Positions 1-47,496 of a stretch of 47,496 nucleotides of DNA are shown here, piece after piece. Both the position numbers and the translations under genes were made by a program. Where the stretch lies: positions 10,600 to 58,095 of the forward strand of contig JAAZXP010000003.1 of assembly GCA_014240055.1 (NCBI GenBank), given 5' to 3'. This stretch comes from Methanobacteriota archaeon. GTDB lineage: Archaea > Thermoplasmatota > Poseidoniia > MGIII > CG-Epi1. The notes under the pieces are model-generated. The model had not been told where the DNA came from. It was given only the letters and a program-made list of their open reading frames with translations, and made no database searches. Position 1 is the first letter of the stretch; every line of letters begins with the position of its first letter.

Positions 1-250
1 AGTCATTCATGTCTGCAAGAAAAACAGTTGTTTTTACTACGTTATCTAAAGTTAGATTTTTTTCAGCTAAAACGGCCTTTATGTTTAGAATGGCTTGCTT
101 AGTTTGATCAGCTACACCATTTTCTAATTCAGTAGCATCGTGTTTACGGCCAACTTGACCACTTAGGAAAACATAGTTTCCAGACACGACACCTTGTGAG
201 TAAGGACCGATCGGTTTCGGAGCCATCGAGCTCACCACGATCTCTTTCAT
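1..250 (-). CDS. RidA/YjgF-family protein (partial, runs off left edge)
   Basis: Manual translation of the minus strand from ATG at 250: MKEIVVSSMAPKPIGPYSQGVVSGNYVFLSGQVG...; the IGPYSQ and FLSGQ motifs are typical of RidA. Confidence 0.88.
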   Translation of the reverse strand, partial: MKEIVVSSMAPKPIGPYSQGVVSGNYVFLSGQVGRKHDATELENGVADQTKQAILNIKAVLAEKNLTLDNVVKTTVFLADMND

Positions 251-291
251 AATAAACTAATTGAACCCAATTTATGTAGTTTACTAATAAT

Positions 292-1524
292 TCAAGACCA
301 ATATGCGACTCTTGCGGCCATTATAGAATCCATGTATGTTTCGCAGTCAAAATCTTTGTCTGATAAGGGTGAAGAACCGTTCAAGTCTTGGATGATAGTT
401 TTTGTAAGAGTTGGATCAACAACTCCCCATCCAGTTTGTGTGTAAGGAGCTATTGGCGAAACAGGCACTCCTGTTTGACAAGCACCTTCGTTTGCACCAG
501 GATCATATTCTGAAGCATCAGGGAAATAAGAGGCTTTTTCCATACTTCTTCGGATATCATAGTTAGTGATGGAAGTATTTTCACTGTAAATTAAGCTACC
601 ATTCCTACCGCCAGATCCCATATCTCCGGCTTGTTCTCTTAGTTCTTGTATAACTAGAGAGAGAACTCCTGCAGTTCTAGGCGTTGCAAAACTAGTTCCA
701 GAAGTATCATGATATCCATCAATAGAATCGTGGTCAGGTAAATTTTGAGTCCAATCAGCTACAATATCTGGAGCAGTACCTGAGCAGTGCATGACTTTAC
801 CTCTATCTCCATCCTCTTGAAAACCAGCAATTCCAATAGACCAAGGAGGGCCACCAGTTGCGTCTTGAACACATGTAGACCCAGTATTATCGCAGGCTCC
901 AGTATGCAGTTTACCCATTTCATTAACTGCATATTCCGTATCATCTTCAATACCAGGAACCGGAACCGACCCAATTGGTCCAAAACTTGTTGTGATAATA
1001 TCAACCATCGGGTGTTCAGCAGCCCTTCTCACGCCATCGAATCCCTCAAGGAAAAAAATAACAGCATCTGGATTGGCATCTATTACAGCTCCAGTAACAG
1101 CAGTACCGTGACCATCGTCAGGATCATCTAAGATAGGCGTTTCACTCCAGCCTTCTTCTCCCATTGCCCCAATAATCCGTGTGCCTGAGAAATAAACAGT
1201 ATCATTGTAAGTAATTAGATCCCAACAAGTTTCTCTATCTGCTTGAACTCTTTCTTCCCACGTTCCTATTTGGGTTAATTCACAGACTAAAGTTACTCCA
1301 AAATCCTCCAAAAAAGGTTGGGGCAAACTTTCATTTCTTTGAAAATGATCATGATATGGATTAATTCCAGTATCGACTGGAGCAACCACAGAATATGATT
1401 TCCAAAAATCTTCCTTAGCTTCTATTTCATCAGACTCATTAGTAACAGCATCATCTAAGCACCCTGAAATCATTATAAAGATGATCAAAGGAATCGAAAA
1501 TTTCTTTGTTATCGCATGTATCAT
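292..1524 (-). CDS. Subtilisin-like (S8) serine protease, predicted lipoprotein
   Basis: Catalytic motifs VDTG (Asp), DGHGTAVTG (His) and SGTSFATPRTAG (Ser); N-terminal lipobox-like IMISGC. Confidence 0.88.
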   Translation of the reverse strand: MIHAITKKFSIPLIIFIMISGCLDDAVTNESDEIEAKEDFWKSYSVVAPVDTGINPYHDHFQRNESLPQPFLEDFGVTLVCELTQIGTWEERVQADRETCWDLITYNDTVYFSGTRIIGAMGEEGWSETPILDDPDDGHGTAVTGAVIDANPDAVIFFLEGFDGVRRAAEHPMVDIITTSFGPIGSVPVPGIEDDTEYAVNEMGKLHTGACDNTGSTCVQDATGGPPWSIGIAGFQEDGDRGKVMHCSGTAPDIVADWTQNLPDHDSIDGYHDTSGTSFATPRTAGVLSLVIQELREQAGDMGSGGRNGSLIYSENTSITNYDIRRSMEKASYFPDASEYDPGANEGACQTGVPVSPIAPYTQTGWGVVDPTLTKTIIQDLNGSSPLSDKDFDCETYMDSIMAARVAYWS

Positions 1525-1619
1525 TATTTGTATTTATTACACGGTAGTATTAAAATTTTATTTGTATTTTGTCTTATTTGGAAGCAAAATATTAAATGAC
1601 GTCGATAATACATTGTATT

Positions 1620-1943
1620 ATGTCTAAGTTCATGTATTCTGGTAGTTATACCAAGAAAGGCGTTAAGGGATTGTTAAAAGAGGGCGGAACGGCCCGCCGT
1701 GATGAAACTATACGAATGGTGGAATCTCTCGGAGGCACAGTTGAAGCTTATTATTGGTGCTATGGCGAACAGGATTTCGTATCCATAATGGATTTTCCAG
1801 ATCACACAACGGTAACTGGTTTAGCCCTTAATATTGCAGCTTCTGGAACATTCACAGGAAATTTAACTCCTTTGATAACAGTCGAAGAAATGGATGAGAT
1901 GGTAACTGTAAAGTTAGGAAAATATCGGCTACCTGGCGATTAA
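1620..1943 (+). CDS. GYD-domain protein
   Basis: MSKFMYSGSYTKKGVKGLLKEGG...YYWCYGEQDFVSIMDFPD resembles GYD-domain proteins. The internal ATG at 1620 is a better start than 1596. Confidence 0.75.
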   Translation: MSKFMYSGSYTKKGVKGLLKEGGTARRDETIRMVESLGGTVEAYYWCYGEQDFVSIMDFPDHTTVTGLALNIAASGTFTGNLTPLITVEEMDEMVTVKLGKYRLPGD

Positions 1944-1956
1944 AATTAAAGATATA

Positions 1957-2808
1957 ATGACAAAAATAAGGTTAGCAGCATTCGCACTCTGTATTTTGTC
2001 TATTATGATTCTACCAAATTCTGCGGCCACAAAGGATAGCTATTCAGAGGATGGATTTCTGATACTTGGCCAAGATGATCTAGTGGGAATCACTTTTTGG
2101 ATAGCGACTGCAGCTATGCTGGGTTCCAGTATTTTTTTCTTAATAGAACGTAGCAACGTTGCTCCTCAGTGGAAAACATCAATGACCATTGCTACCTTAA
2201 TCACAGGAATTGCTTTTTGGCATTATATGTATATGAGAGAGCATTGGATTCTTACCGGAGAAAGTCCAATAGTTTATCGTTACGTGGATTGGTTTATTAC
2301 CGTTCCATTACAGATTGTTGAATTTTATTTTATTTTAGCTGCAGTTACTGCAGTTACTGCAATGTTATTTTGGAGACTTCTAGGGGCTTCTGTTCTAATG
2401 CTTGTTTTTGGGTTTCTTGGAGAAACTCAAATGCTTGGAGGCAGTTCGATAATTTGGTGGATTTTATGTATGGCTTGCTGGTTCTATATCATCTATGAAA
2501 TTTTTAGAGGTGAAGCTGCAATTCTTAATGAAAATAGTGGGAATGAAGCAGGACAATTTGCATTCCAAGCCTTAAAATGGATTGTAACGGTTGGATGGGC
2601 TATCTATCCTATCGGCTATCTATATGGTCTTGATGAAACTACAATATTGGGAGTTAACATAAGCAATACAGCATACAGTCCTGAGCTGATAAACATAATT
2701 TATAATTTAGCTGATTTGATCAACAAAACTGCTTTTGGAGTTGCAATTTGGATTGCAGCAGTCAAAGATACTAAAGAGTCTAAGGGCGAACAGTCTTTTA
2801 TGTTCTAA
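1957..2808 (+). CDS. Proteorhodopsin-type light-driven proton pump (predicted blue-absorbing)
   Basis: FWHYMYMR (His75-like), YRYVDWFITVPLQIVEF (D97/T101/E108 equivalents, Gln at 105 equivalent), NKTAFGVAIW (Schiff-base Lys). Confidence 0.95.
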   Translation: MTKIRLAAFALCILSIMILPNSAATKDSYSEDGFLILGQDDLVGITFWIATAAMLGSSIFFLIERSNVAPQWKTSMTIATLITGIAFWHYMYMREHWILTGESPIVYRYVDWFITVPLQIVEFYFILAAVTAVTAMLFWRLLGASVLMLVFGFLGETQMLGGSSIIWWILCMACWFYIIYEIFRGEAAILNENSGNEAGQFAFQALKWIVTVGWAIYPIGYLYGLDETTILGVNISNTAYSPELINIIYNLADLINKTAFGVAIWIAAVKDTKESKGEQSFMF

Positions 2809-2968
2809 AATAGCTGCTTACAAAGAAAAGAATTAGCGCTACTAAAACGTCTAAAGTAGGAGAGGCACCAGGATATCCAAAATTCCAGACAATTACTAGA
2901 AGTAACCAAACTCCGAATACCCAATCTAAATCTTTTAAGCCGAAACTCGCAACGCCTTTAGGCGACAC
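2798..2968 (-). CDS. Small predicted membrane protein (56 aa), not in the ORF track
   Basis: Manual translation from GTG at 2968: MSPKGVASFGLKDLDWVFGVWLLLVIVWNFGYPGASPTLDVLVALILFFVSSYFRT*. Two hydrophobic helices; start overlaps the 3' end of the upstream KaiC-like gene. Confidence 0.6.
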   Translation of the reverse strand: MSPKGVASFGLKDLDWVFGVWLLLVIVWNFGYPGASPTLDVLVALILFFVSSYFRT

Positions 2969-3719
2969 GGGTAATCATCTCTGGTGTAATTCCATGCTCA
3001 GTTACAGCATAAATCATTACAGCAGCTTTTTCTGGATGATTGCGGATTTTCTTAATAATTAATCTATTTTCGAACTCAGCAGCCATACGTCCAACTTCAA
3101 GTTCTATTACAACGTCACAAATAGCTTCAATTTGACTATGAATTCTTGGTTCACAAGTACCTGCAGACATAGTATACATTATAGTTCCACCATTTGCCTG
3201 AGCGTATTCTTTTATTGTCCTCATAGCTGATAAAACTTCAATTGGATTATAATATTGCATAAAGAAGTCTAGCGAATCAATAACGACTCTAAAAGGCGCT
3301 TTAAGTTTAGAAATTTCATAGGTCATATCTGCAACAAAATTAATTTGATCAGAAGTAGAACCATATGAACCCAAATTTCTCAGTTCAGCAACTGAGAGTC
3401 CTTCCTGTTTAAAACGAGATGCTTGTAATTCACGAGATAAAACTTTTTCAAAATATTGAGTTCCTACATTAACAATTCTCAAATCAGTAGGCCAATTATA
3501 TTGCTCAAAAGTATCGATTAGTTCATCTGAAGTCTCGTCTGTTGAAAAATAAACTACATTTTCAGATCCAACGCCAGCTGATGCATATTGTTTAGAGAGT
3601 AATTCTTTTCCTGAACCAGAACTGCCTTCAATTAGCATAGAGCTACCCAATACAATTCCTTTACCATCAATTAATGCTTCATCTAGTCTTTCAATTCCAG
3701 TTGAGATTATTTCTGCCAT
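2958..3719 (-). CDS. KaiC/RecA-superfamily ATPase-like protein with modified Walker A (GSSGSGKE)
   Basis: GIERLDEAL...GSSMLIEGSSGSGKELL...FRVVIDSLDFF is a KaiC-like fold. Confidence 0.8.
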   Translation of the reverse strand: MAEIISTGIERLDEALIDGKGIVLGSSMLIEGSSGSGKELLSKQYASAGVGSENVVYFSTDETSDELIDTFEQYNWPTDLRIVNVGTQYFEKVLSRELQASRFKQEGLSVAELRNLGSYGSTSDQINFVADMTYEISKLKAPFRVVIDSLDFFMQYYNPIEVLSAMRTIKEYAQANGGTIMYTMSAGTCEPRIHSQIEAICDVVIELEVGRMAAEFENRLIIKKIRNHPEKAAVMIYAVTEHGITPEMITRVA

Positions 3720-3721
3720 TT

Positions 3722-4282
3722 TTATTCACCTATTACACGATCTGATAATAACTGTAATGCAGATGCCAATTCGTCGCCAGTTTGCTCTTTAACAGTCATT
3801 AACATACTATAAATTTCCTTAATACGCATAGAATTCCCAAGTACATTAATAAATTCTTTTAACACCCTAGCTTCAGAATAGATACTTAACCCATTAACTG
3901 AATCGAACATCACAAAGCTCTTCTTCGATTTTAGTCGCCTTTCTAGAAGAGAAATATTAAGTAAAATAGATTCAAGCATAGTTGGAGATTCAACATAAAG
4001 TGTTCGAGGATCATCAGTTTTTCCACCAACCGTCATCGACACTAAATCTACGAAATAAAGATCTGATAAATCTGTCTTGGTTTCTTCTAATTCTGCTAAA
4101 ATATGTGAAGAAGGTCTCGAAGTTGTGATATAAATCCCACCTAATTTTTTACTAAGTAAAACAGATGCAATTTTGACAGTATCAGTATGAAATGATTCTG
4201 CGCCAATGCTAACAGTTGTTAACGTATCTCCGTCATTAATACTCTTGATGACTGCTCCTGCAATTTCTTTAACATTGCTCAT
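3722..4282 (-). CDS. Degenerate KaiC-like protein lacking a P-loop
   Basis: Same domain layout (IYITTSRPSSHI, KSFVMFDSVNGL) but no GxxxxGK[ST]. Start chosen at 4282 (MSNVKE) because ATG overlaps the upstream stop (ATGA). Confidence 0.65.
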   Translation of the reverse strand: MSNVKEIAGAVIKSINDGDTLTTVSIGAESFHTDTVKIASVLLSKKLGGIYITTSRPSSHILAELEETKTDLSDLYFVDLVSMTVGGKTDDPRTLYVESPTMLESILLNISLLERRLKSKKSFVMFDSVNGLSIYSEARVLKEFINVLGNSMRIKEIYSMLMTVKEQTGDELASALQLLSDRVIGE

Positions 4283-5100
4283 GTGAAAGATTGTCCTCCA
4301 TCTTGTCCCCATTTGAGGAGAGGAACAACTGCCAACCCGATTGGCGTTAATTCAATCAAGTGTCTTGCACGAGAATGTTTAGTTCCTCGCATTTTTACAA
4401 CTTGTAAACTTCTCAACAAGTCTCCTTGTCTAATTATGTTACCCATAAGAACTACACCATCAGCAACGGCCTCTTCAACACCAAAAATCGAATAAGTCTG
4501 AACGTTAGAGTCTACAACAGTTTCTGAAATTAGCATAGTAGTACATCCAAAAGTACTCAAGAATTGACTTAATCTAAAGATGAAGTTACGGATACTTCCT
4601 TTATCTGGAAGTTGATAACAAACGGCAGTGATAGAGTCAATGACTAATCTTGTAACTCCTAATTCATCTACAATATCTTCAAAAGCCCCTAATAGAGCTT
4701 CCATATCTTTAGAAGTATAAGTTCCATCTAGTCTTTCAACGCCCAACCTATCGTTAATTACGGTTAAATCAAAAATATTTAATTTTCCTTCTTTAACAAG
4801 AGCATCATCAAAGAAACCATAAGTCTGTAAATTTGATAACATTTTAGATGAAGGTTCAGTTACAGAGATATAACAGCAAGTTTCTCCAGCCTTAGCACCG
4901 TTAATGAGAAATTCCATTGCTAAAGTAGTTTTTCCAGAACCCACAGTTCCAGCTAGAAGTGTTATGTTTCCAATAGGAATTCCACCGTTTAAAATACGGT
5001 CAATACCCTCGATGTAAGTTACACATTTGTCTCTAGGACGTCCGCCACGCGGGTCCAGGCTAATTGGTTTTGTTACTTCCTTTTTTGCCATTTTCATCAC
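4279..5100 (-). CDS. KaiC-domain RecA-superfamily ATPase (canonical Walker A)
   Basis: GIDRILNGGIPIGNITLLAGTVGSGKTTLAMEFLINGAKAGETCCYISVTEPSSKM; Walker B-like TRLVIDSITAV. Confidence 0.88.
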   Translation of the reverse strand: MMKMAKKEVTKPISLDPRGGRPRDKCVTYIEGIDRILNGGIPIGNITLLAGTVGSGKTTLAMEFLINGAKAGETCCYISVTEPSSKMLSNLQTYGFFDDALVKEGKLNIFDLTVINDRLGVERLDGTYTSKDMEALLGAFEDIVDELGVTRLVIDSITAVCYQLPDKGSIRNFIFRLSQFLSTFGCTTMLISETVVDSNVQTYSIFGVEEAVADGVVLMGNIIRQGDLLRSLQVVKMRGTKHSRARHLIELTPIGLAVVPLLKWGQDGGQSFT

Positions 5101-5522
5101 TCGTCAATTATAAACTGATCTACAAGGTATTGCCGAACCCTCTTTTTCAATGTTCTCTCTGTAATCTTTTCACCCTGAGCAGAATCGTGCATCACTTGTA
5201 TCTCTCTTTGAATTTCAACAGGCAGTTCAGCCCATGCCACAGGTGGTTTCTTTGGTAATAGCCCTCTGAGGTATTTTGGATTGGCTTGAGCGAAAATTTC
5301 TGCAAACCGTTCTTTGACTTTATCTTCAAAGAATTTATCAGCTTCTCTTTCGACTTCGCTGTAAGCTTTAATTAATTCTTCTTCGACAATTTGCCCTAGG
5401 TCTTCTAGGAAAACACCTTCAGGTAAAAATCGGTGGTACCAACTACCATCTTCATGGAGTGCATCCATGTGCGTACGGTTGTAAACGTCAATAAGCGGAG
5501 TTTCATATTCTTCTTTTGCCAT
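5097..5522 (-). CDS. Hypothetical charged, helical protein; first gene of the KaiC-like operon
   Basis: 141-aa ORF with ATGA overlap (5097-5100) to the KaiC gene; no recognised family. Confidence 0.7.
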   Translation of the reverse strand: MAKEEYETPLIDVYNRTHMDALHEDGSWYHRFLPEGVFLEDLGQIVEEELIKAYSEVEREADKFFEDKVKERFAEIFAQANPKYLRGLLPKKPPVAWAELPVEIQREIQVMHDSAQGEKITERTLKKRVRQYLVDQFIIDE

Positions 5523-5575
5523 TAATTGTCCCTAAACTTTCAAAATGAGGCCTTATAAGATACTTAGCCTAGAAA

Positions 5576-7675
5576 TCAAGCAGGCTTAATTTCATAGTCA
5601 AGAAGTATAACTTCAACCAAATATTCGACTTCTTCACCATTATCTGTATGGTTACATCCGACAGCATTTCCACTTTCAGCTTCGACATTAATTTCCAAAA
5701 AATAGGATCCTAATCCAGCTCCCATGGCATCAAGCTCATCTTTAATTTCAGCTTCAGACATCTCGCTAGCATTCCCTGAAAAATATAGAGAAGAATTATA
5801 CCATTCAACAACAATTTCATGAGAAGAACTACCCTGGCCTTGATTTTCACCACTTTCAGTTCCATTAAAATTATCGTGTGTTATAGTTCCTGTAATTGTG
5901 TCTGGATCTGGCTGAGAAGCCCCAGGTGCAGCACAACCGATTCCATTACTTGTTTCATCTTCACTGTACGTAAGTAAAACTCTAACACCAACAATATTTC
6001 GACTATCTTCTGTCCATTCAATATTATTAGTATTGAAATCTATGAGAATAGTCTCACCGTCACTAACATATTCTGTATTATTCCCTAAAATTTCATAAGA
6101 AATTTCTCCAGAAATAGAATAATTTCCTATGCCGCCTGTTGAATCAGAAGAATCTGGAGCAAAAGCAAGATATGCAGCTTCGGAGGCGCCAAATGGAATA
6201 ATAATAGCTGCAGCGACCACTCCATATTGACTCTTCTTAGGCCAATTAAACCTGCCCAACGAAGATAGGTTTGGTGTTCTGAAGTAATTCATCAAAAAGT
6301 GAGTAATGAATGCAGCCCCCATACCTGGGACTGATGGGAAAACGCCGTCTGCACCTCCGAAACCTAATACTGTCCAAATTAGGACACCACCGAATGCAGC
6401 CACCATCATCGCAATTGAATGAGTAGTATCTGGTTTGTACCCTAACCACCTAATAATCAGTAAAGGTACAAAAACACCGCCGAGGCCGTAGACGGCAAAA
6501 ACAACAAGAAGGAAGACAGAATCTCCACCAGGAAGATATAATCCTCCTATAGATATTAAAGTAGCAAATGCAGCAACTGCAATAGTTACCTTTTTCGCAG
6601 TTTTATGGTCTTGTCTCCATTCAGGTTTAATGTCGTCTGTAATTGCAGCTGTGCATGCTAGAACCTGACTATCTGCGGTAGACATTGTTGCTGCAAAAAT
6701 AGAGGCTAAAATCATTCCCACGCCAATACCTGGCATCGTCTCCATGGCCATCATTGGCAATCCCAATTCGGCATCAAAGCTACTTTCTGTAAACAACACG
6801 CGGCTTGCCAAGCCGATAATTAGCATAAGTATAATGAAAGGAGTCTGCCAAACAAAAAACCAAATCATTGCTTTCTTACGATCTTCATCGGTACCAAGAG
6901 TCATAACTCTCGAAACGACTTGCGGCTGACCTGCAACACTTAGCCCACCTAGAAAGAAAGCCATTGTCCAAAGGGTGAAACCAAATATTAGGTCAGGTGG
7001 CAGAAGATTAGTCAAAAGTGGATCTTGTTCATTTAATTTCATTTCGAGTCCACTAAATCCTCCAACTTTTTGAAGACTTATCCAACAAAGAATTGTTGAC
7101 CCCACAATCATGACGCAAGACTGAGCAGCATCGGTCCAAATCGAAGCCCTGATTCCTCCAGCATAACAGTATGCCACCACTAGAACAAAACCAATAAGAA
7201 TTCCAACAATTTCAGGCCACCCCATCATCACGAATAATGCCTTTCCACCAGAGGTAAGCTGAGCTGCAGCGTAAATACTTAGAAACAAAACAGACAAGAT
7301 TCCAGCTAGTTTTGCTTCAGGCGCACCTGCCTTTTCGGCAACTAATGAAGATAGTGAACGAATGCCTCTTTCTCGACCTTCTTCTTGAATAAATTTATAC
7401 AGCCAAGCCCAAGCAACAACTTGCCCTATAGTTGACATAAAAGACAGAAAAGCTACACTATACCCCATCGTGTATGTAAATCCAATAAATCCAATGAACA
7501 TATATCCCGAGTTCCAAGTACTAACTGCAGATAAGGCAGCAAGTGAAGGGCTCATACCTCTTCCAGCTACAAGATAATCATCAGTCGTATCTTTTTTTAC
7601 TCGCATTGAGGCAAGACCAACGCCTGCAAAAATAGACATGAAAAAGATAAATGAGATTACAACAACAGCATCCAT
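5576..7675 (-). CDS. SSS-family sodium:solute symporter with C-terminal extracellular domain
   Basis: N-terminal core DDYLVAGRGMSPSLAALSAVSTWNSGYMFIGFIGF is SSS/PutP-like with many TM segments; ~195-aa soluble C-terminus. Confidence 0.88.
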   Translation of the reverse strand: MDAVVVISFIFFMSIFAGVGLASMRVKKDTTDDYLVAGRGMSPSLAALSAVSTWNSGYMFIGFIGFTYTMGYSVAFLSFMSTIGQVVAWAWLYKFIQEEGRERGIRSLSSLVAEKAGAPEAKLAGILSVLFLSIYAAAQLTSGGKALFVMMGWPEIVGILIGFVLVVAYCYAGGIRASIWTDAAQSCVMIVGSTILCWISLQKVGGFSGLEMKLNEQDPLLTNLLPPDLIFGFTLWTMAFFLGGLSVAGQPQVVSRVMTLGTDEDRKKAMIWFFVWQTPFIILMLIIGLASRVLFTESSFDAELGLPMMAMETMPGIGVGMILASIFAATMSTADSQVLACTAAITDDIKPEWRQDHKTAKKVTIAVAAFATLISIGGLYLPGGDSVFLLVVFAVYGLGGVFVPLLIIRWLGYKPDTTHSIAMMVAAFGGVLIWTVLGFGGADGVFPSVPGMGAAFITHFLMNYFRTPNLSSLGRFNWPKKSQYGVVAAAIIIPFGASEAAYLAFAPDSSDSTGGIGNYSISGEISYEILGNNTEYVSDGETILIDFNTNNIEWTEDSRNIVGVRVLLTYSEDETSNGIGCAAPGASQPDPDTITGTITHDNFNGTESGENQGQGSSSHEIVVEWYNSSLYFSGNASEMSEAEIKDELDAMGAGLGSYFLEINVEAESGNAVGCNHTDNGEEVEYLVEVILLDYEIKPA

Positions 7676-7678
7676 TTT

Positions 7679-9784
7679 TTAACCAGTAATAAGCGGTAGA
7701 ACATAGTAAATTGCTAAGAAAGTTCCGAGTAAAGCTTCACCCACTATACAACCTGTAGCAATCATATAGGTGTTCAATAATTTCATGGTCCGTTCCTTTT
7801 CACTTAATCCTTTTTTCTCGACTTCAACATCAAGGAAACGGCTTTCCCAATAGTCTCTCAATCCTCCACCGACGACCATCGGTAATGTTACGACCATAGG
7901 GAGGTACATCCCTAATCCAAATGCAGTTCCCATGCCAGTTAACAATTCCATAAAAACACCAATTATTACTCCGACAGTTAATAGACTCCAAGGAGTTTGG
8001 CCGCCAAGCATAATTTGCGCAAAAGCTGCGAATGCATTAGCTTGAGGAGCATATAATATCAAATCACCGCGAGCTAAAGCTAATGATAATAATCCTGCAA
8101 ATAATGCAGCAACAATAGTGCCGGGAATAATTCCAACTAATTCAGTTTTCATAATGTGCATTGGGCGATTTCCAACATACAGTCCTGGCTTGTAATCTCC
8201 AATTACAGTTCCAGACATAGAGATCGCACCTCCGAAAACAGTGGTGCCAACTAAAGCTAAAACTGCAGTATCACTTTCATTCAAACCAATTGCTTTGAAA
8301 ATTAAGACTAGCATTAAAAGAACAATAAAACTAGTTCCAGAAACAGGTTCAATACTGGTTTCACCCATGACTTTTACTGCGATTGCACCTAACGCAAAAG
8401 TCGTTAAACATAAAACAAGTGAAAAAATAAATGAAGCAAAGAAACCAAATTGAGTTGAAAAAGTAAGAGTAATTCCAATTAAGGAGACGAGTAAGAGAAT
8501 GGGAATATGACTGATAGGCCATTCATACCATCCCCTTCCTTCAATGTAATCTTTTCTTGCAGCATCATCACTTTCTCCTTTGAAAATATCTATAACATCA
8601 GAAGCCGTAGTTTTGAAAACAGGAGCCATTTTCAACAATCCTGTAATTCCTCCACCTAGGATTGCACCTATTGCCATAGGTCTTGCGACATAGCTGTAAG
8701 AGTAGATAGACCCAATTGGTGCAAATTGACTAACTGAATGATAATTCCCATCTAGAGGATAATAGAAAGGATAGTCATACTGATATGCCAATGGAGTCAC
8801 AATGAACCAAGTAAAAAAAGTTCCTAAGCTTACCAATAAAGCGACGCGGAATCTCATGAACCAACCAATTGCTCCCATCATAGGAGTTAATTCAAACCCT
8901 AACCAAGTATAGTTAGTAATTGGATTACTCATAGGTACCATCAAATCAGCACCATCATACCATTCGATATTTTTAGAAGCAGAAGTCAAGAAAGATTCTT
9001 TAACTTCCTCACCAGCAGCATCATATGTTCCTGTTCCGAATATAGGCCAATCTCTCAAGAAAGTAAATAGCATAACTACGGCGGTTGAAATCCCTACAAG
9101 TCGGATAGAGTGCATGGCACCTTCCATACCTCCTTCTTTGGAAGTTTCTCCTGCAATGTCCATTAGTTTAATATTTGCTTCAAAACCAGGAAGAGGCAAT
9201 GGATCTTCTACTAACCAAACTCTTCTAAAAATAATAAAATAGAGACAACCTAGAAATCCGCCAAGTATAGAGGCAATCATAGCCACTCCAGCTAAAGCCC
9301 AAGAATCAGGTAAAAGTAACGAAGAATCAACAAGATAACTACCATTCATTTCATATTTAGGCGAGTATGCTAATAGATAAATTGCAGGATAAGTGAAAAC
9401 AAATCCAGTACAGACCATAGAAGCTCCAGTTGAAGCTGATGCAGACAGATTAACTTCTCCAGGAGACCATCTTAGAGCCATTGCAGAAAGATAAGCTACA
9501 TACCAAGAACCAGAGACAATCATTCCAACTTTTAAACCGACATATTGATTAATTATTGCAAATAGAATACCAATTACTAATCCCAGAAGCATTTGGTTCC
9601 ATTTCCACTTAGTAGTCCCAAATCCATCGCGTTTGTTTTTTTCTTCTAAATATTCTTCCAAAACTTCCGTATTAAAATTGGCATACATCTCAGTATCGAA
9701 GTAATCCAAAGTACCTTTTTCGATGGCTTTCAAACCTTCAGGAGTAGGAGTTTGGCGATATGCTGAAGTGCGAACTTTACTCAT
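7679..9784 (-). CDS. OPT-family oligopeptide transporter
   Basis: Multi-TM 701-aa protein; GLVIGILFAIINQYVGLKVGMIVSGSW..., TSFIVLLMLVLIFKAIGL, SGTVIGDYKPGLYVGNRP are consistent with OPT transporters. Confidence 0.85.
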   Translation of the reverse strand: MSKVRTSAYRQTPTPEGLKAIEKGTLDYFDTEMYANFNTEVLEEYLEEKNKRDGFGTTKWKWNQMLLGLVIGILFAIINQYVGLKVGMIVSGSWYVAYLSAMALRWSPGEVNLSASASTGASMVCTGFVFTYPAIYLLAYSPKYEMNGSYLVDSSLLLPDSWALAGVAMIASILGGFLGCLYFIIFRRVWLVEDPLPLPGFEANIKLMDIAGETSKEGGMEGAMHSIRLVGISTAVVMLFTFLRDWPIFGTGTYDAAGEEVKESFLTSASKNIEWYDGADLMVPMSNPITNYTWLGFELTPMMGAIGWFMRFRVALLVSLGTFFTWFIVTPLAYQYDYPFYYPLDGNYHSVSQFAPIGSIYSYSYVARPMAIGAILGGGITGLLKMAPVFKTTASDVIDIFKGESDDAARKDYIEGRGWYEWPISHIPILLLVSLIGITLTFSTQFGFFASFIFSLVLCLTTFALGAIAVKVMGETSIEPVSGTSFIVLLMLVLIFKAIGLNESDTAVLALVGTTVFGGAISMSGTVIGDYKPGLYVGNRPMHIMKTELVGIIPGTIVAALFAGLLSLALARGDLILYAPQANAFAAFAQIMLGGQTPWSLLTVGVIIGVFMELLTGMGTAFGLGMYLPMVVTLPMVVGGGLRDYWESRFLDVEVEKKGLSEKERTMKLLNTYMIATGCIVGEALLGTFLAIYYVLPLITG

Positions 9785-9879
9785 TTGAGATAAGCAAACA
9801 AAGACCGTAGGGTATAATACATATTGTGTATAAATTTACAGTAGGAACCTTTAAAGAATGGTCACAAGTTCAAAATTAG

Positions 9880-11391
9880 ATGCAGATACTCTCGAGGAGC
9901 ATACTTGCCGTCGCTTTTTTTGCGATAATTATGTTATCCCAATCGGCCCAAGCTGAGGAATCTGACGACTTTAATACTTTAGATTTATACTTCTATGGAG
10001 ACTTAGATAATGGTGATGGCAACATATCTACAAGGATGCCAACATCAGATACAGACACTCAGAGCGATTGCCCTCAGGACGGGAATAGACTTTCTTGGCC
10101 GGGACAAGATAGACAATGGCAAAATGTAGGCTCTTGGGAAACTCTAATGCAAACACCCGGATCTGTAGCTAGTGGAGATTATACTTTTACAATATGGGCA
10201 AATTCAACACAAGGAACAGTTGAAGACGTTCAGTTTAGAATAACAATCTTTATTGGTGATTCTGGAGGTATTACGGAAACATCGCAATCCAAGACGATTA
10301 CCGATTCGAGTGAAGTAGCGACCCGTTTTGACATTAATTTTGACATATCTAACGCTAGTTTTAGCGATCCCGATGTGACCAATGATGATGATTTTATAAT
10401 TGATTTAGAGTACTCTGGAGGAGATCCTGGTGAAAATCCACTCACAGGCGGTTCACCAACAGAGCAAATAGTAGTTTTAACTTCTAGTGCTGAGCATCCT
10501 GCAGGAGTAGGCAATCTTACGATAAACCATTACAAGGCTTGGTTTCCAGAAATAGTTGTAGAAGATTTTTCAGAGCGCGTATTTGTTAAAACACAAGTTC
10601 AAAGTGCGTTTGGAGTCTCAGATATCAATTCAAACGATTGGACTTTAGGCGTATACGGCCTTTCATCAGGTAACCAGGGTTTAACTGCTGATTTTAGTAT
10701 GAAATCCATAAATAATGACACTCATGAAGTTTCCTTTTATTGGTATTATAATCAAGATTTAGCCATAAGTGACACTTATCATTTCTTTATTCAAATAACT
10801 GACATTCAGCAAAATACATGGGAAGTTGAATCTGATGAAGATTTATACTTAGTCATCCATGGATATGAAATTGATAATTACATAGGTTCAGGAGATATTC
10901 AGATTAATAATCAAACTGGAGTTCCTACGGTAAAGGCAGGCAGTTCATTCACAGTCGATATTAGAATATCTGCACAAGGAGATCCTTTGATTTCGTATAA
11001 TCCAATTCCAGTCTCAGTTGTTTGGGTTTCAGGAACAAATGAAATTGTTTTGTATGAAACTGCAGTATTTGCAAAACCTGGCGCATCAGTCACTATATCT
11101 TATAGGCACACATTCGAAGAAAATGGAGAATATTTAATTAAAGTGATAATTGACAGAGGCAATCTAATAGCTGAATCGAATGAAAATAACAATATTGCCG
11201 AATATTTATTGACGGTCGATGAGCCGGAAAAAGAAGATATGTTACAGTCAATAATAGATAATCTGACTGGCGGCGGTACAACTTCGATGATATTATTGGT
11301 ATCAGTAGCATCTATCATATTGGCTGTTTTATTTCTGAATCGTAATAAAGTAGCTACTGACTTTGATTGGGAGGAAGACGATGAATTCTAA
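9880..11391 (+). CDS. Secreted/cell-surface protein with CARDB-like domain and C-terminal TM anchor
   Basis: Signal peptide MQILSRSILAVAFFAIIMLSQSAQA; CARDB-like VKAGSSFTVDIRI...NGEYLIKVIIDRGNLIAESNENNNIAEYLLTV; C-terminal TM. Confidence 0.75.
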   Translation: MQILSRSILAVAFFAIIMLSQSAQAEESDDFNTLDLYFYGDLDNGDGNISTRMPTSDTDTQSDCPQDGNRLSWPGQDRQWQNVGSWETLMQTPGSVASGDYTFTIWANSTQGTVEDVQFRITIFIGDSGGITETSQSKTITDSSEVATRFDINFDISNASFSDPDVTNDDDFIIDLEYSGGDPGENPLTGGSPTEQIVVLTSSAEHPAGVGNLTINHYKAWFPEIVVEDFSERVFVKTQVQSAFGVSDINSNDWTLGVYGLSSGNQGLTADFSMKSINNDTHEVSFYWYYNQDLAISDTYHFFIQITDIQQNTWEVESDEDLYLVIHGYEIDNYIGSGDIQINNQTGVPTVKAGSSFTVDIRISAQGDPLISYNPIPVSVVWVSGTNEIVLYETAVFAKPGASVTISYRHTFEENGEYLIKVIIDRGNLIAESNENNNIAEYLLTVDEPEKEDMLQSIIDNLTGGGTTSMILLVSVASIILAVLFLNRNKVATDFDWEEDDEF

Positions 11392-11779
11392 AATGGATAT
11401 ACGAGGGTACAAGCCAGCCGATGAAACTTTTTATGAGTACAAAGATGAAGAGGAAACTCCGCGCGGCACCCATTATCAAAAGATAGATGATGAAGATATT
11501 GAAGCTTCAACAATTGGCAGATATGCAGAAACGAAAGATTTCAAGCATTGGCCTTTCAAAGTAGGTAATGCAATGACTAATAATGTCCCTGAAGAGGTCC
11601 AACATAAAGTGGATGATGGCGGCAGTAGTGGGTATGCTACAATGAATCAGTTCATGAAAGAAGATAGTGCCAAAGAGCAAGCTTGGGTCGATAGAGAAAA
11701 TGATAGCATTTTCTCCCTTGCAATCAACAACTGGTTTGGTATGAAAGATTATATTATGTCTTATTTTCCAAAGAAATAA
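11381..11779 (+). CDS. Hypothetical protein, translationally coupled to the CARDB gene
   Basis: ATG at 11381 (MNSKMDIRGY) overlaps the upstream stop by 11 nt; no family recognised. Confidence 0.6.
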   Translation: MNSKMDIRGYKPADETFYEYKDEEETPRGTHYQKIDDEDIEASTIGRYAETKDFKHWPFKVGNAMTNNVPEEVQHKVDDGGSSGYATMNQFMKEDSAKEQAWVDRENDSIFSLAINNWFGMKDYIMSYFPKK

Positions 11780-11786
11780 TATTTCT

Positions 11787-11909
11787 TCAATATTTTTGAC
11801 GCTTGATAAAAGGCGTAGAATACATTTTTTCTTTCAACCATTCAAATTCAGATGTATCTTCCCATATAGGCTCTAGAGTAGAAAGAAAATCTTTTAATTC
11901 TTTAGCCAT
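11787..11909 (-). CDS. 40-aa microprotein overlapping the 3' end of radA, not in the ORF track
   Basis: Manual translation: MAKELKDFLSTLEPIWEDTSEFEWLKEKMYSTPFIKRQKY*. ATG at 11909 overlaps the radA stop by 8 nt. Confidence 0.55.
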   Translation of the reverse strand: MAKELKDFLSTLEPIWEDTSEFEWLKEKMYSTPFIKRQKY

Positions 11910-12855
11910 TTCGAATACCGTCTTCAGTAATACTTACCAAAGCTTCATTTTCAGGCAAGTGCGGAGAATCTACAAGTCGACAAACACGTTTACCGGCTTT
12001 TCCTCTTCTTAAATATATTCTAAACTTAGACGTGTGCCCTACTATATTTCCACCAATTGGCTTTGTAGGATCTCCAAAGAATGCGGCTGGATTCGATGAA
12101 ACTTGATTAGTTACTACAACTGCAGCATTATGCAAATCTCCAAATCGAGCTAATTCTTTCATATGGGCACTAATTTTACCTTGCCTATCTGACAATGTCC
12201 CTCTTCCAATATATTCTGCACGGAAGGCTCCAGTTAGAGAATCTACAGCTAACATTTTGATTGGATTTGTCTTAGCCATTTCATTTACTTTTTCTACCAT
12301 TAACATTTGCTGATGAGAGTTATACGCACGCCCAACATGTATTTTACTTAGAACTTCATCTGGATCTAAATCAAAAGCTTTTGACATAGAAATTATTCTT
12401 TCAGGTCTGAAAGTGTTTTCGGTATCTATTATTGCAACTTCTCCTCCTAAACCTCCTTGTTCCACCGGCAATGTAGCATTTACAGCAAGCTGTAGAATAA
12501 ATTGTGTTTTTCCAGAACCGTATTGCCCATAGAATTCAGTTATTGATTGAGTTTCAACACCTCCTCCTAATAATTCATCAAATGTACTAGAGGATGTCGT
12601 GAGCTTACCTACAGTAGCTCGCTTCTCCATTAATTCAGTTCCTGTAAGGAAAGAACCGATATCGGCAGCTTTCCTAGCCTCCAATACAAATTTAGCACAA
12701 GATTCCTTTCCAATGCCTGTAGCATCAGAAAGTGTCCCCGGTGCTTGCGTTCCTATTGCTTCTAAGGTATCGTATCCTGCTTCTCTAAGTTTATCTGCGA
12801 TAGCTGGGCCAACACCTGGAAGATCTTCTACAACTTTTATTTTTACTTCGCTCAT
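11902..12855 (-). CDS. radA: DNA repair and recombination protein RadA
   Basis: N-terminal HhH domain VEDLPGVGPAIADKLREAGYDTLEAI; GQYGSGKTQFILQLAV; FRPERI; NPAAFFGDPTKPIGGNIVGH. Confidence 0.97.
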   Translation of the reverse strand: MSEVKIKVVEDLPGVGPAIADKLREAGYDTLEAIGTQAPGTLSDATGIGKESCAKFVLEARKAADIGSFLTGTELMEKRATVGKLTTSSSTFDELLGGGVETQSITEFYGQYGSGKTQFILQLAVNATLPVEQGGLGGEVAIIDTENTFRPERIISMSKAFDLDPDEVLSKIHVGRAYNSHQQMLMVEKVNEMAKTNPIKMLAVDSLTGAFRAEYIGRGTLSDRQGKISAHMKELARFGDLHNAAVVVTNQVSSNPAAFFGDPTKPIGGNIVGHTSKFRIYLRRGKAGKRVCRLVDSPHLPENEALVSITEDGIRNG

Positions 12856-13839
12856 TTATGCCTCCTTATAGTGGTTAAATCTAGGTTGATAGATCAAGCC
12901 TTGATCAGTTAAAGAATCAAGAACTTCATCTAGCATGGGTCCGTCTACACCTTCCATTGAGATTGCAATGCCTAGATCATCATAGTAAATCCCATCTCCT
13001 TCATCCATTTTTCGAATCAAATTCATAACTTTTGATTCATTATCGTCTGTTTTTTTATCTTCAGTTACCTTTTCAGTTTCAACTTCCGTTTCTGGTTTTT
13101 CTTCTTTAGATATTTCAGTTTCAACTTTCGTTTCCGGGTTTTCTTTTTCAGATTGAACTGCTGCGTCAATATTATCTCCAGCAGATTCAAATTCTCCGGT
13201 AAATTCGCTTTCAGGTGATTCTAATTCTCCACCAGCTAAACGTGTTAAACAGTTGTATAATAGTGCTTGATAATTTTCAAGAGCAACACTTTGATAAAAT
13301 TCTCTTGAAAGTTTTATTCCGTCCATTTCCCGATCATTAAGTTTAAGTTTCCCAAAATCTTCTTCATTATCAAAGGCTTTAGTTGCTTTTATTCGAAGCA
13401 TGAGTCCATCACACGCCCTCACAGCCCAATGATTAACTTCCTTCATTGTAACTGCACGGATACTTTCAGGTTGAACGCTCACATATGTTCTTTCACTATC
13501 TTCAGGGGTACGTGCACGAACTTTACCTACACAAAGGACTGGAACTCCAACTTCTAACTTAGACAGAGCAGCAGCTCCTTCTGGGTTATATTGTCCAGCT
13601 TGGAGATAGTAATAATCGCCATTTGGATCAATTACTCTTGCAGTATAGAAGGGATCTTCTTCACTTCCTCGATTTTCTATTTGATCTAAAACTCCAGCAA
13701 TTAGAACTCGTGAAAGTTTTCCCCCTATTTCAGATATCAGATACGTTGGAGAGTATTCTCGATCTTCTACATGTTTTTCAATTGAAGAAGCTAGTTCTTG
13801 AGCTAGTACAAGAATTCCCGGTTCTCTTCTTTGAGCCAT
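12856..13839 (-). CDS. RPA-associated OB-fold protein with C-terminal winged-helix-like domain
   Basis: OB-like N-terminus (KLSRVLIAGVLDQIENRGSEEDPFYTARVIDPNGDYYYLQAG); operon position between RPA and RadA matches archaeal RPA-associated proteins (COG3390-like). Confidence 0.75.
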   Translation of the reverse strand: MAQRREPGILVLAQELASSIEKHVEDREYSPTYLISEIGGKLSRVLIAGVLDQIENRGSEEDPFYTARVIDPNGDYYYLQAGQYNPEGAAALSKLEVGVPVLCVGKVRARTPEDSERTYVSVQPESIRAVTMKEVNHWAVRACDGLMLRIKATKAFDNEEDFGKLKLNDREMDGIKLSREFYQSVALENYQALLYNCLTRLAGGELESPESEFTGEFESAGDNIDAAVQSEKENPETKVETEISKEEKPETEVETEKVTEDKKTDDNESKVMNLIRKMDEGDGIYYDDLGIAISMEGVDGPMLDEVLDSLTDQGLIYQPRFNHYKEA

Positions 13840-15165
13840 TTAGCCCTCCAATGCAGCTAAAAACTGGCGTGCGGCGCTAGGAACATCAATTTCAGTTGCA
13901 GGTTCACAACTCTTTGCAAAAAAGGATAATCCATATTCATCAGACCTTGCAAATCCTCTCAATTTTAAAGGCTTCAGCAATAATGCATCTTCAATTTCCT
14001 CAAATAAGGCTTCAGGCCCAAAATTTTCTTTAACAAATTCGAGACAAGAATCAATATCTCTTCCTAATAATTTTTCAGTTATTTCACGATTGAGATATGC
14101 AGTACAAGATCCTGAACCATCATCAAAAATCATTTTTATTCTAAGATCAGGAGTTGCATTTTTACGATCATCTCCGTTCTTGATTAAGCGATTAGTTTCT
14201 TTATCTCTGAATATTAGTCCACTTCCTTCACGTATGTTGAATACATGGCCTTCTACGACAGCATCAGAAGCTCCGTTACGCTCATCTAGTTGTGATAATG
14301 AATACATTACTCCATTTTCATATTCTTGTAGAGACGGCAATGAACTATCTTCAATATCTGTAAATTTAGTATATTCTCCAAATTGTAAATCAGGTCCATT
14401 GAATTCTTTTACATATGCATTTTCAATTTTATATGTTTTTCCAGCAATAATATTATGGTCTTCCCAAGAGGTAAATCGACAAGTTCCAGTACTGTCTCCT
14501 ACAGTACCTCCAAAAATAGTCTTAGGTTCATTTTTTACAGTTATTTTCCGTGTTTCCACATCAATAATGCGTAGTTTAACAGAAACGTTACTCATTCCTG
14601 GCTTTAGATCTACTAATTGAAATTCTTGTCCCGGTTGAGCGGCTTTACTTTTAATGACTCCTAAATCTAAATTTTCTAAGTCTTTATCTTCTATTTTTTT
14701 GATACTGCCTTCATTTATGTTTAAAGTGATAATATCATTCCAACTTTTTGAATATGCATTTAGAACTTCTATAGTGTCTCCACTTTCGAAATCAAAGTTT
14801 TCACTCCAGTATGAATATCGCATTCGCATAGTTGAATCTCCGATTTCACCTTCGAAAAGAACTTTCTGAGCGCCTTCTTTAGTAGTAATTTCTTTTCTAA
14901 ATACAGATACAATTTTAGCTTTAAACTGGATATTACTTTCACCAGGTTTAATTTGTGCCAGTAATCTCTGGGCATCTACTTGTAAAACATTAGGGTTTCC
15001 ATAGTGTTTTCTTACAATTGATTCTTTGGCTGTTGCCAAATCAATTCCATATTCTTCTACGTATCTTTTTAATTCAGTTATGATTACGTTTCTTTCTAGC
15101 TTATCGCCGATTGCCTTAACAATATCGTCGACATGTGTTTCAAAATCCGCTTCGTTCGTTTGCAT
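13840..15165 (-). CDS. Replication factor A (RPA) large subunit, multi-OB ssDNA-binding protein
   Basis: Repeated OB units (KITVKNEPKTIFGGTVGDSTGTCRFTSWEDHNIIAGKTYKIENAYVKEF; GEIGDSTMRMRYSYWS...). Confidence 0.9.
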   Translation of the reverse strand: MQTNEADFETHVDDIVKAIGDKLERNVIITELKRYVEEYGIDLATAKESIVRKHYGNPNVLQVDAQRLLAQIKPGESNIQFKAKIVSVFRKEITTKEGAQKVLFEGEIGDSTMRMRYSYWSENFDFESGDTIEVLNAYSKSWNDIITLNINEGSIKKIEDKDLENLDLGVIKSKAAQPGQEFQLVDLKPGMSNVSVKLRIIDVETRKITVKNEPKTIFGGTVGDSTGTCRFTSWEDHNIIAGKTYKIENAYVKEFNGPDLQFGEYTKFTDIEDSSLPSLQEYENGVMYSLSQLDERNGASDAVVEGHVFNIREGSGLIFRDKETNRLIKNGDDRKNATPDLRIKMIFDDGSGSCTAYLNREITEKLLGRDIDSCLEFVKENFGPEALFEEIEDALLLKPLKLRGFARSDEYGLSFFAKSCEPATEIDVPSAARQFLAALEG

Positions 15166-15186
15166 TTTTGTTGTCCTCCTTGTTTC

Positions 15187-15298
15187 GATTCGTTGACAAA
15201 TTCGAATCTATCCATTACTACTACTAAGGGTATATATACTTTTGGGTTTTATCCCTTTTCCCCTAAAAGGGTAACCGCCTATTATGGGTTTTTAGGGG
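15187..15298. promoter_or_regulatory. Divergent promoter/operator region between the RPA and SSB operons
   Basis: Palindromic TATA GTATATATAC (15230-15239); inverted repeats GATTCG-N10-CGAATC, CCCTTTT-N5-AAAAGGG and CCCCTAAAA...TTTTAGGGG. Confidence 0.55.
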
Positions 15299-15314
15299 GC
15301 GGCGAAGCATTATA

Positions 15315-15863
15315 ATGGACCCTCTCGTCGTAAAAGTAGGTGATAATTTGAAAATAGATGAGCTAACGCCAAGAACTGGTCGCGTTAATATGCCGGTTAA
15401 AGTATTGAGTTTAGAAGAACCTCGTTCAATGGATAACGGAACTGTAATTTGTGAAGGTTTAGTTGGAGATGAAACAGGAACAGTAATAATGAGTTTTTGG
15501 AACGATGAATGTGAAACGGTCGAAAACGGAATGACGATAAACCTCAAAGATGCTAGAGCCAATTTAGTAAGAGGATATATGCGAATTAGTTTAGGTAAAA
15601 AGGGAAGTATGTCAGTGTCTGAAACTTCACTTGAATCAATAAAAGAAAGTATTAATCTTTCTGATTTAGAATATGAAATGCCTAGATTTGGAAGAGATGG
15701 AGGAGGACGCGGAGGCCCTCGTGGAGGATCGCGCGGACCGCCAAGTCGCTGGGGTATTCTAATGAAATTAAAGAGAGATACAGGAAATAAAAAGTTCTTC
15801 AATAGAGACGATATGTCTGAAGAACAAATCGAAGCCGCCATTAAGGAAATGGGAGGCGAGTAA
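15315..15863 (+). CDS. OB-fold ssDNA-binding protein with RGG-like tail
   Basis: MDPLVVKVGDNLKIDELTPRTGRVNMPVKVLSLEEPR...VGDETGTVIMSFWNDECETVENGMTINLKDA; GRDGGGRGGPRGGSRGPPSR. Confidence 0.85.
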   Translation: MDPLVVKVGDNLKIDELTPRTGRVNMPVKVLSLEEPRSMDNGTVICEGLVGDETGTVIMSFWNDECETVENGMTINLKDARANLVRGYMRISLGKKGSMSVSETSLESIKESINLSDLEYEMPRFGRDGGGRGGPRGGSRGPPSRWGILMKLKRDTGNKKFFNRDDMSEEQIEAAIKEMGGE

Positions 15864-15865
15864 CT

Positions 15866-16204
15866 CTGGCAAGAAGAGGGAGACACAGGCGCCGAGGACC
15901 CACCAAAGCCCAGCCCCCTCAAAGAAAAGATAAAAAAGTTCAAAAGAGAAATAAACCAAAGGCAATGCTGAATGAAGGCCGTCGAACTGAATTATTGTAC
16001 TTTATGCGAGAAATAGTTTTACAGGCAGGCGTTTCTGAAAAATTAGCTGAGCCTTTTATGGCTTCTTTAGCTGCAAAAGGAGCTAGAGAATCAGTAAGTA
16101 ATGCAATGGAGTTTTTAGATTCTAAAATTGAAGAAGGGTTTATTTCAGAAGACACTAGAGATCCAATTAGAAAAGTAATGAAAAGATTTACAAAAATTCG
16201 TTGA
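15866..16204 (+). CDS. Hypothetical protein; probable CTG start and basic N-terminal extension
   Basis: Open frame upstream of ATG 15965 reads (M)ARRGRHRRRGPTKAQPPQRKDKKVQKRNKPKAMLNEGRR...; GGAGG at 15852-15856 is 9 nt before the CTG. The ORF track starts at 15965. Confidence 0.55.
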   Translation: MARRGRHRRRGPTKAQPPQRKDKKVQKRNKPKAMLNEGRRTELLYFMREIVLQAGVSEKLAEPFMASLAAKGARESVSNAMEFLDSKIEEGFISEDTRDPIRKVMKRFTKIR

Positions 16205-16205
16205 A

Positions 16206-17396
16206 ATGAAACTTCCTAATAGAAGTACATTTTCAAAATATTGGGATTTAAATCCTAAAACAGTTTTTCTCAATCATGGTTCTTTTGGTGCATGTCCAAG
16301 AGCAGTCCTTGACTACCAACAGGAGTTAAGAAACCAATTAGAAAGAGATCCGGTTCACTTCTTAGATGTTACTTCTAAAGAGTTATGGGCTATAGCAATA
16401 GAAACACTTTCCAATTTTGTTAATGCAGATAAAGAAGGAATGACATTTGTTTCCAATGCAACTTCTGGTGTTAACACAGTATTAAGGTCATTAGAGCTAC
16501 AACCAGGAGATGAGATACTTGTTTCAGATCATGCATATCAAGCATGTTGGAATACAGTAGATTTTGTTACTAAAAGGGCAGGAGCAAAAACGGTCGTAGC
16601 TCCTATTCACTTTCCAATAGAAAATTCAGAGCAAGTAACACAGACAATTCTGAATTATACTACAAAAAATACAAAGTTAGCACTAATAGATACAGTAACA
16701 AGCCCCACAGGTCTGAGGCTACCTTTTGAGATCATAGTAAAAGAATTACAAGATAGAAATATTGATGTTTTACTCGATGCAGCACACGGGCCAGGTATAG
16801 TAAATCTTAATTTTAAAAATTTACAGCCAGCTTATGCTACTGGCAATGCACACAAATGGTTATGCGCACCAAAAGGTTCAGCATTTCTCTATATTCGAGA
16901 AGATAAAAGAGAAAAAATCCGCCCTCTTTCCATTAGTCACGGAGCTTCAGTTGAAGGAAGTATAGATGAAAAAATACGATTAGAATTTGATTGGCCAGGC
17001 ACCCAGGACCCCACACCATGGCTCTGTATTCCTAAAAGTATAGAATATATTGGAAATTTACTAGAAGGAGGTTGGCCATCAATAATGGCCTATAATCAAA
17101 AGTTGGCAATCGAGGCACGAAATATCATTCATGAAGTTATAGAAACTCCGAAATTGTGTCCAGATTCAATGATTGTTGGTTTATCTGCAGTAGCATTACC
17201 TGGAGATGGAAGTATTGCGAAATCAGTACTAGCTCCAGACCCTCTACATACTTTATTATTTGAGAAATATAATATCCAAGTTCCAGTTTTTGGATGGCCG
17301 CACCATAATAGAAGATATCTTCGAACAGCGTCTTATCTTTACAATTCATTAGAAGAATATCATTATTTAGCTGAAATATTGAAGAAAGAAATTTGA
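16206..17396 (+). CDS. Aminotransferase class V, isopenicillin-N epimerase-like (PLP enzyme)
   Basis: FLNHGSFGACPRAVLDYQQELRNQLERDPVHFL; LLDAAHGPGIVNL; TGNAHKWLCAPKGSAFLY (PLP Lys). Confidence 0.9.
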   Translation: MKLPNRSTFSKYWDLNPKTVFLNHGSFGACPRAVLDYQQELRNQLERDPVHFLDVTSKELWAIAIETLSNFVNADKEGMTFVSNATSGVNTVLRSLELQPGDEILVSDHAYQACWNTVDFVTKRAGAKTVVAPIHFPIENSEQVTQTILNYTTKNTKLALIDTVTSPTGLRLPFEIIVKELQDRNIDVLLDAAHGPGIVNLNFKNLQPAYATGNAHKWLCAPKGSAFLYIREDKREKIRPLSISHGASVEGSIDEKIRLEFDWPGTQDPTPWLCIPKSIEYIGNLLEGGWPSIMAYNQKLAIEARNIIHEVIETPKLCPDSMIVGLSAVALPGDGSIAKSVLAPDPLHTLLFEKYNIQVPVFGWPHHNRRYLRTASYLYNSLEEYHYLAEILKKEI

Positions 17397-17436
17397 CCGG
17401 ACACTTTTAAAACTAGCTAATTTGCACAGAATCTCT

Positions 17437-19302
17437 ATGCGCTCAGATGACAACGAATTTGACGATTTGCCTGATGAGGATTCTGACGACGAGGAATCTG
17501 AAGAAATAGAAGAATCTGAAGTGGAAGATGAGATTGATCCCGATGCACCTTTACGTCAACCTATTGTTGCAGTATTGGGCCATGTAGACCATGGAAAAAC
17601 GTCACTTCTTGACTATGTAAGAGGAACTACAGTTGTTAAGAGAGAAGCAGGAGCCATAACGCAACACATAGGAGCTACAGAAGTTCCCTATGATACCGTT
17701 TCTAAGATATGTGGCCCGTTGTTGAAGGACGGAACAACAACACTACCTGGTTTGCTTTTCATAGATACACCAGGCCACCATTCGTTTACAACATTAAGAT
17801 CAAGAGGTGGAGCTTTGGCAGACTTGGCAATATTAGTAGTAGATATAACTGAAGGTTTCAAGCCCCAGACTATAGAATCCATAAATATACTAAAACAACA
17901 ACAAACACCTTTCATTTTAGCGCTAAATAAAGTAGACAAATTACCTGGATGGCGTACAAAGACTGGTTCATTTTTAGCCAATAATGCGAATCAAAGTTCA
18001 ACAGCAAAACAGACTTTTCAAAATCGAATGTATGAAATCATAGGCGCTCTTGGTTCCCATGGTTTTGATTCAGCTCTTTTCTCAGAAATAGAAGATTTTC
18101 AAAAAACAATTGCCTTAGTTCCAACATCCGTCAAAGAGACCGGAGAAGGAGTTCCAGAATTATTTATGATTTTAATGGGGCTCGCTCAGAGATATCTAAG
18201 AGGTAAATTACTACTAGATTACGGTTCTTCAGAGGGTACCGTTATTGAAATTAAAGAAGAGAAAGGATTAGGAAAAACATTGGGAGTTATAATCTATAAT
18301 GGAATTCTAAAGTCATCAGATACATTGATAATAGGTGCACAACCAGAGCCAATAGTAACGAGGGTGCGAAGTTTACTTCAACCTAAACCTTTGGATGAAA
18401 TAAGAGATCCAAGACAACAATTTGATAATGTAAAAATTGTTGGAGCGGCAGCTGGCTTGAAGGTTGTAGCTCCCAATATAGAGGGTGTAGTTGCAGGAGC
18501 TCCATTTTACAGTGCAGAAACAGATGAAGAGGTAGATGAAGCCTTAGACAAGCTTACAGATTCAATGAAATCGAATGTAAAATGCACAGATGAAGGTGTA
18601 GTAATTAGAGCAGATGCAATTGGATCGTTAGAAGCTTTAGCTTACGAATTGTCTGCAGCTGGAGTTCCTATTGTGAAGGCTTCAGTAGGGGACGTCTCAA
18701 GAAGAGATGTGGTAACGGCAGATCCTTCTGAAGAAGAATATAGATCAATTTTAGCTTTCAACGTTAAGATACATCCAGATGCAAAGAATGAATTACATGA
18801 AACAGGCGTCACACTTTTTGAATCAGATATTGTTTACAGGCTCTTAGAAGATTACCAAGAATGGAAAGAAAAAATAAAAGATAAGCAGGCTCAACATTTG
18901 AGAGATGATTTCGCACATCCAGGTAAATTTGAAATATTGGAAGGCCATACATTTAGAACCCGAGATCCGGCAGTTGTTGGCGTAAGGGTATTGGGCGGAC
19001 GTATTGCCTTAAATCAGGGAGTTTTACGAAATGATAATGCAGTGGTAGGGCATATCAAATCATTACGTTCAGGTGAGCAGGTTCTCAAAGAAGCAATTCA
19101 GGGTGATGAAGTTGCAGTCGCAATTAATAATGTAACAGTAGGTCGCCAAATATCAGAAGGTGATGTATTGTATATTGAAATGGACGAACGCGCAATTTTG
19201 AAAATTCGGGAAGCTGGTGTAAAATTGAGTCCTATTGAAGAAGATATAATTACAGAAATGCAGAAAATTAAGAGAAAAGATCAACCTTTTTGGGCTAGAT
19301 AA
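17437..19302 (+). CDS. infB: Translation initiation factor aIF5B (IF-2 family GTPase)
   Basis: QPIVAVLGHVDHGKTSLLDYVRGT, ITQHIGATEVP, FIDTPGHHSFTTLRSRGG, NKVDKLPGW. ATG at 17437 preferred over the TTG at 17422. Confidence 0.96.
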   Translation: MRSDDNEFDDLPDEDSDDEESEEIEESEVEDEIDPDAPLRQPIVAVLGHVDHGKTSLLDYVRGTTVVKREAGAITQHIGATEVPYDTVSKICGPLLKDGTTTLPGLLFIDTPGHHSFTTLRSRGGALADLAILVVDITEGFKPQTIESINILKQQQTPFILALNKVDKLPGWRTKTGSFLANNANQSSTAKQTFQNRMYEIIGALGSHGFDSALFSEIEDFQKTIALVPTSVKETGEGVPELFMILMGLAQRYLRGKLLLDYGSSEGTVIEIKEEKGLGKTLGVIIYNGILKSSDTLIIGAQPEPIVTRVRSLLQPKPLDEIRDPRQQFDNVKIVGAAAGLKVVAPNIEGVVAGAPFYSAETDEEVDEALDKLTDSMKSNVKCTDEGVVIRADAIGSLEALAYELSAAGVPIVKASVGDVSRRDVVTADPSEEEYRSILAFNVKIHPDAKNELHETGVTLFESDIVYRLLEDYQEWKEKIKDKQAQHLRDDFAHPGKFEILEGHTFRTRDPAVVGVRVLGGRIALNQGVLRNDNAVVGHIKSLRSGEQVLKEAIQGDEVAVAINNVTVGRQISEGDVLYIEMDERAILKIREAGVKLSPIEEDIITEMQKIKRKDQPFWAR

Positions 19303-19304
19303 TT

Positions 19305-20315
19305 TTAGTAATCAACTTGTCCGTAATAACGAAATAATCTTTTACCAATAGGAATGTTATTTTGATATTTTTGAATTTCTTTTTTTCCCATTTCACCCAT
19401 TGCTAGTTTTAATGAAAGATAAGGTGGACAATAATTATCTGAATAAATATAGGTCGAAACTCTAGGATTTATTTCCATTAGTACTCCTCCTCGAGTACTG
19501 ATGTCAACACAATAATCCATAGGTAGGTGTTCCATTACTTTTTCAGCATATTTAACCGCTTTTTTATCATCAATAAATTCGTAATTCATTCCGAGTCCTG
19601 ATGCAAAATTCATTCTAAGTTTAACTGAGCAAACTAACATTTCACCTTCTTGGACCACTGGGTCGATTTTGAGTTCTTCACCATCTAAATATTCCATTAT
19701 CATTAATTCGGGGATTTCTTTTCCAGAGACTGTGTTTTTTAATTCATCCATGGATATAAATTTAGCAAAAGGGCGGCCATTGAATAATAAATCATATCTA
19801 TCTGATTTTTCAGTCATTACTCTTACTCCTCTTGCACCTTTTCCTTCAGGTGGTTTGAATACAATATCTTTGTCAGGATATCCAAGTTTTAAAGCAGCAT
19901 TTTCCAATTCTTCAAATGTCCGAACTAAATAATATTTTGGGACTTCTATTTTTCCTTTAAAATGTTCATACATTAAAAATTTATTTTCACAAATATTGAC
20001 AAGTTCATGCTTAGATGCTAGAAGTTTACAATATTTTTCTATGGTTTCAGATGCTTTTGATAGATGAAACATTTCCCATGAAGTTTGGGGAAACACAATA
20101 TCGATATTGTGTTGTTTAACAAGTTCTATAATAGAATCCACATATCCTTTTTCATAAGCCCAGGGAACTATCGAAAAATCGTCACAAATCCATTTTCCGA
20201 TGGCCTGTTCAGTGGCATTTGTGCCTAAAATAAAGATGTCTGGTTCTTGTTTTTTAAGATTCGTAATCAGCGCATGCGCACCCGGGCATCCAACTCCAGT
20301 TAGTAGAATTCTCAC
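19305..20315 (-). CDS. ATP-grasp domain protein (CarB-like)
   Basis: MRILLTGVGCPGAHALITNLKK; DIVFKPPEGKGARGVRVMTE; MIMEYLDGEELKIDPVVQ; GGVLMEINPRVST. Confidence 0.87.
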   Translation of the reverse strand: MRILLTGVGCPGAHALITNLKKQEPDIFILGTNATEQAIGKWICDDFSIVPWAYEKGYVDSIIELVKQHNIDIVFPQTSWEMFHLSKASETIEKYCKLLASKHELVNICENKFLMYEHFKGKIEVPKYYLVRTFEELENAALKLGYPDKDIVFKPPEGKGARGVRVMTEKSDRYDLLFNGRPFAKFISMDELKNTVSGKEIPELMIMEYLDGEELKIDPVVQEGEMLVCSVKLRMNFASGLGMNYEFIDDKKAVKYAEKVMEHLPMDYCVDISTRGGVLMEINPRVSTYIYSDNYCPPYLSLKLAMGEMGKKEIQKYQNNIPIGKRLFRYYGQVDY

Positions 20316-21463
20316 TTTTCGTCACCAGCCTCGCCTTCTAACAAGTTTTTGTAGACTTTTAGCAATTTTTTTTCTTGTAATTCCCATGCATAATTCATTT
20401 TGAAAGCTTTGAATCCATTTTCACCCATTTTCTTTCTGAGCTCTTTATCATTTGATAGCATTGTAAGTGTATCAGTCCATTCTTCAGATACCAACCCGCA
20501 ATTGTATCTTTCAACAATTTTTCTTCTAGCATCGTAAGGTCCAACAATAGCAGGCACCTTGTATCCCATTGCGTCTAATAATTTTTTAGGAAGTGCATAA
20601 TCTCTTAATTTTCTATGAACATAATGCCCAACGATCAGAATATCGCAAGCTGCATAACACTCATTCATCATACTGTATGGAAGAGGCCCTGTGAATTTTG
20701 CATTTGCGCCCTTATCTTCAGCTATTTTTTCTAATTCTTCAATCATTTCACTGTATCCGCCTCTTCCTTTAGGAGGTCCTCCAACAATTAGTAAGCTAAG
20801 GGCATTAACTTTAGATGCAGAATCTATAATTTCTTCCAATATTGGTTTTCTTAGAGCTCCAATATATCCAGCTACAATCCCATCTAAACCAAACCTATGA
20901 TTTTCTACAGGCTGTTGAACCACTTCTAACGGCTCTGAATTGTATAGAACAGTACCTCCACCCAATCTTATAGCTAATTCATCTGAGACTGTTAAAACTG
21001 CGTCTATGCTATCAATTAGCTTTCTTTGCTTTCTTTCATAATATTTACCAATAAACCAATTTTGCACTATCTCCATATTTGGCCAGTCTTCATGAGAATC
21101 AAAGATAACTTTTGCATTTGTAATTCTTTTAACGTTTACTGCCACATCTAATACTTCTAAGTCATGAGCGTGGATAATATCTGGTTTATATTCTTCGATT
21201 TTGACTTCGAGTTGTTTCATGGCTCTTTTAAAGCTTCTTACTTTTGATAAAAATCCACCTTCTAAATCTTCGAATATTCTAACAACCTTAATTCCATTTC
21301 TTTCATCTTCCCATTTTGTTTCATATTTATCCATACGACGGGCCCAGCAAAAGACTGTAACTTCAAATCCAAAATTTACAAGACTCGTTGCCTCACGATA
21401 GACTCGAGTGTCCTCATTAGGTATGAGAAGGTCATGGCCAAGAATCATAGCTATACGCGTCAT
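20312..21463 (-). CDS. Glycosyltransferase family 4-like protein
   Basis: PDIIHAHDLEVLDVAVNVKR; VIFDSHEDWPN; VAGYIGALRKPI; LPKKLLDAMGYKVPAIVG. Confidence 0.88.
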   Translation of the reverse strand: MTRIAMILGHDLLIPNEDTRVYREATSLVNFGFEVTVFCWARRMDKYETKWEDERNGIKVVRIFEDLEGGFLSKVRSFKRAMKQLEVKIEEYKPDIIHAHDLEVLDVAVNVKRITNAKVIFDSHEDWPNMEIVQNWFIGKYYERKQRKLIDSIDAVLTVSDELAIRLGGGTVLYNSEPLEVVQQPVENHRFGLDGIVAGYIGALRKPILEEIIDSASKVNALSLLIVGGPPKGRGGYSEMIEELEKIAEDKGANAKFTGPLPYSMMNECYAACDILIVGHYVHRKLRDYALPKKLLDAMGYKVPAIVGPYDARRKIVERYNCGLVSEEWTDTLTMLSNDKELRKKMGENGFKAFKMNYAWELQEKKLLKVYKNLLEGEAGDEK

Positions 21464-22230
21464 ATTATTTGATCTAACCTCACTTTAATCGTTTCAAACC
21501 CCTCTGCAAAGTCACTTGCTAACTGTATTCCTCTCATCTTCACAACAGACCTAAAGAACTTCTCATTAAAATAGGGATTGTGCTTTTGACTATCGTAACA
21601 ATCCAATGCTAAAATCTTCTTTTTGATATGTCGTTCTTTAAGAGGTATGAAGCAATTCAATGACACTGATAAATTATTCCATGGCAGTTCATAGCCAAGT
21701 AGAGTACAGTTTCTAAATGCTCGTTTAGCTTCTTCGGTTACAACACCATGATCTTGATGTATGTCTGTAGTTGTTGGTGTAAAAACGACGTCATATTGAA
21801 TAGATCTAGAGTGGTCATAGAGGGCCTGTAAAATCTCTTGACGGTCTCTAGGGAAAAAGCGCGTGTAAAAGTTTAGTATCTCATGAGTAACTCCCATTAT
21901 TTTACTAGATTCTGCAGCTTCTTCAACAAGATTTGGATATCTTTCAGCAACTGCACTGAAGTAAATAATATGCACATCCCATCCTTCTTCAATCATTTTA
22001 GCAATAGTACCTCCGCACCCTAGCTCAGCATCATCAGTATGCGGACTTAATACAAGAGCTTTTTTATTTCGAGACATTTCATTCTTCAAATTAACGGAAC
22101 TTCTCAAATCTTCACTAATATTTTGGTTATTATTTTTAGCCCTTTCTTTTAAAATTTTCCAATCATTAGCAAAATCTTCAGTAATAGTAAACAGATATTG
22201 CTCAGGTTTCTGCCCCTTCTTCCAAACCAT
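21460..22230 (-). CDS. PIG-L/LmbE-family deacetylase
   Basis: ALVLSPHTDDAELGCGGTIAKMIEEGWDVHIIYFS; DIHQDHGVVTEEAKRAFR; FAEGFETIKV. N-terminal start uncertain (alternative MSRNKKALVL). Confidence 0.88.
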   Translation of the reverse strand: MVWKKGQKPEQYLFTITEDFANDWKILKERAKNNNQNISEDLRSSVNLKNEMSRNKKALVLSPHTDDAELGCGGTIAKMIEEGWDVHIIYFSAVAERYPNLVEEAAESSKIMGVTHEILNFYTRFFPRDRQEILQALYDHSRSIQYDVVFTPTTTDIHQDHGVVTEEAKRAFRNCTLLGYELPWNNLSVSLNCFIPLKERHIKKKILALDCYDSQKHNPYFNEKFFRSVVKMRGIQLASDFAEGFETIKVRLDQII

Positions 22231-22253
22231 AGATTATATATGTTTAGATATAG

Positions 22254-22265
22254 GGTTATATAACC
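22254..22265. promoter_or_regulatory. Perfectly palindromic TATA element shared by two divergent, probably leaderless genes
   Basis: GGTTATATAACC centred about 29 nt from the minus ATG (22230) and about 22 nt from the plus GTG (22282). Confidence 0.55.
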
Positions 22266-22281
22266 TTTCCTTTGGTCTTTT

Positions 22282-22830
22282 GTGGAAGATATAAATATTA
22301 CTAATTTTGAAGGCGTTTATGAACCAGCAGAAGACTCTTGGTTAATGTCAAGACATATTCCTAATTTTGAAGGAAATGTATTAGAAGTTGGTAGCGGCAC
22401 AGGCATTATTTCAATCCATTTGGCTCGAAGAGGGCATCAAGTTACAGCTGTAGATTTGAACCCAAAGGCAGTTCAAGCCACTAAATTCAATGCTAAAAAT
22501 AATAAGGTTAATATTGAAGTTTTAGAAGGCAATTTATTCAGTTCAGTTCAAAATCGTAGATTCGATACAATTGTTTGCAATCCGCCTTATCTTCCTCCAA
22601 CTGAAGATTATGATGATCCTGAATTAGCTTTAGCCGTTGAAGGCGGTCCTAGTGGGTCTGAGTTTACAATAAATCTTCTTACTCAAGCAAAAGATTATCT
22701 TAATTCAAATGGATCAATATATCTAATACTTTCAAGCAGAATGAAAGAGTTTAAAGTTGATTGGAAAAGGAAGGTTATCAAACAAGAAAAATTTTTCTTT
22801 GAAAGATTAAATCTGGTCCACTTTTTCTGA
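22282..22830 (+). CDS. HemK/PrmC-like N5-glutamine methyltransferase (archaeal/eukaryotic HemK2 type)
   Basis: VLEVGSGTGIISIHLARRGHQVTAVDLNPKAVQATKFNA; catalytic NPPY in VCNPPYLPPTEDYDD. GTG start. Confidence 0.88.
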   Translation: MEDINITNFEGVYEPAEDSWLMSRHIPNFEGNVLEVGSGTGIISIHLARRGHQVTAVDLNPKAVQATKFNAKNNKVNIEVLEGNLFSSVQNRRFDTIVCNPPYLPPTEDYDDPELALAVEGGPSGSEFTINLLTQAKDYLNSNGSIYLILSSRMKEFKVDWKRKVIKQEKFFFERLNLVHFF

Positions 22831-23469
22831 TTTACTAAGCGAAAGTAATTTTAGAAATCGCATTAAAATCTGACCAAAAGGCAGTGATAATGCAGAGTAA
22901 ATTAAGATAGAATGTGGTAAAATCCACAATCTATCTGTTAAACTATAGTTTGGTTCCCATGGTAAAGACATAACTTGTAAGTCCATTCGATCGACAAAAT
23001 TATTTTCCCCAAAGCAGAGCCAAAATATAATAGGCATAGCAATCAACATAGTAAACATCATAGGCCTCATTTGGTTGGACATCATTTCACTTTGAAGAAC
23101 CATTACCTGAGGTTGCATAGTCATTAACTTATTCAAACGAGCATTATTTCCGCTACGTCGAGCTTCGCTCATTTCTTTGTTGTAGGCTGCCATTTTGGTT
23201 TGAATTTCAGCTACTTTTTCCCAGTCTATTAATATGTGGCGAATAATAGTCGTCAAAGAAATCATTAGAACGCCAGCAAAGAGGAATGTTAGTACGGGAT
23301 ATTCATGTTCAAAACCAATTTGAGGTTCTAGAATATTTTCAGCAAGATTCCCCATTCCAACTCTCATTTCCGGATTTAACAAGATGTAAACCATGAAAAG
23401 CATTGTTAGTAACATACCACCCATAGCAGGAGGTTGCACTTCCTCTTCAGAAGTATTTTCTTCGCTCAT
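22807..23469 (-). CDS. DUF106/EMC3-like membrane protein (YidC/Oxa1 superfamily)
   Basis: Membrane protein with KMAAYNKEMSEARRSGNNARLNKLMTMQPQVM...MRPMMFTMLIAMPIIFWL; located next to adk and secY. Confidence 0.83.
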   Translation of the reverse strand: MSEENTSEEEVQPPAMGGMLLTMLFMVYILLNPEMRVGMGNLAENILEPQIGFEHEYPVLTFLFAGVLMISLTTIIRHILIDWEKVAEIQTKMAAYNKEMSEARRSGNNARLNKLMTMQPQVMVLQSEMMSNQMRPMMFTMLIAMPIIFWLCFGENNFVDRMDLQVMSLPWEPNYSLTDRLWILPHSILIYSALSLPFGQILMRFLKLLSLSKSEKVDQI

Positions 23470-24002
23470 TTATTCAAAACCTTCCTGAATTGTTCAACGG
23501 CAATATCAACTTCATCATCATGGTTCTCTACGATAGAAACAGTTGCACCTACGATAGAGGCTGCAGTTGCAGCATAATCACGATTTACTTTTTGGTGCAT
23601 ATCAATGTCATCAGCATCTCTCAGTCTAGACGGATCCTTAGATCTTCTTCCTGCAATTTCCTGGGCTGTTGCTTCTACTAAAACAATAATATTTGGATTC
23701 AGTGCACGTATTGTCCATTCTGGCAATCCAGGCATGAATCCCGAAGGAGTTAAGATAGATGCATGCGTATCTACTACAACATCTCCCATTTTGGAGATCC
23801 TATCTCCTGCTTGTTTTTGCAAATCTTGTTGTTTCTCGACAGGTAATTTCCTCATCTCATCACGGTTGTCGACACCTTCTTTTTGAGCTTCTTCAAACAT
23901 AGTACTACCAAAATTCACAATTTTGTACCCGTAGTCTTTTGCAGCATTCATAACAGTACTTTTCCCTACTCCAGGAACTCCAGTTACAATTACAACACCC
24001 AT
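23466..24002 (-). CDS. adkA: Archaeal-type adenylate kinase
   Basis: MGVVIVTGVPGVGKSTVMNAA...YKIVNFGSTMFEEAQKEGVDNRDEMRKLP; DTHASILTPSGFMPGLP. Confidence 0.93.
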   Translation of the reverse strand: MGVVIVTGVPGVGKSTVMNAAKDYGYKIVNFGSTMFEEAQKEGVDNRDEMRKLPVEKQQDLQKQAGDRISKMGDVVVDTHASILTPSGFMPGLPEWTIRALNPNIIVLVEATAQEIAGRRSKDPSRLRDADDIDMHQKVNRDYAATAASIVGATVSIVENHDDEVDIAVEQFRKVLNK

Positions 24003-24004
24003 CT

Positions 24005-24628
24005 CTATTTGCCTAATCGGTTGGGTTTTTTTAGGCTTTCTGGCAACTTAGTAAATATTGCAGGACATCCTTTAGCTAAATGCCAAGCAGGAATATCTTT
24101 TGTTACAACAGCCCCTCCAGCTACGAATGAGCCTTGACCAAGAGTTATTCCTGGCATCAAAGTCGCATTTGCACCTACAGAAACATCATCTTCAATTGTT
24201 ATTTTATCAAGTAAATATTCAGTTCTAAGTGGAGTTTTATCATTTGTTAGAGTTGCGTTAGGTCCCAAAAAGACGCGATTGCCAATTTTGCTTCCAGTTG
24301 GGATGTATACTCCAGTTTGGAAACTACAATTATCTCCAATTGTACAGCCATTATCAATAACTACATTAGTACCTATCAGGCAATTATTTCCAATAATTGT
24401 ATTTTCTCTAATTAGAAAATTATGACCAGTTCTAGTATTTTTCCCTATTATTGCAGTGGAGTAAATCGCGCCGGGCCTTATTTTGGAATTATCTCCAATT
24501 TGACATCCGGCGATACTCTCCGGATTACTTTTCAGTAAATTCAGTTCAGCATTATGTGGATAACCAATTAATGCCTCAGAGTCAATAAAACAAGAATTTC
24601 CTATTTTAGAATTGCCGAAAATTGGCAT
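24005..24628 (-). CDS. Left-handed beta-helix (hexapeptide repeat) acyltransferase
   Basis: Repeated [LIV]GxN hexapeptides: IGKNTRTGHNFLIRENTIIGNNCLIGTNVVIDNGCTIGDNC...; GGAVVTKDIPAWHLAKGCPA. Confidence 0.9.
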   Translation of the reverse strand: MPIFGNSKIGNSCFIDSEALIGYPHNAELNLLKSNPESIAGCQIGDNSKIRPGAIYSTAIIGKNTRTGHNFLIRENTIIGNNCLIGTNVVIDNGCTIGDNCSFQTGVYIPTGSKIGNRVFLGPNATLTNDKTPLRTEYLLDKITIEDDVSVGANATLMPGITLGQGSFVAGGAVVTKDIPAWHLAKGCPAIFTKLPESLKKPNRLGK

Positions 24629-26337
24629 TACTCCTCGCCAAAGAAACTTCGAAGAACAGGATGCATTTCCATCATCTGTTCTTTCCCAATCTGTTCATAC
24701 ATTCTAATCATAATTCCGACAGTAAGTAGCACTCCAGTACCTGAAGATTGCCCCACAGTTCCAATCATATCAGCACCTGCAGCCAAGAACCCTACCATTG
24801 CCCCACTGAAAACAGTTACAGTAGGAATATAACGTTCCAAAACCTTCTCTACAATACGAGGATCTCTACGGAATCCAGGTATTTGCATTCCTGAGCCTTG
24901 TATTTGTTTAGCTACGTCAGCAGGCCCCATATTTGTCGTCTCAATCCAGAATTTAGCAAATACAATAGATCCTAAAACCATAATTCCCATATAAACTATG
25001 ATATGAGCTACAAGTTGCCAAGGTTCGTGACCTCCTAGATACTGTCCATATTTTTCTGGACTTACAAGGGGAAGAAACCAGTCTTGTAAACCAGCGAGAC
25101 GATTAACATAATACGCTAGACCCATAGTAGGCACTGGATTACTTCCATCAGTAGTATCAAAGGCTCCAAGTCTCCAATTATGGCCAAATATAGGCCATTT
25201 AGACATTGATGGATGTGACCAAAACAGAAGTGCAAACATGTTAACATTTGCTAATAGAGCAGCCATTAGAATAACGGGAATATTACTAGCATAAATCAAA
25301 CGGATTGGATATCTTCCTCTAGCGCCTCTCACTTTCCCGTGAGCTAAAGGCAATTCAATTCGTGATGATTCAACATAAACAACAATAAAGAAAACAACTA
25401 AAGTACCAAGTAATGCAACAAGGGGATTTGGTGGTGCCAGTAACATTGCTTCATATCCTCCATTGCTCAAATCAGAAGTTGATGAATTTTTAAGATACCA
25501 TAGAATCATTGGGAAAGTCCCAGACGGCGTCTCAGTTTGACTTCCTGGCGCAGGTTCCCAATTTAGAGTTCCAGTGAAAATAGCTTGTGAAACACCAGCT
25601 GCAATGAATAGTGAAATACCAGAACCAATTCCCCATTTGGATACACTTTCATCCATTAGGAAAACTAGATAGGATCCAATTGCTAATTGAGTAATAATAG
25701 TCATTCGAGCCCAAGTTAGTCCAACATCACTAACGATTGCAGCACTAGGTTCAAGAAAACCGAACACTTGAGGAACGGATTCTACAATAATCATTACGAT
25801 AACTAGAACTTTCTGTGTTCCTTGGTATATTTCTTTATCTTTTGGATTCTGTAAATTTAAGTTTATAATTTTTGCACCTGTAAAAAGTTGCATGATAATA
25901 CTACCAGTAACAATAGGACCAATACCTAAATGCATCAAACTACCACTAGCTCCAGCTAGAATTGCTCGATATTGACTGAAAAGATCAATAGTTTCTCCAC
26001 CTAGACCGTATATTGCTACATTTGTCATTGCAAAATAAACGATTAGAATAGTTAAAGTCCATGTCATTTTGGTTCTAAAATGTACGTGCCCATCTGGTTT
26101 CTTTATAGTCGGCATTCTACCGATTATAGGTTTAAGTCCATGTAATTTCGATCCTTCTCCAGAGTAAGAAGAACCCATGTAAACCAGCCATGTTAGAACT
26201 ATAAAACCAGCACCCATTAATGTGCCAGCTACAGTTTCAGGACTTTTCCAATTATACCAAAGTACATAAAGAAGAATCATAAAAAGACAAGGACCGAGTG
26301 CTTGTCTTGGGTTTCTAGGGATATCGTTTTCAGCCAT
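24628..26337 (-). CDS. secY: Preprotein translocase subunit SecY
   Basis: ILAGASGSLMHLGIGPIVTGSIIMQLFTGAKII; position after L15. Confidence 0.96.
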   Translation of the reverse strand: MAENDIPRNPRQALGPCLFMILLYVLWYNWKSPETVAGTLMGAGFIVLTWLVYMGSSYSGEGSKLHGLKPIIGRMPTIKKPDGHVHFRTKMTWTLTILIVYFAMTNVAIYGLGGETIDLFSQYRAILAGASGSLMHLGIGPIVTGSIIMQLFTGAKIINLNLQNPKDKEIYQGTQKVLVIVMIIVESVPQVFGFLEPSAAIVSDVGLTWARMTIITQLAIGSYLVFLMDESVSKWGIGSGISLFIAAGVSQAIFTGTLNWEPAPGSQTETPSGTFPMILWYLKNSSTSDLSNGGYEAMLLAPPNPLVALLGTLVVFFIVVYVESSRIELPLAHGKVRGARGRYPIRLIYASNIPVILMAALLANVNMFALLFWSHPSMSKWPIFGHNWRLGAFDTTDGSNPVPTMGLAYYVNRLAGLQDWFLPLVSPEKYGQYLGGHEPWQLVAHIIVYMGIMVLGSIVFAKFWIETTNMGPADVAKQIQGSGMQIPGFRRDPRIVEKVLERYIPTVTVFSGAMVGFLAAGADMIGTVGQSSGTGVLLTVGIMIRMYEQIGKEQMMEMHPVLRSFFGEE

Positions 26338-26749
26338 TCAGAATTTCTCCACCAGCTGCTTCAATTTTTTCTACGGCTTTTGCAGATGCTGCATTAATCG
26401 TAAGTTTATATGATTGTTTGGTAGAACCAGTACTGAGTAATTTGTCATACCCCATACTTTGTAAATTAAGAGATATAACCTTTCCTTTTTTTGTTGCCAC
26501 GCCATCAGCAATCCATTTATCACACATTTCCTCAATAGTGTTAAGATTAATTGAAGTATTCGCATGAACTACAGATTGAGGTCTTTTGAAACCATGAGCG
26601 CCCCATACACGTCCAACGCGTTCATACATAATGCGCTTGGTTTTATGACATCCTGCATTACCACGACCGCCTCTTAGTCCTGCACCACGACCTTTCTTGT
26701 GCCCTCTACCGCGCGTACGACTAGGCTTTAGTGCTTTACGCCTTGGCAT
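26330..26749 (-). CDS. rpl15: Ribosomal protein L15
   Basis: SRTRGRGHKKGRGAGLRGGRGNAGCHKTK; operon order. Confidence 0.95.
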   Translation of the reverse strand: MPRRKALKPSRTRGRGHKKGRGAGLRGGRGNAGCHKTKRIMYERVGRVWGAHGFKRPQSVVHANTSINLNTIEEMCDKWIADGVATKKGKVISLNLQSMGYDKLLSTGSTKQSYKLTINAASAKAVEKIEAAGGEILNG

Positions 26750-27209
26750 ATTGCATTCTCCTAATTAATGTATTAATTTTGTCACCACGATAACCAAGAG
26801 CTCCACCTTCCTTAAAACTACGTTTTATTCCTTCATATCCTTTACGTGGTGGATGTAATCTAAAAAGAGGCTTTAATGCAGGAACATCTCTCATTACAGT
26901 TTTTCCTTCTGTAATAGATTTTGCTAATGCCTTAATTGTCTTGAAAGAAGATTCTTTCAATTCAGTTTTAGTATAACTCTTATTACCGCTGGTTTTACCC
27001 GAACTTTCAAGCATTAATTGTGTAGTATCGACATCAACTTCTCCCCAAGTGACATAATCTTTGATAATATTTAACATACCTTTGTAAACGTCGTTTTCAG
27101 GAACAATAACACAATGATTTACATTATTCAAACGCATAATACTCATAGTTTTCTTAATCTTAGGCATAACATTTACAGAACCTCTGACTCTAACAATTGC
27201 CCAGCTCAT
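26736..27209 (-). CDS. rpl30: Ribosomal protein L30
   Basis: AIVRVRGSVNVMPKIKKTMSIMRLNNVNHCVIVPE; FRLHPPRKGYEGIKRSFKEGGALGYRG. Confidence 0.95.
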   Translation of the reverse strand: MSWAIVRVRGSVNVMPKIKKTMSIMRLNNVNHCVIVPENDVYKGMLNIIKDYVTWGEVDVDTTQLMLESSGKTSGNKSYTKTELKESSFKTIKALAKSITEGKTVMRDVPALKPLFRLHPPRKGYEGIKRSFKEGGALGYRGDKINTLIRRMQYAKA

Positions 27210-28018
27210 TCTTGTTTGACTCCTTTTACCATATTGTGAAAATCGTCTTGACCTGGTAACAATTTTGTTGTTGTTGTCTTTTGAAGTGCATTAAACATTG
27301 CATTTGCAAAATTATAGATAGTTTGTGTTTGCCCTTTGGTAAATGACCAAGCATCTTCAACACCTGCTAATTTCAACATAATTTTCCCAACTTGGTTTGT
27401 AACAAGACCGACACCCGGTGGCGCAGGCTTAATTGTTATACGAGTTGATCCAGTTCGTCCAGATACTTCAAAGGGTAATGAATTTGGAACTGCCGTAGAA
27501 CATTCCCAAGAGCCACTGCCTCTTCTAATTTCAATAATATTCATTTTTGCCCGATCCAAAGCTTTTGTAATTGTAGGCCTTACCAGTTTACCTGAAACAC
27601 GTCCTAATCCAACAATACCATTCCCATTACCAACGATAGTGGTGACTGCAAACCGGACTCTTCTTCCTGAATCAGACATCCTCTGAACCATATGAATATC
27701 AATAACTTCTTCTAACAAATCAGGAACTAACAAGTCAATAATTGGAGGTTCACGTAAAGGCAATCCAGTAGCCAATGCGTCTTGAATAGTAGTGATTTCT
27801 CCTGAGACAACCATTCTTCCTAATTCAGTTTTAGCAGTCCATTTGGATATTCTTTCTTCAGCAGCTCGTCTGCGTTGTTGAGCAGGAGAGAGTGGAGGTC
27901 CTCGTGGCGGTCTTCCACCTTGTTGAGGTTTTCCGCCCTTTTGAGGAGGTTTTCCACCTTGGTAAGGTTTATTACCTTTATAATTTGATTGTTTAGGTTT
28001 AGATGCTTCTTCAGCCAT
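27206..28018 (-). CDS. rps5: Ribosomal protein S5 with Gly/Pro/Lys-rich N-terminal extension
   Basis: VRFAVTTIVGNGNGIVGLGRVSGK; GSWECSTAVPNSLPFEVSGRTGSTRITIKPAPPGVGLV. Confidence 0.95.
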   Translation of the reverse strand: MAEEASKPKQSNYKGNKPYQGGKPPQKGGKPQQGGRPPRGPPLSPAQQRRRAAEERISKWTAKTELGRMVVSGEITTIQDALATGLPLREPPIIDLLVPDLLEEVIDIHMVQRMSDSGRRVRFAVTTIVGNGNGIVGLGRVSGKLVRPTITKALDRAKMNIIEIRRGSGSWECSTAVPNSLPFEVSGRTGSTRITIKPAPPGVGLVTNQVGKIMLKLAGVEDAWSFTKGQTQTIYNFANAMFNALQKTTTTKLLPGQDDFHNMVKGVKQE

Positions 28019-28509
28019 TATTTACTGCCTCCAATTTTCTTGGATACTTTTTCAAAATCAGTAGTTGCTTTATCAGAGATATGTTTTCCGCTAATCCGAT
28101 CATCACTAGGGAATAAGTTATCTGAATGAGGTATTTTCATGCCCCCATCTACCAGTCCTTTCAGAGTTGCAAATGCTCTTCCTCCAGGCGTTGGCGTAAT
28201 TCTACCAATGTCTAGAACTGCAGAATCAATTCCTGCTTTCAGTGCTCGCTTAGCAGCTAACATACCAGACAAGTAGGAAGCCGGAACATTAGTTTTAGAT
28301 CCTTTCCAACCCATGCCAGTAACATCGGCCGAGTTTGCAGATGCTAGAACCTTATCGCCTTTATCGGTAAATTCAATAATTTGAACAGAAACTTTAGCAT
28401 TACTAAATCGAACAACAGCTCTAGGAATTCCAGATTTCAGTAAAGCCAATCTCTTTCGATAATTAGTAATACCTTTATTTCTTCTAGAAAAATGCATTCC
28501 TCTTGGCAT
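28018..28509 (-). CDS. rpl18: Ribosomal protein L18
   Basis: FSRRNKGITNYRKRLALLKSGIPRAVVRFSNAKVSVQIIEF. Confidence 0.95.
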   Translation of the reverse strand: MPRGMHFSRRNKGITNYRKRLALLKSGIPRAVVRFSNAKVSVQIIEFTDKGDKVLASANSADVTGMGWKGSKTNVPASYLSGMLAAKRALKAGIDSAVLDIGRITPTPGGRAFATLKGLVDGGMKIPHSDNLFPSDDRISGKHISDKATTDFEKVSKKIGGSK

Positions 28510-28973
28510 TATTTCGTTCCTCCTAATTTTATTCCATCAATTTCCATATTGTATCTTAAGTGATTTCTCGAATTGTAAACTCCACCCTTTACACGACGGT
28601 AGTAGAGTCTGTATTGTGTAGGATCAATAGTTCCACCAGCTCTCAATGTAGTCAATTCTTTCCTTAATGCACGTACACGGTTCATCCAGGCTTCTTTCTT
28701 TGGAGTACGAGCTCCACTTGCACCTTTTCTCGAACCATGACCTCTACGCCTTCCTTTGGATCGTTGAATAGCCATAACCTTTGCGCGCCCTCTAGAAATA
28801 CCCTTTTTCTGGTGTTTACGGATGAATTTTTGGACAATAAGAAGTCTTACATCATCGCGAGTGACAGCCTCAGAAATTCGTTCTTGAACTTCAGGCCGAT
28901 CGTCAACCCACACTCTATGTACTCCACACTTCAACAAAGCTGCACCGACACGTTTTTGGTAGGATAAATTCAT
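28509..28973 (-). CDS. rpl19e: Ribosomal protein L19e
   Basis: MNLSYQKRVGAALLKCGVHRVWVD; SKGRRRGHGSRKGASGARTPKKEAWMNRVRALRKELTTL. Confidence 0.96.
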   Translation of the reverse strand: MNLSYQKRVGAALLKCGVHRVWVDDRPEVQERISEAVTRDDVRLLIVQKFIRKHQKKGISRGRAKVMAIQRSKGRRRGHGSRKGASGARTPKKEAWMNRVRALRKELTTLRAGGTIDPTQYRLYYRRVKGGVYNSRNHLRYNMEIDGIKLGGTK

Positions 28974-29395
28974 AGATCTCTCCTATTGAAAATGCGTATT
29001 TTTAAATCATCAGCTTTCTTAACAATAATTTCTCTTTTCTTATCTCCAACCTTACTTGAAATACGGATTGCTTGAGTCTTAGGATCTACATTATCAACTT
29101 CTTTCGGATTATGAATCATAACTTCTTCAAATCCAGAAGGATGTAATCCTCTAACACTTGCAGGACCTCTAAACCCAGGTTGAACAACAGTAATTCTATA
29201 TTTGAAATGGCGACGCATTTTGGAGTGTATCCCTCGCGGACGTCTCCATTTGTCTCCAAGTCGCTTGTATCTAAACCAATTCTGACGTTTAAAGGCAGGA
29301 CGTCGATTGGACATCCGGTTACGCTTTGATAATGCAACTTTTGTTTCAGGATCTAAAACGGGCTTTTGTCTTGGTTTATATTCTTCATCACTCAT
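28970..29395 (-). CDS. rpl32e: Ribosomal protein L32e
   Basis: PAFKRQNWFRYKRLGDKWRRPRGIHSKMRRH; RGLHPSGFEEVMIHNPKE. Confidence 0.95.
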   Translation of the reverse strand: MSDEEYKPRQKPVLDPETKVALSKRNRMSNRRPAFKRQNWFRYKRLGDKWRRPRGIHSKMRRHFKYRITVVQPGFRGPASVRGLHPSGFEEVMIHNPKEVDNVDPKTQAIRISSKVGDKKREIIVKKADDLKIRIFNRRDL

Positions 29396-29934
29396 TGAGC
29401 AACTCCTTTAGAAATAGTATAGATTCCATCTTGGAAAACACGAATATCTCTTCCCTTTACAACGGTAGCTTTTTCCAAATTACCTGCAGTTTGACCAACT
29501 TCTTCCACATTGTTACCTTCAATTGTAACAATATCGCCTTTTACTTTAACCTTAGCAGCTCCAACAATTGCTGAATTTCGAGTATCTTTTTCTCCCAAGA
29601 AATTGTCTATAGCTACAACATTTCCTTTCACAACAACTTTCATAGGAAAGTGAGCAAAAACAATTTTCATCTCATACTTAAACCCTTGATTTACTCCTTT
29701 AATCATATTGGAAAGATGTGCCTTCCATGTACCTATCAGGGCTTTTTCTTTCTTTCTGAGTTTATTTCCAATAATTTTCAATTGATTTTCGCCTTGTTCA
29801 AATTTCATAGATGCGTGCTTAAACTTCCGAGTCAAATCTCCTCTAGGGCCTGTGATTTTTATGTCTGAACTACTACTATCTACTGAAACGCCTTCAGGCA
29901 ATGCTAAAACGTGTACCATTTCTTTAATGAGCAT
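29392..29934 (-). CDS. rpl6: Ribosomal protein L6
   Basis: LPEGVSVDSSSSDIKITGPRGDLTRKF; MIKGVNQGFKYEMKIVFAHFPM. Confidence 0.95.
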   Translation of the reverse strand: MLIKEMVHVLALPEGVSVDSSSSDIKITGPRGDLTRKFKHASMKFEQGENQLKIIGNKLRKKEKALIGTWKAHLSNMIKGVNQGFKYEMKIVFAHFPMKVVVKGNVVAIDNFLGEKDTRNSAIVGAAKVKVKGDIVTIEGNNVEEVGQTAGNLEKATVVKGRDIRVFQDGIYTISKGVAQ

Positions 29935-30321
29935 TTAATAAACGTAAGCTAACAGCTTTCCTCCAGTTGAAGCCTCTTTGGCTTGATCATTGTTCATTAC
30001 ACCATAAGGTGTTGTTAGAATTAAAAGTCCAAAATCTTTTGCAGGCAGATAGCGAGCTTCATGCCTGTCCATATCTTTCAATTTAATAGAAAAGCGAGGC
30101 TTGATAGCTCCACAGCCGTTAATCCGGCCATTGAGAGAAATATCGAATTCTCCTCCCTTTCCGTCATCTCTAAATTCATAATTATTCAAATAACCTTTTT
30201 CAGTTAACAATTTCAGTACATCGCCGATTAAGCGTGATGCTGGAACTATTGCAGACTCTTTTCCAACGTGGTCTGCGTTCTTGATAAGAACAAGGGCATC
30301 TGATAGTGGATCGTGTTTCAT
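29935..30321 (-). CDS. rps8: Ribosomal protein S8
   Basis: MKHDPLSDALVLIKNADHVGKESAIVPASRLIGDVLKLL; DFGLLILTTPYGVMNNDQAK. Confidence 0.95.
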   Translation of the reverse strand: MKHDPLSDALVLIKNADHVGKESAIVPASRLIGDVLKLLTEKGYLNNYEFRDDGKGGEFDISLNGRINGCGAIKPRFSIKLKDMDRHEARYLPAKDFGLLILTTPYGVMNNDQAKEASTGGKLLAYVY

Positions 30322-30332
30322 ATTTTTTTACC

Positions 30333-30503
30333 TCAATCGTATTTTTTGAACCCTAGCTCTGGAGCTTTGTCCCTGAAACATTGTCTACACAAGTTCAGTC
30401 CGTAACGGCGTACTAGTCCGCGTTTTCTATCACACAATACGCAGCCAACTATTCTGCCACGGTAAACTTCGCGTTCTTTGATTTTAACTTTTTCTATGTT
30501 CAT
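30333..30503 (-). CDS. rps14: Ribosomal protein S14 (zinc-ribbon type), missing from the ORF track
   Basis: Manual translation: [56 protein letters not shown]; CxxC...CxxC; operon position S8-S14-L5. Confidence 0.93.
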
Positions 30504-31012
30504 ACTTTAAAAACCTCCAAAGCGAATTTCTTTTGCATGTATTCTTGGCATTCTTCCGCGTTAATTCTGTGGTTTTTGCCAACTCTTTTACTCCTAATTT
30601 TTCTTCGAGACACCCTAAATCCAGGTCTTTCAAAAGCAATTGCAATGTCAAGTCCAAAAATCCCAATATCAGGGTCATAACTTTCATTCTCATATCCAGT
30701 ATAGTCTGGTATTCCAAAACTTAAGCCACCCGTTTTAGAAAAGCAATAGTTTGGTAATTTATTTTCACGAACCCATAAGGATTTTTTAATAAATTTCAAG
30801 GCATGTTCACCTCTCAAAGTTACTTTACATCCAATAGGCATTCCTAATCGAATTCCAAGATCTCGATTTGTAGATTTAGAAAGGGTACGGGTAGGTTTAC
30901 ATCCACTTAATTTCTCAAGAACGCTTTCTGCTTTTGCAAGCCGTTGTCCAGCTTCACCAACTCCAATGTTTAGAACCACTTTTGCAATTCTCAACTCTTT
31001 CATTGGATTCAC
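30500..31012 (-). CDS. rpl5: Ribosomal protein L5
   Basis: [58 protein letters not shown]. Confidence 0.96.
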
Positions 31013-31713
31013 AGTTTAGCCTCCGGAAGGTTAACCAGTGATTTTTTATCGCCAACAACAAAAGAATAAGATTTGATAGTTTGGAACCCATCATACATCA
31101 CCAAGTTTGGTTTTGTACTACGTGTTATTTCGATACCTTTAATTTCAGATAGAGATCCAACATGAGCTCCACCCATGATAAAGGCTTGAGAACCTTCTTT
31201 AAATTCTAAGACCTTTTTTATTTTCAAATCTGGCAATGAAACTTGAAGGACATCTCCAGTTTTTACTTTCTTATCAGATATCATATTTGTTCCATCGTGT
31301 AAATTAAGTTGAACCTTTCCACCCTTTACAACCGTTTTATTTTCGACACGCAATAATTTCCATTGCGATTCAGCGGCTTTAATCTCTACAAATTGTAGTC
31401 TACCGTGATCGTCTATCATGGTTCGATAGTGTCTTTTCATAGCTGGTAAAGATATAACATCCATTAACCCAACTGGATATTTTGGTTTACGAACTGCTCT
31501 TTGGTCGACTAAAACAGCTCCGCTGTTTAGAATATATTTAGCTTCTCGATTTGTATCACAAACATTCAAGTAATCTCTTAAAATTGTTGAAATAGGGATT
31601 GCACCTTCTAGTGAGTGCTTACCTGGCATTGGTCTGGTAGTCCAAACATTTTGCTTTCTGGCAATACTCCAAGAACGGGGTGCGACAAGCCTCTTTAGAT
31701 GGTCACTACTCAT
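31009..31713 (-). CDS. rps4e: Ribosomal protein S4e
   Basis: LKRLVAPRSWSIARKQNVWTTRPMPGKHSLEGAIPISTILRDYL. Confidence 0.96.
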   Translation of the reverse strand: MSSDHLKRLVAPRSWSIARKQNVWTTRPMPGKHSLEGAIPISTILRDYLNVCDTNREAKYILNSGAVLVDQRAVRKPKYPVGLMDVISLPAMKRHYRTMIDDHGRLQFVEIKAAESQWKLLRVENKTVVKGGKVQLNLHDGTNMISDKKVKTGDVLQVSLPDLKIKKVLEFKEGSQAFIMGGAHVGSLSEIKGIEITRSTKPNLVMYDGFQTIKSYSFVVGDKKSLVNLPEAKL

Positions 31714-32354
31714 TTTGATTCTCCTTTTAGTCTATCAATAAGTTCAGATTTCTTTCCGCCAACCGGAAGACCTTTTTCTTTAAGGGCCTCTTTCAAATCA
31801 GAAACTTTCATATTATCATAATTAATTTCTTCAACGGGTTCTTCTTCTTCAGCTTCTTTGACTTCTTCATTAGCTTCTTCGGTTGTTTCTTCTACAATTG
31901 GTCCAACAGTTTCTTCTTCATGCTCATCTTCAGCAGCCTCTAAGTCAGAGATAGCAGAATCAGTCCATTCAATTGATTCGTTAACACGAGTTAATAATTT
32001 TCTTCTATAAATATCAGACCAGTCAGGATTAATTATTACTAAGTTAGAAGGGTCAATAGGTCGTTGAAGTTCAGTTCCATCGGATTTAAAATAAGTAAAT
32101 CCTTCCACATATATTTTACGAGCCTTTCGGTCTACCTTGGCAACCTTAGTTGCAGATTTAGACTTTCCTTCACCTCTAACGATTAGAACACGATCGCCTT
32201 TTCGGACTGGCATAGATCTTGGATACCTAAATCCGCGAGCTAATTGTTTTTCACGGAGACTTTTGTCTACCGGAGCAGACATTTCACGATGTCTACGGTG
32301 GTATGGTGCCGTATATCGGGCAAGTCTCTGTTTTCGTGGTTGAATTGAACTCAT
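31710..32354 (-). CDS. rpl24: Ribosomal protein L24 with acidic linker and C-terminal SAP-like motif
   Basis: KQRLARYTAPYHRRHREMSAPVDKSLREKQ..., KGDRVLIVRGEGKSKSATKVAKVDRKARKIYVEG; C-terminus MKVSDLKEALKEKGLPVGGKKSELIDRLKGE. Confidence 0.95.
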   Translation of the reverse strand: MSSIQPRKQRLARYTAPYHRRHREMSAPVDKSLREKQLARGFRYPRSMPVRKGDRVLIVRGEGKSKSATKVAKVDRKARKIYVEGFTYFKSDGTELQRPIDPSNLVIINPDWSDIYRRKLLTRVNESIEWTDSAISDLEAAEDEHEEETVGPIVEETTEEANEEVKEAEEEEPVEEINYDNMKVSDLKEALKEKGLPVGGKKSELIDRLKGESK

Positions 32355-32361
32355 ATTATAC

Positions 32362-32760
32362 TCATACTATTGTAGTCGCTGCAGCGGCGATACGCGGCCA
32401 TCTTTCAGCAGCCTCTCTAGACACAGGACCTTTAATCGAAGATCCTTTTGTTTCTCCTTGTTCGTTAGTTAATACAGCTGCATTATCTTCGAACTGGACC
32501 ATGGTTCCATCTGCTCTGCGGAATGCTCTACGGCACCTCACAACAACAGCCCGGACCAATTGTCTTCGCATTTCTGGATTGCCCTTCTTTACAGAAGCTA
32601 CAATCATATCACCTACTCCTGCGGAAGGAGATCTACGGTGAACTCCTTTATAATTTAAAACAGTAACAATTTCAATTAGCTTTGCACCACTATTGTCAAC
32701 ACAGTTTAGTCTAGCTCCTTGAGGTAGACCTCTCATTTGACGTCCTGCAATAGCTCTCAT
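32362..32760 (-). CDS. rpl14: Ribosomal protein L14
   Basis: LPQGARLNCVDNSGAKLIEIVTV; VGDMIVASVKKGNPEMRRQLVRAVVVR. Confidence 0.96.
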   Translation of the reverse strand: MRAIAGRQMRGLPQGARLNCVDNSGAKLIEIVTVLNYKGVHRRSPSAGVGDMIVASVKKGNPEMRRQLVRAVVVRCRRAFRRADGTMVQFEDNAAVLTNEQGETKGSSIKGPVSREAAERWPRIAAAATTIV

Positions 32761-33098
32761 CCATCTCTCCTTTCAATAACTACAAAAGATTTTGTTTTAG
32801 ATAATGGTCTACATTCCATAAGTGTCACATTATCACCTTCAGAGGCTCCAACACTGGCTGGACTATGAGCACTTATCTTAGAAGAACTACGTGCATATCT
32901 CTCATATTTAGAATCATATTTCATTTTATTAATTTGAACAACAACAGTCTTCTGCGCTTTTGCTTTTACAACTTTACCACGGAGTATTTGTCCACGAACA
33001 GATAAACTTCCAAAGAAGGGATCATTAGGATCTCCATCCCATGGGTTTGCAGGCGTTTCAACATCAATACCTATATCTCTTGGTTTATTTTCGCTCAT
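32757..33098 (-). CDS. rps17: Ribosomal protein S17
   Basis: LRGKVVKAKAQKTVVVQINKMKYDSKYERYARSSSKISAHSPAS...GDNVTLMECRPLSKTKSFVVIE. Confidence 0.95.
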   Translation of the reverse strand: MSENKPRDIGIDVETPANPWDGDPNDPFFGSLSVRGQILRGKVVKAKAQKTVVVQINKMKYDSKYERYARSSSKISAHSPASVGASEGDNVTLMECRPLSKTKSFVVIERRDG

Positions 33099-33337
33099 GC
33101 TTTCACCTTCTTAATTCGGTCTTGGGACCTGTATGCAATTTTATTGCCCACAAGTTCACCATTTTCAAACATAAATTTTCCAGGACGTTTGCTAATCATT
33201 TTTTGTATTCCGCTATTTTCAATAGTAATAGTTTCACGACTTTCTCCGACAATTATTCCAGAGACTCCACGTAAGCTAGGATCAGTGTGTTCTGAAACGG
33301 TTACATTTTCACCAATAAATTCTACTCTTCCATCCAT
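33095..33337 (-). CDS. rnp1: Ribonuclease P protein component 1 (Rpp29/Pop4)
   Basis: 80 aa; GVSGIIVGESRETITIENSGIQKMISKRPGKFMFE; conserved archaeal position between S17 and SUI1. Confidence 0.88.
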   Translation of the reverse strand: MDGRVEFIGENVTVSEHTDPSLRGVSGIIVGESRETITIENSGIQKMISKRPGKFMFENGELVGNKIAYRSQDRIKKVKA

Positions 33338-33633
33338 TATTGAACCTCCACTGGGAAACCCATGTCTGACAAAACTTCACCAACTTTTTTTGTGTGGTTA
33401 CCTTGAAGCTCAATCACTCCACCTTTTGCAGTTCCACCAGTTGCACATTTTGTTTTCAATTGTTTAGCAAGATCACTAATGTCTACACCTTTTCCTACGC
33501 CATTAATTAATGTAACTAATTTTCCATAACGACGTTTTTCGATATGGACTTTAATGGATTGTTGTTCTCTAACAATCTCTTCCATAGCAAGTAATTCTTT
33601 TGGAAGGCCAGTCAAAGGATCAATATCTACCAT
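33337..33633 (-). CDS. sui1: Translation initiation factor aIF1 (SUI1)
   Basis: MVDIDPLTGLPKELLAMEEIVREQQSIKVHIEKRRYGKLVTLINGVGKGVDISDLAKQLKTKCATGGTAKGGVIELQGNH. Confidence 0.96.
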   Translation of the reverse strand: MVDIDPLTGLPKELLAMEEIVREQQSIKVHIEKRRYGKLVTLINGVGKGVDISDLAKQLKTKCATGGTAKGGVIELQGNHTKKVGEVLSDMGFPVEVQ

Positions 33634-33845
33634 TAATTTTCACTCTCCAATTCTATTTCTCTCATAATGGTTGTTAATCTTGCAATTTGTTTTTTCAAAG
33701 CTCTCATTCTACCTGGAGAAGTAGGCTGTCCACCCATAGAGGCAACACCTCTTTCATTCATTAATTCTGAGCGAAGTTCTTTCAACCTTATATCACGTTC
33801 TTCTGGTTGCATTTGTCTGAGTTCGTCAGGTTTCTTAAGACTCAT
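33633..33845 (-). CDS. rpl29: Ribosomal protein L29
   Basis: ELRQMQPEERDIRLKELRSELMNERGVASMGGQPTSPGRMRALKKQIARLTTIMRE. Confidence 0.94.
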   Translation of the reverse strand: MSLKKPDELRQMQPEERDIRLKELRSELMNERGVASMGGQPTSPGRMRALKKQIARLTTIMREIELESEN

Positions 33846-34588
33846 TTCTTACTTTTCTCCTTTTTCTCAGGTACTTCTTTACTTTCAGATTCTTCTTTTT
33901 TAGCTTCTGGAGTTTCAACAGGTTTTTCTGTTTTGCTTTCCTCAGCACTTTCTTCTTTAGCTTCAGCTTCTGGAGTTTCAATAACTTCCTCTACTGGTTT
34001 AGCGATAGTAATTTCTGCAGGTAAAACTGCATCAGGTTTCATTATTGCTACTTTCACTCCAATAGTTCCAGGTTTGAGTTTAGCCTGAGCAATACCTACA
34101 TCCATTAATTCCAGTGCAGGTTCTCCGCAGAATTTGATGTGTCCAGATAAGAACTTTTCAGTTCTGTGTCTAAGACCTGTCAATTTCCCAGCAATAGTAA
34201 TTTGACACCCTCGAGCTCCGGCATCCATTATTCTTTGTAACATAGAATTTCCAGCTCTTCTGTAATTCCAACCTCTTTCCAATGCATTTGCTACTTTTGC
34301 AGCCATAATTAGTGGATTTAAAGCGAAACGAGTTACTTCACCAGCTTCAACTTGCAAATTTTCGTATCCGAATTTTCTTTCCAATTCTTCAGTTAATCTT
34401 TGAATATCACTGCCTTTTCTTCCAATTACTAAACCAGGTCTTTCAGCAGCAATTCTAACATGCGTACCTAATGGTGTTCGTTGTATTGAAAGCCCACCGA
34501 AACCAGCTCTAGTTGTTCTCTTTTGTACATGATCATGAACTTGTACTCGGCGTACACGTTCTTTGAGCATTTCTTTGACTATGGTCAT
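33842..34588 (-). CDS. rps3: Ribosomal protein S3 with long charged C-terminal tail
   Basis: AGFGGLSIQRTPLGTHVRIAAERPGLVIGRKGSDIQRLTEEL (KH domain); GCQITIAGKLTGLRHRTEKF. Confidence 0.95.
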   Translation of the reverse strand: MTIVKEMLKERVRRVQVHDHVQKRTTRAGFGGLSIQRTPLGTHVRIAAERPGLVIGRKGSDIQRLTEELERKFGYENLQVEAGEVTRFALNPLIMAAKVANALERGWNYRRAGNSMLQRIMDAGARGCQITIAGKLTGLRHRTEKFLSGHIKFCGEPALELMDVGIAQAKLKPGTIGVKVAIMKPDAVLPAEITIAKPVEEVIETPEAEAKEESAEESKTEKPVETPEAKKEESESKEVPEKKEKSKK

Positions 34589-35037
34589 TTAATTTCCTCC
34601 AATACTACTTCAATGTTAGCGCTTTCACGCATTTTTGGAGTTGCTCTACCTCTAGCTCTTGGAAATCTACCTTCGAAGGAGACTCCACGAGATGTTGCAA
34701 TATGAACAATTCTCCAATTTTCAATGTCAATATGGATTGCTTCTCCATTATTTCCTGCAGATTCAATTATTTTGAGTATAGCTGCTGCAGTTTTTACAGG
34801 ATATCTTCCTGAGGAAATTCCTTTACCTTTTCTGTGACCTACTTTACCATCATGTCTCTTGAATGGAACTGCTTGATCTAAATCAATTACTCTTTCTAAA
34901 TAACTTTTAGCTTTTTCAAGTTCCATACCTTTCAAGGCATGACATACTTCTCTAGCTGCTTTTGGTGAGATATTCACTCCAACACCGCGAGCCGCAGCAT
35001 GAATTTCGGGATTATACGGGAACGAGAAACCTTTCAT
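34585..35037 (-). CDS. rpl22: Ribosomal protein L22
   Basis: NISPKAAREVCHALKGMELEKAKSYLERVID; RFPRARGRATPKMRESANIEVVLEE. Confidence 0.95.
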   Translation of the reverse strand: MKGFSFPYNPEIHAAARGVGVNISPKAAREVCHALKGMELEKAKSYLERVIDLDQAVPFKRHDGKVGHRKGKGISSGRYPVKTAAAILKIIESAGNNGEAIHIDIENWRIVHIATSRGVSFEGRFPRARGRATPKMRESANIEVVLEEIK

Positions 35038-35041
35038 AACA

Positions 35042-35509
35042 TCACTTCAACGGCATAAATTTAGACGACTTGGTAGCACCGACTCCAGGTCCAGTATGTG
35101 TAGGGGATGTTCTTGTAGGAGCTAATTCTCCAAAGTACAATCCAATCATTTCGGGCATAATTTCTATGCTCACAAATTCTCTTCCATTATGTACGGCAAA
35201 AGTTCTTCCAACAAATTGGGGAACAATTATCATTTCACGACGGTGAGTTCGGAGAACTTTCTCCGGTTTATTATTAGAATCAGTAATTAATTTGGCTTGT
35301 TGTTGACTTAGGCCACGTCTAAAAGTTCTTCTTTGTCTAGATGGAACCATAGTCATAAAATCTTCAAAAGTGAGTTCTTTGAGCTTTTCAATAGTCAATC
35401 CGCGGTAAGTAAATTCTTTCTTACTGCGTACTTGAATACCTGCTTTCCTTTTTCTTTCTCTCCTTCTTGCAGCCTTAGGCGTTGCAAGCCCCTTAGTTCT
35501 TCGTGCCAT
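35042..35509 (-). CDS. rps19: Ribosomal protein S19
   Basis: FTYRGLTIEKLKELTFEDFMTMVPSRQRRTFRRG; TFAVHNGREFVSIEIMPEMIGLYFGELAPTR. Confidence 0.95.
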   Translation of the reverse strand: MARRTKGLATPKAARRRERKRKAGIQVRSKKEFTYRGLTIEKLKELTFEDFMTMVPSRQRRTFRRGLSQQQAKLITDSNNKPEKVLRTHRREMIIVPQFVGRTFAVHNGREFVSIEIMPEMIGLYFGELAPTRTSPTHTGPGVGATKSSKFMPLK

Positions 35510-36207
35510 TAGCGTTTGCCTCCAGTTCTCTTAGCAGCAATGTGTCCCACTTTACGGCCTGGTGGAGCATTTCTTGAAACAGTAGATTGAACACCAACAG
35601 TTTGCTTTCGTCCACTTCCGTGAGGGTGATCAACTGCATTCATTGCAACTCCTCTTACCTTTGGCCAAATCTTTGGCCTAGATCGGTTACGATAGAAATT
35701 TTTCCCAGCCTTTGCAATAGGTTTTTCACCTCTTCCAGAACCTGCGACTTCGCCTACAGTAGCTCTACACATATTGTCTAGCTTCTTTTGGGCTTTAGAT
35801 GGCAATCGAATCGTAGTTTGTTTGCCATGTGAAATAACAGTTGCAGCACCGCCAGCAGCTCGGGCTAATTTCCCGCCATCTCCTGGTTTCATTTCTATAT
35901 TGTAAACTTTAGTTCCTTCTGGTATTGAACCGACATAAGATGTATTTCCAACATCAATTTCAGCACCATGACCTGTGGCAACATCTTGCCCAACGTGCAT
36001 TCCATTATGTGCAATCATAGTGTAGGTTCCATCTTGACCTTCTACCTTAGCAATAGGGGCAGTTCTGCCAGGATCATGCATAAGTTCGAGTACTTTACCA
36101 CTCGATGATTTAGATCTTGGATGTCTTGCCTCACCCTTGAAACGGTTATCCGGAGCTTTGAAACGATGTCCTCGGCCACGTCTTCTAGGTATTATTCGCT
36201 TGCCCAT
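35509..36207 (-). CDS. rpl2: Ribosomal protein L2
   Basis: GNTSYVGSIPEGTKVYNIEMKPGDGGKLARAAGGAATV; VRGVAMNAVDHPHGSGRKQTVG. Confidence 0.97.
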   Translation of the reverse strand: MGKRIIPRRRGRGHRFKAPDNRFKGEARHPRSKSSSGKVLELMHDPGRTAPIAKVEGQDGTYTMIAHNGMHVGQDVATGHGAEIDVGNTSYVGSIPEGTKVYNIEMKPGDGGKLARAAGGAATVISHGKQTTIRLPSKAQKKLDNMCRATVGEVAGSGRGEKPIAKAGKNFYRNRSRPKIWPKVRGVAMNAVDHPHGSGRKQTVGVQSTVSRNAPPGRKVGHIAAKRTGGKR

Positions 36208-36211
36208 ATTA

Positions 36212-36466
36212 TCACAGTATTCCTAATCTATTACTCAAGTCTTCAGCAGAACTTCCTTCTGCCAATTTGACTATTGCTAGTTTACCTTCTTTGGTAATTC
36301 TCGTATTAACTTTGCTCACTTCTACTTGGAAAAGAGCTTTCACAGCTCCTTTGATGTCGTGTTTTGAAGCTGTTCGAGCAACATAGAATTCTAATTTGTT
36401 TTGTTCAAGCATGTAAAGAGCTCTTTCTTTAGAACGGGGACTTAGGATTATTTTGTGTTCACTCAT
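36212..36466 (-). CDS. rpl23: Ribosomal protein L23
   Basis: SPRSKERALYMLEQNKLEFYVARTASKHDIKGAVKALFQVEVSKVNT. Confidence 0.95.
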   Translation of the reverse strand: MSEHKIILSPRSKERALYMLEQNKLEFYVARTASKHDIKGAVKALFQVEVSKVNTRITKEGKLAIVKLAEGSSAEDLSNRLGIL

Positions 36467-37260
36467 AATCTTTTCTCCAATTCAGAAACTGCTGCTTTAC
36501 TGAATACAACTAATCTTCCTGGGTCTCCTCCAGGTGCTAATAATTCAGTATTAAGATCTTTAGAAGTAGTAACATCTACTCCAGATAAGTTACGGAAAGC
36601 ATTTCCAGATCCATTGCTTTTAGAAAGTACAATAAGTATTGATCTTGGAGTCCTATATTTTCGACCTCTTCTCTTTCCTTTTCCAGGCCTGATACCTTTT
36701 CCATCTGTTGATCTATCAATATCTTCACCTAATCCAAGTCCATCTAACAGAGACAAAGCTCTCTTAGTAATTGATTCACCTTCGTGTTCACTAGAAATAC
36801 TTTCAATTTTATTATCTACGACATAAGGTAATGTCACTTTTTCAGGTATAACGTGCCCTCTTGCACTTACATAAGATTGTTGGGTCGTTGCAGCCAAAGC
36901 AGAACGGAAAGCTTTCTTCCTTTCTTTGGAATTTATCTTAATGTCCCATTCTTTTTCAGCTTTAGGAGGGTGCGCTCTTCTTCCACCAATAGTATTTGGG
37001 GCTTCAGCAGCCCTTCCGCCGCCTCCGTTTTTACGAGGAGTACGTGCCATACCTCGACCTTTACCAGGCCATGATACAGAATGACGGTAACCAGCTCTAT
37101 TTGCAGCACCATATGCTTGTCTGCGATTTGCTCTAGCAGATCGAACAGCTCTACGTATTAAATCTAATCTTACAGGTTCTTCAAACGCAGCAGGCAAAGT
37201 TGCCGAGCTCTTCGAAGCTTTACCTTTCATTGAATAAATTGGAACTTTCATTCTAGACAC
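36463..37260 (-). CDS. rpl4: Ribosomal protein L4
   Basis: RRQAYGAANRAGYRHSVSWPGKGRGMARTPRKNGGGGRAAEAPNTIGGRRAHPPKAEK. Confidence 0.96.
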   Translation of the reverse strand: MSRMKVPIYSMKGKASKSSATLPAAFEEPVRLDLIRRAVRSARANRRQAYGAANRAGYRHSVSWPGKGRGMARTPRKNGGGGRAAEAPNTIGGRRAHPPKAEKEWDIKINSKERKKAFRSALAATTQQSYVSARGHVIPEKVTLPYVVDNKIESISSEHEGESITKRALSLLDGLGLGEDIDRSTDGKGIRPGKGKRRGRKYRTPRSILIVLSKSNGSGNAFRNLSGVDVTTSKDLNTELLAPGGDPGRLVVFSKAAVSELEKRL

Positions 37261-38263
37261 CCTGCTGGCTCTCTTGTGAGACCATTGTTATTTTAGGTGC
37301 AACGACTGCATTAGCGGCAGAACCATGAAATCGGACTGCTTTTCTAAATCTAATTAGACGTTTGGTTGGACCGGGTAATGAACCGTGCAGTAATGCATAA
37401 GTTCCGCGAATAAGTCCATAATTTAGGAAACCACCTTTAGGATTAATTTCATCCGGGTTGTCTCCAATTTTTAATAATCTTTTATTGTATTCAGTTCTTT
37501 GATGATAGCCAGTTTGTCCAGCTTGTGGAACTGTAGAAACTACATATCCTGGACTGAAAGGACCTAAGTTTCCAATCATTCTGCGGTGTTTAGAGTTCTT
37601 ATGAGTTAGTAATTTTACTCCCCATCTCTTCACATGCCCTTGAAATCCATATCCTGTAGTGACGGCTATAGCATCTAACATTTCACCATCTGCAGCAAAA
37701 TCATTCATTGTGAATTCTTTTCCTAACATATCTTTTGCATAATCAATTTGAGCTTCATTAGATCCTCCGCCGATAGCCATTTCCATGATTTCCGGTCTTT
37801 TCTTTGGTATTCCAGTAACTAATTTTGGTTGAGTTCGAACTAATAGACGAATTTCTTCCAAATCATTTTCTTTCATACTTTTCCAAGAAGCTTTGTTATT
37901 CTGATCTTTAGGTAATGGTAACTTCCGTTCTAGATCTGCATCTAGTTTTGGATCCCATGCTTCAGTAAGTGTTCTTAAACCATATGTGTCTCGAATGTAC
38001 CCTCTAGCTCCAATGACTTTCATTGCAGGTAATTCTACAACAGTTACAGGCATTCTAATTTCTTGTCCAGCTGTAACAGATTTCTTTCTGTAGTCTATAG
38101 CCATAATGTGACTCATGCCTACTTTATATCCAGCAAATCCAAGAATCTTAGGGTCATCACCATCGACAGCAGCCCAACTAGAGATATGTGGCGTTTCAGA
38201 GCGTGCTCTCTTGCGAGGGCTGAAGGCCATAGATCCGCGGTTTGGTTTGTTGTGTTTTGGCAT
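37253..38263 (-). CDS. rpl3: Ribosomal protein L3
   Basis: RGSMAFSPRKRARSETPHISSW; GYGFQGHVKRWGVKLLTHKNSKHRRMIGNLGPFSPGYV. Confidence 0.96.
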   Translation of the reverse strand: MPKHNKPNRGSMAFSPRKRARSETPHISSWAAVDGDDPKILGFAGYKVGMSHIMAIDYRKKSVTAGQEIRMPVTVVELPAMKVIGARGYIRDTYGLRTLTEAWDPKLDADLERKLPLPKDQNNKASWKSMKENDLEEIRLLVRTQPKLVTGIPKKRPEIMEMAIGGGSNEAQIDYAKDMLGKEFTMNDFAADGEMLDAIAVTTGYGFQGHVKRWGVKLLTHKNSKHRRMIGNLGPFSPGYVVSTVPQAGQTGYHQRTEYNKRLLKIGDNPDEINPKGGFLNYGLIRGTYALLHGSLPGPTKRLIRFRKAVRFHGSAANAVVAPKITMVSQESQQGV

Positions 38264-38456
38264 TTTTGTTTACTCTCCATATTGCGCTAACCGTTGCTAA
38301 CGGAAACGAAATCAGGCGTAATTTCCCACATGTTTCACATCGTACCGTGACGCTGTTTCTCGACGAGAACAAGTGTCTCGAGAGGTGTTGGGATAATTGC
38401 CCAAAGCGTCTGGTTGCGTGAATGTAGGGTCGCTCGCACAAACAGACTCTATATAA
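38264..38456 (-). promoter_or_regulatory. Promoter and long structured leader of the L3 ribosomal operon
   Basis: TATA-like CTATATAAG (38448-38456, minus-strand reading CTTATATAG); predicted leader ~160 nt; three dyads (38409-38446, 38358-38383, 38291-38303). Confidence 0.5.
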
Positions 38457-38465
38457 GGACTGGCA

Positions 38466-39815
38466 TTATCTTTCCTCGATAAGAGGCTTAGTTTCAAGTT
38501 CTTTTATTCCAAATAGGAAACGTGTAATCTTAGTTCGTTTTACGCATTCAAAGAAGATCCAACAAGTTAATCCTACAAATATAGTGGCTAAAACAACTGC
38601 TGAAATACCATTAAGGCCTAAATTACCGGCAAATATTAGCCCTGCAAAAGTAAGAGGCATATGAACAATATAAAATGGATAAACACCTTGATTCATATAT
38701 GTTAAATTTTCACTAGGTCGATTCAATAAATATGCACTCCAAGAAAAGATAGTTAGACACCAAAACCAAGCATGGAAACTGTGAATTATACAGGCTAAAA
38801 TAGTCATTTTATTATGAATTATCTTATTTTCTAGCCAACCTCCATCTATGTATGGGATTCCTGCATTATGTTGTTCTAATCTCATCCAGACGAAAGCGAG
38901 TGTCCACATTACAGTAAGTACAGTAATTAGAATCCGTTGAGATTCTATAAATTTGTAATAATCGTCTTTCGCAACGATACACATATATCCAAAGGCAAAG
39001 AAACCAAAAAACCAGAACCACTCATACCCCACTCCAATATATCCCTGAACCCATGGTTTGAATATAATTTCAATAAGGACTAAAACAAGCGGAAGTAAGA
39101 AGAATATTCCAATCCCTTTAGGCATAGTAAAAAATGACCTGATAAATCTAATCATTTTCCCATCAGGATTATTTCTTACAATACTAAAAATAGGAATTAG
39201 AAAGAGAGAGTATTGGAATAGATTCCATAGAAACCACAGATGGCCAAGAGCTATAAGTTTTCCAATAAAGGGCACCCAAAAAATTAAGCTTCTCCATATT
39301 ATTCCAATTACAAAGTCCCATATAGTCAAATTTTCATTTTCAGTAAGAACGGATCCGATAAACCCCATTGTCCAAGCTCCAAAAAACATAGGAACAAGAA
39401 GTCGTTTCACCCTTTCCATCAGAAATGTTTTCCACGGTCTTTTGCGAAATGCGAATGCGGTTCCCATGCCTGAAATCATAAACAATCCAGCAAGCCTCCA
39501 TTGGTGCATCCAGTGTAGAAACATACTAGGTAAACTTACAGAATCAGTAGTATAGTCATTCCCGTCTTCAGCAATTTCCCATCTTTCATCCTCATTTAAA
39601 CTATCTAAATCAGGATTAACATTTTCTCCGTAAAGATTCCAGTAAACGCCAATGGCTACATGAAACGGAATTAATAATCCAAATAAGATAACTCTAAGCC
39701 AATCAATATCGTATCTCCTGACTTTTTTTGATGAAGCATATTTGTCATTATCATTACCGCTTCTCCATTTGCGGTATTCATCACTATCTTGTTCTATGTC
39801 TTCGTCTTCAGCCAA
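38466..39815 (-). CDS. Acyltransferase 3 (OafA/OpgC-like) integral membrane protein
   Basis: RRYDIDWLRVILFGLLIPFHVAIGVYW; WRLAGLFMISGMGTAFAFRKRPWKTFLMERVKRLLVPMFFG; many TM segments. Confidence 0.88.
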   Translation of the reverse strand: MAEDEDIEQDSDEYRKWRSGNDNDKYASSKKVRRYDIDWLRVILFGLLIPFHVAIGVYWNLYGENVNPDLDSLNEDERWEIAEDGNDYTTDSVSLPSMFLHWMHQWRLAGLFMISGMGTAFAFRKRPWKTFLMERVKRLLVPMFFGAWTMGFIGSVLTENENLTIWDFVIGIIWRSLIFWVPFIGKLIALGHLWFLWNLFQYSLFLIPIFSIVRNNPDGKMIRFIRSFFTMPKGIGIFFLLPLVLVLIEIIFKPWVQGYIGVGYEWFWFFGFFAFGYMCIVAKDDYYKFIESQRILITVLTVMWTLAFVWMRLEQHNAGIPYIDGGWLENKIIHNKMTILACIIHSFHAWFWCLTIFSWSAYLLNRPSENLTYMNQGVYPFYIVHMPLTFAGLIFAGNLGLNGISAVVLATIFVGLTCWIFFECVKRTKITRFLFGIKELETKPLIEER

Positions 39816-40046
39816 ATGTATTCCTCAAGATTCTTCCACAAATCTGCGTTGTTAATGTTATATTTATACTTACTTCAAAAATTTATTTTGAATTAAGAGC
39901 AGGCCATATCATTGTGGTAGCAATAATAACAAAGAGTTGAACTACAACAAATACAACAAAATTAAAGTTAATATCATAAATAAGAGTTATAATCCAAGAA
40001 AGGATCAATGATAGAGCAATACTTCCAATTAGTAGATTTCTAAATC

Positions 40047-40826
40047 CTACTTGGTCCCAGTTATCAGACGTCCTTCCATCCCTCCTGCGATTTCTACCAC
40101 TTGTCCAGTAGTATGTCCTGAGAGTGAATCAGAGGCTAATATTATGATAGAGTTCGCAACATCTTCTGGACTTGCTAATTTTTTTAGTGACATGGTTGAA
40201 ATAATTCGGTCTACACGTTTTTGATCCAATCCCTTTTCTAACCTTTTTTCACTGACAGTCCACCCTGGCGCTACAGCATTAACTCTCACTCCATCTCCAA
40301 TTTGTGCAGCATCATTCTTTAGCGTTTTTAATAATCCTGAGGTGATTGCACCTTTTGCAGCAGCATAATCTGCATGCCCAGCTTCACCATATATTCCTGC
40401 AGTAGATCCAATAAGAATTAGGGCACCTTTCTTTGTTTCAGAAGCATGCTTTAGAAATTCACGCGCAGTATTGTAAGTTAGAGACAAATTTGTAGAGATT
40501 GTATGATTCCATCGTTCTTCTTCAATTTCCCATATTGGAGCAAATTCTTTTGGATAATTTCCTGCATTTGATATGCAAACATCAATTCTTCCTTCTCTTT
40601 CAATTACTTTACTGAAAAGTTTCTTAGCTTCAGCAGAATTCGTTAAGTCTGCACCAATTGCAGTTCCTTTAATTTCAGTTGCAATTTTTTCAGCATTCTC
40701 TTTTGACTTATTGTAATGAATAATAACTTTTGCACCTTGCTTGGCAAAAGATTTCGAAATCACTGCCCCAATATTTCCAGCACCTCCCGTTACCAGGACG
40801 ATTTTACCATTTAGGTTAGTATTCAT
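40047..40826 (-). CDS. Short-chain dehydrogenase/reductase (FabG/PhaB-like)
   Basis: GKIVLVTGGAGNIGAVISKSFAKQGAKVIIHYN; YAAAKGA; PEDVANSIIILASDSLSGHTTGQVVEIAGG. Confidence 0.92.
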   Translation of the reverse strand: MNTNLNGKIVLVTGGAGNIGAVISKSFAKQGAKVIIHYNKSKENAEKIATEIKGTAIGADLTNSAEAKKLFSKVIEREGRIDVCISNAGNYPKEFAPIWEIEEERWNHTISTNLSLTYNTAREFLKHASETKKGALILIGSTAGIYGEAGHADYAAAKGAITSGLLKTLKNDAAQIGDGVRVNAVAPGWTVSEKRLEKGLDQKRVDRIISTMSLKKLASPEDVANSIIILASDSLSGHTTGQVVEIAGGMEGRLITGTK

Positions 40827-41995
40827 GTTTCAATTTCAATTGCAGTAGCCATTCCTCCGCCTAAACAGGCAGTAGCAAATCCACGCTTTCCTCGACGAGC
40901 TCTCAAAGCATGAATTAAAGCTAATACAATTCTACAACCAGAAGCGCCAAGTGGATGGCCCATTGCAACTGCTCCACCGTGAACATTTAATTTTTCATGT
41001 TTCAATCCCAATCCTTGCATTACTCCTAAGCAAGCAGATGCAAAAGCTTCATTATGTTCGTAAAGATCATAATCTTGTTGACCATTTCGACCTTGCATTT
41101 TCCATAACTTTTGAACTGCCGGTATTGGTGCAGACATAACATCTTCTGAAGGCACACCCACCGCACAATAGTTGGTAATTGTAGCTAAACATTCTAAATC
41201 TAATTCTTTGGCTTTCTCGCGTGACATTACTAAGCAAGCTGCAGCCCCGTCTGAGATTTGGCTTGCATTTCCTGCAGTTACAACTCCGTTTTCATCAAAC
41301 ACTGGCTTTAATTTTCCTAAAGTTTCCAAACTTGAGTTTGGTCTAATCCCTTCGTCTTTACTCAATATGCCGCCATCGTATTCAACAGGGATGTGATAAC
41401 TTTCAAATGCGCCTTTTTTGTAAGCACTGTGCGCGCGAATATGAGATTCAATTGCAAATAAATCAGCTTCATCTCTAGTAATATTAAATTTTTCAGCAAT
41501 TCGATTTCCAGTTTGAGCCATCACCATTCCGTTAATCGGATCAATTAAACCATCAACCATCATACTATCCATTGGTTTTTCCATGCTTACTCTTCCATCT
41601 TTAGCTCTAGATACTGTAAAAGGAGCTTGAGACATAGATTCCATCCCTCCTACCATCATAACATCGGATTCTCCGGAACGGATAGAGGAAGCTGCCAACA
41701 TTATTGCTTTCATACTAGAGCCACACATTTTGTTTATTGTTAGAGCTGGAATTCTTTCAGGAATGCCTGCTTTCAATGCTGCCTGACGTGCAGGGTGTTG
41801 ACCTAGGCCAGCAGAAAGGACGTTACCCATTATGACTTCATCAATTATTTCAGGATCAACTTTAGTTTGCTCTAAAGTTGCTTTAATTGCTAGAGCTCCT
41901 AAATCTACCGCAGGAGTATCGAAGAGTGCGCCCTTGAATTTCCCTTGAGCCGTTCTAACGCCTCCAACAATCACAACATCTCTAGCATATTCCAT
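40823..41995 (-). CDS. Acetyl-CoA acetyltransferase (thiolase)
   Basis: VVIVGGVRTAQGKFKGAL; catalytic Cys NKMCGSSMKAI; NVHGGAVAMGHPLGASGCRI; TACLGGGMATAIEIE. Confidence 0.95.
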   Translation of the reverse strand: MEYARDVVIVGGVRTAQGKFKGALFDTPAVDLGALAIKATLEQTKVDPEIIDEVIMGNVLSAGLGQHPARQAALKAGIPERIPALTINKMCGSSMKAIMLAASSIRSGESDVMMVGGMESMSQAPFTVSRAKDGRVSMEKPMDSMMVDGLIDPINGMVMAQTGNRIAEKFNITRDEADLFAIESHIRAHSAYKKGAFESYHIPVEYDGGILSKDEGIRPNSSLETLGKLKPVFDENGVVTAGNASQISDGAAACLVMSREKAKELDLECLATITNYCAVGVPSEDVMSAPIPAVQKLWKMQGRNGQQDYDLYEHNEAFASACLGVMQGLGLKHEKLNVHGGAVAMGHPLGASGCRIVLALIHALRARRGKRGFATACLGGGMATAIEIET

Positions 41996-42077
41996 TGATT
42001 TTTACTCAGATAGCGGCTGACTAAAATAGCTTCGCAAGTATTAAGAAAACCTATACTAGGGACAGATAGCAGAAAAC

Positions 42078-44549
42078 ATGGCCGAATTCAAAATTAAGGA
42101 AAAACGCTGGACTGTAGATTTAGAGAAAAAGATACAGGAGGAACATTTTTCCAAAGGGCCGAGATATGCCTTTGATTCTAATTCAGGCAAAGAAGTTTTT
42201 GTAATTGATACACCACCTCCCTATCCTTCAGGAACTTGGCACATTGGGGCTGTAGCTCAATATTCAATGATAGATGTTATTGCTCGTAGTCAAAGATTAC
42301 TAGGTAAGGAAGTTTACTTTCCATGGGGTGTAGACCGCAATGGAATTAACATAGAATTCACGGTCGAGAAGAAAACTGGCCGTAAAATGAAAACTTATGA
42401 TCGTGCTGAATTTCTAGAAATCTGCAGAAATGAAATAGAGAAATATACTCAAGAAATGCGAAATATTGCAAAAAGAGTTGGACTTTCTTGTGCTTATGAC
42501 AATGAATATTTGACAGATGCTCCCGATTATAGGGCTGTCACTCAGTCGATATTCATTGATTTATTCAAACGTGGAGATATTGTCGAAGAATTAAGACCAA
42601 ATTTGTATGATCCTGTCGAAGGAACTACTATTGCAGAAGCCGAGGTAGAGCGCTTATCTCGCAAAACTAAATTAGTAGATGTAAGATGGTCAGTAACTGA
42701 TGATTCCAATCATTCTCCAGTGATTATATCTACAACAAGGCCCGAATTAATTTGTGCCTGTGGAATAGTTCTCGTTAACCCTGAAGATTCTAGATATGAA
42801 AAACTTATTGGGAAAACTTTAGACCTGCCTATGAAAACATCAGGCCGTTCTAAAACTGTTGAAATCCGAGCCCATCCTAGTGTGAGCATGGAATTTGGTT
42901 CAGGTGTATTGATGGTATGTTCGTTTGGTGACCAGAATGATGTTTCTGTATTTAGAGAATTAGGTCTCACTCCTTTCCAAGCAATAGATCTGGATGGAAA
43001 TATAACAGAAATTGGAGGTCCGTTAGCTGGTTTATCAGTTTTAGATGCACGAAAACAAGCTATTGAAATGTTAGAAGAAACAGATAGAATTGAAAACATA
43101 GTAGAAAGAGATCAAGAAATTCCAGTTTCTGAACGTGGTAAAAACCCAATTGAAATTATTCTACTGAAAGAATGGTATGTTAGACAAACTCATATCCAAG
43201 ACAGAATCAAAGAATTGTCTGATGAAATTAATTTCGTACCTAAACGAAATAAACAATTTTTGTTAGACTGGATGGATAATATTACAATTGATTGGCCAGT
43301 TAGCAGACGCAGATGGTATCATACCGAAATTCCAATTTGGTATTCACAAGATAGAACCAAAGTAGTAACTCCACCACACGGAACTTACGTTCAGCCATGG
43401 CAAGATGAACCTCCTGCAGATTCGATAGTACTAGATAGGGAAACTCGTAAAGAATTAGGCAATTATTCAGATATAAAGGATGAATTAGGTAATCTAGAAG
43501 GTGAAGAAAAGGTATTTGATACTTGGATGGATTCATCAAATTCTAATTTATATGTTTCTGGATATTTATCAAATCCGGAACTATTTGAAAAGGCATTTCC
43601 AACTGGTATTAGACCGCAAGGTAAGGAAATAGTTCGAACTTGGTTGTATTATACACTTCTTAAATCTACTTTACTTCTAGATAAACCAGGATTCGCAAAT
43701 GTTTGGATTGATGGTCTGGGCATGGATCCTTGGGGTCGAAAGATGTCTAAGTCACTTGGTAATGGTATTGATGCTGGTTCAGTTTTAGAATGTGGAGCTG
43801 GTGGCCGAACAGGTTCTTGGAAAATCAAAGGACCAGAAGGCAAACAAGTTGCATTACAGGCTAAGAAAATAGGTTCGGAATGTTTTAGATTTTGGAAAGC
43901 GGCCGATGCGCAAGTAGGTGATGATTTTCAGATAAATCCGGAACAGATTGAATTAAGATATTTTGGTGTTTTGACGAAGATTTTCAACGTAGGTAGATTT
44001 GCATCTCAATTTGATTTCAAGGGAGATTTAGATATAATGCCAGATAATCTTGAAAATGAAGATAAATGGATTTTAGCAGAATTTTCGGATTTACTTGGAA
44101 AGGCTAAAACAGGATATTCAGATTTAGACATCTATACTGCAGCTCAAGGAATCAAGACTTTTAGCACAGGCGTGTTTGCTTCACATTGGCTTGAAATGGC
44201 TAAAACTAGATTGTACAATGAAGATGCTTCAGCTACTTGGACACTACACCGCATTTTCAGAGATTTATTGTCGATATTATCTCCAGTATGTCCTTTCTTC
44301 ACTCATCATTTATCAACAACATTATATGAGAAATCAGCAGTAGATATAGATATTTTCCCAGAATTACCAATATCTGAAACTGAACAATGGGTAAAGATGA
44401 CTGATTCGTTAGTTGATTTCAATTCTACAGTTTGGAAAGCTAAGAAGGATGATGGAATTTCTTTGGCAGCGCCTATTTCAGGACATAATGTACCAGATGA
44501 CTTAAAGGTGATCGAGAAAGCTTTAATTTTAATGCATAAATTAGAATAA
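42078..44549 (+). CDS. valS: Valyl-tRNA synthetase
   Basis: Class I signature HIGA, editing-domain STTRPELICACGIVLVNPEDSRY (ValRS-like), KMSKSLGNGID. Confidence 0.88.
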   Translation: MAEFKIKEKRWTVDLEKKIQEEHFSKGPRYAFDSNSGKEVFVIDTPPPYPSGTWHIGAVAQYSMIDVIARSQRLLGKEVYFPWGVDRNGINIEFTVEKKTGRKMKTYDRAEFLEICRNEIEKYTQEMRNIAKRVGLSCAYDNEYLTDAPDYRAVTQSIFIDLFKRGDIVEELRPNLYDPVEGTTIAEAEVERLSRKTKLVDVRWSVTDDSNHSPVIISTTRPELICACGIVLVNPEDSRYEKLIGKTLDLPMKTSGRSKTVEIRAHPSVSMEFGSGVLMVCSFGDQNDVSVFRELGLTPFQAIDLDGNITEIGGPLAGLSVLDARKQAIEMLEETDRIENIVERDQEIPVSERGKNPIEIILLKEWYVRQTHIQDRIKELSDEINFVPKRNKQFLLDWMDNITIDWPVSRRRWYHTEIPIWYSQDRTKVVTPPHGTYVQPWQDEPPADSIVLDRETRKELGNYSDIKDELGNLEGEEKVFDTWMDSSNSNLYVSGYLSNPELFEKAFPTGIRPQGKEIVRTWLYYTLLKSTLLLDKPGFANVWIDGLGMDPWGRKMSKSLGNGIDAGSVLECGAGGRTGSWKIKGPEGKQVALQAKKIGSECFRFWKAADAQVGDDFQINPEQIELRYFGVLTKIFNVGRFASQFDFKGDLDIMPDNLENEDKWILAEFSDLLGKAKTGYSDLDIYTAAQGIKTFSTGVFASHWLEMAKTRLYNEDASATWTLHRIFRDLLSILSPVCPFFTHHLSTTLYEKSAVDIDIFPELPISETEQWVKMTDSLVDFNSTVWKAKKDDGISLAAPISGHNVPDDLKVIEKALILMHKLE

Positions 44550-44594
44550 TTACGTACGAAGGTTTATTAGTTTGAAAGGCATTAGTGTATTTAC

Positions 44595-44699
44595 ATGAGG
44601 CACCCATATGATATTAGACTTGAAGAATTGGAAGCTAGGGTTGCCCGCCTAGAGTCCATCATCAAAAAGTCTTTTAAGAAACGCAAAATTCTAGCTTAA
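44595..44699 (+). CDS. 34-aa basic putative coiled-coil microprotein, not in the ORF track
   Basis: Manual translation: MRHPYDIRLEELEARVARLESIIKKSFKKRKILA*; heptad-like LEELEARVARLESII. Confidence 0.35.
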   Translation: MRHPYDIRLEELEARVARLESIIKKSFKKRKILA

Positions 44700-44748
44700 G
44701 AAAAAAATAGTTACCGACTATAGCCAGTTCCTAGTTATGTAATGTACT

Positions 44749-45615
44749 TTATTCAATATAGTCGACAAACCATTCAGTTTCTGGTTTATGCCAATCTCTT
44801 ATTTGGTCTGTTTCTAGGACAAGTTCAAAATTATATCCATTCTCATCATCTGTAAGCACATGCGTAAAGTTAACGGTTTTACTATTTGTATTGAATGTTT
44901 CATCAAATACTACTTCTTCTGAAACCACACTTCCTCCATTATATGATTTGAGAATAACTCGTAAATGACATTGCTGTATTATGAGCCTCTGAGTACAATC
45001 TTCAGTACTTCCATCGTGAGTAACAGTTGTCTCTCCAACAATTGTTTTTGCTCCATTTTCGATTTTCAAATCAATAGTAGTTTCTTTAGCCGTTGGGGCG
45101 CATGTACATTCCATATTGTCTGATATGACAAACCCATCAAAATTAACTGTGATCATTGTTTGATTGGTAGAACTAACTCCATCCTTTGAAGTTATTTTTA
45201 AAGTGACAATATATTTTCCAGGTTGTTCATAACTGTGACTTCCTTCGACACCCTCGAATTCATTATTATCTCCAAAATTCCAAAGGTATGTTTCAATATC
45301 TCCAATTGAAGAATAAGCATCAAATTGGAAAGTATAATTGTCCCATTCAGCTTCTTGAACTTCATCATTATCTCCATCATCTACTTCTTCCATTGAGTAA
45401 TAATTAGTGCCGAATCGAGTATCAACATTTATTTTTGCCATTACATCTTCTAAAATAATTTCAGGTTCTTTAATATCCTCAATAATTTCTTCATCATCAT
45501 TTTGTAATTCATCTAAGTATTCATCAAACACCCCATCGCTGAAGGCATAAGCTCCCGCTCCACCGACGAAGATTAGGCTGATAAAAATTAGAAGTGTAGT
45601 TTTCTTCACATTCAT
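44749..45615 (-). CDS. Secreted/anchored PKD-domain protein
   Basis: N-terminal hydrophobic segment; PKD signature FDAYSSIGDIETYLWNFGDNNEFEGVEGSHSYEQPGKYIVTLKI. Confidence 0.82.
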   Translation of the reverse strand: MNVKKTTLLIFISLIFVGGAGAYAFSDGVFDEYLDELQNDDEEIIEDIKEPEIILEDVMAKINVDTRFGTNYYSMEEVDDGDNDEVQEAEWDNYTFQFDAYSSIGDIETYLWNFGDNNEFEGVEGSHSYEQPGKYIVTLKITSKDGVSSTNQTMITVNFDGFVISDNMECTCAPTAKETTIDLKIENGAKTIVGETTVTHDGSTEDCTQRLIIQQCHLRVILKSYNGGSVVSEEVVFDETFNTNSKTVNFTHVLTDDENGYNFELVLETDQIRDWHKPETEWFVDYIE

Positions 45616-45712
45616 TACTTAGAGTGCTAGTAAATAGTAGTTAGCTTAGTGGTTTGTTAGGCAAATCGAATAGATACCGAATAGTTAAGTAAGCATATTT
45701 GCAGTGCACTGT

Positions 45713-46780
45713 ATGTTTGACGCCATAAAGTCTATGCCTGCTAAAGTTTGTTTGAGTCTTTCTTTCCTCATTGGAATAGCATACTCAATAAACTTCATAT
45801 TCTTTTCATCGTGTTCAGTTGTAAACGGTGATGGAGATTGTTTTTCACTAATTCCTAATGGTGCAGATCCCTCTCATGAATCCTACGGAAGAGGTGCGGG
45901 AACTTTGTATGTCGCTGGAGCTCTTATGCTTGGAGCAATTACTGGAAACTTATTAATTCTGAATGAAGGCGCTCGTGGCAAATGGACTATTATGATTCCA
46001 ACTATTGCTGGTTTTACTTCATTGGCAATCGTATTAGCACCACCATTCCAAGGTGGATATGAGGCCGTAAATAATACTCCACTTTTTGCTACAATCGCAG
46101 CTTTAGGATTATACGTAGCCGCATATGTAATGTTGAAAGATGAAGGTGTCGATGAAGGCTTAGCTTTCAATATGGGCATAAAAGTAAACAATGAAGCTAA
46201 ATATGCAATAATAATTTCCTCTGTTATTGGCACACTATACTCAATAAATCATTTCTTTTTCGCAGACGGATATGCGGGTGCTGGAGGTTCAACTCTTATT
46301 CCTGGTTTTGAAGAAGGATCTTATTGGGATGATCCAATTGCTGCAACACCAATCGGTTATCGAGTTTTAGCATCATTCTTTGTTATCTATGTTTCAATGG
46401 GATTAATCTTACTGACCAATGGAGCTAAAGGAAATTGGCCTGCCGCACATGTATTGTTATTTGGAATTACCTTCTTTGCGTTATCAGTTATTATTGGAAA
46501 TATAGCAGTTAACGATCAGATAATACCAGAGGGAGATAATGCTGGAACCTGGGAAGCTGACACAAGCACAAGTGGATCCAATATTGCAGTTAGTGGTTTT
46601 GTTATGTTTTTGAATATCTTTGCATATTATAAAATGAGGGAAGAAGGTGTTGAAGAAGGCATGACTTTCGCAGGTGAAGCTCCTGAAAATAATGATGATT
46701 TCTTTTACAAAATGTATCCGGCAGTAACAGGAGTGTTTCTAGTTCTTCTGTTAATAGCAAATTATGTGACGCAGGTGTAA
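45713..46780 (+). CDS. Multi-pass membrane protein with internal tandem duplication
   Basis: GIAYSINFIFF / GTLYSINHFFF and LNEGARGKW / LTNGAKGNW recur at an offset of about 151 aa. ATG at 45713 (MFDAIK) preferred over GTG at 45704. Confidence 0.8.
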   Translation: MFDAIKSMPAKVCLSLSFLIGIAYSINFIFFSSCSVVNGDGDCFSLIPNGADPSHESYGRGAGTLYVAGALMLGAITGNLLILNEGARGKWTIMIPTIAGFTSLAIVLAPPFQGGYEAVNNTPLFATIAALGLYVAAYVMLKDEGVDEGLAFNMGIKVNNEAKYAIIISSVIGTLYSINHFFFADGYAGAGGSTLIPGFEEGSYWDDPIAATPIGYRVLASFFVIYVSMGLILLTNGAKGNWPAAHVLLFGITFFALSVIIGNIAVNDQIIPEGDNAGTWEADTSTSGSNIAVSGFVMFLNIFAYYKMREEGVEEGMTFAGEAPENNDDFFYKMYPAVTGVFLVLLLIANYVTQV

Positions 46781-46781
46781 A

Positions 46782-47192
46782 ATGGACGCAATCAAACAAT
46801 ACATGAAACCAAAATGGGTGTTGACAGGTGTTGGTATCCTATTCACAATCTTTACGTTGTTGACTTACGCTGAGATTATGAACGCAGCGGAAACGGGATG
46901 GGGTGCTGATAATTACGATGAGAGAGACGTTTTCTACGAGAAAGCGTGGGCAGCTACCTTCTTCCTCGTCGCACTTATTACAATTGTTTCTGGCCAATTT
47001 ATTGAAGGGAGAGCTCAGGCAATTCTTGCAATTACGATTGGAGGTGGCAATATCTTCATTTTCTTACTAACGGTTCTTGCAGCTGGTGATTTGGGGTATG
47101 GTTACACAGATAGTGCTGCTAATTGGGGGCTACCTATGATATGTGCGACTTGTATGTTAGTGTCAGGATTTCTACATTTAGAGGAGGAATAG
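46782..47192 (+). CDS. Small multi-pass membrane protein, MDAIKQYM family
   Basis: 136 aa with about 4 hydrophobic helices; paralogous to the next ORF. Confidence 0.8.
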   Translation: MDAIKQYMKPKWVLTGVGILFTIFTLLTYAEIMNAAETGWGADNYDERDVFYEKAWAATFFLVALITIVSGQFIEGRAQAILAITIGGGNIFIFLLTVLAAGDLGYGYTDSAANWGLPMICATCMLVSGFLHLEEE

Positions 47193-47229
47193 AATGGACG
47201 CAATCAAACAATATATGCAACCAAAATGG
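46782..47229 (+). repeat. Direct repeat at the 5' ends of tandem paralogues (46782-46817 and 47194-47229)
   Basis: atggacgcaatcaaacaata[c/t]atg[a/c]aaccaaaatgg: 34 of 36 nt identical. Confidence 0.85.
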
Positions 47230-47496
47230 TGGTTGATTGTAATAGGAGTTCTCGGATTTATTACAGGCGTAGGAAATTATGCTACAGCTGAAGATTCTGC
47301 TGAAATAGGATGGGGTGATGATTACACGGCCAATGATGTTTTCTATGAAAAAGCATGGGGGCTTAATCAACTTCCTCTCTCTATTGCTGCCCTAGTCTCA
47401 GGATTACTGCTAACTGGAAGGGCACGTTCAATAATGGCAATGACAATTAGTGGAGGTTTTTGGTCTAGTATGGTTGTGTTATATCCTGCAGGAACT
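47194..47496 (+). CDS. Small multi-pass membrane protein, tandem paralogue of the previous gene (partial, runs off right edge)
   Basis: Manual translation: MDAIKQYMQPKWWLIVIGVLGFITGVGNYATAEDSAEIGWGDDYTANDVFYEKAWGLNQLPLSIAALVSGLLLTGRARSIMAMTISGG... Confidence 0.8.
   Translation, partial: MDAIKQYMQPKWWLIVIGVLGFITGVGNYATAEDSAEIGWGDDYTANDVFYEKAWGLNQLPLSIAALVSGLLLTGRARSIMAMTISGGFWSSMVVLYPAGT

Follow-up and report, generated by a model that had tools for sequence, protein, structure and literature searches.

What is the role of three neighbouring KaiC-like genes in a marine archaeon, if only one of them encodes an intact ATPase? The question is raised by a 47,496-nt stretch of a CG-Epi1 genome (MGIII, Poseidoniia, Thermoplasmatota; assembly GCA_014240055.1, contig JAAZXP010000003.1, positions 10,600 to 58,095, forward strand), here called the window, in which all coordinates below are given. 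For archaeal type IV pili, to our knowledge, no dedicated counterpart of ArlH has been established. The three genes are conserved throughout the phylum and are associated with type IV pilus genes; they therefore probably encode a switch that controls pili, and a connection with the proteorhodopsin beside them is unlikely. A set of three KaiC paralogues, one active and two pseudo-ATPases, would thus constitute a candidate on/off switch of adhesion pili in Thermoplasmatota, including abundant marine groups without a cultured member.

Results

As stated in a preliminary description of this DNA, five minus-strand open reading frames occupy positions 2798-5522; they lie at 2798-2968, 2958-3719, 3722-4312, 4279-5100 and 5097-5522. 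The description also took them for a five-gene operon; all five are present, but the conserved unit consists of the central genes A, B and C, whereas the flanking X141 and S56 are lineage-limited. Judging from the sequence, gene A (4279..5097) probably starts at ATG 5097, moved from GTG 5100 because of a TGATG overlap. The start of gene B (3722..4282) is most likely ATG 4282, since this codon forms an ATGA overlap with the stop of A and the 10 further residues of the reading frame lack conservation. This gives a protein of about 186 aa. Gene C lies at 2958..3719.

The PF06745 search suggested in the preliminary description retrieved A (188.6 bits) and C (91.2 bits) well above the cut-off of 26.6 bits, whereas the B sequence alone reached only 18.2 bits. 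The product of gene A is a KaiC-like ATPase (GTVGSGKTT, the glutamate of TEP, RLVIDS and KMRGTKH) whose whole domain aligns with both CI and CII of KaiC; the match to KaiC in the PDB has an E value of 2.9e-52. Every ATPase motif, namely Walker A, the catalytic Glu, Walker B and the trans K/R finger, is retained in 20 of 20 lineages.

Placement of B in the KaiC superfamily is based on family matches and fold comparison. All 19 members of the B family examined match PF06745 (best 1.4e-7), and the AF2 model (mean pLDDT 80.5, pTM 0.79) has FlaH/ArlH (4yds) as its top Foldseek match (E 1.3e-7), with KaiC also matched. A search of PDB sequences with the B profile gave no matches, and the relation is visible through fold comparison only. 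Matches to the Shiga-toxin B subunit (E 0.01-0.09) were weak and were dismissed as chance. Several B proteins weakly match Elp5, and members of the family also weakly match DUF7504 and DUF7090. None of the lineages compared has a Walker A motif, a catalytic Glu or a trans finger in B. A Walker B-like hhhDS is retained, and the family carries the signature [ED]xPxMLE. B is present in 156 of 293 Thermoplasmatota genomes.

Gene C encodes a KaiC-like pseudo-ATPase, as indicated by PF06745 and by motif comparison. Its profile matches include KaiC CII (E 1.1e-16) and 4yds. It also passes the cut-offs of DUF7504 (PF24336; 31.8 bits, cut-off 27) and PAXNEB/Elp4 (PF05625; 39.3 bits, cut-off 28), the best stretch of the latter spanning only residues 4-67 and scoring far below KaiC. 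In the Walker A motif of C, GSSGSGKE in the window, Glu or Asp replaces the Mg-binding Thr/Ser in 19 of 19 lineages. Only the Marine Group III family still has the Walker A Lys. The lineages compared retain the catalytic Glu and the K-x-[RK] finger; the protein encoded in the window also has VIDS, and its finger reads K-x-R. As far as these alignments go, the P-loop loss of C is phylum-wide and old. The earlier account of three KaiC/RecA-fold paralogues with canonical, absent and degenerate P-loops is thus borne out, by PF06745 for A and C and by the family matches and AF2 fold for B. Its proposal that one subunit is active and the other two are regulatory is consistent with the motif conservation and the conserved synteny.

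The two flanking genes are of narrower distribution. X141 (5097..5522, minus strand), a helical protein whose gene overlaps A by 1 nt, was found in 6 rows of 53-96% identity, all from the Marine Group III family; the only matches outside it are distant, repeat-containing proteins of a single further genome. X141 has no Pfam match, and its low-confidence AF2 model (pLDDT 73.6, pTM 0.43) has no PDB fold match. S56 (2798..2968, minus strand) is a small, poorly conserved accessory reading frame overlapping the end of C; it probably encodes two membrane helices and likewise has no Pfam match. Its tblastn matches (51-71% identity) are confined to part of the genus genomes, and it is frameshifted in the nearest relative (L048), so that the membrane tether formerly ascribed to it finds no support as a general feature. 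Scattered homologues had been named as evidence against a five-gene unit; A-B-C does not fit that description, but X141 and S56 do.

A (99), B (100) and C (93) each form a single-origin clade, and the order A-B-C is identical across the Thermoplasmatota. A is upstream of B in 74 of 75 evaluable loci, and C is downstream in 54 of 61. In certain lineages A-B alone adjoins pilins and C is missing; therefore, the locus need not always include C.

Among Poseidoniia, presence of the trio agrees with that of a PilB3-type ATPase in 95 of 99 genomes (68 have both, 27 have neither and 4 are exceptions). As only a handful of independent losses may lie behind this co-occurrence, Fisher p-values overstate it. 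Within family f3 the figures are 9/9 against 0/27. Of 55 evaluable loci, 26 have a Pfam-checked Pilin_N pilin directly downstream in the same orientation. Pilins adjoin the trio in 9 of 26 genomes, whereas random placement predicts 0.03; the excess is about 300-fold. In MGII, the gene upstream of the trio (c5) encodes a pilin-like N-terminus and a Lamin Tail Domain; a c5 orthologue is also upstream in L095. A sensor-type, MetOD1-like protein is inserted in the operon at two loci (L094 and L095), between B and C in the latter.

The absence of ArlI/ArlJ alongside the trio, noted in the preliminary description, holds for the immediate surroundings; however, a PilB3-type ATPase and two platform reading frames lie elsewhere in the window genome, and pilins adjoin the trio in other lineages. 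In this genome a pilin and the pilus ATPase are found on contig C58, the ATPase at 67320-68897, and neither of them is next to the trio. Many genomes from outside Poseidoniia are T2SSF-positive but have no trio; therefore, type IV pili do not require it. Genera g9 and g21 of f3 have an archaellum-type ATPase without the trio, which ties the trio to pili and not to archaella; conversely, the trio of Marine Group III is not accompanied by an archaellum-type ATPase. A link to archaella was rejected on these grounds. In the loci inspected, the trio does not lie in an archaellum operon with ArlI/ArlJ, its neighbours being transporters, ATP synthase genes, pilins or c5; MGII has a separate ArlH-like gene inside the archaellum operon (L059). 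In MGII and MGIII, whose 'flagellar' genes are difficult to interpret, pili and archaella can thus be told apart by the distribution of the trio.

Two other candidate associations were rejected. The A-type ATP synthase operon adjoins the trio in family f2 but this is not conserved elsewhere. The genes at 12856-15165, presumably of replication protein A type, have MGII homologues that adjoin a Tad-like operon; they were dismissed as trio partners because they resemble neighbouring housekeeping genes.

Discussion

We favour the reading that A-B-C is a KaiC-family module of three vertically inherited paralogues through which the Thermoplasmatota regulate the assembly of type IV pili in an ArlH-like mode, and consider the case for it to be about evenly balanced. 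As to how such a module might work, A, B and C may join in a single hetero-oligomeric ring, complete or partial, in which A would be the sole subunit to hydrolyse nucleotide or to autophosphorylate. Because an acid replaces its Walker A Thr, C would be unable to bind Mg-ATP normally, and its K-x-[RK] finger could complete the active site of A in trans. Having neither site nor finger, B would terminate the chain of active sites of A and may serve as a docking or sensing adaptor. A cue would then act through the state of A:B:C, which would determine how active the pilus ATPase is or how many pilins are supplied. We tentatively propose, as a possibility and not as the expected outcome, that a mixed KaiC ring of one catalytic and two pseudo-ATPase paralogues, with the invariant acid and trans finger of C, exists phylum-wide as the pilus counterpart of ArlH; it would be a dedicated allosteric switch of type IV pili of the PilB3 type and would parallel Elp456 in archaea. 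Simple motif swaps would make it possible to test here what pseudo-ATPases do inside KaiC/RecA rings.

The trio could instead be a signalling and gene-regulation hub comparable to haloarchaeal CirA/CirD or to the KaiC hubs proposed for archaea. It would then control the expression of pilins or surface proteins together with other outputs and would not act on the pilus motor itself. Archaellation in Haloferax is controlled by the KaiC-like CirA and CirD (PMC13286277), the neighbours of the trio are pilin genes and not motor genes, and the MetOD1-like gene within the operon points the same way. However, no conserved DNA-binding protein was found beside the trio in the loci inspected, in Poseidoniia it occurs together with one specific pilus ATPase, and the closest fold of B is that of a motor switch. 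We therefore regard a hub as rather doubtful.

It is unlikely that A, B and C act independently, as three homo-oligomers that merely share an operon. KaiC and ArlH are homo-hexamers, which would favour such an arrangement, but B and C lack a canonical active site of their own in all lineages and have nevertheless been kept phylum-deep with overlapping or abutting genes. Moreover, C retains precisely the finger that serves the site of a neighbour.

A housekeeping function, such as nucleic-acid or tRNA handling by an Elp456-like hetero-hexameric RecA-fold ring with an incidental pilin linkage, is improbable. It would account for the Elp4 and Elp5 matches of C and B, and Elp456 is itself a ring of three RecA-fold paralogues. 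Yet C scores far higher as a KaiC protein, and pilin adjacency greatly exceeds random expectation. Absence of the trio from 27 f3 genomes would be odd for such a role, and this absence follows pilus loss.

The former suggestion of light or energy signalling with the convergent proteorhodopsin (1957..2808, plus strand; PF01036, 138 bits), which we judge to lie outside the module, is very improbable and largely refuted by distribution, as the adjacency is unique to this genome among the 20 Marine Group III family genomes searched, 14 of the 20 carry the trio with no rhodopsin detected, the closest relative (99% identical A) has no rhodopsin in its GYD gene to trio interval, and the trio also occurs in Methanomassiliicoccales and Aciduliprofundum.

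The regulatory module that we favour can be compared with several known systems. In the consulted portions of two accounts, KaiC ATPases (arCOG01171/01174/01175, Makarova 2016) are encoded beside archaeal type IV pilus loci (PMC4858521), and inactivated KaiC-like domains (iKaiC) are an established notion (PMC5847659); both features recur here, but those portions contain no fixed A-B-C set, no complementary motif losses and no invariant acid in the Walker A motif of a C protein. Cyanobacterial KaiC resembles A over the whole domain and has the same motifs. However, the clock protein is double-domain and works with KaiB/KaiA, whereas the trio proteins are single-domain, no KaiA or KaiB gene was seen beside the trio in the loci inspected, and the circ_KaiC NCBIfam cut-off was missed (123 against 546 bits). 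The DUF7504/DUF7090 proteins are a further likeness, through the match of C to the former and the weak matches of B to both.

Elp4-Elp5-Elp6 also form a hetero-hexameric ring from three RecA-fold paralogues, which lack consensus Walker A residues (PMC11050213), and C passes the PAXNEB/Elp4 cut-off. In contrast to this eukaryotic complex of tRNA modification, the trio includes one protein with all ATPase motifs, and its genes track with pili. ArlH is an ATP-binding autokinase switch of ArlI that autophosphorylates and does not hydrolyse ATP (PMC8978795). It is a single protein of the archaellum operon, encoded with ArlI/ArlJ, whereas the trio comprises three paralogues, two of them without a normal P-loop, encoded away from motor genes. 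The ArlH/FlaH cut-offs of NCBIfam (NF052589 and NF004723) were missed by C (61.1 against 215 and 65.3 against 194 bits), with A and B scoring lower. What the trio shares with ArlH/FlaH is the KaiC/RecA fold, the best PDB fold of B, the profile match of C to 4yds and the linkage to a type IV filament.

Results

All five ORFs of the preliminary description are present where it placed them, among them three proposed KaiC-fold paralogues on the minus strand (A, B and C). Judged by its sequence, A is a canonical KaiC-family ATPase, with 188.6 bits against PF06745 and an E-value of 2.9e-52 against KaiC in the PDB. C is also a KaiC-family protein (PF06745, 91.2 bits) and exceeds the cut-offs for DUF7504 and, in its N-terminal part, Elp4/PAXNEB. 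B on its own scores under the PF06745 cut-off; 19/19 members of its family match this profile, and its AF2 model (pLDDT 80.5, pTM 0.79) matched Sulfolobus acidocaldarius FlaH/ArlH (E 1.3e-7), followed by KaiC structures. From these scores, family matches and fold, the three paralogues therefore hold.

The start of B was moved to the ATG at 4282 (ATGA overlap with the stop of A) and that of A to the ATG at 5097 (TGATG overlap with the stop of X141, the upstream gene for a 141-aa helical protein). B and C are 2 nt apart, and S56, the gene for a 56-aa protein after C, overlaps C by 11 nt. These overlaps suggest translational coupling.

The motifs agree with the proposal of one active and two regulatory subunits. 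A retains Walker A GKT, the Glu, the Walker B Asp and K-x-[RK]-G-x-x-H in 20/20 lineages (R in 19), while B and C are without a normal P-loop. B is missing the P-loop, Glu and finger, and retains hhhDS and [ED]xPxMLE in 20/20 lineages. Among 19 lineages compared for C, the Walker A Lys is confined to the Marine Group III (MGIII) family; the position after it, where active enzymes have Thr or Ser, holds an acidic residue (Glu or Asp) in 19/19, and the Glu and the K-x-[RK] finger are retained in 19/19. Finger residues of KaiC, to which A and C were aligned, act on the nucleotide of the neighboring subunit. Because C keeps the finger without a normal Walker A and B has lost both, C would be fitted to serve the site of A through its finger, its own site being closed, and B would be able neither to hold an active site nor to serve A in this way. 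This division of roles is the main structural inference from motif conservation.

The window genome is a 1.23-Mb draft and belongs to the MGIII family. Neighborhood comparison upheld conservation across MGII and MGIII: the A-B-C order is identical in MGIII and two MGII-like families, f2 and f3, which are probably MGIIa-like and MGIIb-like, an assignment made partly from published traits. The B profile found relatives in 156/293 Thermoplasmatota genomes, although its lowest-scoring matches may belong to other KaiC proteins, and the order recurs around these relatives in many families. When named genomes were scanned, each of the 80 best loci carried the label of a Thermoplasmata/Thermoplasmatota lineage (Aciduliprofundum/DHVE2, Methanomassiliicoccales, marine group III and Thalassarchaeaceae among them) or of an unresolved Euryarchaeota/archaeon MAG; A lies upstream of B in 74/75 evaluable loci and C downstream of B in 54/61. 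In a tree of 59 proteins, A, B and C each fall on their own side of one branch (support 99, 100 and 93). The duplication and motif losses are therefore older than these lineages.

In the tree, A (window 4279-5100) and B of MGIII join the proteins of G107 (L093 4337-5092) and not those of MGII, with support of 99 (A) and 86 (B). G107 represents a lineage outside class Poseidoniia and, among the genomes searched, is the only other one with X141 relatives. An ancient transfer between the two lineages is possible.

Presence or absence of the trio agrees with that of a PilB3-type ATPase, a type IV pilus (T4P) ATPase, in 95/99 Poseidoniia genomes, and the four exceptions are all incomplete (54-87%). 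Within f3 the split is 9/9 versus 0/27, which may reflect one or few losses. Two f3 genera, g9 and g21, lack the trio and encode an archaellum-type ATPase; MGIII shows the opposite pattern, which separates pili from archaella. Published work describes 'flagellar' operons in MGIIa and in some MGIIb (PMC6336850, PMC6461757). In 26/55 loci with enough downstream sequence, the next genes are Pilin_N pilins, checked with Pfam; some of these loci have A-B but no C. In whole-genome counts, a pilin lies ≤2.6 kb downstream of the trio in 9/26 genomes, against 0.03 expected by random placement; kinship among genomes cuts the number of independent events, but the conserved linkage stays. Upstream of A, MGII carries c5, whose N-terminus is pilin-like and precedes a Lamin Tail Domain, and an orthologue (E 9e-24) precedes the trio in another family (L095). 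c5 is a candidate pilus-associated adhesin; it occurs at L035-L042 and L052-L054 in MGII (e.g., L036 10610-11725) and at L095 6104-7222.

In the window genome, the PilB3-type pilus locus lies on another contig, C58 (L056 8687-15523), with a 750-aa ATPase about 250 aa longer than that of MGII, a platform protein as two ORFs, and proteins weakly similar to DUF7288, DUF7289 and Pilin_N. Two genes at window 12856-15165, which we take to encode a replication protein A type protein and its partner, precede RadA here and are homologous to a pair adjoining the Tad-like ATPase operon in MGII.

The proposed association with rhodopsin is not supported: among 20 MGIII-family genomes with the trio, rhodopsin adjoins it in the window genome only and was not detected in 14 (drafts, in which some absences may be gaps), making it a local neighbor. 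The proteorhodopsin (window 1957-2808) separates the trio from a GYD-domain gene; in the nearest relative, G012 (A 99% identical), no rhodopsin intervenes and the end of the trio adjoins the GYD gene directly, which points to recent gain or loss. Nor is S56 a fixed operon member, being found in some genomes of the genus only and frameshifted in G012.

For X141, an accessory at the level of the family, the AF2 model was of low confidence and had no fold match. Its C-terminal module (LPxKPxP...TxRKxxRxYL) recurs in the distant genome G107, where a 303-aa protein adjoining a DNA polymerase II large subunit-like gene has it three times in tandem-type repeats (L117 994-1905) and a 241-aa protein has one copy (L118 1348-2073).

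Discussion

The arrangement is one of a putatively active and two specialised, inactive paralogues, and A-B-C most likely form a pilus-regulating hetero-oligomer, a function that we infer. Four lines converge on the T4P link: co-occurrence, pilin adjacency, c5 and the ArlH-like fold of B. The two-domain protein between B and C at L094 and L095 fits a sensing role, though as an insert it is rare (2/79 loci); in L095 it matches MetOD1 (24.5 bits, cut-off 23.8), a domain related to HNOB/V4R sensor-type domains as described in PMC5847659.

Among known systems, the nearest fold to B is that of ArlH, the KaiC-type switch of the archaellum, and KaiC ATPases beside archaeal T4P loci have been reported (PMC4858521). 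The triad itself may already be described in the KaiC literature, possibly in the 2017 KaiC survey. Its parts, KaiC ATPases and their association with T4P, are ordinary, whereas their arrangement is unusual and deeply conserved.
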